42,989 nt of DNA from Calditrichota bacterium. GTDB taxonomy: Bacteria > Calditrichota > Calditrichia > Calditrichales > J004. Below the pieces are notes generated by a model, which was not told the origin of the DNA, did no database searches, and saw only the letters and a list, made by a program, of their open reading frames with translations. Position 1 is the first letter of the stretch, and each line of letters opens with the position of its first letter. The position numbers were made by a program, and so were the translations under genes. Location: contig RFFS01000195.1 of NCBI GenBank assembly GCA_003696775.1, positions 1 through 42,989 of the forward strand, read 5' to 3'. This document shows, piece after piece, positions 1-42,989 of the stretch.

Positions 1-69
1 AAGAGTGCAAATTATTTCGTACAGATGTGGTAGAATACATTGAAATGGATTCATGATTCCCAATTTTAA

Positions 70-90
70 GAATTCAGGCGGGAGGAATTC
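70..90. promoter_or_regulatory. Paired GAATTC repeats upstream of sulfur operon
   Basis: Two copies of the palindrome GAATTC occur at 70-75 and 85-90, separated by nine bases. They lie about 75-95 bases upstream of the sigma-54 promoter, where an enhancer-binding activator could sit. Seen in sequence; the role is inference and the repeat is short enough to be chance. Confidence 0.2.
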
Positions 91-129
91 TCAATATAAG
101 GAATATTTTATGGTGTAAAGCAGTGTGAG

Positions 130-152
130 CCATAAAAAACAAGGCTTTATGG
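130..152. promoter_or_regulatory. Inverted repeat just upstream of the sigma-54 promoter
   Basis: CCATAAA (130-136) and TTTATGG (146-152) form a perfect 7-base inverted repeat with a 9-base spacer, ending 12 bases before the -24 element. It could be a binding site for a regulator of the sulfur operon. The geometry is seen; the function is inferred. Confidence 0.3.
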
Positions 153-163
153 ATTAAAAAAGG

Positions 164-180
164 TGGCACAACCCTTGCAT
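164..180 (+). promoter_or_regulatory. Sigma-54 (RpoN) promoter of the psr-like operon
   Basis: The sequence TGGCACAACCCTTGCAT matches the sigma-54 consensus, with GG at 165-166 and GC at 177-178 separated by exactly ten bases. This is the diagnostic -24/-12 arrangement. Transcription would start near 189-191, about 64 bases before the first gene. Such promoters need an AAA+ enhancer-binding activator. One is encoded at 41617-42978, but nothing in the sequence shows that it acts here. Confidence 0.8.
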
Positions 181-203
181 ATCTATAAAACACATTATAG
201 ATA
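180..203. promoter_or_regulatory. 9-base perfect inverted repeat at the predicted transcription start
   Basis: TATCTATAA (180-188) and TTATAGATA (195-203) are perfect inverted arms with a 6-base spacer AACACA. The element begins at the -12 box and covers the predicted start of transcription, a typical place for a repressor operator. It could also be an RNA hairpin at the 5' end of the message. Seen in sequence; the role is inferred. Confidence 0.4.
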
Positions 204-253
204 TTAACACAATATAAGGTTTAGAATATCCTGATTTTAGGAGGGAGAACCCC

Positions 254-2479
254 ATGGGGAAACAACTGAATCGACGTGAATTTATTAAAATCGCCGGCAT
301 GGGTGTAGGGGGCATGGCCCTGGCTTCAAGCGCGTTAAAGCCCTTTTCATTATTTGCGCAACCTGCGGTGAACGAAGCTTTGATGGCAACCGGCAGCGGC
401 GGAGCGACCCCCACCTACTGCGAAATATGTTTTTGGAAATGTGCCGGCTGGGTGCATAAAAAAGACGGACAACCCTGGAAAATCATCGGCAATCCGGATG
501 ATACGCACAGCAACGGCCGCTTTTGCCCGCGCGGTACCGGCGGCATCGGTGCCTATTTGGATCCGGACAGGCTTAAAACGCCGTTGATTCGGGTGGAAGA
601 ACGAGGCAAACAGGTTTTTCGCGAAGCCAGTTGGGATGAGGCGTTTACTTATATTGCCGATAAAATGCAGCAAATAAAGGAAAAGTATGGTGCGGAAAGC
701 CTGGCGGCTTTTACGCATGGATCGGGCGGTTCCTATTTTAAAAATGTTATCCGTGCTTTCGGTTCCAATAATATTGCCGCGCCTTCTTACGCGCAATGCC
801 GGGGCCCGCGTGAAGAAGCCTATCTGATGACTTTTGGCGAAGGCGTCGGTTCTCCGGAAAGAACGGATATCGCCAATACCAAATGCCTGGTGCTGATCGG
901 TTCCCATATCGGTGAAAACATGCATAACGGTCAGGTGCAGGAATTCACCCAGGCGCATATGAGCGGCGCGACCGTCATTACCGTTGATCCGCGTTTTTCC
1001 ACAGCGGCCAGTAAATCCAAATATTGGCTGCCGATTAAACCGGCCACGGATACGGCCTTGTTGCTGGCCTGGATTCATGTGATCATCGAGGAAGAGCTTT
1101 ACGACAAGGAATATGTTAAAAAATATACCTATGGCTTTGAAGAATTGAAAAAAGCGGTCCGTCACAACACTCCGGAATGGGCTTACCCCATCACAACCAT
1201 CAAACCCCATGTTATACGACAAACCGCGCGGGAAATGGCCGCGGCCGCGCCCTCGGTAATCATACATCCTGGCCGGCACGTTACCTGGTATGGCGATGAT
1301 ACCCAGCGGGTAAGAGCGGGCGCCATACTGAACGCTCTGCTCGGTTCATGGGGACGCCGGGGCGGTTTTTACGCACCGGTGAAAGCGCATGTACCCAAAC
1401 CGAAACATCCGCCCTATCCCAAGCCCAAAAAAGAATGGCGCGATGCCCTGCCCGGAAAATATCCGCTGGCCAATCTCTCGTTATCCACGGCCATTCGCGA
1501 TATAACGGTGGAATCGCCGGTGGATGATTTTGCGATCAAGGGATGGTTTGTTTACGGCACCAACCTGATACAAACATTGCCTCAACCGGAACTGACCAAA
1601 AAGGCCATTCAAAACCTCGATTTACTGGTGGCCATTGATATCATGCCCTCTGAAATAACCGGTTGGGCCGATGTGGTGTTGCCGGAATGTACCTATCTGG
1701 AACGCTACGATGATTTGCGTACCTCTCCCGGACGTATTCCCGCCATCGCCCTGCGCGCGCCGGCTTTTGAACCGAAATACAATTCCAAACCGGCCTATTG
1801 GATGGCGGTGCAACTGGCCAGGCGCCTGGGACTTTCGGAATACTTCCCGTATGAGCGTATAGAGGACTATCTTGATTACAGACTGAAAGCCGTCGGCAGC
1901 AGTTTGGAAGAGATGAAAAAGCTCGGTGTTAAAAATTTACCACTTGAAGAAGACCTTTACTTCCTTAATGGCGAGCCTTATGAATTTGCCACGCCGAGCG
2001 GTAAAATCGAACTTTATTCAAATACCCTGGCAGAATACGGTTTTGATCCCATTCCGCGTTATGAGGCCCATGAGGAACCACCGGATGGATTTTACAGGTT
2101 ATTGTATGGACGCGCGCCGATGCATTCCTTTGGTCGAACCACCAATAATCCGGTGTTAACGGAATTGAAAATAGAAAATGAAGTATGGATACATCCCAAA
2201 GTGGCCCGGGAATGGGGCATCGAAAACGGTTCTTATATCCGTCTTGAAAATCAGGACAGTGTTATCTCCAATAAAATAAAAGTAAAAGTCACGGAGCGTA
2301 TCCGGCATGATTGTGTGTACATGGTGCACGGCTTTGGGCATACTCAAAAGCAGTTGCATCGCGGATTCAACCGCGGCGCGGATGACACCCAATTAATCAC
2401 ACGGGTCAAAACAGACCCGATCATGGGTGGTACGGGCATGCGTGTTAATTTTGTGACTTTTAGGAAGGAGGTGGCCTGA
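254..2479 (+). CDS. psrA: Molybdopterin oxidoreductase, polysulfide/thiosulfate reductase catalytic subunit (PsrA/PhsA-like)
   Basis: This 741-residue protein is the catalytic subunit of a periplasmic molybdopterin enzyme of the DMSO reductase family. A twin-arginine signal (N-R-R-E-F-I-K, residues 6-12) precedes a hydrophobic stretch. A 4Fe-4S site follows, with Cys56, Cys59, Cys63 and Cys91. Cys182, in A-Q-C-R-G-P, sits where polysulfide and thiosulfate reductases carry their molybdenum-ligating Cys; DMSO and TMAO reductases have Ser there. A C-terminal molybdopterin-dinucleotide domain completes a full-length chain. The start has a strong ribosome site (GGAGGGAG). The stop overlaps the psrB start by one base. 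The following PsrB, PsrC, YedE-type transporters and rhodanese support a sulfur substrate (polysulfide, thiosulfate or elemental sulfur). Arsenate or tetrathionate reduction cannot be excluded from sequence alone. Confidence 0.85.
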   Translation: MGKQLNRREFIKIAGMGVGGMALASSALKPFSLFAQPAVNEALMATGSGGATPTYCEICFWKCAGWVHKKDGQPWKIIGNPDDTHSNGRFCPRGTGGIGAYLDPDRLKTPLIRVEERGKQVFREASWDEAFTYIADKMQQIKEKYGAESLAAFTHGSGGSYFKNVIRAFGSNNIAAPSYAQCRGPREEAYLMTFGEGVGSPERTDIANTKCLVLIGSHIGENMHNGQVQEFTQAHMSGATVITVDPRFSTAASKSKYWLPIKPATDTALLLAWIHVIIEEELYDKEYVKKYTYGFEELKKAVRHNTPEWAYPITTIKPHVIRQTAREMAAAAPSVIIHPGRHVTWYGDDTQRVRAGAILNALLGSWGRRGGFYAPVKAHVPKPKHPPYPKPKKEWRDALPGKYPLANLSLSTAIRDITVESPVDDFAIKGWFVYGTNLIQTLPQPELTKKAIQNLDLLVAIDIMPSEITGWADVVLPECTYLERYDDLRTSPGRIPAIALRAPAFEPKYNSKPAYWMAVQLARRLGLSEYFPYERIEDYLDYRLKAVGSSLEEMKKLGVKNLPLEEDLYFLNGEPYEFATPSGKIELYSNTLAEYGFDPIPRYEAHEEPPDGFYRLLYGRAPMHSFGRTTNNPVLTELKIENEVWIHPKVAREWGIENGSYIRLENQDSVISNKIKVKVTERIRHDCVYMVHGFGHTQKQLHRGFNRGADDTQLITRVKTDPIMGGTGMRVNFVTFRKEVA

Positions 2480-3012
2480 TGCGTTACGCCATGGCGATAG
2501 ATACCAAAAGATGTGTGGGCTGTGCCGATTGCGTTGTAGCCTGTCAAAGGGAAAATAATGTGCCGGAAGGCTTTTGCCGTGACTGGATTGTGGAAGAAAC
2601 AACCGGAACATTTCCGGAACTGCAACTCGAAATCCGTTCCGAGCGCTGCAACCATTGCGCCGACGCGCCGTGCGTGCGCTGCTGCCCCACAGAGGCCAGT
2701 CATTATGAAGAAGGCGGCGTGGTGTTGGTGGATCATGACTCCTGTATCGGCTGTAAGGCCTGCATCGCCTCCTGTCCTTATGACGCGCGTTTTGTTCATC
2801 CCGAGGGATATGTGGATAAATGTACCTTCTGCATTCATCGCGTACGTGAAGGCAAACAACCGGCCTGTGTGGAAGTGTGCCCGACACATGCCATGATATT
2901 TGGTGATTTGGATGATAAAAACAGTGAAATTTCCAAAGCGCTGCGTACGCGTAAATACAAAACGCTGATCCCGGAAGCGGGTACCGATCCGCATGTATTT
3001 TATCTGTTATAA
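2479..3012 (+). CDS. psrB: Four-cluster 4Fe-4S ferredoxin subunit (PsrB/NrfC-like)
   Basis: This 177-residue protein is the electron-transfer subunit that passes electrons from the membrane subunit to the molybdenum subunit. Four sets of cysteines are visible: C12/C15/C18/C22, C57/C60/C65/C69 (C68 is an extra neighbour), C89/C92/C95/C99 and C115/C118/C130/C134. This is the PsrB/PhsB/DmsB/NrfC layout with four 4Fe-4S clusters. There is no signal peptide. As is usual for the family, it is presumably co-exported with the Tat-bearing catalytic subunit. It overlaps psrA by one base (TGATG), so translation is probably coupled, and psrC follows after 18 bases. Confidence 0.88.
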   Translation: MRYAMAIDTKRCVGCADCVVACQRENNVPEGFCRDWIVEETTGTFPELQLEIRSERCNHCADAPCVRCCPTEASHYEEGGVVLVDHDSCIGCKACIASCPYDARFVHPEGYVDKCTFCIHRVREGKQPACVEVCPTHAMIFGDLDDKNSEISKALRTRKYKTLIPEAGTDPHVFYLL

Positions 3013-3030
3013 AAGGAATGGAGATTAAAA

Positions 3031-3996
3031 ATGAAAGAAGTTGCCATTACATCCGGACGTATGAACCACGGGGTGGACCCCTTGTTGCACGCCTGGGGCT
3101 GGGAGATTCCGTTGTACCTGTTTTTAGGTGGTTTGGTGGCCGGCATATTGTTTTTTAGTGCATTTTTCTATTTGCGACATCGGGAAAATGTTTTTACCGC
3201 GGCCATCAAAGTCGCGCCGCTTTATACACCGGTGTTCCTGGCCATCGGTTTGGCGGCCCTGTTTTTGGACCTGAGCCATAAACTCTACTTTTGGCGATTA
3301 TACACCACCATTCGTTGGGAATCGCCCATGTCGTGGGGCGCCTGGACGTTGTTATTTATTTTTCCTTTGAGTGTCATTTGGGCAGCCTTTTGGGTAAAAG
3401 ATGTTTATCCCAATTGGGACTGGAAATTTCCCATTATCGAAAAAACCATAGCATGGCTGGCACAGTTTAAAAAATGGTTCGCCTGGTCGTTGATTCTTTT
3501 TTCCGGTATTCTGGGTATGTACACGGGTATATTGCTTTCCGCTTTTAACGCCCGTCCCTTCTGGAATACCTCCATACTCGGTCCGTTATTTCTTGTATCG
3601 GGATTGTCCACGGGCGCGGCTTTTATATTATTGATCAGCCGCTCCGAACAGGAACGGCACCGTTTCAGCCAGATCGATTCGTTTTTGATCGGTACCGAGC
3701 TGTTTTTAATTATTCACATGTTTATGGGCTTTTTGGCCAGTACATCGGTGCAGATACACGCCGCGGAAATGTTTTTAGGCGGCCCCTATACGGCCATCTT
3801 TTGGACGTTTGTGGTGGGTATCGGTTTGTTGCTGCCCCTGCTTATTGAAATTATGGAATTACGCGGCGTGACGGTTCCGGCTGTTATTCCCGCCATGTTG
3901 GTATTGTTTGGCGGCCTTATGCTGCGCTTTGTTGTGGTGGATGCGGGACAATCTTCCCGTTGGTTGTATAAATTTATGGAACAACTGGTGTTCTGA
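3031..3996 (+). CDS. psrC: NrfD/PsrC-family quinone-binding membrane subunit
   Basis: This 321-residue polytopic membrane protein has about eight or nine hydrophobic segments, beginning with G-W-E-I-P-L-Y-L-F-L-G-G-L, a start typical of NrfD/PsrC proteins. The family anchors the catalytic and ferredoxin subunits to the membrane and exchanges electrons with the quinone pool. It lacks the haem of NapC-like subunits. A ribosome site (GGAATGGAG) precedes the ATG. It is third in the sulfur operon and is followed after 15 bases by the first YedE-type gene. The family is clear; the direction of quinone chemistry (menaquinol oxidation during sulfur reduction) is inferred from the operon. Confidence 0.85.
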   Translation: MKEVAITSGRMNHGVDPLLHAWGWEIPLYLFLGGLVAGILFFSAFFYLRHRENVFTAAIKVAPLYTPVFLAIGLAALFLDLSHKLYFWRLYTTIRWESPMSWGAWTLLFIFPLSVIWAAFWVKDVYPNWDWKFPIIEKTIAWLAQFKKWFAWSLILFSGILGMYTGILLSAFNARPFWNTSILGPLFLVSGLSTGAAFILLISRSEQERHRFSQIDSFLIGTELFLIIHMFMGFLASTSVQIHAAEMFLGGPYTAIFWTFVVGIGLLLPLLIEIMELRGVTVPAVIPAMLVLFGGLMLRFVVVDAGQSSRWLYKFMEQLVF

Positions 3997-4011
3997 TAAG
4001 GAGAAAAAATC

Positions 4012-4515
4012 ATGAAAGAAAAACCCTTTTGGTCTCCGTATGCCGGCGGCATCGGATTAGGTATAACCCTGCTGTTGGCTTTTGTATTCATGGGACGCGG
4101 TTTGGGGGCATCCGGCGCCATGATGCGTTTCACAACCTGGGTTGTGGATGTGTTTGCCCATGACCATGTAATGGCCAACCCCTATTTTGCCAAATACGCG
4201 GAACATCCCTTCAGCAACTGGCTGGTATTCGAAATCATTGGTGTTATGATCGGCGGGTTTTTATCCGGCATGCTGGCGGGGCGTAATAAATGGCGCACGG
4301 GGCGCGGCCCGAATATAACCAAACACAAACGCTGGCTTCTGGCTTTTATCGGTGGCGCCATAATGGGTTTTGGCGCGCGCCTTTCCCGTGGATGCACCAG
4401 TGGTTTGGCCCTGACCGGAGGCGCGACCCTGGCTGTTGGCGGCTGGGTATTTATGTTTGCCGTTTTTGGCGCCGCGTTTGCCACGGCATATTTTGTACGT
4501 AAACAATGGATATAG
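4012..4515 (+). CDS. YeeE/YedE-family half-size transporter, first copy
   Basis: This 167-residue membrane protein has about four hydrophobic segments. The family signature G-A-R-L-S-R-G-C-T-S-G lies at residues 121-131, and Cys128 is its only Cys. Full-length YeeE/YedE (TsuA) proteins import thiosulfate through conserved membrane Cys residues that relay sulfur. Here the protein is about half that length, and a second half follows 6 bases downstream, so the two probably form one heteromeric channel as in split (PmpA/PmpB-type) pairs. Its place behind psrABC suggests movement of reduced sulfur compounds across the inner membrane. The substrate is inferred. Confidence 0.8.
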   Translation: MKEKPFWSPYAGGIGLGITLLLAFVFMGRGLGASGAMMRFTTWVVDVFAHDHVMANPYFAKYAEHPFSNWLVFEIIGVMIGGFLSGMLAGRNKWRTGRGPNITKHKRWLLAFIGGAIMGFGARLSRGCTSGLALTGGATLAVGGWVFMFAVFGAAFATAYFVRKQWI

Positions 4516-4521
4516 GGGGCG

Positions 4522-5115
4522 ATGATGGCACCATTTTATAAATACGGATTTTTTAGCGAACAAACCGGGCTGATTGTGGCCTTGATACTGGGGATCAGTT
4601 TCGGATTTTGGTTGGAACGCTCCGGTTTCGGGTACAGTCGTAAACTGGCTTTGCAATTCTATTTTAAAGATAATACCGTCTTATACGTGATGTTTACCGC
4701 CATATTGGTGGCCATGCTGGGCGTCCTTTTCTTTTCCCTGTTTGGCTGGCTGGATATTACCAAAATATATATCAACCCAACCTATATTTGGGCGCAACTG
4801 ATCGGTGGCCTGATATTGGGTGTGGGATTTGCCATTGGCGGATATTGCCCGGGCACTTCGGTGGTGGGCGCGGTAACCGGCCATATAGATGCCTTGTTTT
4901 TTCTGGGCGGCGCCATGACCGGCATGTTTGTCTTTGGTGAAATGTTTCCTTCCATTGAAGATTTATATAACTGGGGTTATATGGGCAATGTGCGCCTTTC
5001 TGATGTGTTGAATGTATCCAGCGGCGTAGTGGCTTTTGCAGCGGTTGTCCTGGCCATAGTGATGTTTAAAGGCGCCGAATGGGCTCAAAATCGTTTTGGT
5101 AAGGAGGTGCTGTAA
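4522..5115 (+). CDS. YeeE/YedE-family half-size transporter, second copy
   Basis: This 197-residue membrane protein pairs with the preceding gene. It carries the second-half family signature G-G-Y-C-P-G-T-S at residues 106-113 with Cys109, its only Cys. Several hydrophobic helices surround it. The start ATGATG at 4522/4525 leaves the exact first Met open. The stop overlaps the start of the rhodanese-like gene by one base (TAATG). The three downstream genes are therefore probably translated in a coupled way and act together: two channel halves with one buried Cys each, and a periplasmic sulfur-handling partner. Confidence 0.8.
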   Translation: MMAPFYKYGFFSEQTGLIVALILGISFGFWLERSGFGYSRKLALQFYFKDNTVLYVMFTAILVAMLGVLFFSLFGWLDITKIYINPTYIWAQLIGGLILGVGFAIGGYCPGTSVVGAVTGHIDALFFLGGAMTGMFVFGEMFPSIEDLYNWGYMGNVRLSDVLNVSSGVVAFAAVVLAIVMFKGAEWAQNRFGKEVL

Positions 5116-5744
5116 TGAATATATCTTCCCAAAATATTGGCTTTGCCGTGCTCTTTTTGTTGGGATTGATCCTCGCTTTCAGCCCGGTGGATGAAATGAA
5201 TGTGAGCAAGGTGGCCGACAAAGAACTGCTGCTTTCCCAGTTACATAGTCAAAGCAATTATGTGGAACCGGAAGAAGTGGCCGACTGGATTATCAACAAG
5301 GAGCCGGGCTTACAAATTGTGGATATCCGTACCGGGGAAGATTTTGCTAAATACCACATACCGGGCGCCGTGCACATTCCTCTGGAACGCCTTTTGGATA
5401 AAGCCTCACTGGAAATGCTGAATAGCGACGGCACCATTGTTTTGGCTTCCAACGGCAACACTAAAGCTTCTCAGGCCTGGCTGCTGCTTAAGGAAAAAGG
5501 CTACGATGATGTGTATGCGTTGCATGGCGGCATGAATTACTGGGTGGAAATTTTCAGTGCGCCGAAAAAACCGCAGGCGCCCTATACCGATGATGAAATC
5601 TTTCGGTATCAATTTCGTGTGGCCGCCGGACCGGTGATGATGGGTAAACAAGTGGTGCCGCAACAGCAAACCACGGTTACGCCACGCAAAACCATCAAAC
5701 CGCGCCGCCGCGCGGCGAAGAAAAAAGTCGATGAAGGTTGTTAG
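5115..5744 (+). CDS. Membrane-anchored rhodanese-like protein without catalytic Cys but with a C-terminal Cys
   Basis: This 209-residue protein has an N-terminal hydrophobic anchor (residues 8-24) and a rhodanese-like domain at about 52-148, with the usual V-D-I-R and H-I-P-G-A motifs and a Y-A-L-H-G-G-M-N-Y-W end. The active-site loop reads V-L-A-S-N-G-N-T-K-A, so Ser112 stands where rhodaneses have the persulfide-forming Cys. The codon is TCC and there is no sign of a frameshift. A Pro-rich stretch and a very basic tail (about 190-204) lead to the final residues D-E-G-C. Cys209 is the only Cys in the chain. The anchor suggests a periplasmic, membrane-tethered position beside PsrA. Whether it carries sulfur on the terminal Cys is an inference. 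Confidence 0.8.
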   Translation: MNISSQNIGFAVLFLLGLILAFSPVDEMNVSKVADKELLLSQLHSQSNYVEPEEVADWIINKEPGLQIVDIRTGEDFAKYHIPGAVHIPLERLLDKASLEMLNSDGTIVLASNGNTKASQAWLLLKEKGYDDVYALHGGMNYWVEIFSAPKKPQAPYTDDEIFRYQFRVAAGPVMMGKQVVPQQQTTVTPRKTIKPRRRAAKKKVDEGC

Positions 5745-5762
5745 TCCCTGATACCTCCCCCT

Positions 5763-5792
5763 AAGCCCGCTTTTCCCGGCGGGCTTTTTTTA
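5763..5792 (+). terminator. Intrinsic terminator of the sulfur operon
   Basis: AAGCCCGC (5763-5770) pairs with GCGGGCTT (5779-5786) across an 8-base loop and runs into a T tract. It lies 18 bases after the rhodanese stop codon and closes the six-gene operon. Confidence 0.85.
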
Positions 5793-5825
5793 TTTTGTGA
5801 TATACATTTGCTCAAATTGAACATC

Positions 5826-5847
5826 CCGGATTGTATTTTGTGAAAAT
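5826..5847 (+). repeat. 22-base intergenic element, copy 1
   Basis: CCGG, one variable base, then TTGTATTTTGTGAAAAT. The same element occurs at 9209-9230 with one mismatch in 22. Its core ATTTTGTGAAAAT is close to palindromic, as expected for a regulator site. This copy lies about 35 bases upstream of the PilZ gene. TTGTAT could also serve as a -35 box, with GATAAC as a poor -10. Confidence 0.4.
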
Positions 5848-5881
5848 CATACGATAACCTTATACAGGAAAGGAAAAAAAT

Positions 5882-6301
5882 ATGCGCGCGTACATTCGCC
5901 ACCCTACCGATGTCCCCCTGAATGTAAAGGTGAAAAACCCTCCGGTACGTATTCACGGCTTAAAAGATGTGAGTGAAGGCGGTCTCTGTTTCCATTCCGA
6001 TAAAAAACTGCCTAAAGGCACCGTTATTAGCATATCCATACCGGTTAATAATAAACGCTATGAGGAAAGTTGTGTGGTTGTATGGTGCCGCCCGTCGAAA
6101 AAGGGCTATGAAACCGGAGTGCGTTTTCAAAGTTCGGAATCGGCGTTTCGCGCCCGCATGGTGGAACAAATTTGTTACATCGAAAAATACAGGAAAGAAC
6201 AGCTTGGGCAGGGAAGAGTATTAGCCTGGAGTGAGGCGGCGGAGGAATGGATCGCCCGATACGGCGCTTCGTTTCCGGATTTTAATAAATCTAAAAAATA
6301 A
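5882..6301 (+). CDS. PilZ-domain protein (probable c-di-GMP receptor)
   Basis: This 139-residue soluble protein starts almost directly with a PilZ domain. The R-x-x-x-R motif is Arg2-Ala-Tyr-Ile-Arg6, followed by D-V-S-E-G-G at about residues 29-34, which are the two motifs that clamp cyclic di-GMP. A later G-V-R-F strand fits the family. The tail (about 105-139, containing W-S-E-A-A-E-E-W) is not recognised. The ribosome site AGGAAAGGA precedes the ATG. It is a single gene between two terminators, so it has its own promoter, probably near the repeated element at 5826. Which motility or secretion process it controls cannot be read from the window. Confidence 0.75.
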   Translation: MRAYIRHPTDVPLNVKVKNPPVRIHGLKDVSEGGLCFHSDKKLPKGTVISISIPVNNKRYEESCVVVWCRPSKKGYETGVRFQSSESAFRARMVEQICYIEKYRKEQLGQGRVLAWSEAAEEWIARYGASFPDFNKSKK

Positions 6302-6332
6302 CCCCCCGAATATGATCCGGGGGGCGGAAAGA
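6302..6332 (-). terminator. Bidirectional hairpin between PilZ and BI-1 genes
   Basis: CCCCCCG (6302-6308) pairs with CGGGGGG (6318-6324) around a 9-base loop. Read on the - strand it is followed by TTATTTTTTA, so it works best for the - strand gene ending at 6333. It may also stop the convergent PilZ transcript. Confidence 0.7.
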
Positions 6333-7073
6333 TTAATCGCGGCTTTGCAATTTGGATAAAAGTCTCAGAATTTCAATATAAAGCCATATCAAAGTAACCA
6401 TCAGTCCGAAGGCGCCGTACCACTCCATATATTGCGGCGCGCCCCGACGGGCGGCGTTTTCTATAAAATCAAAATCCAGAACAAGATTCATCGCAGCTAG
6501 ACCTACCACAAATAAACTGAACAGGATTCCAAAAAAACCGCCTTCATGGATCATGGGTATCCGGATACCGAAAAACATCAATATCATATCGATAAAATAA
6601 GCCACGGCAATTCCGGCGGTGGCGGCAAAAACCATCATTTTAAATTTTTCCGTAACGCGAATCCATCCGGCTTTATAGATGGCCAGCAGAGAAAAAAAGA
6701 CAGCAAAGGTTAAGGAAACCGCCTGAAAGACAATGCCGGGATAAGAGGCTTCCATCATCGCGGAAATACCCCCCAGGGCCAAACCTTCCAATACGGCGTA
6801 TGCCGGCGCGGAAAATCGGGCCATGGTGGGTTTAAACACGGTAACCACCGCCGCAATCAGTCCGCCAATAACACCAACCATCATCAATGTGCTGACCGTG
6901 CCGTAATCCCCGGTGGTAAAAAATTTATTCCATACAAAAAAGGCGGATAGCACGACGAGTCCTAACATCAGAAAGGATTTGTTCACAACGCCCTCTATGG
7001 TCATTTGCGCGCCAAAGGGCACCGCCGCGCTATTAAAATTTTTCTCGGATAAAACGGGATTTCCTGTATTCAT
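6333..7073 (-). CDS. Bax inhibitor-1/YccA-family membrane protein
   Basis: This 246-residue protein has about seven hydrophobic helices after a soluble N-terminus containing N-P-V-L-S-E-K-N-F and M-T-I-E-G-V-V-N-K. These features match the longer bacterial Bax-inhibitor-1/YccA-like proteins. Family members are inner-membrane proteins linked to calcium leak or to interaction with membrane proteases. No specific role is known for this branch. The start is set by AAGGGAG six bases upstream of the ATG. It lies downstream of the Ktr potassium genes on the same strand with a 78-base gap, and a likely -10 box in that gap suggests its own promoter. Confidence 0.75.
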   Translation of the reverse strand: MNTGNPVLSEKNFNSAAVPFGAQMTIEGVVNKSFLMLGLVVLSAFFVWNKFFTTGDYGTVSTLMMVGVIGGLIAAVVTVFKPTMARFSAPAYAVLEGLALGGISAMMEASYPGIVFQAVSLTFAVFFSLLAIYKAGWIRVTEKFKMMVFAATAGIAVAYFIDMILMFFGIRIPMIHEGGFFGILFSLFVVGLAAMNLVLDFDFIENAARRGAPQYMEWYGAFGLMVTLIWLYIEILRLLSKLQSRD

Positions 7074-7111
7074 GTTTTACTCCCTTTTGTTTTTTAGTTG
7101 GATACAAATTC

Positions 7112-7117
7112 ATTATA
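7112..7117 (-). promoter_or_regulatory. Possible -10 box for the BI-1 gene
   Basis: On the - strand TATAAT (7117-7112) lies about 40 bases upstream of the BI-1 start. A poor -35 candidate, TTAAAT, lies 16 bases further up. It is only a candidate, because Bacteroidota-like lineages use different promoter boxes. Confidence 0.35.
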
Positions 7118-7151
7118 CGAGTGATTTATGAACATTTAATGAAGATATAAT

Positions 7152-7808
7152 TTATTCCAGTGATTCCAGTTTTTCCAGATCGCGGTTATTGCCCACCACA
7201 ACCATCACATCACTGTCTTTCAGCATATAATCACCCGTGGGAACGATCACTTTATTCTCCGGCAAAATTTCCTTGATTAAGACCACCTGCACACCGAGCT
7301 TGCGACGCACATCCAACTCCATAAGCGTTTTTCCGGACCAGGAAGGTGGAACGGTTGTTTCCACAAAGCCGTGGTCTTCACCCACGGGAAAATATTCCAG
7401 CAGGTTTTTGCTTTGCATGGTATAGGCCACCCGCCGCGCCGTATCTTTTTCAGGAAAGACGATTACCGTCGCTCCAATCTTATCGAGTATTTTGGCGTGG
7501 TCTTCCGTAAAGGCTTTAACGGTAATGGTCGGCACCTTCAGTTCTTTTAGGAAAAGAGTAATCAAAATACTGGTATCGATGCTTTCACCCACGGATACAA
7601 TAACATTATCAAATTCATCAAGTTCAAAATTAGCCAGCACATCCCGCGAGGTGGCATCGGCCACCACCGCTTTGGAGACGATCTCCTTAACACTATCCAC
7701 CTTGGCCTCATCCACATCGATGGCCAGAACGGCGGCGCCGGTTTCCGTGAGGTATTTGCACATATAATAGCCAAAACTGCTGATACCGATAACGGCGATA
7801 TGATGCAT
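7152..7808 (-). CDS. ktrA: Potassium uptake regulatory subunit KtrA (RCK protein)
   Basis: This 218-residue cytoplasmic protein has an N-terminal RCK Rossmann domain: the glycine-rich G-I-S-S-F-G after the first strand, Asp31 at the end of the second strand, and V-V-A-D-A-T. A C-terminal RCK_C domain starts at about residue 135. This is the standard length and order for KtrA/TrkA half-size proteins, which form an octameric ring that gates the KtrB channel in response to ATP/ADP or NAD(H). The gene begins 9 bases after ktrB on the same strand, so the two form an operon. Confidence 0.88.
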   Translation of the reverse strand: MHHIAVIGISSFGYYMCKYLTETGAAVLAIDVDEAKVDSVKEIVSKAVVADATSRDVLANFELDEFDNVIVSVGESIDTSILITLFLKELKVPTITVKAFTEDHAKILDKIGATVIVFPEKDTARRVAYTMQSKNLLEYFPVGEDHGFVETTVPPSWSGKTLMELDVRRKLGVQVVLIKEILPENKVIVPTGDYMLKDSDVMVVVGNNRDLEKLESLE

Positions 7809-7817
7809 GGAAAACTC

Positions 7818-9200
7818 CTATCCTATCAGTAAATCTTCTTTTGCCAGTTGGTATTTAACCGATTTTTTTTGACCGATGGCCAGCGCCAGGGTTAACGGGC
7901 CGAGACGCCCGATGAACATCAGCGCGGTGATCAGCCAGCGTCCGGCCTGCGATAAATGCGGGGTAACGCCCGTGGAAAGGCCCACGGTTCCAAAGGCCGA
8001 AGTCGCTTCAAACAATAATTCCAAAAACATGCCGCGGCTCTCCTGATGGCTGACCCCTTTCAGCTCCGTAAACAACAGCAAAGTTGTGAAAAATACTATG
8101 ACCAACGAAGCGAAGATGACAAGGGTAACCGCTTTGGAAACGGCGGTTTCCGGTATGCTGCGGTTCATGATTTCAGCATGTTCCCGGTTTTTAAAGCGCG
8201 CCCGGGCCAGAGCCAGAATGGTGGCCAGGGTGGTGGTTTTGATACCGCCGCCGGTGGATGAAGGCGACGCGCCAATGAACATCAATATAATGATAAAAAA
8301 CAGTGTGGCGTTACTTAAGGTGGCAATGTCCACGGAATTAAAGCCTGCCGTGCGTGTGGTAACGCTCTGAAAAAAGGCTTCCAGTATTTTTTTTCCCCAG
8401 GGAAGGTGGCTCCAGGCGCTACCCCATTCAAATAAAATAAAGGCGGTGAAACCGAATGCCAGTAAAAAAGCGGACATGCTTATGACCACCCGTGTATGCA
8501 AACTAAATGATTTAAAACGCAAGGGCCGTTTTTGATGTTGTAATTCAAATAAAACGATGAAGCCCGCTCCCCCGGCGATAATCAAGGCCGAAATCACCAT
8601 TATTACGGTCACGTCGCCCTGGTAGGATACAAGGCTGTCGCTGAACAGGGCAAAACCGGCGTTGCAAAAGGCCGACACCGCATGAAACAACCCAAACCAG
8701 AGCGCCTTTCCGATAGGCATATCCATGCTGAAACGCAGCGATAATAATAAAGCTCCGATCAACTCGGTGATAAGCGTGGCAAAGAAAATGGTGCGCAACA
8801 GATGGCGCATGCCGCGCATCGGCATCTGGCTGAATGCCGCCTCAAGCATATCGCGGCCGCCAAGTGAAAGCCGTCCGGCGAATAACGTGGCAAAAGCAAC
8901 GGAAAAGGTCATAATCCCCAGCCCGCCCATTTGTATTAATAAAAGGATAATCAATTGACCCGCAAAGGTAAACCTGGTGGCGGTATCCACGACGATTAAA
9001 CCGGTTACACAGGTGGCGGAGGTGGAAGTGAACAGGGCATCCGTGAAAGAGAGCGGCGCGCCGTGCACGGCAAACGGTTGATGTAATAAAACCGCTCCGG
9101 TAACAATGATACCCGCAAAACTCAATAGGAACAGGCGTTCCGGGATGAAAAAGTTTTTTATCCGTACCCAAATTAATCGACTACCCGAAAAGAATGTCAT
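7818..9200 (-). CDS. ktrB: Potassium channel/transporter subunit KtrB (TrkH/KtrB family)
   Basis: This 460-residue membrane protein has the four selectivity-filter loops of the Trk/Ktr/HKT superfamily. They contain T-S-A-T-C-V-T-G, F-C-N-A-G-F, T-R-T-A-G-F-N and F-G-T-V-G-L-S-T-G, each with the filter glycine. The length and missing N-terminal extension favour KtrB over TrkH. The protein imports K+, probably with Na+ coupling, and is gated by the adjacent KtrA. The ATG at 9200 is preceded by a modest AAGG ribosome site. Just upstream, at 9209-9230, lies the second copy of the 22-base repeated element. Confidence 0.88.
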   Translation of the reverse strand: MTFFSGSRLIWVRIKNFFIPERLFLLSFAGIIVTGAVLLHQPFAVHGAPLSFTDALFTSTSATCVTGLIVVDTATRFTFAGQLIILLLIQMGGLGIMTFSVAFATLFAGRLSLGGRDMLEAAFSQMPMRGMRHLLRTIFFATLITELIGALLLSLRFSMDMPIGKALWFGLFHAVSAFCNAGFALFSDSLVSYQGDVTVIMVISALIIAGGAGFIVLFELQHQKRPLRFKSFSLHTRVVISMSAFLLAFGFTAFILFEWGSAWSHLPWGKKILEAFFQSVTTRTAGFNSVDIATLSNATLFFIIILMFIGASPSSTGGGIKTTTLATILALARARFKNREHAEIMNRSIPETAVSKAVTLVIFASLVIVFFTTLLLFTELKGVSHQESRGMFLELLFEATSAFGTVGLSTGVTPHLSQAGRWLITALMFIGRLGPLTLALAIGQKKSVKYQLAKEDLLIG

Positions 9201-9208
9201 CCTTAAAT

Positions 9209-9230
9209 CCGGTTTGTATTTTGTGAAAAT
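9209..9230 (+). repeat. 22-base intergenic element, copy 2
   Basis: CCGG, one variable base, then TTGTATTTTGTGAAAAT, matching 5826-5847 with a single difference. It starts 9 bases upstream of the ktrB start codon but points away from ktrB, opposite to the PilZ copy. The near-palindromic core makes orientation less important if a dimeric protein binds it. The match is seen; the function is unknown. Confidence 0.4.
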
Positions 9231-9245
9231 GGGGCTGGTAGAAAG

Positions 9246-9272
9246 GAAAACAGGCCCGTCCGGAGACGAGCC
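9246..9272 (-). terminator. Probable terminator of the SlyD-like gene
   Basis: On the - strand GGCTCGTC and GACGGGCC (9272-9253, one G-T pair) form an 8-base stem with a 4-base loop. A T-rich stretch follows (TGTTTTCC). It lies just downstream of the gene that ends at 9296. Confidence 0.6.
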
Positions 9273-9295
9273 GTGTTACGATCATTCGCTTTTAT

Positions 9296-9778
9296 TTAGT
9301 GATGATGTCCACCCGGACCGTGCACATGACCGTGCGCAAGCTCTTCTTCCGTGGCCGGGCGTACCTCCTGAACCGACACATCAAAATGCAGGGTTTCACC
9401 GGCAAGGGGATGGTTGCCATCCAGGAAAATGGTATCTCCCATTATTTTGGATACCGTGAACAACTGAATACCCTGTTCACCCTGAGTTTGAACTTCCATG
9501 CCGACCTGAATATCGTCGATGCCTTCAAACTGATCGCGGTTCACTTGTAAAACGGCTTCTTCAATACGTTCACCGTAAGCTTTTTCCGGTGGTATGGACA
9601 CGCTGATCTGATCTCCGGCGGATTTATCGGTCAGCGCTTCTTCCAGTCCGCTGATGATATTTTGATATCCGTGAAGATAAAAAAGAGGTTCGCGTCCTTC
9701 GGATGTATCGAGTATCTGACCCTCGTCGTTTTTAAGAGTGTAATGGATCGATACAACACTTTTATTGGCTATCTTCAT
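9296..9778 (-). CDS. slyD: FKBP-type peptidyl-prolyl isomerase, SlyD-like
   Basis: This 160-residue protein has the SlyD layout: an FKBP half (V-S-I-H-Y-T-L, then G-L-E-E-A-L and P-P-E-K-A-Y-G), an inserted-in-flap chaperone domain (about 75-125, ending F-L-D-G-N-H-P-L-A-G), a second FKBP segment, and a His-rich tail (H-G-H-V-H-G-P-G-G-H-H-H). Family members isomerise proline bonds and act as metallochaperones; the His tail suggests nickel or zinc binding. No signal peptide is seen, so it is cytoplasmic. It stands alone, with its own terminator. The metal role is inferred from the tail and the family. Confidence 0.85.
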   Translation of the reverse strand: MKIANKSVVSIHYTLKNDEGQILDTSEGREPLFYLHGYQNIISGLEEALTDKSAGDQISVSIPPEKAYGERIEEAVLQVNRDQFEGIDDIQVGMEVQTQGEQGIQLFTVSKIMGDTIFLDGNHPLAGETLHFDVSVQEVRPATEEELAHGHVHGPGGHHH

Positions 9779-9928
9779 TATGATTCCTTTATGTTTAATG
9801 AGCGCCTATAACTTAATATAAAGCCGGGCGAATAAAAAAATAATTTCCACCTCCCGATTTTGCCATAAAAAACTCATATCACAGCATGGGCAGGGCGAAT
9901 TAAATAGTTTGGACCAAAAGGAGGCATT

Positions 9929-10339
9929 ATGCGTTCGATTAAAATTTTTTTGATAAGCGTTTCCATGATGTTTACGGCTCTGGCATGCGGTTCCAAAACG
10001 GAAAAAGCCGACGGGAGCCGTCCATCTGATAGGGACGCGCCAAAGGAAATAAGGCAAACCGTCTTGTTTGATATTCAGGGCATCGATACCCCGGCAAAAG
10101 GGCCTTTCATGGTGCGCGCCGCCGTGGTTAACGATACCCGCACGCCGGCCCTGCTCATCCCGAATCTTGTCCGCAAGGAAGGCAAGGGGATCGACACTAC
10201 TCTGGCTGAAAACAGGCACATGCTCAAACTGCGTGCCCTTCCTGCCGGAACGCGCGTGGAAGCGCAGGTCTATTGGAAATCTTACAAGCTTCCGGCACGT
10301 GCTTTATTGATGGACTATAAAATTGTAAAAAAACCGTAA
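9929..10339 (+). CDS. Small lipoprotein of unknown function
   Basis: This 136-residue protein has a clear lipoprotein signal: basic M-R-S-I-K, a hydrophobic core, and L-A-C-G, so Cys20 would be lipidated. The mature part is short, likely all-beta, and unrecognised. It contains V-L-F-D-I-Q-G-I-D-T and a later V-E-A-Q-V-Y-W strand. The ribosome site AAAGGAGG precedes the ATG. The secreted M6 protease gene starts 26 bases after its stop. The two may be co-transcribed exported proteins, but there is no direct sign of a joint function. Confidence 0.65.
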   Translation: MRSIKIFLISVSMMFTALACGSKTEKADGSRPSDRDAPKEIRQTVLFDIQGIDTPAKGPFMVRAAVVNDTRTPALLIPNLVRKEGKGIDTTLAENRHMLKLRALPAGTRVEAQVYWKSYKLPARALLMDYKIVKKP

Positions 10340-10365
10340 CGTACAATCTGTATAAAGGAATGACT

Positions 10366-12573
10366 ATGCGTATTCTGATTATTTTATTGATGATCAGCGG
10401 ATTGACAATGGCTGTTAATCCGCCGAATAAAGGCCCCTTCCCCAAAGGGTTGCTGGAAAATATGAAAAAAAATATCCTGCCTGAAAAATGGGGCGATCCC
10501 GCCTGGGTGGCGCGCATGGAAAAACGCAAATCGGCGCGCACCCTGGGCAAACAAACCGGCACGGATGCGTTTGTGCTTCCGGTCGTGCTGGCGGACTTTA
10601 AAGATAATACCGGACAGATTTCCGCCGCCACCTTTCAGGATCATCTGTTTGACAATAATCCCACCGGCACCATGACCGACTATTATGATGAAATCTCTTA
10701 CGGTCAGTTTTCCATTAGCGGCACGGTTTACGGTTGGGTGCACACCAATCAAAACATGGACTATTATACCGGTAACAATAACGGCAATGGCAGCTATCCG
10801 AATAATGTCAAAGGCTTTGTACACGATGTGGCGGCCCAGGCGGATGCCCAGATAGACTTTACCCAATACGATAACGATGGACCCGACGGCATTCCCAATT
10901 CCGGTGATGATGACGGTTATGTGGACGCCCTGGCCGTGGTATATGCCGGAGCCGGGGCGGACTGGTGGCCTGGCAACAGCAGTTTTTGGCCGCACATGAG
11001 CAGCCTGGGTAATGAGGCCTACACAACAAATGATAAAGGCATCAACGGGCAAAATATCATCGTCAGCACCTATTTTGTATGCCCCGAGGAATCCGGTGGG
11101 GGCAGTGGAGACGGCACAATCCGTCCGCTGGGTGTTTTTGTACATGAGTTCGGGCATGTGCTGGGCTTGCCGGATTTATACGACCGTACGGACGCGTCGG
11201 AAGGGCCGGATTTTCAGGATTCCGAAGGGGTTGGCAATTGGTGCCTGATGGCCGGCGGCAGTTGGGGCGGCGATGGCGCCCACACGGAAACACCGTCCCA
11301 CATGAGTGTATGGTGTAAATATCAGATGGGGTGGCTCACGCCTGTTGTAATCACGCAATCCCAAACCAATCTGTCCATTCCCGCCAGCGAAACATCGGCC
11401 ACGGCGTATATGCTGTGGGAAGACGGATACGCGATGAGCCGTTACTGGTTGGTGGAAAACCGACAAAAAACCGGCTTTGATAAGTATTTAACCGGTAGCG
11501 GTCTGCTTGTTTTTCATGTGGATGAAAATCGACGTTGGGGCAAGGCGGCCTGGAGCAGCGGACCGGTCAACGATGATGAAACACATAAGTTGGTGGACCT
11601 GGAAGAGGCGGACGGTCTGGCGAATCTGGATAACAGCGTAAACCGCGGTGACTCCGGCGATCCGTTTCCGGGTAGTGGTAACAATACCACCTTTGATGAT
11701 AACAGCACACCCTCCGCCAGGGATTATGACGGCAACCCCACCGGAATGAGCATCCGTAACATCAGCACCTCTGCCACGGTAATGACAGCCGATTTTACCC
11801 CGCGCAAGCTGACCGGCTACGGCTTAAGTTATGATGCGTTCGGTTTAAGCGGATGGGGTTGGGGCTATGCCTCGCCGGCCGATTCCTGGGGCGGCGTGCG
11901 CTATACCGCTGATTATACCGGCGATGTGGCCGCGGTGGACATCGCCTTCCGGGAACAAAATACCGACTATACCATCTTGGTTTATGACGGCTTTAACACA
12001 AGCACCAATAAACCCGGTAATCTCTATACCTCGGTATCGGGAACGGCTACGGACCAGGGATGGTACACCCTGGAGCTGCCCCAGACGATGCCGGTGGATG
12101 CTGGACAAACATTTTTTATCGCCGTGAAGATCACAGGAAAATCGTATGCCATATCGTTTGATCCCTATGGGACTCTAACCGGAAGAAGCTATTTCTCTTC
12201 CAACGGTACCACTTATGATAATAACATCGCCAGCAGCGGGAATATAAATTTACGGGCGCGGGTATTAAGCGATGCCGTGTCCGGCTGGAAAGATGACATA
12301 ACAACGCCACGTCAACTGCGATTGGCGCAAAATTTTCCCAATCCCTTCAATCCGGCTACCACGATTGAATATGACTTGCCCGGCGCCTCATTTGTCACTT
12401 TGGAAGTTTTTGATGTAAGCGGTCGTCGTGTGGGGCAATTGGTAAACGAACAGCAATCTTCGGGCGCCCACCGGATCAATTTTAACGGGGACGGACTGGC
12501 CAGCGGTGTCTATATCTATCGCCTGTCCAGTCGGTTTGGTACCTTAACCCGACGTATGCTGTTTCTTAAATAA
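10366..12573 (+). CDS. Secreted M6-family metalloprotease with C-terminal sorting/FlgD-like domain
   Basis: This protein of about 735 residues has a signal peptide (M-R-I-L-I-I-L-L-M-I-S-G-L-T-M-A). The ATG at 10366 is chosen because AAAGGA lies six bases before it; an earlier in-frame ATG at 10360 sits too close. The zinc motif H-E-F-G-H-V-L-G-L-P-D is at about 260-270, with His260, Glu261 and His264, and a likely Met-turn L-M-A-G-G follows. These are immune-inhibitor-A (M6) features. Several D-N-D/D-G-D stretches could bind calcium. A beta domain (about 488-640) precedes a final 90-residue domain starting N-F-P-N-P-F-N-P and ending L-K. That domain is typical of type IX secretion or surface-anchoring signals in FCB bacteria. 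Confidence 0.82.
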   Translation: MRILIILLMISGLTMAVNPPNKGPFPKGLLENMKKNILPEKWGDPAWVARMEKRKSARTLGKQTGTDAFVLPVVLADFKDNTGQISAATFQDHLFDNNPTGTMTDYYDEISYGQFSISGTVYGWVHTNQNMDYYTGNNNGNGSYPNNVKGFVHDVAAQADAQIDFTQYDNDGPDGIPNSGDDDGYVDALAVVYAGAGADWWPGNSSFWPHMSSLGNEAYTTNDKGINGQNIIVSTYFVCPEESGGGSGDGTIRPLGVFVHEFGHVLGLPDLYDRTDASEGPDFQDSEGVGNWCLMAGGSWGGDGAHTETPSHMSVWCKYQMGWLTPVVITQSQTNLSIPASETSATAYMLWEDGYAMSRYWLVENRQKTGFDKYLTGSGLLVFHVDENRRWGKAAWSSGPVNDDETHKLVDLEEADGLANLDNSVNRGDSGDPFPGSGNNTTFDDNSTPSARDYDGNPTGMSIRNISTSATVMTADFTPRKLTGYGLSYDAFGLSGWGWGYASPADSWGGVRYTADYTGDVAAVDIAFREQNTDYTILVYDGFNTSTNKPGNLYTSVSGTATDQGWYTLELPQTMPVDAGQTFFIAVKITGKSYAISFDPYGTLTGRSYFSSNGTTYDNNIASSGNINLRARVLSDAVSGWKDDITTPRQLRLAQNFPNPFNPATTIEYDLPGASFVTLEVFDVSGRRVGQLVNEQQSSGAHRINFNGDGLASGVYIYRLSSRFGTLTRRMLFLK

Positions 12574-12581
12574 GCGCATGG

Positions 12582-12609
12582 AAAGGGCCGGTTGATCCGG
12601 CCTTTTTTT
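12582..12609 (+). terminator. Terminator between protease and porX genes
   Basis: GGCCGG (12586-12591) pairs with CCGGCC (12597-12602) over a 5-base loop, extended by A/T pairs, and is followed by a run of T. It ends the protease gene. The stem is symmetric and may also serve the convergent porX gene that ends at 12608. Confidence 0.8.
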
Positions 12610-14149
12610 ATTTTTGCTTCAGAGTAATCACAGGTAAAATCACTTCTTCCATCGAAATACCGCCATGCTGAAAGCTATCCTTGTATTGGTTTTGATAACG
12701 ATGATAGTTGGTGGGATAAACAAAATAATAATCTTCCTTGGCGATAACATAGGTGGTGTTAACGCCGCGACGTGGCAATTTCCATCGTTCCGGTTCTCCG
12801 ATGTACACAGCGTGTTTTTTATCGGCCTTAAGGCTGCGGCCGTACTTATAACGCAAACTGGTGGAAGTGTCCCGGTCCCCAATCACCCGTGCATCGTGCA
12901 GGCAACGCACACTTCCGTGATCGGAGGTGATGATGACGTCGGCATCATAGTTGGTTATTTTATCAAAAACGGATACAAAGGGCGAGTGTTCGAACCAGGA
13001 TTTTGTCAAGGAACGATAAGCGGCTTCGTTGGGAGCGATTTCTTTTAAAATGGGCAGGTCTGAGCGACTGTGCGCCAAAATATCCACAAAATTGATGACC
13101 ACCGCCAGCACATCGCTGTCCATATAACTGTCAAGGTTTTTATCAAATTGCCGCGCATCTTCATTATTCATGATCTTGACGTATTTGATAGATGCCGGCA
13201 AACGGTGCCGTTTAAATTGTAGTTCCAGCAACTCTTTTTCATAACGGTTAAGGCTTTCGTCGTCTTCTTCCAGGCTCCAAAGCTCCGGATAACGTTTTTC
13301 AATTTCCACGGGAAACAAGCCGCTGAAAATGGCGTTGCGGGAAAACGGCGTGGCGGTGGGTAAAATGGAAAAGAGGTAATCGGTTGTTACATTGAACCGT
13401 TCATAGAAAAACGGTTCCAGCATAAACCATTGATCCAGACGCATGCAATCGATAATAATCAGGATGGTTTTTTGTCCGGCGCGTACCCGCGGCATAACAA
13501 AATCGGGCACCACATCCACGGAAAGGCGCGGGGCTTTGCTTTTGTCTCTTACCCAGCGTTCATAGTTTTTTTCCACAAACCGCCCGAATTCTTTATTGCT
13601 TTCCTTGCGTTGATCGTATAACACATCGCGGAAACCGGAATCGGCGGTGGTGTCCAGTTCCATATCCATGCGGAAAATTTTCAAAGCCTGGTTCACCCAG
13701 TCATTGGGGCTTTGTATCGACATCAGCGACATGGACAAGCGGCTGATTTCCGTGGCATAGGCCTGGCTGCGTTTTTCGTTGAGGATATTCTTTTTTTGCA
13801 GAATTTTTTTACAGGCCATTAAAATCTGGCTGGGATTGACCGGCTTGGTCAGATAATCGTCAATACGCTTGCCGATGGCCTCTTCCATCAGGCTTTCTTC
13901 TTCGTTTTTGGTGATCATGATGACCGGGATTTGCGGGTGAGCGTCCTTTATTTCGTTAAGCGTGGTCAGGCCGTCCTTGCCGGGCATGGTTTCATCCAGC
14001 AATACCAGATCAAAGGGGGTTTGATCTATCTGGGCCAGGGCGTCGTCGCCGTTGGTAACGGTTGTCACCCGATATTCACGGGATTCCAAAAAGCGTACAT
14101 GGGGTTGCAGCAGTTCAATTTCATCGTCCGCCCACAGAATATGATACAT
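12608..14149 (-). CDS. porX: PglZ-domain response regulator, PorX-like
   Basis: This protein of about 513 residues starts M-Y-H-I-L-W-A-D-D-E. The ATG at 14149 has AAAGGA upstream, and a longer TTG reading adds 26 unrelated residues. Residues 1-120 are a receiver domain with Asp8/Asp9, phosphoacceptor Asp52 and Lys102. The rest (about 200-510) is a PglZ domain of the alkaline-phosphatase fold, with metal-site strands I-I-I-D-C-M-R-L-D and I-I-T-S-D-H-G-S. This pairing is the hallmark of PorX, which with PorY and an ECF sigma factor controls type IX secretion in Bacteroidota. PorX PglZ domains have been reported to act as zinc phosphodiesterases on oligonucleotides. No PorY kinase is in the window. 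rlmB lies 40 bases upstream. Confidence 0.85.
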   Translation of the reverse strand: MYHILWADDEIELLQPHVRFLESREYRVTTVTNGDDALAQIDQTPFDLVLLDETMPGKDGLTTLNEIKDAHPQIPVIMITKNEEESLMEEAIGKRIDDYLTKPVNPSQILMACKKILQKKNILNEKRSQAYATEISRLSMSLMSIQSPNDWVNQALKIFRMDMELDTTADSGFRDVLYDQRKESNKEFGRFVEKNYERWVRDKSKAPRLSVDVVPDFVMPRVRAGQKTILIIIDCMRLDQWFMLEPFFYERFNVTTDYLFSILPTATPFSRNAIFSGLFPVEIEKRYPELWSLEEDDESLNRYEKELLELQFKRHRLPASIKYVKIMNNEDARQFDKNLDSYMDSDVLAVVINFVDILAHSRSDLPILKEIAPNEAAYRSLTKSWFEHSPFVSVFDKITNYDADVIITSDHGSVRCLHDARVIGDRDTSTSLRYKYGRSLKADKKHAVYIGEPERWKLPRRGVNTTYVIAKEDYYFVYPTNYHRYQNQYKDSFQHGGISMEEVILPVITLKQK

Positions 14150-14189
14150 GTGTATGTCCTTTCCAGGTAATAATGATGCCGGGGGCCGG

Positions 14190-14912
14190 TTAGTCCTGCC
14201 GTTGGCGCACCACTTCGAACAGGGCAACGGCCGCGGCCACCGATGCGTTGAGGGAGCCGATGCGCCCTTGTTGCGGTATGGATAAAACGCCCCTGCATAA
14301 ACGCAGGATGTTTTTCCGCACGCCCTGCCCTTCGTTTCCGGTAATCAGGGCAACGGCCCGGCGTAAATCCAGATGGTACATGGGCGTCGGGTTGCCTTCT
14401 TTTAAAGCAACGGTATAAATGCCCTGTTCGTTAAATTGTTCAATCAGATCATCCAGCCGCGCCACCCTGAAAAGAGGCAGATGAAATACCGCGCCCACCG
14501 AGGTTTTAACGATGGTGGCGTTAATTTCCGGGCTGCCTTTGGCGCCCAAAACCAGGGCGTGCGCGCCGGCGACTTCCGCGCTGCGGATGATGGCGCCCAC
14601 GTTATGCGGATCCTGAATCTGATCCAGTATGACCACAAACGGCGCCTCCTTTTGGGATAGATATTCCAACAGGGCTTGTTGATCTCCGGGCATAACAGCC
14701 CCGATTTCTGCGGCGATCCCCTGATGCACCACCGGGCCGGTCAGTTTTTGGAGCGCGTCTTTCGATGTTTTATGGATGGGGATTTGCAGGGTACGCGCTT
14801 TTTCCTGAATGCGGCGGATGATTTTACCCTCTCCGGAGGTGAGGTACAGTGTTTTAACGGTATGTCTGGCGCGTAGCGCTTCCCACACGGGTTGTCGTCC
14901 GTAGATGATCAC
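14190..14912 (-). CDS. rlmB: 23S rRNA (guanosine-2'-O)-methyltransferase RlmB, SpoU/TrmH family
   Basis: This protein of about 240 residues has an N-terminal substrate-binding domain (Y-G-R-Q-P-V-W-E-A-L) and a SPOUT knot domain. The knot motifs are N-V-G-A-I-I-R-S, T-G-N-E-G-Q-G and S-L-N-A-S-V-A. It methylates a guanosine ribose in 23S rRNA (G2251 in E. coli). The GTG at 14912 is preferred because GGGAG lies five bases ahead; a TTG at 14924 would place the ribosome site inside the gene. It shares a strand with porX and is probably co-transcribed with it, although the functions are unrelated. Confidence 0.85.
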   Translation of the reverse strand: MIIYGRQPVWEALRARHTVKTLYLTSGEGKIIRRIQEKARTLQIPIHKTSKDALQKLTGPVVHQGIAAEIGAVMPGDQQALLEYLSQKEAPFVVILDQIQDPHNVGAIIRSAEVAGAHALVLGAKGSPEINATIVKTSVGAVFHLPLFRVARLDDLIEQFNEQGIYTVALKEGNPTPMYHLDLRRAVALITGNEGQGVRKNILRLCRGVLSIPQQGRIGSLNASVAAAVALFEVVRQRQD

Positions 14913-14994
14913 AGGTTCTCCCAAATGCGATTGATTAAGAAACTTAAGAAACTTTGGTCATTCCAAAAAAGGGAAAAGGCGGGGCATCCATAAA

Positions 14995-15026
14995 GAAAAA
15001 GCCGTTCCGCCCATAGACGAAACGGC
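14995..15026 (-). terminator. Terminator of the GWxTD gene
   Basis: On the - strand a stem of GCCGTT with its complement (15026-15001, one internal mismatch) is followed directly by TTTTTC. It sits 8 bases after the GWxTD stop codon and separates that gene from rlmB. Confidence 0.65.
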
Positions 15027-15033
15027 CCGAAGG

Positions 15034-16269
15034 TTAATAATTGTTTTCGGCAAGGAAAAGAAAATCCTGTCGGTTGACCAGATTGTAATCGGCAAAAGTA
15101 CTTTGACTGATAAAAACAAAGGTCAGGCCAAGTTTATGGTATTCCCAAATTTGCCTTCCACCGTCAAAAGGCCCGGCACCGGCCATTTTCACCACGGCAT
15201 CGGGTTTGCCAAGCAGGATGTAAACCATGCCCAGGTCGGATTGCCATCCTTCCTTGTGCCCTTTGCCAAACCATTTGTTGGCGTTGCGAATACGCCTGTA
15301 ATATTCCAGCATCACACTGTTGTAAATATCCGTTCCGGCAGGGTCTTTGGCGCGCCAGAAATCATTCAACGCCTGTTGCCAACGATTGGCCGGGATGTGC
15401 GCCAGAGAGTCGTATTCGGCGCGACTCAGCGCAAAACGCATTTCACTCAGTGCCCGGCTGTATGTTTTATAGCGTAAATCGATGGGCGACTGAACCACTT
15501 CAAAATAATTTTCCGTTTGCGCCGATTCACTGCCTGTATTTTGGGTAACGCGCAGGGTGTAACGCCCCGGTGGCAGGGAACGTGTGGAAAAGGAAGTCTT
15601 AAAACCCGGAATTTCCGAATTAATGTCCACCCATTCTTTTTTGGAAAAAATCGTTCGGTTATCCCTAATCAGGGAATAGGTAACCTCAACCCGCTCCCTG
15701 GGTGTGGGCAAATAGGCTTCGTAATACAGGCTCATGACCGGTTCCGTAAAATAATAAATATGATCCAGATTGGGATATTGCGTGTTTTTGGAAGTGGAAC
15801 GGGTATGAAAAAGACGGATGGAGCTGAGATGAAACCCTCCGTGATAATTAGGGACAGACACTTTTTGGCGGTGCGTTTTCCGCTTACCGCTGACCTTGTC
15901 TTCCAACACCAGCTTAACGGTATAATGACCGGGGCTAAGCGCAGCACGCAGGTTGAAAAAATTTTGTATGCCGCTGTCTATGGTTTTGTCAAATTGCTTA
16001 TAGTCCAGGGTTTTGTCGATATGTTCTTCGCGACACAGGACGTTCAGGGAATCAAAAACATACATCCAGGCGTCAATCTGTGCTTCAAATCCGGAATTTT
16101 TTCTTTCAAACGTGATGTTCTCATTATTCAGGCTCAGGGTGTAATTGAGATATGTTTCTCCGGGAAACGGCGCCTTGACGGTAAAGTAGTCCGTTTCAAA
16201 GTGTTGTAAAGGTTGGGCATACAAACCGGCCGTCCATGCCATTATGACTGTCCAACATATATATTTCAT
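15034..16269 (-). CDS. GWxTD-domain exported protein
   Basis: This 411-residue protein starts with a signal peptide (M-K-Y-I-C-W-T-V-I-M-A-W-T-A-G-L-Y-A, cut before Q-P). The middle holds beta-sandwich-like repeats with G-H-Y-T and G-R-Y-T-L strands. The C-terminal part has N-K-W-F-G-K-G-H-K-E-G-W-Q-S-D-L-G-M-V-Y-I, then L-G-K-P-D. This is the GWxTD family, found in Bacteroidota and related phyla, of unknown biochemical function. The naming motif reads G-W-Q-S-D here, with Ser for Thr. It is preceded by a 250-base gap that must hold its promoter and followed by its own terminator. Confidence 0.75.
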   Translation of the reverse strand: MKYICWTVIMAWTAGLYAQPLQHFETDYFTVKAPFPGETYLNYTLSLNNENITFERKNSGFEAQIDAWMYVFDSLNVLCREEHIDKTLDYKQFDKTIDSGIQNFFNLRAALSPGHYTVKLVLEDKVSGKRKTHRQKVSVPNYHGGFHLSSIRLFHTRSTSKNTQYPNLDHIYYFTEPVMSLYYEAYLPTPRERVEVTYSLIRDNRTIFSKKEWVDINSEIPGFKTSFSTRSLPPGRYTLRVTQNTGSESAQTENYFEVVQSPIDLRYKTYSRALSEMRFALSRAEYDSLAHIPANRWQQALNDFWRAKDPAGTDIYNSVMLEYYRRIRNANKWFGKGHKEGWQSDLGMVYILLGKPDAVVKMAGAGPFDGGRQIWEYHKLGLTFVFISQSTFADYNLVNRQDFLFLAENNY

Positions 16270-16521
16270 AACATCCTGCCTTTCCGAGGCTCCGCTCCCT
16301 CATAACTATTAGTCGTTTATAAATGTAAGCGGCTTAATTCACATTTTGTTAACAAAGAAGCGAAAATCGTGGAAACAGTATAAAAATTAAGGGAAACGGC
16401 TATGTTGAAAAAAAATAAAAAAAATCGAAAGTGGTAACATTTTAACCACATCCGTTAAAAAGATAAACCCGTAACGGGCTATACGCCTTCCCGTGTTCGG
16501 TCATGGGAGATGCAAATACAC
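16270..16521. other. Intergenic region between GWxTD and recN genes
   Basis: This 252-base AT-rich gap must contain the recN terminator and the GWxTD promoter. On the - strand AGCCCG/CGGGTT (about 16480-16466) with a downstream TATCTTTTT is a plausible recN terminator. GTGGT...ACCAC (16431-16449) is a short inverted repeat. A twelve-codon reading frame (16401-16436, + strand, mostly Lys/Asn) has a ribosome-site-like AAGGGA but leads to no gene on that strand. No tRNA or clear structured RNA is seen. Confidence 0.4.
16457..16480 (-). terminator. Possible recN terminator
   Basis: On the - strand AGCCCG, a 3-base loop and CGGGTT make a short stem followed by TATCTTTTT. It lies about 45 bases after the recN stop. 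The stem is only six pairs, one of them G-T, so the call is tentative. Confidence 0.4.
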
Positions 16522-18237
16522 TCAGGTGATCTTCCCGCTGCGTTCCAGCAAGGCTTTGGCGTTGGCCCGGCTTTGTGCGTCGATTTCCTCACCGCCAAGC
16601 AATGCGGCGATTTCTTCTATGCGTTCGGATGTGTTGAGAGAAGTAAGCGCAACCGTTGTTGTGTCGGCGTTACCGTTTTTGGATACCCGTATGTGATGGT
16701 CGGCGAAAGCGGCGATCTGAGGCAGATGGGTCACGCAAATCACCTGATGATGACGGGCTAATTTATCGATTTTACCGCCCACCATTTGCGCGGTTTTTCC
16801 GGAAATACCGCTGTCGATTTCATCAAAAACCATCAAGGGAATCCGGTCGCGTTCCGCCAAAACGTTTTTTATGGCCAACATGATGCGTGACAGTTCACCG
16901 CCCGAAGCGATTTTATGCAGGGGACGCGGGGCTTCGCCTGGATTGGCGTTGAACATGAACCGGGCGGTATCGAATCCGTTTTCAAAAATTTCCACGGACA
17001 TCCCGTTGAGGGTAAAGGGACTGTTCGGGGCGGGTTGCGGCGTCAGGTCACAAAAAAAGGTGCCGTTTTGCATGGCCATTTCCCGAAGTTGGATGGTCAT
17101 GGCTTCCCGTAACACGCGGGCGGCCGCCCGTCGGCTGTCATGTATTTTTTCGCCAAGAGTTTGCAGCCCGGCCACGGTTTCCTGCAGCTCTTTTTCCACT
17201 TCTTCTATAAAATGATCCACATGAGCGATGGTCTCTAATTTTTCCGTAAGACTGTCCCGGTAAGCGATCAGCGCGGGCATGTCGGTGCAGCGGTATTTTT
17301 TAAGCAAAAATTCCAAATCGGACAGACGCTGGCGCACATATTCGGCGCGTTGCGGATCAAATTCCTGTGTGTTAAGATAGCGTTCCGTGAACTGACCGGT
17401 TTCATCAATCATGGCCCGGCTTTGTTCCAGCGCTTCCCGGTAGGGGGCAAATTCCGCATCGAGGGAACCCAGGAAACGCAATTGTTCTTCGACCTCGCTT
17501 AATAAAGAACTTAGAGAAGGTTCATTTTCCGTAAGGATGGCCAAAACGGTTTGCGCGGCCTGATGAATTTTTTCAAAATTGGATAAACGCCGTAATTCAT
17601 CCCGCAGCTCTTCCAAATCCGCCTCATCCAACTGGTGACGCTCCAGCTCGTTTTGCTGAAAGCGGTAAAGCTCCTCGGTTTGTCGCGCGGTTTCTTTTTC
17701 GGAAAGCAGTGTCTGGTGTTTTTTACGCAGCGCCTGATACCGTTCCAGGAGTCGGGCAAACCTGTCCTTTAGGGTCGCGTTATCCGCGAACAGGTCCAGG
17801 TAGCTTAAATGGTTTTCCGGATGTAACAGGTTTTGATGCTCATGTTGCCCGTGCAGGTCCAGCAGCCGGCGGCTGATTTTGTTGAGCACATTCAGGGTGA
17901 CCGGTGTGTCATTGACGAAAATACGCGAGCTGCCGCCGGAGGTGATTTCTTTTCGAATAATGAGTTCGCCCCGATTATAATCCAGATCGAGCTGATTAAA
18001 AAGCGCGGAAAGATCAACGCGTCCGTTAAGATTAAAGCGGCCTTCAATAATGGCTTTACGGGCGCCCCGGCGTACGGAGTCGGTGCTGCTGCGCGCTCCG
18101 GCCAATTGGGCCAGTGCCCCCACCAGGATGGATTTACCCGCGCCGCTTTCACCGGTAACGATGTTCAGACCGTTCCGGAAGGGAATCTCGGCTTCCGGAA
18201 TTAAAATGTAGTTTTTTAAATAGATCGATTCCAGCAT
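16522..18237 (-). CDS. recN: DNA repair protein RecN
   Basis: This 571-residue SMC-like ATPase is the standard RecN length. The Walker A motif G-E-S-G-A-G-K-S lies near residues 30-37. Two long coiled-coil regions, rich in Glu/Arg/Leu, span about 150-370. The ABC signature A-S-G-G-E-L-S-R-I-M and Walker B V-F-D-E-I-D-S-G-I-S-G follow near 440-490. RecN organises DNA ends in double-strand-break repair by recombination. It begins 2 bases after the Reg_prop gene on the same strand and is probably expressed with it. The pairing looks organisational, not functional. No LexA-like box is obvious. Confidence 0.9.
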   Translation of the reverse strand: MLESIYLKNYILIPEAEIPFRNGLNIVTGESGAGKSILVGALAQLAGARSSTDSVRRGARKAIIEGRFNLNGRVDLSALFNQLDLDYNRGELIIRKEITSGGSSRIFVNDTPVTLNVLNKISRRLLDLHGQHEHQNLLHPENHLSYLDLFADNATLKDRFARLLERYQALRKKHQTLLSEKETARQTEELYRFQQNELERHQLDEADLEELRDELRRLSNFEKIHQAAQTVLAILTENEPSLSSLLSEVEEQLRFLGSLDAEFAPYREALEQSRAMIDETGQFTERYLNTQEFDPQRAEYVRQRLSDLEFLLKKYRCTDMPALIAYRDSLTEKLETIAHVDHFIEEVEKELQETVAGLQTLGEKIHDSRRAAARVLREAMTIQLREMAMQNGTFFCDLTPQPAPNSPFTLNGMSVEIFENGFDTARFMFNANPGEAPRPLHKIASGGELSRIMLAIKNVLAERDRIPLMVFDEIDSGISGKTAQMVGGKIDKLARHHQVICVTHLPQIAAFADHHIRVSKNGNADTTTVALTSLNTSERIEEIAALLGGEEIDAQSRANAKALLERSGKIT

Positions 18238-18239
18238 GG

Positions 18240-20591
18240 TTACGGATGTATCACGGCAATTTTACCGGTTGTGGCGCTGCCGTCAATCGTGTAGGCATGG
18301 TAAAGATAAACGCCGCTGCGTACCACCTGACCACGGCTGTCCCGGCCGTCCCATTGCGCGCGTCCGCCGTCAATGTCCACGGATCCGGATTGAAGCTCAC
18401 GTACCAGTTTGCCGTTTATGGTTAAAATTTTTACGGTAGAATTGTTTTTCAGTCGCCGGAGGATAAAATGACGTGTGGTGCCGTCCACAATAAAAGGGTT
18501 CGGGCCGGCGCTCACCGAGTTATAATCGGGCCGGGCCTCGGCAAAGGCGCCGCTGTAAACGGAAATCCCCGATTCGGTCGCGATCCAGGCTTCACCGCTT
18601 TGGGCGTCCACCGCCACGCCATGCACGTTGTTATCGAGCAGGCCGCTGTTGGCGGTGGTAAAACTGACCCAGGCGTTGGGTTCAAACACGCTGCGTTCAC
18701 CACGTAACACGCTCAATCCTTCCGAAGTGCAAACCCATTTATTGTTATAGTTGTCCACGACTATTTGCGAAATTTCGTTGCCGACGGGTCCTTCTGTGCC
18801 GTTGATGCCGTCACCGGGATGGCGATAGAAATTAAGCCCGTCAAAGGAACTGAGTCCGGCGGTGGTTCCGATCCATACCACACCGTCTTTATCCACGGCG
18901 AGGCTGCGGACTTCCGTTCCGGCAATATTGTCATCGATACTTCTTTTAAAATAGACATCATCGGAACGGTCATCAAGAGTATTGTTGTAATCGAAAATAT
19001 ACAATCCCTGATCATGTGTCGCGATCCAGATGCGGCCGAAGTCATCGGCGGCCAGGGCCGGGATGCCCTTGTCATCCGCCAGGGAGATGCCGTCCTGACG
19101 CCCGAAATAATGCCAGCTGGATTTATCCGTTACAATAAATCCGGTGTTATCGTCATAAGGCGCCACGGCAAGGTAGTTACCGTTTTGCGCGTACGCATTG
19201 GCTATCCAAAGACGGCCATAAGCGTCTTCCGTGAACGCCGTGATCACCTCGTAGTCCTCAACGGAGTTATTGGCGCCGCTGAAATACCCGCGATGGTCTT
19301 CCGGCGGCGATTGGAGCGGTTGTGTTTCGGTAGTTGTTACCGTGCGTTCATAAAGCGTACCGTTGTCCTCGTAATCATGAAAATATTCGAAAGCGTTGTT
19401 GTGGTACACCATCAGGCCGCCGCCCCAGCTACCGAGCCACACATTGTTAAAACGATCCACATACGCGCTGACAAGGCTATTTAACCGTTTCCAAATACTT
19501 TGCTGCTTCTCGCCGGTAAACGTATAATAACGCCATGCGCCGTCTTTATTAGTATATAAGCCGCTGTTGGGACGGTGGAACTTATATTTTTGGGCCAGTG
19601 CCCAGGTATTTTGATTGTGATCCCGCACGATGACGCGCATGGGGTTGTGATAAATACCGTCCAGAACCACCTTTACCGAGCCGTCCCGGCTTTGCAAGCC
19701 AAAAGACTGAAAACCTATCCACAGGCGGTTGCCGTTATGCGATAAAGACTGAATCGTATGGCCGTGATTGGCGGAGGCCAATCGGGGATTGTCGGCCACG
19801 GAGTGGTATAATACGCTGCCCGAGGCGATGTACAGGGTGTCGTCCCGGGTCGTCAGGGCGTTGATGGTGTGTTGAGCATATTCGGATACGGGTGTGATGG
19901 CGGCGGAAGTGCTCAGGGTGGCTATGCCGTCTTCCGTGCCGATCCACAACCGGTTGTTAAATACGCTCAGCCTCGTTAAGCGTGATGAAGGCAGGCCGTC
20001 GCTTGTACCCTTATGCGACCATTGCGCCGGGTCGTTAAGGGTGTGACTGCCATAATCGGCCGGGGCGCTCAACAGACCGTTGTCGGTTGCCAGATATACC
20101 TTTCCGGCAAATAAGGCGATATCCCGGATTTCATCTATCGTAACGGGAAAATTCTGATAATAGTCGAAAAAGAGATAGCGGTTATTTTGATAGCGGAAAA
20201 CAGCCAGCCCGTTGCCGGCGGCCACCCAGATATCATCGCCGTTTCTGAACAGCCGGTCAATGGGAATATCGTCAAATTGATAAACGTCGGATATAATTCC
20301 GTTGGATGTAATTTGTTGTATAACACCGGCCCCGCTTCCCGTCAGCACGCCGCCATCGGGCGCCTGGGTCAGGGCGGTGATGTTCACGCCGCGCAGACCG
20401 TCCACCGTTGTAAACGGCGTGGTAACCCCGTTTGTTATTTCATAACGATAAACACCGCCTTCCGTTGCGGCCCACACCTGCTCGTTATCGCTGACCAGAT
20501 CGGTAATGCCGTTCATGTTGGTTACGGCGCGCCAGTCCGGGTGTTGGCCGAATAACAAAAAAAGGGGCAATAGCAAAATTCTTAAACGCAT
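18240..20591 (-). CDS. Exported beta-propeller protein with Reg_prop repeats and C-terminal sorting-like domain
   Basis: This protein of about 783 residues starts M-R-L-R-I-L-L-L-P-L-F-L-L-F-G, a signal peptide. The ATG at 20591 is preferred over an upstream TTG at 20630, which would add 13 residues before the signal. The chain is built of repeated W-I-G/A-T-x-x-G-L units (W-I-G-T-E-D-G-I, W-I-A-T-H-D-Q-G-L, W-I-G-T-T-A-G-L, W-V-C-T-S-E-G-L, W-I-A-T-E-S-G-I), the two-component-regulator propeller repeat. The last 90 residues (from about 695: A-G-P-N-P-F, then G-V-Y-L-Y-H) resemble FlgD-like/type IX sorting domains. It resembles the sensor part of hybrid two-component systems, but no kinase follows, so it is a free secreted or surface propeller. 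Confidence 0.75.
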   Translation of the reverse strand: MRLRILLLPLFLLFGQHPDWRAVTNMNGITDLVSDNEQVWAATEGGVYRYEITNGVTTPFTTVDGLRGVNITALTQAPDGGVLTGSGAGVIQQITSNGIISDVYQFDDIPIDRLFRNGDDIWVAAGNGLAVFRYQNNRYLFFDYYQNFPVTIDEIRDIALFAGKVYLATDNGLLSAPADYGSHTLNDPAQWSHKGTSDGLPSSRLTRLSVFNNRLWIGTEDGIATLSTSAAITPVSEYAQHTINALTTRDDTLYIASGSVLYHSVADNPRLASANHGHTIQSLSHNGNRLWIGFQSFGLQSRDGSVKVVLDGIYHNPMRVIVRDHNQNTWALAQKYKFHRPNSGLYTNKDGAWRYYTFTGEKQQSIWKRLNSLVSAYVDRFNNVWLGSWGGGLMVYHNNAFEYFHDYEDNGTLYERTVTTTETQPLQSPPEDHRGYFSGANNSVEDYEVITAFTEDAYGRLWIANAYAQNGNYLAVAPYDDNTGFIVTDKSSWHYFGRQDGISLADDKGIPALAADDFGRIWIATHDQGLYIFDYNNTLDDRSDDVYFKRSIDDNIAGTEVRSLAVDKDGVVWIGTTAGLSSFDGLNFYRHPGDGINGTEGPVGNEISQIVVDNYNNKWVCTSEGLSVLRGERSVFEPNAWVSFTTANSGLLDNNVHGVAVDAQSGEAWIATESGISVYSGAFAEARPDYNSVSAGPNPFIVDGTTRHFILRRLKNNSTVKILTINGKLVRELQSGSVDIDGGRAQWDGRDSRGQVVRSGVYLYHAYTIDGSATTGKIAVIHP

Positions 20592-20681
20592 GATTTTTCC
20601 CGTATGATATGTGATGCGGAAATATAACAATTAAAACGGGGATAATGTAAGGCCAAAAATGACACCGTAAAACGCCGGATC

Positions 20682-22004
20682 TTAAAACAGATAATAACGG
20701 CTGTTGGCCGGATAAACCATATCCACGAACAACAGACGCACATAATCGTCTTTAACCAGAATTTGCGCCTGAAGAATATCGCCCCGGGTTATGGGCAGAG
20801 CGCTTAAAACGGGCATTTGAACAGAATGGTAGTAGTTTTTCATGTGGATATCGAACAAGGTGATTCCGGTTGCGTCCCATTGGGTAATTTCAAAATAGCC
20901 TTCGTGCACATCGGGATCGCCCGCCTGATCGGACAGCAGAAAGTCGATTAACGGGTTTTGTTGCTGATAGCGGCGTACAATATCCAGGGTGCGATCCATC
21001 TCGGAAAATTTATCGTCGATGAAACGGCTGAATTCCGAAAGAAGTTGGCCGCCGAGACTCTGATCGGCGAATTTAAACAGATGATAAAACAGGGTGTGGG
21101 TTTCCCGCACGGTGATTTCTTCCTCGGTAAGCAGTTGCTGTGGTAAAATCAAAGAGAGGAACTCGTCAAAATCATCCATGTCAAACAGGTCCATGCGTTG
21201 CAAACCGAGATAATCTTTCAGATAATTCTCAAAAAAAGTGATGATTTTACGGTAGCCGTCGCGAACCATATATTCGGGATTTTCCCGCAAAAACGATTCG
21301 AATATGTAATCCACGCGCCGGTATTGATATTTCCAGGCTTCCGTTTCATCTTCCTCGTCGGGCATATCGAGCAGGGTCTCTTCCCAGCCGCCCGGTTCGC
21401 GTTCCAGGATATCCTGAAACAATTCAAAAGCAAGCTCATTGGGTGAGGTAAGCCATTCGCGTCCCTGTTTATAAATAAAACGGATGATCGTTTTTGCCAC
21501 AAACGAGCTGATGGATTTCAGGGGCGGGTCGTCTTCCCCGAGATGCAGGCCGATTTCAAAATTATAAAAATCGAGCAGTGTGTCGGTGGCCACGTAGGTC
21601 ATGATATCGTAATAGAGGCACTCTTCGCGCGAATTGCAATCGGCGGCCTTGCCGTCAAATTCCATGTTGATGAATTCAACGCGTTTTTTATTTTCTTCTT
21701 CGGTAAAAGGTTTGGAAAGCTTGTTGGGGCAGCCCAGGGAACAACCGCCAAAACAATTTTTTTCCAGAAAGGATTGCAGGTTGTCCGCAATGCTGAAGGA
21801 TAAGGCGGTGATTTCATGGGTATGCAGCAGCATCGCGCTGTCATCAGGTAATTTTTTAAAATAATCGTTTTCCAGTGAAGAGCTCAGTTCATTGATAAGC
21901 AGATAGGTGAAGTAATCGAGATGGGTCAGCTCGTAGATTTCCTTTTCCCAGCTATCCACAAATTCCTGCGCGGTCATGTACGTTTTTTTTGATTGCTCTG
22001 CCAA
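20682..22004 (-). CDS. Unrecognised 440-residue protein with a Cys cluster
   Basis: I do not recognise this protein. It has no signal peptide or membrane helix and is acidic. The first 280 residues look mostly helical and the last 90 (from about 350, Y-F-E-I-T-Q-W-D-A-T-G) look beta-rich. Cys84, Cys88 and Cys92 in C-F-G-G-C-S-L-G-C, with Cys123 and Cys129, could bind a metal or Fe/S cluster. The start is a TTG at 22004, supported by AAAGGA eight bases upstream. An ATG at 21977 (M-T-A-Q-E-F) is the alternative and has a weaker ribosome site. It precedes the Reg_prop and recN genes on the same strand. Confidence 0.7.
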   Translation of the reverse strand: MAEQSKKTYMTAQEFVDSWEKEIYELTHLDYFTYLLINELSSSLENDYFKKLPDDSAMLLHTHEITALSFSIADNLQSFLEKNCFGGCSLGCPNKLSKPFTEEENKKRVEFINMEFDGKAADCNSREECLYYDIMTYVATDTLLDFYNFEIGLHLGEDDPPLKSISSFVAKTIIRFIYKQGREWLTSPNELAFELFQDILEREPGGWEETLLDMPDEEDETEAWKYQYRRVDYIFESFLRENPEYMVRDGYRKIITFFENYLKDYLGLQRMDLFDMDDFDEFLSLILPQQLLTEEEITVRETHTLFYHLFKFADQSLGGQLLSEFSRFIDDKFSEMDRTLDIVRRYQQQNPLIDFLLSDQAGDPDVHEGYFEITQWDATGITLFDIHMKNYYHSVQMPVLSALPITRGDILQAQILVKDDYVRLLFVDMVYPANSRYYLF

Positions 22005-22079
22005 GATGCCATCCTTTGTTCATCGATACGACAATGTCAATAAAAATCGGCATATTTTCAACTATAATTACTGTCCATC

Positions 22080-22142
22080 GTTCCAAAACCGGTCTTTGTC
22101 CGGAACCCGCTTTCGCGGGAGGTTGTCCGCGTCGTTTGGAAC
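22080..22142. other. Multi-stem GC-rich intergenic structure
   Basis: An outer 8-base stem (22080-22087 with 22135-22142, GTTCCAAA/TTTGGAAC) encloses a 4-base stem (22089-22092 with 22100-22103) and a 5-base stem with a 4-base loop (22106-22110 with 22115-22119). The set would fold as a branched structure on either strand. It lies between two - strand genes, about 75 bases upstream of the 440-residue protein. It lacks tRNA landmarks and has no T tract. It might be a leader RNA, a processing site or a dispersed repeat. Confidence 0.35.
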
Positions 22143-22211
22143 CGCTTAACCGGGCACGGAGTTCCCACGCCTTTCATAACGAATCCGGAGCATCATTCAT
22201 TCCGTGGCCGG

Positions 22212-23516
22212 TTATTTTAAAAAATCGTACAGATATTCAAAATCGGGTGTCAACCGCCCCTGATGGGCGATCACCGCGCGTTTAAACGGGGCCGGAATGT
22301 CCAGTTTTTCAAAAGGAACGGAAAAATCCGCCCGGGCCAGCGCGGGCACAAATGGCAACAGCATGTCGCCGAAAAAGCGCGTGGCGGAAGCGGGCAGCTC
22401 GCTGGGCAGTTTATCTACGGCCAATACCACCGGACCGTGGGCCTGCATGCTTTCATCGGCCTCGTCGCTTAGCGGATCGTAAACATAGGCCGGTTTATCG
22501 GATGCGGTGCAATGCACCGTGCATTCTACCGATCCGCGCGGATCGCAGGTGATATCGGCGACAACACGCAAGTTGGGACGGCGTTCCGCATACAAGGCGC
22601 GCAACTGTTCGCGGGTTATCAGTTTCGGATAGCGTTTTTCCCAGTAGATACCGTTTATCATCAGTGAAATATAGGGCAGGTATTTTTCAAAATCGGCTTC
22701 GTAATTTTCCGGATGCTCAAAATAATCCTGCCAGTCAAAGCGGGCGCCCGGCGCTTTGGGTTTTACAAAATGATCGCAATCAATCACAACCTTGTACAAA
22801 ACATGGGCATCGAAGGCGTTGCGGTTGGCCAGGTCCGTAAATTCCACGGGAGTTACTTCCGTTACGGGCATCAGATCGATGATTTCCTGTGCCCCACGTG
22901 ATACGGTGCCGCCGCCGGTAATCACCACCGACCAGGGATGCGAGCTGACCGGCATGCCGGTTTCTTTCAGCTTTTGCCCCACGGCGGTCAGGGCGGCTTT
23001 GGCGTCTTCCAGGTCTTTATAGGTGTTGGCCTGTCGGATTTCGGACAATGGCGTGTTGTAGCCTTCTTTCTTCATCTGACGACCCAGCAGCCATAAACCG
23101 TTGATAGCCCCGGCCAGCCCGGCGTACGGGCCAAAAAAGATTAAACGGCGGCCCTTTTCGTCCGTCACTTTTTCATAGTCCATTAATGTAACCTCCTTGT
23201 CGAGTATCGCCTGTAACAGGGGCATGTTGTAACTTTGCCCCTTGATGGTGTGCGAGAAAAAGACATGGGGTTTGCCGGGAATTAAGTCGTCGATAGGCAC
23301 TTCCTTGACACCGAAAATGATATCAGCGCGGGAAATATCCTCTGAAAGTTCGGCGCCCGCCGTCCGCCAGGATGCGTCGTCAAAAAAACGGTTGGCCCAC
23401 GGTTCCACGGTTACCTTCAATCCCTGCCGGATTAATTCCGCCGCCTGTTCCGGCGCCATGGGTGAGCGTTTTTCGGTCAATTCGATGTTTTCCTTGCGGA
23501 TGGCAATATGATTCAT
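22212..23516 (-). CDS. Lysine-ketoglutarate reductase/saccharopine dehydrogenase-like protein
   Basis: This 434-residue cytoplasmic protein starts I-A-I-R-K-E-N, the N-terminal strand of the alanine dehydrogenase/transhydrogenase fold. It continues with the lysine-ketoglutarate reductase pattern: F-S-H-T-I-K-G-Q, Y-E-K-V-T-D-E-K-G-R-R-L-I-F-F-G-P-Y-A-G-L-A-G-A-I-N, a central Rossmann region (V-V-I-T-G-G-G-T-V-S-R-G-A) and A-D-I-T-C-D-P-R-G-S-V-E. It would make or cleave saccharopine from lysine and 2-oxoglutarate with NAD(P)H. It corresponds to the LKR half of the eukaryotic bifunctional enzyme; no separate saccharopine dehydrogenase is in the window. It is divergent from the serine hydrolase gene. 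The direction of reaction is not deducible. Confidence 0.75.
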   Translation of the reverse strand: MNHIAIRKENIELTEKRSPMAPEQAAELIRQGLKVTVEPWANRFFDDASWRTAGAELSEDISRADIIFGVKEVPIDDLIPGKPHVFFSHTIKGQSYNMPLLQAILDKEVTLMDYEKVTDEKGRRLIFFGPYAGLAGAINGLWLLGRQMKKEGYNTPLSEIRQANTYKDLEDAKAALTAVGQKLKETGMPVSSHPWSVVITGGGTVSRGAQEIIDLMPVTEVTPVEFTDLANRNAFDAHVLYKVVIDCDHFVKPKAPGARFDWQDYFEHPENYEADFEKYLPYISLMINGIYWEKRYPKLITREQLRALYAERRPNLRVVADITCDPRGSVECTVHCTASDKPAYVYDPLSDEADESMQAHGPVVLAVDKLPSELPASATRFFGDMLLPFVPALARADFSVPFEKLDIPAPFKRAVIAHQGRLTPDFEYLYDFLK

Positions 23517-23556
23517 GGCGTTTGGTCCTTTTACCCGTTATGATTGTTGGCTAAAA

Positions 23557-23574
23557 AACCGTAAATTTACGGTT
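23557..23574. promoter_or_regulatory. 18-base perfect palindrome between divergent genes
   Basis: AACCGTAAATTTACGGTT is a perfect palindrome located 40 bases upstream of the lysine-ketoglutarate reductase-like gene and 46 bases upstream of the serine hydrolase gene. Its position and symmetry suit an operator for a dimeric regulator controlling one or both genes. No regulator gene is adjacent. Confidence 0.45.
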
Positions 23575-23619
23575 ATGTATTCTATCAGGCAACCACGTCC
23601 AAATCGCACGGGAGGTTTT

Positions 23620-24798
23620 ATGCGTTTGATGATTCTTGTTTTATCGCTGATCGGCCTTGTTTTTTCATCCGGGTTACCGCGGGTTACGCCGCAGTCCGCC
23701 GGACTCAATCCAGAAGGATTTGAAAATGCCGGAGCGGCCATCGAACGGGCCATGGAAGCGGGAACCATACCCGGCGCGGTCCTGGCGGTGGTTTATAAAA
23801 ATCAACTGGTGTGGCTGAAAGCCTACGGCAAACGCCAACAGGTGCCACACAGCGAAGCCATGACCACGGGAACCCTGTTTGATATGGCTTCGGTTACCAA
23901 ACCCGTTGTGACCGGCACCGTTTTCATGATATTGATGGAACGCGGCTATCTACGGCTAAAAGACAAAGTAAGCGACTATTTACCCGATTTTAAAAACTGG
24001 CGGGATAGCACCGGACATAAGGAATATATCCGACTGGTGCATCTACTGACCCATAGCAGCGGCCTGCCGCCCTACGCCCACCCGGATATGTTAATGAAAA
24101 AATACGGCCGGACCGATCGGGCCACTTTGGAAAAACATATCGATATGGTCAAACGGCTTTATGCGCCGGGCAGCGCCTTTACATACAGCGGCCTGAATAT
24201 GATCACCTTGCAGCGCATCATGGAAAAAATAACCGGCCGACCGCTTTATCGAATAGCGGAAGAGGAAATTTTCCGCCCTCTCGGGATGCGTAACAGCACC
24301 TTTTTTCCCTCACCGGAGCAGAAAAAAGAGTGCGCGCCCACCGAACTATTGCCAGACGGTACCTTGTTGCGCGGTGTGGTGCATGATCCCATGGCGCGGG
24401 TGGTGATGAAGGGCGCCTCATCCAATGCGGGCTTGTTCAGCACGGCGGAAGACCTGGCTGTTTATGCCGCCATGTTGTTAAACCGGGGCACCGGACAGGG
24501 GCGGCGCATCCTAAGCCCGGCCGCCGTGCGCGCGTTTACATCCGTCCCGCGCGGCATGGATGCCATCGGTCGCGCGCTGACATGGGATGTGCATTCCCCC
24601 TACGCTTCCAATATCGGCGATTTGCTTAGCCCGCGCGCCTTTGGCCATACCGGTTATACAGGCACGTCCCTGGTAATCGATCCGGAACAGGAGCTGGCGG
24701 TTATTCTGTTGACCAACCGGGTGCATCCCGATGATAAAGGCAGCGTAGTGGCTTTACGCGGGCAGGTGGCCAATGCCGTGGCCGCCACTCTTCCCTAA
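23620..24798 (+). CDS. Exported serine hydrolase of the beta-lactamase/class C family
   Basis: This protein of about 392 residues starts M-R-L-M-I-L-V-L-S-L, a signal peptide. The ATG at 23620 is set by GGGAGG six bases upstream, not by an earlier in-frame ATG. The nucleophile motif S-V-T-K is at 91-94. Tyr189 in Y-S-G is the second motif, and H-T-G-Y-T-G near residue 350 replaces the K-T-G triad. These are features of the penicillin-binding-protein/esterase family that includes AmpC, EstB and D-aminopeptidases. Substrate cannot be read; periplasmic cell-wall or ester hydrolysis is likely. The family is broad and most members are not resistance enzymes. Confidence 0.78.
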   Translation: MRLMILVLSLIGLVFSSGLPRVTPQSAGLNPEGFENAGAAIERAMEAGTIPGAVLAVVYKNQLVWLKAYGKRQQVPHSEAMTTGTLFDMASVTKPVVTGTVFMILMERGYLRLKDKVSDYLPDFKNWRDSTGHKEYIRLVHLLTHSSGLPPYAHPDMLMKKYGRTDRATLEKHIDMVKRLYAPGSAFTYSGLNMITLQRIMEKITGRPLYRIAEEEIFRPLGMRNSTFFPSPEQKKECAPTELLPDGTLLRGVVHDPMARVVMKGASSNAGLFSTAEDLAVYAAMLLNRGTGQGRRILSPAAVRAFTSVPRGMDAIGRALTWDVHSPYASNIGDLLSPRAFGHTGYTGTSLVIDPEQELAVILLTNRVHPDDKGSVVALRGQVANAVAATLP

Positions 24799-24881
24799 TT
24801 AAAAAATTATCTTTCGGGAGCCCTAAATGATAGATTTTTATGCCGTTTAAGGCTATATTTGGGCTTTATCAGGGAGTACTC

Positions 24882-25229
24882 ATGCTAACTCTTTACGGCA
24901 TTTCCAATTGCGATACCATCCGGAAAACACGACGATTTCTGGATGACCGCGCCATACCTTATCAATTTATTGATGTTCGTAAAACACCCTTAAGTCTGGA
25001 AAAATTGACCCGCATCAGTGCCCAGGTCGGTTTGGATGTGTTGGTGAACCGGCGCGGCCAAACCTACAGAAAACTCAAAATAAAAGAACGTAATCCGAAT
25101 GAGACAGAGCTGTTGCGGTTGTTACATCGGGAGCAAGCCATGATCAGACGTCCCTTGCTGGAGTATGATAACCGCTATCATGTGGGCTATGATGAAGAGG
25201 CCCTGTCGCATTTTTTACAAAACCGATAA
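24882..25229 (+). CDS. ArsC/Spx-family thioredoxin-fold protein (YffB-like)
   Basis: This 115-residue protein starts M-L-T-L-Y-G-I-S-N-C-D-T-I-R-K. The ATG at 24882 has AGGGAG upstream; an earlier ATG at 24840 has no ribosome site. Cys10 followed by four residues and Lys15 is the ArsC/YffB signature, and R-R-P-L-L-E (about 86-91) is the conserved R-P motif. There is no second Cys, so disulfide chemistry would need glutathione or another thiol. True arsenate reductase activity is uncertain, and a redox or Spx-like role is equally open. It lies 12 bases before glgC on the same strand. Confidence 0.75.
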   Translation: MLTLYGISNCDTIRKTRRFLDDRAIPYQFIDVRKTPLSLEKLTRISAQVGLDVLVNRRGQTYRKLKIKERNPNETELLRLLHREQAMIRRPLLEYDNRYHVGYDEEALSHFLQNR

Positions 25230-25241
25230 TCCGGGGGAAAT

Positions 25242-26519
25242 ATGAATAATATGACAGCCGTTATCCTGGGAGGCGGCCGGGGCACAAGACTGGATCCGTT
25301 AACACGCATACGTTCCAAGCCGGCGGTACCCATCGGCGGTAAATTCCGGCTTATTGATATCCCGATGAGCAATTGCCTGCATGCCGGCGTGCGGGATATT
25401 TTTATCCTCACTCAGTTCAATACCGAGTCCTTGCACCGACACATTTACGATTCATATCGTTTTGATAATTTTACACGCGGTTCCATTCGCATCCTGGCCG
25501 CCCAGCAAACGGCGGATAACAACGACTGGTATCAGGGAACCGCCGACGCCGTACGTAAAAACATCAATTTTCTCAAAAGCAGTCATGAACATATCATCAT
25601 ACTGTCCGGTGACCACCTTTATCGCATGGATTATCAGGCTTTCCTGCAATACCATATTGATACCGATGCCGATATTTCCATTGCCGTCAAACCGGTGTAT
25701 GAACAGGATGCCACACAATTTGGCATTCTGAAAACCGATAATCTCGGCCGGATTAACCGCTTTTACGAAAAACCCGACGACCCGAAATTGCTTAATGAAC
25801 TGAAAGTGGATCGCAGTCTGTTTTCCCGTTTTAACATCGACCCCGGGGATCGGCGGCATGTGGCTTCGATGGGGATTTATATCTTTAAAAAAGATGTGCT
25901 GTTTGAACTTTTAAAGGATAATAAGAAAGAGGACTTCGGCAAGGAAATCATCCCCGACAGCCTGAGTACTCAAAAAGTGTTTGCCTATTTCTTCGATGGC
26001 TATTGGGAAGACATCGGTACCATACAGGCCTTTTTCGACGCGCACATGGATTTTACCACCCCCGTGCCCAAATTTAACTTTTATGATGAAAAATATCCCT
26101 TTTATACAAGACCCCGCTATCTGCCGGCTTCCAAAATCAATCAGTGTCAGATCAACCATTCCGTTATTTCGGAAGGGAGTATCCTGCTGGGCTCCATCAT
26201 CGAGCAGGCGGTGGTGGGTATCCGTTCCTACATTGATGAAGGGACGTTTGTGCAACGTTCCATCATCATGGGCAACGCGCGTTATGAACATATTGCCCAA
26301 CGCCAGAAAAACAATGAAAAACACCGACCCAATCTGGGTATCGGGAAAAACTGCATTATCCGAAACGCTATTATTGACATGGATTGCCGGATAGGTAACA
26401 ATGTACAAATCATCAACCGGGATCATCAGCGTGAAGCCGAGGGCGATTTTTTCAGCATAAAGGACGGCATCATCATTATTCCCAAGGGAACCATTATTCC
26501 GGATAATACCATAATCTGA
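25242..26519 (+). CDS. glgC: Glucose-1-phosphate adenylyltransferase
   Basis: This 425-residue enzyme makes ADP-glucose from glucose-1-phosphate and ATP, the committed step of bacterial glycogen synthesis. The nucleotide motif G-G-G-R-G-T-R-L-D-P-L-T is at about 10-21, with K-P-A-V-P-I-G-G-K-F-R just after. S-G-D-H-L-Y-R-M-D-Y marks the sugar-nucleotide site near 120-130. A left-handed beta-helix with hexapeptide-like repeats forms the C-terminal third. Length and motifs are standard. GGGGGAAAT precedes the ATG. No glycogen synthase or branching enzyme is in the window, but a GH13 enzyme is encoded at 29759-32143. An unknown gene follows after 3 bases. Confidence 0.9.
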   Translation: MNNMTAVILGGGRGTRLDPLTRIRSKPAVPIGGKFRLIDIPMSNCLHAGVRDIFILTQFNTESLHRHIYDSYRFDNFTRGSIRILAAQQTADNNDWYQGTADAVRKNINFLKSSHEHIIILSGDHLYRMDYQAFLQYHIDTDADISIAVKPVYEQDATQFGILKTDNLGRINRFYEKPDDPKLLNELKVDRSLFSRFNIDPGDRRHVASMGIYIFKKDVLFELLKDNKKEDFGKEIIPDSLSTQKVFAYFFDGYWEDIGTIQAFFDAHMDFTTPVPKFNFYDEKYPFYTRPRYLPASKINQCQINHSVISEGSILLGSIIEQAVVGIRSYIDEGTFVQRSIIMGNARYEHIAQRQKNNEKHRPNLGIGKNCIIRNAIIDMDCRIGNNVQIINRDHQREAEGDFFSIKDGIIIIPKGTIIPDNTII

Positions 26520-26522
26520 TCC

Positions 26523-28337
26523 ATGCGTAACAAGTATATCTATTTTAAACTGTTTGATCTGCCCAATCCGGTGGAAGATATCCGTCGATTTTCGGAATAC
26601 GATATGCACGGACTTTTACCGGGCGTTACACCCGTGGACAACATCTTTCAGTTGTCACAGCAGCCCGAGATCAAACGGATTATAGAAAAAGATGTGTCTT
26701 TGCAAAACGCGCTGACCGACGCCCTGCCCCAACGCGGGCGACACGGTTATTTGTGGATGGGGCAAGCCTGGCCCGACGTGCGCCTTTTATTGCGGCATCT
26801 GGTTTACGTGAAGGAAATTTTTTGTTTTCAACAAGCGCTGGAGCCCGATCCGGAATGGCTGAAGGATTATCTGAATGCCCTGCCGTACCGCGAATACAGC
26901 GTCTATTTATGGCGTGTTTATCGGATTGTCAGCAAATCTTTTTTGTGGGACCGCATGCTGTATATCGGTCAGATCAGTCGCAACGAAAACGAACTGGATA
27001 CCCACCTGAAAGCGCTGAAAGGGGAACTGCTGCTTTCACCGGGTGAAGAAGACAATCTGAATCCCACGGAAATGCTGCGTTATGCCCGACCGGGCCGGGG
27101 CGGTGTGTTTTTCCCGGAATTACGCAAGGTGAACAATGCCCATGAATCGCAACGCCGGCTGCAGGCCTGGTTTAACCATCTTAAGCCGGAACGGGAAGCA
27201 ACGGTTTTACAGGTGTTGGACGGCCCGGAAAGCGCGGTGACGGCCGCCCTGTTTCGCGGTTTAAATGTCCGGTTGTACGAACCCCGGCCTTTACGCGGCG
27301 CTCTGAACCGCGCCCGCGCCGCTCTGTTGCATACTCCTCCGGAAGAAATCAACCGCATCATCAACGAATTGCAATCCAAAACCAATCTGCTGATGAGTTC
27401 CACCGGCGTGGCCCAGGCCGATCTTTTTATGTACAGCGCCGAAGGCCGCTTCATCGCTTTTTGGAATGATGAAAAACGGCGCCTGCGCACGCTGGATATC
27501 CCCCTGCCCGAACCCTTTTTAAAATACAGCGCCTGTATTCGTTTTTTAATCGAAACCCAGGCCCTGAGCGCCGATCCGGACCTCAACGATCTGGTGCGGA
27601 CGGCGTTTATACTGACCCTGCATACCGCGCTGAAAAAGAAAGAGCCCCCCTCCTTTTTGCAAACCATGACGGAATACTTGCGCTCTTTTTATCAGAAACG
27701 CTACCTGCTATCACGCATGGACGGCTGGATGCCTTCCACATACGGCGTGATACATACCGAACGGCAATGGAAAGAAGAAGCGTCCAGTGACATCACTACG
27801 ATTTATATGCCTGTTTATCCCCGGGAAATGCAGCTTTCCAGGGAAGAAAGATTTATTTCCGATATCCTCAATCAACCCGCCGCCTGGCAGGAATCGGGAT
27901 GGGACTACACGCGTCTTAACGATGAACAAAAAGTGGGTGTCAGGGAAGAGGTGGCTTCCAATGAAGGCATGATGCCTTTTTTACCGCGCGCCATGCGCGA
28001 TTTGTTTACACGCCTGGAATTGTTGGGACGCCAGGAGGACATTTGGCGCTATTATACGCTGGTACGCTATATGCGTCAATTGCTGGAAAAAGCGGGTCGT
28101 CAAACATTGAAAACGGTGGCGGTTTTTTTACGCCACGCCACCATGCGCGAAAAAGAAATCACCCGGCCCGTGCCGTGGGATGAGGTGGTCATGAGTCTGG
28201 TAAAGGGATTTAAGGACACCGCCCACTGGAGGGAGACCGATCGCGCGGAATATAGCCATCCGGGCAACACGCCGGCCTTCACCGTACATTATACGGTGAT
28301 CACCTTCGATGTCAGCGCGGACGGGAACGACGGATAA
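26523..28337 (+). CDS. Unrecognised 604-residue protein, possible degenerate methyltransferase fold
   Basis: I do not recognise the whole protein. It starts 3 bases after the glgC stop without a visible ribosome site, so it probably depends on glgC translation. It is soluble. Residues 221-260 (V-L-Q-V-L-D-G-P-E-S, then L-F-R-G-L-N-V-R-L-Y-E-P-R-P-L, then R-A-R-A-A-L) have the spacing of a class I DNA methyltransferase core (V-L-D-P-F-x-G-S-G, G-x-x-V-x-G-x-D-x-N-P-L), but the catalytic and cofactor residues are missing. The likeness is my inference. The rest is rich in Trp, Tyr and Arg. Its end overlaps the convergent FecCD gene by 26 bases. A link to glycogen metabolism is suggested only by position. 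Confidence 0.65.
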   Translation: MRNKYIYFKLFDLPNPVEDIRRFSEYDMHGLLPGVTPVDNIFQLSQQPEIKRIIEKDVSLQNALTDALPQRGRHGYLWMGQAWPDVRLLLRHLVYVKEIFCFQQALEPDPEWLKDYLNALPYREYSVYLWRVYRIVSKSFLWDRMLYIGQISRNENELDTHLKALKGELLLSPGEEDNLNPTEMLRYARPGRGGVFFPELRKVNNAHESQRRLQAWFNHLKPEREATVLQVLDGPESAVTAALFRGLNVRLYEPRPLRGALNRARAALLHTPPEEINRIINELQSKTNLLMSSTGVAQADLFMYSAEGRFIAFWNDEKRRLRTLDIPLPEPFLKYSACIRFLIETQALSADPDLNDLVRTAFILTLHTALKKKEPPSFLQTMTEYLRSFYQKRYLLSRMDGWMPSTYGVIHTERQWKEEASSDITTIYMPVYPREMQLSREERFISDILNQPAAWQESGWDYTRLNDEQKVGVREEVASNEGMMPFLPRAMRDLFTRLELLGRQEDIWRYYTLVRYMRQLLEKAGRQTLKTVAVFLRHATMREKEITRPVPWDEVVMSLVKGFKDTAHWRETDRAEYSHPGNTPAFTVHYTVITFDVSADGNDG

Positions 28338-29304
28338 GCAGGTAAACAAAAAACGGCCCGCCGATGAAGGCCGTCACCACGCCCACCGGCAATTCCGCCG
28401 GTGCGATGATTGTGCGCGCCAGGGTGTCACAAACAGCCAGAAACAAACCGCCAAACAGCACCGATCCTCCAAAAACATAGCGATGATTGCCGCCAAAGAT
28501 CATGCGTATGATATGCGGCGTCAGCAAGCCCACAAACCCCACCGGCCCGGCCATGGCCACAAAAAAACCGGTCATAACCGCCCCCACCGTCAGGGCTTGT
28601 TTTTGCAGACGGGTTACATCCACCCCTTTGCTTTTAGCCAGTTCCTCACCCGTAACCAACACGTTAAAATGACGGTAACGACGGAGAAAAAAGAGTGCCC
28701 CTGTCAGGGTCAGCGCCGTGGCCGTGAGGGGGTAAGACCATCCCGCCACATCCAGGGCGCCCATCACCCAGCGCATCATTTTAAAGGTTTCCGTAAAATC
28801 GGCCAGATAATGCAGCAACATATTGACGGCGGAAAAGAAAAAACTCAGAGCCACGCCAAGTAAAATCATGCTGTAAACCGGGGCCTGCTGCCAGTAGCGG
28901 GCAATAAACATGATCAAACCGATGGCTGTCAGGCTGCCGGCAATGGAGAACAGGGCCGTTGTGGAAAAAAAAACAACGTTCAGCACCAGTCCGCTTTTTA
29001 TGGCAATAACCGCGCCCAACGCGCCGCCCGAGGCAATGCCCAGCGTATAAGGGGAAGCCAGATCGTTACGCAAAACAACCTGATAGACCGCTCCGGCCAG
29101 GGCCAGCCCACCGCCCACCGCCCAGGCGAACAGTACCCGCGGCAGCCGGATATCCAGCCAAATCAGGCGGTCCAGGCTGTTCGTTACATGCCAAATGCGC
29201 GACAGAGAAAGCGGTTGACTGCCTATCAGCGTCAATCCCAGTAACCCGACGGGTACGGCGATCATCCAAATGTACAATGATTTAATAACGGAGACCCGGC
29301 GCAT
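28312..29304 (-). CDS. FecCD/BtuC-family ABC transporter permease
   Basis: This membrane permease of about 330 residues has roughly ten hydrophobic helices. Family motifs are visible: R-L-P-R-V-L-F-A-W-A-V-G-G-G-L-A-L-A-G, then S-P-Y-T-L-G-I-A-S-G-G-A-L-G-A, and near the end G-P-V-G-F-V-G-L-L-T-P-H-I-I-R. These match permeases for iron-siderophore, haem or vitamin B12 import. The ATG at 29304 is the likeliest start; a TTG at 29364 would add 20 residues, and neither has a good ribosome site. No ATP-binding or solute-binding protein gene is adjacent, and no cobalamin-type leader is visible upstream. The substrate is therefore unknown. It is flanked by convergent and divergent genes. Confidence 0.82.
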   Translation of the reverse strand: MRRVSVIKSLYIWMIAVPVGLLGLTLIGSQPLSLSRIWHVTNSLDRLIWLDIRLPRVLFAWAVGGGLALAGAVYQVVLRNDLASPYTLGIASGGALGAVIAIKSGLVLNVVFFSTTALFSIAGSLTAIGLIMFIARYWQQAPVYSMILLGVALSFFFSAVNMLLHYLADFTETFKMMRWVMGALDVAGWSYPLTATALTLTGALFFLRRYRHFNVLVTGEELAKSKGVDVTRLQKQALTVGAVMTGFFVAMAGPVGFVGLLTPHIIRMIFGGNHRYVFGGSVLFGGLFLAVCDTLARTIIAPAELPVGVVTAFIGGPFFVYLLIRRSRPR

Positions 29305-29436
29305 AAATTTGGTGAACCGTGTAAAAAGATTGTAAATTAACGCAACATGCCATCCGGTGACCAATATTTGATTTTTTCCGGATCATGTCGAAATAACTTT
29401 CTGGCAAATTACAAAAAAGAACGGAAAGGTTGAAAT

Positions 29437-29721
29437 ATGGAATTTTTACTTGTCCCTTTGTTCTTCGGCGCGGCGGTCACCCTGCTGGGCCTGGGGAAGT
29501 TACTTGGCGGCCGTGAACTGGGCAGCTCGTGTTCCTCGGGTGTCCATCTTAAGGAACATGGCCATGACGATGCCACCTGCGGTGCCTGCTCCAATGAAGA
29601 TGTTAAATTTTATGTCTCCAGGGAAGACCCCGGCTTTGATCGCGTGGCGCAACTGGGCTATCCCAACAGGGAAAAGCGTTTCATCGACAAGCTCGATTTT
29701 AAACCCGAACGCTTTAAATAG
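29437..29721 (+). CDS. Small Cys-rich membrane-anchored protein, possibly NqrM-like
   Basis: This 94-residue protein has one N-terminal membrane helix (residues 3-22), then a soluble part with Cys32, Cys48 and Cys51 (G-S-S-C-S-S-G and C-G-A-C) and several His. The layout, a helix then a Gly-Ser-Cys motif then a C-x-x-C motif, resembles NqrM, the small maturation factor that helps insert iron in Na+-translocating NADH:quinone reductase. No nqr genes are in the window and the protein is longer than typical NqrM, so the call is tentative. AAAGG precedes the ATG and a strong terminator follows, so it is a single-gene unit. Confidence 0.6.
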   Translation: MEFLLVPLFFGAAVTLLGLGKLLGGRELGSSCSSGVHLKEHGHDDATCGACSNEDVKFYVSREDPGFDRVAQLGYPNREKRFIDKLDFKPERFK

Positions 29722-29729
29722 ATGGCTTG

Positions 29730-29761
29730 AAAGGGCGCGTCCGTGACGGCGCCCTTTTTTA
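29730..29761 (+). terminator. Strong terminator between convergent genes
   Basis: AAAGGGCGC (29730-29738) pairs with GCGCCCTTT (29749-29757), followed by further T. It ends the small Cys-rich gene. On the - strand the GH13 gene stops within this T tract and then reads through the same stem. Confidence 0.85.
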
Positions 29762-32143
29762 TTTTAACAAAAAAACCTGTCCCTGCCGTGCCGGCAAGGC
29801 AATTTTTAAAACCGGCGGCACCAGTGCGTATTGCCGGGCATTGTGCAACGGTACCACACTGTTAATCACCACATCCTCCGGAAAAGATATATCCAGGTTT
29901 ACGGCGCGTTTGCTTTTGTTAAGCACTACAAGCAGCTGCTCTTTTAAATCACTTCGTATGTAAGCCAGCACATCCTTGTCCACATAAACGGGACGATAGT
30001 CCCCGTAACGCAAAGTGGGGTACGTGCGTCGTAGGCGGATAAGTTTTCCGATTTCCTTTTTATGCTCGGCCTCTTCCCGTGATAACCGGTTGCCGAATCG
30101 CATCATGCGTCGATTGTCCGGATCACCGGCGCCGGTCATGCCGATTTCATCTCCGTAATAAATAACCGGAATACCGGGCACCGTGAGCATATAGAGCATA
30201 TAGAGCCGCGCTATTGAATAACTTTCGGGCTTATCCACCCGGGGCGGTTTACTCCAGCCCAGGGCTTCCACATCGGCGCCATCGGGAATATCGCCGTCGG
30301 CCCAGGCCATGAAACGCGCTTTGTCATGGCTGTCCATCAGATTGCCCATCAAATGATCCATGCCGAAATAACGCACCCCTTTCAGGATTTCCCGGTTCAG
30401 GTCATTGAAATCGCCTTCCGGACGGGTAAACACAGGTAAAGCCGTATCGTAAAGCGGGAAGTTGAATTGCGCGTTCAGTTGGCCGTTGCTCACATAAGAA
30501 TTTATCAAACTATATGAACCAAACGTTTCGCCAATCTGAAAAACGGGAACATCTCTTTGCGGGTTGACCCGGTGTTTGATTTTTTGGGTAAGACGCCGCC
30601 AAAAGGCATTGGGCACATGTTTAACGGCATCCTGACGAAAGCCGTCCGCGCCGGAGGTTTCCAGCCACCAGAGGGCGTCATCGGTAACTTTTTCCAGAGC
30701 TTCGTTGTTGGAATAATCAAAAGAGGGTAAAAAGGGTTCAAACCAGGTGGTCAGGCGGTGGCTGTCCCATTGCCGCAAATTCAGACTTCCGTCGGGCAGT
30801 TTAAGCGATCCGAACCAATCGGGATGCTCGATGAAATAGGGGTGGTTTTTATGCACATGGTTGGAAACAAAATCGAGAATCACGCGCATACCGTGCTGAT
30901 GCGCCGCTTCGGTTACCGCTTTGAGGTCGTCCATGGTGCCGAACCGATCGTCCACCTTACGGGGTAAAACGGGCCAATATCCGTGATAGCCGGTTACCAG
31001 TCGTTGCGGCGGCCGGTATTCCTTCCACGCCTCTTTCGGATTTTGAATCACAGGAGAAAGCCACAACACATTCACGCCCAGCTCATCAAAATATCCTTCG
31101 TTGATCTTTTGCAGCAATCCGCTCAGGTCGCCGCCCATAAAGTTCACCTTGTCGGAAACACCCGGTTGTTTCACCTTGCTGTTGTTGGCCGGGTTACCAT
31201 CGGCAAAGCGATCCACAAACAAGGAATAAACGATGGCATCGTGCCAGTTAAAGCGATTTTTGGTATGACCGGCCAGCCGGGCACCCTGAAAGGTTACCTT
31301 TTTATATCCGGTCCCGCCATCCACAAATTGCACGGCGGCCCACAACGCGGAGCGCTTGGGAAAGGCTTTTTTATCCAACCGGACGGTAAGGATATTGTCC
31401 CGGATGTCAATATTTTTATCCTCGAGCAGAGTGTTGTTATATACAGCATACACGGCGCGTGGCGTGCGTGGCACGTTTACCGGCTGAGTTATGCGAAAAC
31501 GCACAAAAGCGGTGTCTCGTTTGATGGCATAATCATGATAATACAATCCATATTTGATATGCGGCGCTTCAACGGTCAGGACGGAATTATATTCACCAAA
31601 GGGATTGCGGATTTTATGTTTGTTGGCCGGATCGATGATTTCCGTGCCGTTGACCTGAAAACGGTATTCATAACGGCCGGGTTCGAGCGAGCGCGTTCCC
31701 TCGAATCGCTTTTTATCGGAATTGTAAACAAGTAAGGCGTCGGAACGATTCCAGTCGTTAAAGGAACCGATCACCCGCACCTGATCGTCCGAATGGGGGG
31801 AAGCCAGGGTAAACCGATGCTGTTGCCTGGTGCGTACTTCCACAGGGATGTAATAGTCCCGTCCTTCATGTTCAAAGCGAAAATAGGTTACACCGGTGAA
31901 GGTTTTTTGGGGGTTCAAAATGACAAGATTTTGTTGCGGCAGATACTGAACCTCGATATGCGGGCTTTGCTTTATGTTGATTCCGTAGGAAGAGGCGTAA
32001 AACAGGTCGGAAATAAGCAACGTATCTGTTTGGCCCCGGGTAAGATAAACCGGGCGCAGCTCGTCCGTTATGGATGAGCGGTTTTCCGAACAAGAAAAAA
32101 GAACCAATAAAGAAACGATGATGAGGACATTAAGCTGTCGCAT
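29759..32143 (-). CDS. GH13 alpha-amylase-family lipoprotein
   Basis: This protein of about 794 residues starts M-R-Q-L-N-V-L-I-I-V with the lipobox L-F-S-C, so Cys18 is lipidated. The ATG at 32143 has CTGGAG seven bases upstream. After an unassigned N-terminal region, a CBM48-like module (about 112-192: V-R-V-I-G-S-F-N-D-W, then G-R-Y-E-Y-R-F) precedes the GH13 barrel. The four conserved regions are D-F-V-S-N-H (424-429), G-F-R-Q-D-A-V-K-H with nucleophile Asp505, I-G-E with acid/base Glu539, and S-H-D with Asp607. It resembles surface alpha-amylases, neopullulanases and cyclomaltodextrinases. It would break down alpha-glucans outside the inner membrane. Confidence 0.85.
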   Translation of the reverse strand: MRQLNVLIIVSLLVLFSCSENRSSITDELRPVYLTRGQTDTLLISDLFYASSYGINIKQSPHIEVQYLPQQNLVILNPQKTFTGVTYFRFEHEGRDYYIPVEVRTRQQHRFTLASPHSDDQVRVIGSFNDWNRSDALLVYNSDKKRFEGTRSLEPGRYEYRFQVNGTEIIDPANKHKIRNPFGEYNSVLTVEAPHIKYGLYYHDYAIKRDTAFVRFRITQPVNVPRTPRAVYAVYNNTLLEDKNIDIRDNILTVRLDKKAFPKRSALWAAVQFVDGGTGYKKVTFQGARLAGHTKNRFNWHDAIVYSLFVDRFADGNPANNSKVKQPGVSDKVNFMGGDLSGLLQKINEGYFDELGVNVLWLSPVIQNPKEAWKEYRPPQRLVTGYHGYWPVLPRKVDDRFGTMDDLKAVTEAAHQHGMRVILDFVSNHVHKNHPYFIEHPDWFGSLKLPDGSLNLRQWDSHRLTTWFEPFLPSFDYSNNEALEKVTDDALWWLETSGADGFRQDAVKHVPNAFWRRLTQKIKHRVNPQRDVPVFQIGETFGSYSLINSYVSNGQLNAQFNFPLYDTALPVFTRPEGDFNDLNREILKGVRYFGMDHLMGNLMDSHDKARFMAWADGDIPDGADVEALGWSKPPRVDKPESYSIARLYMLYMLTVPGIPVIYYGDEIGMTGAGDPDNRRMMRFGNRLSREEAEHKKEIGKLIRLRRTYPTLRYGDYRPVYVDKDVLAYIRSDLKEQLLVVLNKSKRAVNLDISFPEDVVINSVVPLHNARQYALVPPVLKIALPARQGQVFLLK

Positions 32144-32178
32144 GATATGCTCCAGTGCTTGTGGTTTTAAAAGGATGA

Positions 32179-32979
32179 TTATCCGGGCCACGTTAACTCA
32201 ATAACGGTGCCTTCGTTTGAACGAATATTAAAGACTGTGTGATCGGTAAACATAAGATATTGACCGCGGATGCCGCTTAAAGTGCCGCTGTACTCAGGAG
32301 TTTTGGAAAGATTCAGGCTGACTACCCTGGACGGCCAGGTGGTAACGGGATAGTCTATATGGGTTTCCCGTAGAGTATCGCTTAAGATGTAGGGCCGCGC
32401 TTCCTCCGGAACAAAATCCAACAAGCGTTTTCGGATTTCCATTAAATCCATGCCGCTCTGTTCATTTTTAAGCATCCGTCGCCAATTGGTTTTGTCCGAT
32501 ATGTGTTTTTTTAAGGCCACCTCCGTGATACCCGCCAGATAACGGTTGGGCGTTTCTACAATGGCCACGGCCCGGGAAGCGCCCTGATCAATCCAGCGAG
32601 TGGGTATCTGACTCTTACGGGTAACCCCCACTTTTGCCCCGCCGGATTCCGCTAGATAGACCACATGGGGTTGCAGTTGTGCTTCTTTTTCATAAGCAAG
32701 GTCGCGGTCTTCCAGGCCGAGATGGGCTTTGGACAGTTCCGGTCGTATCACCCACTCGCCCACATCGGGTTGTTTGTAAAAGCAGTCGTAGCAATATCCC
32801 TGACGAAATATTTTTCTCGTGGCACCGCAGGAGAGGCATTGGTAGCCGCTGAAACGGATCTGAATGGTCTGACCGATTAAGTTGTTCATTAAAACGGGGT
32901 GATCATTCAGGTTGAGCGTGTATTGGACCGGCGTTTCCGCCCGGACGGACATTTTTATCAGAACCCCTTTTTCGGTCAT
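32179..32979 (-). CDS. DUF2797 zinc-ribbon protein
   Basis: This 266-residue protein has an early four-Cys site (C-L-S-C at about 48-51, G-Y-C-Y-D-C at about 61-66), likely a zinc ribbon. It continues with H-V-V-Y-L-A, G-A-K-V-G-V-T-R and P-T-R-W-I-D-Q-G-A, strongly like GIY-YIG-type segments seen in DUF2797 proteins. The function of the family is unknown; the fold hint suggests nucleic acid contact. GAGG precedes the ATG. It lies 35 bases upstream of the GH13 gene on the same strand and may share its transcript, though no common role is apparent. Confidence 0.7.
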   Translation of the reverse strand: MTEKGVLIKMSVRAETPVQYTLNLNDHPVLMNNLIGQTIQIRFSGYQCLSCGATRKIFRQGYCYDCFYKQPDVGEWVIRPELSKAHLGLEDRDLAYEKEAQLQPHVVYLAESGGAKVGVTRKSQIPTRWIDQGASRAVAIVETPNRYLAGITEVALKKHISDKTNWRRMLKNEQSGMDLMEIRKRLLDFVPEEARPYILSDTLRETHIDYPVTTWPSRVVSLNLSKTPEYSGTLSGIRGQYLMFTDHTVFNIRSNEGTVIELTWPG

Positions 32980-33078
32980 AAAGCCTCGTCATGCATGGTT
33001 GGTTGGAATGGTTTTAATATAGGCACGTATGGCGTATTATAAAAGATTTCCGGTTTTTAGATGATACGCGTAATTCTT

Positions 33079-33092
33079 TCATGCCGGCATGA
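33079..33092. promoter_or_regulatory. 14-base palindrome upstream of the DUF2797 gene
   Basis: TCATGCCGGCATGA is a perfect palindrome in the 149-base gap between the cytochrome gene (stop at 33129) and the DUF2797 gene (start 32979). It has no T tract, so it is a better candidate for an operator than for a terminator. The function is unknown. Confidence 0.3.
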
Positions 33093-33128
33093 TGACAACG
33101 GTTACGTAATATGCATCACAACCGGGGC

Positions 33129-35393
33129 TCACTTTACGTCCTTAAAGTGGATAACGCGACAACGTTCGGTGCGCCCGGCCAGCATCCCCGGAAAATCCCG
33201 CAGCAACCTTTTTTCAAAGGACGTATCCCCCTCGTGGCAGGTGAGGCAGACGCCTACCCGTAAAATGCGTTGTTGCTCCGCGCGGGTAAATGGGCGCAGG
33301 TTTGTGCGGGTGGCGCGGGCAAAGCCGATGTTCTCCATGAAAGCGATCCAGGCGTCTTCGGGCAGGCCGTCTTCCTTTCTTTCGGCGTATGCCGGGTTAA
33401 AATGCACAAAACCGGCCTTATCGGTTTTCAGGGTGCCCCGGCCGTAACCGAGGCTGTTGGCGTCCCAGTGGCAGGAAATGCAGGGGCGGCCCCGGGGGGC
33501 AATGGTATGGGGTTCCGCCGGAGCGAACAGACGTTTGTAAATCGGCGCGCTACCGTCGGCTTTATCGATGGTCAGAATCATACCCGGTGTAACAGGGATA
33601 ACATGGGCGGCGTTTTCCTCAACACGCACTCCGAGCACGGGTGCTTCGGCCAGGGCCGTGCCGGTGTATTCCACCCAATGACCCGCCATCGCCTGGCCGG
33701 TCAGATGATCACGACCGGTTTCCCCGGGTTTGTAGGCGGTATGACAGCCGATACACTGCGGTACCCAGGCGGAATGACAGGCGACGCAGCTTACCGTTTG
33801 ATGCGCCGTGCCCGGTTCACACCATTCCGAGGGCGCTTGTAGCGGGTGTTTTTGACCGTCGTGTTTACCGACCAAAAACATAACGGAATCTTTGGCAAAG
33901 GTATTTAACAGGGCGCGGTTATCCTTTTTCGTGGATAAAACGGTCAGTCCGTGTACGGCAAATCCCCTGCTGTTAAATATACGGCGTTCTTCTTCATCCA
34001 TCCGTGCATAAGATTTTGTGCGCGGTTGGCGTGTATGGCAATCACTGCAACGCACCGCCGTGGTCTGTTCTTTGTGCGCGTGCGCGTTTCCGTCGCCCAT
34101 CAGTTCGTAAGAAATATGACAATCGATGCACGCCATACCTTTTTCATGGTGCACATCGGGTTGTATAAAACGTGTCAGACGACCGTCTTGCAATAAACGG
34201 GTACGATCGGCGGGATGTAATTCGAGGCTGTCGTCAAGAACTTCATGCCAGCCGGCATAATTAAGGGATATCCGTCCCGAGCGGCTGTGGCAGCCAAAAC
34301 AATGCGCATCACGCACCTTAAGGTTGAGTTGCGGGTGAATGAAAGAGTCGGAAGATTCGCCGTGGTTAAGATGACAGGCGTTACATCCGCCGCCTCGCGA
34401 CAGTTCCGTAACCGGACCGCTTTCTCTTTTTTCCTTTCCGAGATGGCACGACACACAGAGTTGCCGCAAGTGCGTATCGGCGGGGCTGTCGCCCAAATCG
34501 TGAACGGAAACGGGTGAATCGGGAGTGGGGGCTTCTTCAAAAACATAGCGGTTCACCGCGATGAGACCGGTCATGCGGTTCATGATCGATTTTTCCACCC
34601 GTTCCGCCATGCCCGGATGACAGCCTGAAGCGCCGCAGGAAAGGGCCGCCGTGCTTAGATTGCCGGGTATGCGCACCATTCCCTCATGCGCGCGGGTGCT
34701 ATCCAGTGTAAAGGGATTGCCCCGGTGGCAGGCGTAACAACCCAGGGCCGAGGGATCGTGTACCGGCGCCAGGCCGCGCATGTCATCATGACAGCTAAGG
34801 CAGGCTTCGTATTTTCCGCGGAGGGCATGCCATGAAGCGCCATCGGCGTGGGTATCCGTCCCAACCCATCCTGCCGTCAGGCGGCGCGTTAAAGATTGTG
34901 TGTCAAAAACCGTTGTCGGTTGTGGCGTTAGCCAGGCGCTGACAATTAAAAGACCGAAAAGTGTTAAAAGGGCCATCCGCCCGGGGCGCTTTATGCGAGC
35001 CCGGAAATGATACATTGTTATCAGCGTCAGCAAGGTGCCCCAAACGGCATGCTGCAGATAGAGAGCGGCTGTGTCGTCCATCAGCCGGTATTCAAAAAGC
35101 GGCTCATCCGCCAACCATCCACCGCTGTAAAGCAAAAACACCCCGATCCCCGCGTAAAAAACGGAAGAAAACCGGCGGCGCCGAAGCAGAAAGAGTCCTC
35201 CAAAGCCGATCAGGGCGACCGCGTTCCAAAAATGGATATTGCGCAGCCACAAGGGCAAACGGCCTTCGATAACCATCCGCGAAACGCTTAAACCCGGATG
35301 GGTAACATCATAATGCATGATCATTCCCAGGCCGCTGAGCGTGGCCGCGACCAACAGTGTTCCTACCGCGTTCCCCATGGTGTTTTTCTTCAT
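33129..35393 (-). CDS. Membrane-integral multihaem c-type cytochrome (12 potential c-haem sites)
   Basis: This protein of about 754 residues starts at the ATG at 35393, which overlaps the helicase stop codon (ATGA). The first 155 residues hold about five hydrophobic helices (8-27, 52-70, 78-93, 112-129, 140-155) with His27, His54, His115 and His129 near helix ends, recalling b-type cytochrome modules. The rest is presumably periplasmic. It has eleven C-x-x-C-H motifs (the first at Cys198) and one C-x4-C-H at Cys253. No C-x-x-C-K active-site motif is seen. It probably takes electrons from quinol and passes them along a haem chain; the acceptor is unknown. No outer-membrane porin or partner cytochrome is adjacent. 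The haem-b idea is inference. Confidence 0.8.
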   Translation of the reverse strand: MKKNTMGNAVGTLLVAATLSGLGMIMHYDVTHPGLSVSRMVIEGRLPLWLRNIHFWNAVALIGFGGLFLLRRRRFSSVFYAGIGVFLLYSGGWLADEPLFEYRLMDDTAALYLQHAVWGTLLTLITMYHFRARIKRPGRMALLTLFGLLIVSAWLTPQPTTVFDTQSLTRRLTAGWVGTDTHADGASWHALRGKYEACLSCHDDMRGLAPVHDPSALGCYACHRGNPFTLDSTRAHEGMVRIPGNLSTAALSCGASGCHPGMAERVEKSIMNRMTGLIAVNRYVFEEAPTPDSPVSVHDLGDSPADTHLRQLCVSCHLGKEKRESGPVTELSRGGGCNACHLNHGESSDSFIHPQLNLKVRDAHCFGCHSRSGRISLNYAGWHEVLDDSLELHPADRTRLLQDGRLTRFIQPDVHHEKGMACIDCHISYELMGDGNAHAHKEQTTAVRCSDCHTRQPRTKSYARMDEEERRIFNSRGFAVHGLTVLSTKKDNRALLNTFAKDSVMFLVGKHDGQKHPLQAPSEWCEPGTAHQTVSCVACHSAWVPQCIGCHTAYKPGETGRDHLTGQAMAGHWVEYTGTALAEAPVLGVRVEENAAHVIPVTPGMILTIDKADGSAPIYKRLFAPAEPHTIAPRGRPCISCHWDANSLGYGRGTLKTDKAGFVHFNPAYAERKEDGLPEDAWIAFMENIGFARATRTNLRPFTRAEQQRILRVGVCLTCHEGDTSFEKRLLRDFPGMLAGRTERCRVIHFKDVK

Positions 35394-37825
35394 GATGATG
35401 GATGTCCCTTTCTGTTTTTTCGTTCCAGGCCCTGCCAAAAGTCAAGCAGCGCGGCGCGATAATCGGCGGTAATTTCCACATCGCCCGGTTTTTCCAGCCA
35501 GTAATCGGGCAGCAATTCCTGATATTTTTCTTCGGCGAAGCGCTCACCGATAAGCACGATGACGCCGGTATCCTGCTGGGTGCGGATCAGCCGTCCCGCG
35601 GCCTGAATGATTTTTTGTCCCGCCGGATAGCGATAGGCGTAGGCGTCGCCGTCGCCATGGACATTTTCGAAATGGGCGCGCATCAATTCCCGTTCATGGG
35701 TATGGGGCGGCAGGCCCGGCCCGACGATAATCACGCCAATGGCCATATCGCCGCTAAAGTCGATGCCTTCGGCAAAGATACCGCCCAGGACCGCCAGCAG
35801 GGCAACGGGTGTCTCTTTCTTTTTTATGATGGCAAGAATTTCCCGGCGTTCCTCTTCCTGCATTTCGGGCCGTTGACGGATGATTTCCACCGGGCAATTG
35901 CCGAGAAACAGACTGACATTTTGAAGATAATCGAATCCCGGAAAAAAGACCAGATAGTTGCCCGGTTTCACGGCGATGGTTTCGCGTATCACTTCCGCCA
36001 CCAACGGCCAGGTTTTGTGGCGGTCCTTGTACCGTGTGGAAATATGAGGGACAATCACCACTTTTTTATGATCGGACGGAAATGGTGAGGGGACAAACAG
36101 GCGTCGGGTGTTATCGGGTGGGAAGCCCAGCATGTTTTGATAGTAATCGAGCGGGTCCAAAGTGGCGGACATGGCCAGCACGGTGGTAAATCTTTCCAGG
36201 CGGTTGCGTAAATAACCGGAAGCGTCCGGGCACACCAGCCGAAAAGTGCCGCCGTCGCGGGCGGAAAATAAGCCTTTGAGCGGCACCTCCTCCTGACGCA
36301 GACTAAAGGTGATGCGTCTGAAAAGATAATAAAGGGCCTCCACCGGATCGTTCGGCCGGATGATATTACGCCGAACCTTGTGCATCAAATAAGCGATGTA
36401 TGCCGCTTCGAAGACGCGTGCCATTTCCGTTAATTCCTTCACGGGCGGGTCAAATGCGTAGGCCTCGCGATCGGTGTAATGCACACGGCCTTCTTCTTCC
36501 CGTGCATCAAACCATTTGTACCACAAGTCCAGGGCGGCGCGCAGGCCATCATACACCTTACTCTTTTCCGCGGCAAGTTCAAAGCCAAGCGATTCAAGGG
36601 TGTGGCGGCTGAGTGTTACGGAAAGATAGTCCCGGCCGCGGTCGGGCAGGCCGTGAGCCTCATCCACAATCAGCAACCATTTATCGAAACCTTCCCGACC
36701 AAACAGGTTTTTACGTGAGGCCATCGGATCGAACACATAATTGATATCGCCGATCAGAACATCGTAATGGCGCAGCAGCTTGTTTTGAACTTCCACCGGA
36801 CACAGGCGCTTTTCCACGGCCGCCTGGTATAGATCATCCCTTGTAAGTCCTTTGCGCGCCAGCAATTGTTCCGTTAAACGGCTTTGATCCAGCCGTTGGG
36901 CGAATGTATCGATATAAGGGCAAAAGGATTCGTGACAAAAGAAGACCGGATTGGCACACAGGCGGCCCGCCGCCCCGACGGTGAAATAGCGGAAAACCGT
37001 CTCATGGGGATCGATGCGGCGCAGGGTGTTGAGCACTTGTTCCTGTTGGGAGGTGCGTGAGGTGGCAAAAAAGATTTTGAGGCCGTGGGTCGCGGCATGT
37101 TTTAAAAAGGGAATCAGCGCGCCGGCGGTTTTTCCCGTGCCCGTGGGCGCGGAGACCAACAGATGTTCCTTTTGAAGCAGGGCTTGCGCGGCGGCGTCCA
37201 TCATCATCTTTTGACCGGGCCGTTGTTCCGGCAAGTCAAAATGTAAATCGCGTAGCGCCGATTGACGCACAACGTTGCGGCGCGCTTCTTTTTCACCGGC
37301 GGTATATAGAGACTCAAAACGAGCGATGATCATGCGTTCCACCGTTTGCCGGTTATATTTCAGGCGAAAGCGTTTTTCCTTGTCGTTGATCAGGTTAAAA
37401 AGCCGCAGATACGGGATCACTTCCACGCCCTGGTTGCTGTCCTGCAACAGATAGGCGTAAATCAGTGCCTGGGTTGTAAAATGGGGCAGGGCTTCGGGGC
37501 GGACGGTTCGGAAGGCGCCGGCATTCATCATCACGCTTTTGATTTCTTCCAGTTCCAGCCGTTGGGGCATTTTATACACACCGTCGATGCGCCCGCTTAC
37601 ATGGAATGTCACATCCCGGTAGGGATAAGAGTGGTTCACCACGCATTCGGCGATGAACAGGCTTTTTTGTATGCGACGATTGTTTTGCAGATAGCTTTGT
37701 GCCTCGCGGCCCATTTTACCGCGTTGCGGCAGAGGGATGTTCGCCGCCAGCCGCTCGTAATCCGCGGGAGGCAATAAATCGCGGACATTGAGATAGATGT
37801 CCCGCCCGTCCCAGCGTACCGCCAT
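35390..37825 (-). CDS. PD-(D/E)XK nuclease-XPD/DinG-like Fe/S helicase fusion
   Basis: This 811-residue protein joins two modules. Residues about 35-130 look like a RecB/Cas4-type nuclease: Asp81 in G-R-I-D-G, Glu94 and Lys96 in E-E-I-K, and Q120-x-x-x-Y124. From about 200 a superfamily 2 helicase follows, with E-Q-R-P-G-Q-K-M (201-208), Walker A A-P-T-G-T-G-K-T (227-234) and D-E-A-H (389-392). Cys291, Cys298, Cys303 and Cys343 match the 4Fe-4S insertion of XPD/DinG enzymes. The late motif A-A-G-R-L-I-R completes the helicase. It would unwind and perhaps cut DNA in repair. It starts 2 bases after the TorD-like gene and overlaps the cytochrome start by 4 bases. Confidence 0.82.
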   Translation of the reverse strand: MAVRWDGRDIYLNVRDLLPPADYERLAANIPLPQRGKMGREAQSYLQNNRRIQKSLFIAECVVNHSYPYRDVTFHVSGRIDGVYKMPQRLELEEIKSVMMNAGAFRTVRPEALPHFTTQALIYAYLLQDSNQGVEVIPYLRLFNLINDKEKRFRLKYNRQTVERMIIARFESLYTAGEKEARRNVVRQSALRDLHFDLPEQRPGQKMMMDAAAQALLQKEHLLVSAPTGTGKTAGALIPFLKHAATHGLKIFFATSRTSQQEQVLNTLRRIDPHETVFRYFTVGAAGRLCANPVFFCHESFCPYIDTFAQRLDQSRLTEQLLARKGLTRDDLYQAAVEKRLCPVEVQNKLLRHYDVLIGDINYVFDPMASRKNLFGREGFDKWLLIVDEAHGLPDRGRDYLSVTLSRHTLESLGFELAAEKSKVYDGLRAALDLWYKWFDAREEEGRVHYTDREAYAFDPPVKELTEMARVFEAAYIAYLMHKVRRNIIRPNDPVEALYYLFRRITFSLRQEEVPLKGLFSARDGGTFRLVCPDASGYLRNRLERFTTVLAMSATLDPLDYYQNMLGFPPDNTRRLFVPSPFPSDHKKVVIVPHISTRYKDRHKTWPLVAEVIRETIAVKPGNYLVFFPGFDYLQNVSLFLGNCPVEIIRQRPEMQEEERREILAIIKKKETPVALLAVLGGIFAEGIDFSGDMAIGVIIVGPGLPPHTHERELMRAHFENVHGDGDAYAYRYPAGQKIIQAAGRLIRTQQDTGVIVLIGERFAEEKYQELLPDYWLEKPGDVEITADYRAALLDFWQGLERKNRKGHPSS

Positions 37826-37827
37826 AA

Positions 37828-38367
37828 TCAGTCGGTGAGAACCACCGCCAGTTCGTTCAACCCGCGACTGATCTCTTTATAAAAATTAAGGATGGTCTTG
37901 TCGGACAACGCGCTGCTGAAGCCGTTCACGATTTCCACAAACAATTTACGCTGTTCGGGATCGGTCAGGCTGTCGGCGTCGAAAGCAAAAAAGCCGATGA
38001 AATTGAGCATGGATTCCGGCGCTTCGTCAAAGGCCACCTGCAAATCGCTTTCATAAATGCGGTCAAGAAAGGCTTCGCCGCGGGCGGGGGTGGTGTATGG
38101 TAAAAAATGGATATCCACAAGAGGCCTTTCATTTTCCTTAATGGAAAACAACCGGCCGTATTCCGCCTGCAGGGCGCTCATCTCCTCACCCTGGTAAAAA
38201 TTGATCACTTCAAGAGCGCGGCCGCTTAATTGCGCTTCAATGGGTTCGATAGCCTGCTTTTCCATCTGCCGAAAGAGATATTGCAATTCCTGCCCCATCT
38301 CATCATAGGGGAACATCAGCGTGCGCGCGTAAAACCGGAACAGGTGATGATAAAAATTTTCCTCCAT
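37828..38367 (-). CDS. TorD-like molecular chaperone
   Basis: This protein of about 179 residues starts M-E-E-N-F-Y-H-H-L-F-R-F-Y-A-R-T-L. The ATG at 38367 overlaps the peptidase stop as TGATG; a GTG at 38388 would add 7 residues. It is soluble and all-helical in appearance. L-Q-A-E-Y-G-R-L-F, followed by P-L-V-D and by A-P-E-S-M-L-N-F-I-G-F-F-A-F, resembles the E-Y-x-x-L-F and L-E-F-M-x-x-L patterns of TorD/DmsD chaperones. These bind Tat signal peptides and help insert molybdenum cofactor. The only molybdoenzyme in the window is PsrA, 35 kb away. Sequence likeness is modest, so a divergent role, for example in maturing the neighbouring cytochrome, is possible. Confidence 0.55.
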   Translation of the reverse strand: MEENFYHHLFRFYARTLMFPYDEMGQELQYLFRQMEKQAIEPIEAQLSGRALEVINFYQGEEMSALQAEYGRLFSIKENERPLVDIHFLPYTTPARGEAFLDRIYESDLQVAFDEAPESMLNFIGFFAFDADSLTDPEQRKLFVEIVNGFSSALSDKTILNFYKEISRGLNELAVVLTD

Positions 38368-40427
38368 CAGAATGCCCTGTTTTGCCACATTTTTTTCATA
38401 TCGTAGGGCGCCGGATCGCCGCCGAGATACTTATGGAACCAATAAAGATGCGCGTTATAATAAAAAGGCATCGATTTTATATGGCTGGGCCAATGGCCGT
38501 CGTTTTTAAAGACGATAAGCTCCGAGGGTATGCCCCGTTTCTGCAGTGCCGTGAAATATTCCAGGCTTTGGGTATAGGGCACGCGAAAATCTTTTTCACC
38601 GGTGATAATCAACGTGGGGGTACTGAAATTTTTAACAAACTGATCCGGTGACCATTTTAGATAATCTTCGGAATCCCAGGGTGTGCCGCCCAAATCCCAC
38701 TGCGGGAACCACAGTTCTTCCGTGGCGCCGTAAAAAGAGGTCAGGTTATACAGGCCCATCATAGAAACGATGGCCTTAAAGCGTTTGGTATGTCCCTGCA
38801 GCCAGTTCATCATATAGCCGCCGTAACTCCAGCCCATGGCGCCCATGCGCGCATCGTCCACATACGGTAATTTGGAAATATAATCGGTAACCGCCATGAC
38901 ATCCTGAAAAACCTTGCCGCCCCAATCACGCGAGATGGCGTCGGTAAAGGGCTGACCGTATCCGGTGGAACCGTGCGGATTGGGAAAGGCCAGCACATAA
39001 CCCGCGCCGGGATAAATTTGCCAGTCGCCGCGGAAAGAGTTGGACCATTGTCCTTGCGGGCCGCCGTGCACATTGATGATGGCCGGGTATTTTTTGCCGG
39101 ATTTAAAATTATGCGGTTTGATTAAAAAGGTGTGAATTTTACGGCCGGTGGGGCTGGGTATCCAGACTTCCTCAAAGGGGCGGATATCGTACGCCTGGCG
39201 CAGGCTGTCATTGAAACCGGTTAGCTTCCTGATGGCGCCGGCTTTCAGATTGTTTAGCGCCGTGGTGTAAATTTCGTGCGGGTTGTCGATGGCGCGCGAC
39301 GCAAAAACAATGCGGCTGTCATCCGGTGTTAACGCGAAGTTATCCACCGTGGCATGACGCAATAACAGGCGCGATTTACCTGAAACAACGTTGACCACAT
39401 AGAGCGGATAGTAGCCTTTTTCTTCCACCTTGGCGATCAGCCTGCCGCCGTCATGAATCCAGGCTGCCGTTTTGATGTTGTTGGCGATGTCCGTGGCCAC
39501 TTCGCGCGCCCGCCCGGTCTTTCGGTTTAAAATCATCAGGCGCATCAAATCCGATTCGAAAGTTGGGGTTACCTGGCGTAAAAAGGCCAGTTGCGTGCCG
39601 TCCGGACTGTAGTGCGGATGACCGTCGTAGCCTTTGTTGTCCGCCGTCAGGTTACGCATTTTCAGGGTTTTCAGATCGATTTCAAACACATCCTTGTTGG
39701 TGGTTTCCCAACTGTTGGTATCGTGATTGGATTCTACCGCCACATAGCGTCCGTCCGGTGAAACGTCGAATCCGCCCCACAACGCCGGGTAATTATAGTT
39801 GTCGGGAGTGAGATCGGTATAGCTGTCGGTGTCGGGATCGTAGCTGAGTAAGTGGCTGCGGCGGCCGTCCATCCAGACCGTCCAATGGCGGTAAAACAGC
39901 GATTGGGCATAATGGGCTTGCAGCGGGCCTTCATTCATATCTTTTTTAAGCGCTTCGTTGCAGTGGGCGTCCGCGCCGCATTCCGGATACAAGAAGGATT
40001 TAAAGACGACCTTGTAACCGTCGTTTTGCCAGGCCGCGGCGGAAGCGCCGGTGGGAAATTCGGTCAATTGCGCGGCTTCCCCGCCGGTGGCGCGGATCAT
40101 CCAGACCTGCGGGCCGTTTTCCCGGGTGGAAATAAAGAGTAAATGCCGGCCATCCTGATGCCAGCGCGGATTATAGTCCGCGGCATCGGAATTGGTGAGT
40201 TGAAACAGGTCGGTACCGTCGGTGTTCATCAACCATATATCGCTGTTGGCCTTACCCTCTTTTAAAACATATCGGGTGACTACAAAAGCCACTTTTTTGC
40301 CATCGGGGGAAACCTGAACATCGCTTACGGAACGCATTTTATACAGCGCTTCGATATCAAAGGGTTTTTTATCCGCGCCACACAACAGGGTAGCCGTGGC
40401 GAGTAACAACAGAGTAAATATTTTCAT
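38367..40427 (-). CDS. S9-family prolyl oligopeptidase-like peptidase
   Basis: This protein of about 686 residues starts M-K-I-F-T-L-L-L-L-A-T-A-T-L-L-C-G-A with a signal peptide. The ATG at 40427 has GGAG nine bases upstream; a GTG at 40436 is too close to it. The N-terminal half is a beta-propeller with W-D40/TolB-like repeats (V-S-P-D-G-K-K, Y-S-P-D-G-T-Q, L-T-P-D-D-S-R). The C-terminal half is an alpha/beta hydrolase with nucleophile Ser534 in G-W-S-Y-G-G, a D-F-R-V-P-Y segment for Asp and N-D-G-H-W for His. It would cut peptides after entry to the periplasm. It is the first gene of a four-gene run on the - strand. Confidence 0.85.
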   Translation of the reverse strand: MKIFTLLLLATATLLCGADKKPFDIEALYKMRSVSDVQVSPDGKKVAFVVTRYVLKEGKANSDIWLMNTDGTDLFQLTNSDAADYNPRWHQDGRHLLFISTRENGPQVWMIRATGGEAAQLTEFPTGASAAAWQNDGYKVVFKSFLYPECGADAHCNEALKKDMNEGPLQAHYAQSLFYRHWTVWMDGRRSHLLSYDPDTDSYTDLTPDNYNYPALWGGFDVSPDGRYVAVESNHDTNSWETTNKDVFEIDLKTLKMRNLTADNKGYDGHPHYSPDGTQLAFLRQVTPTFESDLMRLMILNRKTGRAREVATDIANNIKTAAWIHDGGRLIAKVEEKGYYPLYVVNVVSGKSRLLLRHATVDNFALTPDDSRIVFASRAIDNPHEIYTTALNNLKAGAIRKLTGFNDSLRQAYDIRPFEEVWIPSPTGRKIHTFLIKPHNFKSGKKYPAIINVHGGPQGQWSNSFRGDWQIYPGAGYVLAFPNPHGSTGYGQPFTDAISRDWGGKVFQDVMAVTDYISKLPYVDDARMGAMGWSYGGYMMNWLQGHTKRFKAIVSMMGLYNLTSFYGATEELWFPQWDLGGTPWDSEDYLKWSPDQFVKNFSTPTLIITGEKDFRVPYTQSLEYFTALQKRGIPSELIVFKNDGHWPSHIKSMPFYYNAHLYWFHKYLGGDPAPYDMKKMWQNRAF

Positions 40428-40523
40428 CTTGAACACTCCGGGTTTAATTTTCTATTCCAGGATTAAAAATGATACGTATCAGCAAATATAAATATTAATG
40501 TGTTGAATAAAAAGCGGGGAACT

Positions 40524-41558
40524 GTGAAGAAACAGACGGAATATCTGATTATCGGCGGTGGCATCGCCGGATCGCTGCTCACATGGCATTTGCTGAACGC
40601 CGGCAAGGAGGCGCTTTTGGTGGATCATCCCGAACGCTGTTCCGCCACACGGGTGGCAGGGGGCATGATCAATCCCATAACCGGAAAGCGGCTGGTGTTA
40701 AGCTGGCGCATGGCCGACTGGACGCGTTACAATACCCAATTTTATCCCGCTTTGGAAAAAGCCCTGGGCATTTCCTTTTATTCGCCGCTGATCATCCGCC
40801 GGATTTTTAAAAACGCCGCTCAGGCCAACGATTGGCTTATCCGGCAAAATGATCCGGCATACCGTCCTTTTATCGAAGAGCATGCCGCGGCCCTTCCGGA
40901 ATATATCCACGCACCCCATGGCGCGGCGGCCATCCGTCATGGCGCGGGCATACAAAGCGTAAAATTGCTTGACGGCTTATACCGTTATTTTGGGGAACGA
41001 CTGATACGGGCCAAAGTGGATTACGCGGATATCCATATCGCAACGGACCATGTGGATGTGGCCGGTATCCGTTGTGCCCGGGTCGTTTTCTGCGAGGGCT
41101 GGCATGGCATGTATAATCCTTGGTTTCGTTATTTACCGTTTCATCCCAGCAAAGGCGACGCCTTAACCCTGGACGGCGAAATGGACTTGAAAGAGGCCCT
41201 GGCGTTTGGCGTGTTTTTGCTGCCGCAAGGCGGTGGGTACCGTTGCGGGTCCACCTACATTTGGGACGACCTGACCTGCCGGGCGCTGCCGGAAACGGTG
41301 CGGTTTCTGACGGAACAGGTGCAACGTTTTGTAAAAGTGCCTTTACGATTAACGGCGCATAAAGCCGGTGTGCGTCCCACCGTGAAGCACCGCCGTCCTT
41401 TTCTCGGCCGCCATCCGCGGGAAAAAAGGTTGTGGATATTCAACGGATTGGGGACAAAAGGGCTTTCACTGGCGCCTCTGTTGGCCGAGTCCCTGATGCG
41501 GTATATGACTCAGGACGCGCCGCTCGATCCTGAAACGGATATCGCCCGTTTCGGGTAG
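40524..41558 (+). CDS. FAD-dependent oxidoreductase of the DAO family
   Basis: This protein of about 344 residues has the dinucleotide motif L-I-I-G-G-G-I-A-G-S near its start and R-V-A-G-G-M-I-N-P-I-T-G-K-R, typical of D-amino-acid/glycine oxidase-like enzymes such as ThiO and DadA. A C-terminal strand G-x-R-P-T followed by I-F-N-G-L-G-T-K-G binds FAD. The GTG at 40524 has GGGGA close ahead and gives the usual short leader; a GTG at 40500 would add 8 residues. No thiamine genes are adjacent, so glycine oxidase is not supported. The substrate is unknown. It is divergent from the peptidase operon. Confidence 0.75.
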   Translation: MKKQTEYLIIGGGIAGSLLTWHLLNAGKEALLVDHPERCSATRVAGGMINPITGKRLVLSWRMADWTRYNTQFYPALEKALGISFYSPLIIRRIFKNAAQANDWLIRQNDPAYRPFIEEHAAALPEYIHAPHGAAAIRHGAGIQSVKLLDGLYRYFGERLIRAKVDYADIHIATDHVDVAGIRCARVVFCEGWHGMYNPWFRYLPFHPSKGDALTLDGEMDLKEALAFGVFLLPQGGGYRCGSTYIWDDLTCRALPETVRFLTEQVQRFVKVPLRLTAHKAGVRPTVKHRRPFLGRHPREKRLWIFNGLGTKGLSLAPLLAESLMRYMTQDAPLDPETDIARFG

Positions 41559-41616
41559 TGTGGATGTAATTATGCCGCGGTGTCGGCTCCAGGCCCGGCA
41601 CGGTTTGGGCAGAGGC

Positions 41617-42978
41617 TTAACGGGCGGGAATGGAAAGTTTTTTCATGCGGTAAAGCAGCACATGACGCGGGATGTGTAATAATTGCGCCGCGCGGGTCTG
41701 ATTGCCCTCACCACGAGCCAGGGCTTCTTCGATGGCCAGGCGTTCTATATCATCCAGGGCCATGCCTTCGGGCGGCATATTCAATATTTGTGATGCCGCC
41801 GCGGACGGTGGCGCTGCGGTTTGTGCAATATAGTCCGGTACGTCCCGAATGGTTAGCCGCTTGCCGGATGCCAGTGTAACCATGCGTTCCACGATGTTTT
41901 CCAGCTCACGGATGTTTCCCGGCCAGTCGTATTGCCGGAGCAGGTCGATAACCGCCGGTTCCACGCTGTACGGTTCATCGTTGGCGGCCTGTTTTTTCAG
42001 AAAATGATCCACCAGAAAGGGAATGTCTTCCCGCCTATCCCGAAGGGGGGGCAGGACAACGGGGATAACGCTCAGGCGATAGTATAAATCTTCCCGAAAT
42101 TTATTTTGACGGACTTGTTCGCGCAGGTTGCGGTTGGTAGCCGCCACCACGCGCACATCCACGTGCACGGGTGTGTGTCCGCCCACGCGGTCGAATTCCT
42201 GTTGCTGTAACACACGCAGCAATTTGGCTTGTAAATCACCCTGTAAATCGCCGATTTCATCTAAAAAAATGGTGCCCCCGTCCGCCTGTTCAAATTTTCC
42301 TTTTCGATCGGATGTGGCGCCGGTAAAAGCCCCTTTGACATGGCCGAATAGTTCGCTTTCCAGCAGATTGGCCGGTATGGAAGGGCAGTTGACGGTGATA
42401 AACGGCTTATCCTTGCGCGGGCTGTTAAAATGGATGGCCCTGGCCGCCAGTTCCTTGCCGGTGCCGCTTTCGCCCTCGATGAGTACCGTGGCGTTGCCGG
42501 CGGCGACTTTTTGGATAACACGCAGCACATTTTGCATAGCCGCGCTATGGGCGATCATATTGTTGAATCGAAATTTTTCGCTTAAGGTGGCTTTTAAAAC
42601 GCGATTTTCCGTTTGCAATTTTCTTAGACGGACAGCCTTTTCAATAACAAACAACAGTTGTTCAAAGCCAAAAGGTTTGGTTATGTAATCATCGGCGCCC
42701 AGACGACAGGCTTCCAAAGCGTTGTCCACACTGCCATAGGCGGTAATCATGATGATCACCACATCGGCATTGTGTTTCCGGATACGCTTAAGCAGATCGA
42801 TGCCGTTGATATCCGGCATTTGTATATCGCTGATCACCAAATCATAGTGGGAATGGAAAAATTGCTCCAGCGCCGCGGAAGCGTCGGTGAAAGTATCCGT
42901 TTTATAACCCTGGCGGTTCAACTGATGGCTGATCACCCGGCCCAGGTTACGGTCGTCATCAATCAATAAAATGTTCAT
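41617..42978 (-). CDS. NtrC-type sigma-54 response regulator
   Basis: This 453-residue protein has a receiver domain (Asp7-Asp9, phosphoacceptor Asp51, Lys100), then an AAA+ domain with Walker A G-E-S-G-T-G-K-E (168-175) and the sigma-54 contact loop G-A-F-T-G-A (215-220). A Fis-type helix-turn-helix ends the chain (N-Q-T-R-A-A-Q-L-L, R-H-V-L-L-Y-R). It would activate RpoN promoters when phosphorylated. AAGGAAAA precedes the ATG at 42978. Its histidine kinase probably lies beyond the window end, as there is none inside. A sigma-54 promoter drives the sulfur operon at the other end of the window; a link is possible but unshown. Confidence 0.9.
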   Translation of the reverse strand: MNILLIDDDRNLGRVISHQLNRQGYKTDTFTDASAALEQFFHSHYDLVISDIQMPDINGIDLLKRIRKHNADVVIIMITAYGSVDNALEACRLGADDYITKPFGFEQLLFVIEKAVRLRKLQTENRVLKATLSEKFRFNNMIAHSAAMQNVLRVIQKVAAGNATVLIEGESGTGKELAARAIHFNSPRKDKPFITVNCPSIPANLLESELFGHVKGAFTGATSDRKGKFEQADGGTIFLDEIGDLQGDLQAKLLRVLQQQEFDRVGGHTPVHVDVRVVAATNRNLREQVRQNKFREDLYYRLSVIPVVLPPLRDRREDIPFLVDHFLKKQAANDEPYSVEPAVIDLLRQYDWPGNIRELENIVERMVTLASGKRLTIRDVPDYIAQTAAPPSAAASQILNMPPEGMALDDIERLAIEEALARGEGNQTRAAQLLHIPRHVLLYRMKKLSIPAR

Positions 42979-42989
42979 GGGTTTTCCTT

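Follow-up and report, generated by a model that had tools for sequence, protein, structure and literature searches.

By sequence, the protein encoded by the last gene of a psr operon in the window (i.e. the whole stretch of 42,989 nt that was analysed) is not a functioning rhodanese, having lost the catalytic Cys while keeping a single Cys as its final residue, and it is probably a periplasmic, membrane-anchored arm that carries sulfur for a split YeeE/YedE channel, whose two half-channel genes lie immediately upstream. Across the genomes compared, its gene is tied to these two, and fusions with the second of them recur.

The open reading frame (P0001, hereafter the tail rhodanese; positions 5115 to 5744, forward strand) encodes 209 amino acids. 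Pfam recognises a rhodanese domain (PF00581, E 8.9e-18) at residues 52–145 (5268 to 5549) and no other family, and a Foldseek search with the AlphaFold2 model likewise returned rhodanese domains. The model itself, built with 52 relatives in the alignment, is good (mean pLDDT 89) and consists of a helix at residues 5–22 (5127 to 5180), predicted to span the membrane and followed by Pro24, which is invariant in 61 relatives, then the rhodanese core and a helix at residues 159–175, beyond which the chain runs to its end without regular structure (pLDDT about 66–86). At the catalytic position the loop reads V-L-A-S-N-G-N-T-K-A, with Ser112 (TCC, 5448 to 5450) at the site of the rhodanese Cys; the only Cys of the protein is Cys209 (TGT, 5739 to 5741), in a -D-E-G-C end that directly precedes a TAG stop. 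The earlier note had described an anchored rhodanese-like protein with Ser at the active site and a lone terminal Cys, on which reading frame, Pfam and AlphaFold2 agree. It had also called the tail strongly basic and Pro-rich: the flexible tail (residues 175–209; 5637 to 5741) is indeed strongly basic, with 10 Lys/Arg and two Asp/Glu in the last 35 residues, but with three Pro it is only mildly Pro-rich.

The gene closes a compact unit, psrA-psrB-psrC-yedEa-yedEb-rhodanese, all on the forward strand, and is followed by a hairpin and T run (5765 to 5791, read from the sequence) that is likely the operon terminator. The first gene (254 to 2479; PF00384/PF01568/PF04879) encodes a PsrA/PhsA-like molybdopterin catalytic subunit with a twin-Arg-like start (NRREFIKIAG), for which PhsA is the top NCBIfam match, yet below the PhsA cut-off. 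It is followed by genes for a PsrB-like 4Fe-4S subunit (2479 to 3012; PF13247, E 4.4e-24) and a PsrC/NrfD-like membrane subunit (3031 to 3996; PF03916, E 5.1e-45). The next two products are the halves of a YeeE/YedE channel, each covering part of PF04143 and each with one conserved Cys, as in known split channels: YedEa (4012 to 4515; PF04143 positions 176–308) is the PmpA-like C-terminal half with its Cys in RGCTSG, and YedEb (4522 to 5115; PF04143 positions 1–154) is the PmpB-like N-terminal half with its Cys in GYCPGT. Translational overlap, which had been proposed for the tail rhodanese with the half-channels and PsrABC, occurs only at psrA/psrB and yedEb/rhodanese, whereas the other junctions have gaps of 6–18 nt.

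Conservation was assessed on 61 non-redundant relatives from several phyla, and column invariance on a 52-row alignment. The Cys is the last residue in 49 of the 61 and the penultimate one in a further 10 (59/61 together), in termini of the form -DEGC/-EGC, -GGC, -GGCS or -GGCG, and 53 members have no Cys besides the terminal one. The active-site column holds Ser in 51, Ala in five, Gly in three and Thr in two, and Cys in none, while the surrounding pattern SNG-x-(T/S) is well conserved in most members. Invariant columns are P24, D70, R72, L136, G208 and C209. Since the terminal Cys is written as TGT in 35 and TGC in 24 relatives, and all four Gly codons occur, selection appears to act on the residue itself. 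A terminal selenocysteine was dropped as a candidate, the codon being TGT or TGC in all relatives and all three stop codons being in use. Orthologues at genus, family, order and class level have one Cys, placed last in -EGC, down to approximately 30% identity, and wider searches added members from KSB1, Bacteroidales (Mariniphaga, Sunxiuqinia, Mangrovibacterium) and several further phyla. As a background, Cys falls within the last three residues in about 10 of ~556 other reading frames (those of at least 200 aa within the loci compared), none of which has the motif [E/G/S][G/S]C.

There are two exceptions. In one locus (L093, 3539–4183) the frame is shifted just before the tail and the other frame encodes VQGGCS, for which reason a true loss of the tail was rejected; in the other (L043) the tail is carried by an adjoining secreted MBL/triple-rhodanese protein that ends in -RKGAGC. 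A further locus (L102) has tandem tail rhodaneses (7971–8597 and 8617–9249), both with -EGC ends. Thus the expectation that Ser-for-Cys and the terminal Cys would be conserved together in psrABC/yedE neighbourhoods was borne out, and no homologue that combines a normal active-site Cys with the absence of a terminal one was seen in the tail rhodanese family. These alignments show that no functional residue is conserved more strongly than the terminal Cys, and that the active site of the rhodanese domain is either dead or in decay.

These counts also bear on the simplest alternative, namely that the protein is an ordinary periplasmic sulfurtransferase of the Sud/SbdP type that feeds Psr, with an incidental terminal Cys. 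The operon type and the fold family are shared, and Sud (1qxn) is among the profile matches of P0001 (E 8.5e-8), but such an enzyme requires the active-site Cys that is missing in 61 of 61, and the conservation of the terminal Cys argues against an incidental residue, which makes this reading scarcely credible.

Which partner the tail rhodanese serves is indicated by its neighbours. The order YedEa-YedEb-tail protein recurs in nearly every locus with sufficient flank, and the 21 genomes with a tail rhodanese among the 40 of the phylum are the identical 21 that have a strong YedEb match. In Calditrichota, KSB1 and Bacteroidales the genes upstream are usually those for PsrABC. Elsewhere, a single reading frame (PF04143+PF00581) with a -GGC or -GGCG end encodes both YedEb and tail rhodanese, and the place of PsrABC is taken by an OTR-type octahaem cytochrome c (PF11783) together with a cytochrome b561 (PF01292). 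The channel is thus the constant partner and the sulfur enzyme the variable one; of the two partners that had been proposed, PsrA and the channel, only the half-channels are constant. The two cytochromes adjoin half-channels and tail rhodanese in L108, L111, L113, L114 and L107, a unit for which no description was found in the open-access literature searched.

A prospective search, with the YedEb of the window alone as the query against 384 genomes around another lineage, yielded 30 loci, one of which was set aside because it is cut by a contig end. A terminal-Cys tail was present in 28 of the 29 complete loci (18 fused to YedEb and 10 as the next gene), loci that are partly dependent, as six of the 28 come from genomes seen earlier and many others from one genome family. 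Half-channels without an adjoining tail gene were found in L207, and in seven classical split YeeE loci (30–36% identity) neither YedEb nor its neighbours carried the tail (0/7).

The fusions also show what becomes of the rhodanese domain. Their loops are degraded (VAEHES, IAKDLK, VIGNDE), and in L176 and L179 the domain is undetected by Pfam while the ends -GGGCGG and -GGGC, respectively, are kept, so that the tail outlives the fold. (An AlphaFold2 model of a YedEb-rhodanese fusion was poor, with pLDDT 49, and was set aside.) This bears on the possibility that the tail Cys folds back into an emptied pocket, either that of its own rhodanese domain or that of an adjacent one, and restores catalysis there. 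The SNG-x-(T/S) loop, well conserved in most members as would be expected for anion binding, is in its favour, and with ~35 residues the tail could in principle reach that far; the decayed loops of the fusions and the retention of the tail where the domain has dropped below Pfam detection speak against it, as does L182, which has a normal CKTGGRG loop plus an -EEGC tail. As the main role of the Cys this is unlikely, although it would be compatible with a sulfur carrier as one step of its cycle. The earlier note proposed that the rhodanese fold acts as a docking platform; in line with this, the catalytic Cys has been lost, and L176 and L179 have kept the tail although their fold has decayed.

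The tail is not confined to rhodaneses. In a second operon of two sister genomes a PsrA-like subunit (L140: 9599–11974, reverse strand; L141: 715–3090, forward strand) has a C-terminal extension of 45 residues ending in -SEEDEGC, next to genes for a TorD-like protein, a PsrB-like protein, a cytochrome b561-YedEa fusion and YedEb, and this operon has no tail rhodanese. In an operon of genome G353 the tails of two proteins are nearly identical, PsrB (L180: 8462–9163) ending in -KKGDAAFEDSGC and the YedEb-rhodanese fusion (L180: 10686–11882) in -KKGAAFEDSGC. A rhodanese adjoining PsrAB in G083 combines a normal CKTGGRG loop with an -EEEEEEEGC tail and is possibly an intermediate state, while the rhodanese of a Psr operon without half-channels (L177) is an ordinary one, with a loop Cys and no tail. 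Such an end was also observed on an anchored 120-aa protein after psrCAB that belongs to no Pfam family and ends in -GGEEEEIEGC (L181: 9519–9881), and on a secreted MBL and triple-rhodanese protein ending in -RKGAGC (L106: 3982–6030), which adjoins a YedEb-rhodanese fusion without Cys.

Shuffling of the tail among PsrA, PsrB, rhodanese and channel fusion is linker-like, and could also be expected if the terminal Cys were a disulfide or thioether tether to a channel half, to PsrA/PsrB or to a second copy of the same protein, in which case the tail would be structural and carry no sulfur; a single Cys per protein would suffice for this. However, the fusions retain -GGC/-GGCG even though they are already covalently joined to YedEb, no invariant extra partner Cys occurs within the family (53 of the 61 have no other Cys at all), and the -GGCG/-GGCGG form matches the arm of SoxY. 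A tether is therefore a possibility to keep in mind, but a rather improbable one.

With respect to the side of the membrane, three kinds of tail-bearing protein point to the periplasmic side of the inner membrane, namely a PsrA with a twin-Arg signal, the signal-peptide protein of L106, and rhodanese domains that contain CxxCH (L201, L203, L213); the positive-inside charge statistics of the fusions give a weak signal. In these last three loci the haem motif is inserted in the rhodanese that follows YedEb (e.g. DAVSCGVCH), the end being -REGC, and these proteins are possibly haem-bearing sulfur arms. The presence of CxxCH inside the rhodanese domain of some members, together with the existence of C-terminal motifs that serve as sorting tags, could also suggest that the terminal Cys is a metal or haem ligand or part of a sorting or processing signal. 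This is very improbable, since the Cys stands alone with no conserved ligand nearby, the terminus lacks the adjoining hydrophobic segment typical of sorting tags, and the feature is confined to sulfur-channel operons.

If the tail rhodanese is indeed a sulfur carrier, the rhodanese fold would be the mount of the arm, and the basic or Gly-rich tail with its terminal Cys would swing as a flexible peptide. In the periplasm Cys209 would become persulfidated by sulfane sulfur or polysulfide and pass the sulfur between a sulfur enzyme (PsrA in the window, the octahaem cytochrome in other lineages) and the channel cysteines in RGCTSG and GYCPGT. Transfer could proceed in either direction, with sulfur imported for use in assimilation or in the chemistry of the cytoplasm, or with substrate fed to PsrA. 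Caldithrix abyssi growing on peptone forms sulfide by reduction of sulfur and thiosulfate (PMC5317091), which is compatible with a feed to Psr as well as with import. The proposal of a sulfur arm has passed the comparative test set for it and has strong backing from the comparison of genomes, with the channel instead of PsrA as its fixed partner.

The step by which YeeE-family channels receive sulfur from the periplasm has been described as poorly understood (PMC11582611), and the tail rhodanese family offers a candidate for this step that has one Cys, is covalently attached and belongs to a genetically defined unit. It has cultured members in Mariniphaga sediminis, Sunxiuqinia indica and Mangrovibacterium marinum, to which Caldithrix abyssi can be added if genome G006 is, as is probable, that species. 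In databases the family is hidden as plain ‘rhodanese-like protein’, and the Caldithrix genome paper lists two single-domain sulfur transferases beside psrABC, with the lost catalytic Cys and the tail unmentioned (PMC5317091). In the open-access literature, to which the search was confined (subscription papers lay outside it), no terminal-Cys rhodanese associated with YeeE or Psr was found. The fold alone is no ground for naming such proteins sulfurtransferases.

Among known systems, Sud of Wolinella succinogenes (PDB 1qxn) and SbdP of Aquifex supply sulfur to a Psr-type reductase. They share with the tail rhodanese the fold and the link to such a reductase (psrABC lies upstream of P0001) but have their Cys in the catalytic loop, where the tail rhodanese has lost it and keeps the terminal one; the polysulfide-binding active-site Cys of Sud is accordingly absent from P0001, which has Cys209 only. 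YeeD/TsuB and TusA are also small sulfur-handling proteins that partner a YeeE channel, but they are cytoplasmic and have the TusA fold, whereas the tail rhodanese has a membrane anchor and is most likely periplasmic. DsrC (PF04358) likewise has a flexible arm with a functional Cys near its C-terminal end (-GCV), but on another fold, in the cytoplasm and with DsrAB as its partner; a DsrC-like protein with a -PQGCV end (L144: 13544–13861, reverse strand) is encoded near the psr operon of G006, a one-contig genome of 4.98 Mb. The split channels PmpA/PmpB and YedE1E2 are made of two halves, each with a single Cys (PMC11582611); these are the same two half-channels as those described here, but their classical loci lack the tail protein.

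The closest parallel is SoxY of SoxYZ, in which the Cys of a GGCGG arm binds sulfur (PMC6067878) and from which transfer to the cysteines of the channel SoxT has been proposed (PMC11582611). Both proteins have a flexible C-terminal arm with a Cys near its end, SoxY is periplasmic, and its partner SoxT is YeeE-like, so that the tail rhodanese would be to the YeeE/YedE half-channels what SoxYZ is proposed to be to SoxT. The comparison had been made on the -EGC end of P0001 and is strengthened by its relatives, which end in -GGC, -GGCS, -GGCG and in one case -GGGCGG. The folds are unrelated, however, and the tail protein is membrane-anchored or fused to the channel; the SoxY domain (PF13501) is absent from P0001 in the Pfam scan and has no match among the 40 genomes of the phylum, and scores above the cut-off in 15 of the 385 genomes of the wider sample. 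On balance we lean slightly towards a broader interpretation, in which the portable arm -(E/G/S)GC(G/S), carried by a dead rhodanese, YedEb, PsrA or PsrB, would be a general sulfur-channelling module: it would physically link a sulfur reductase in the periplasm with a sulfur channel in the membrane, so that reactive sulfane sulfur is never released. Such a system would be similar to SoxY but would have arisen independently, in many anaerobic phyla and on another fold.
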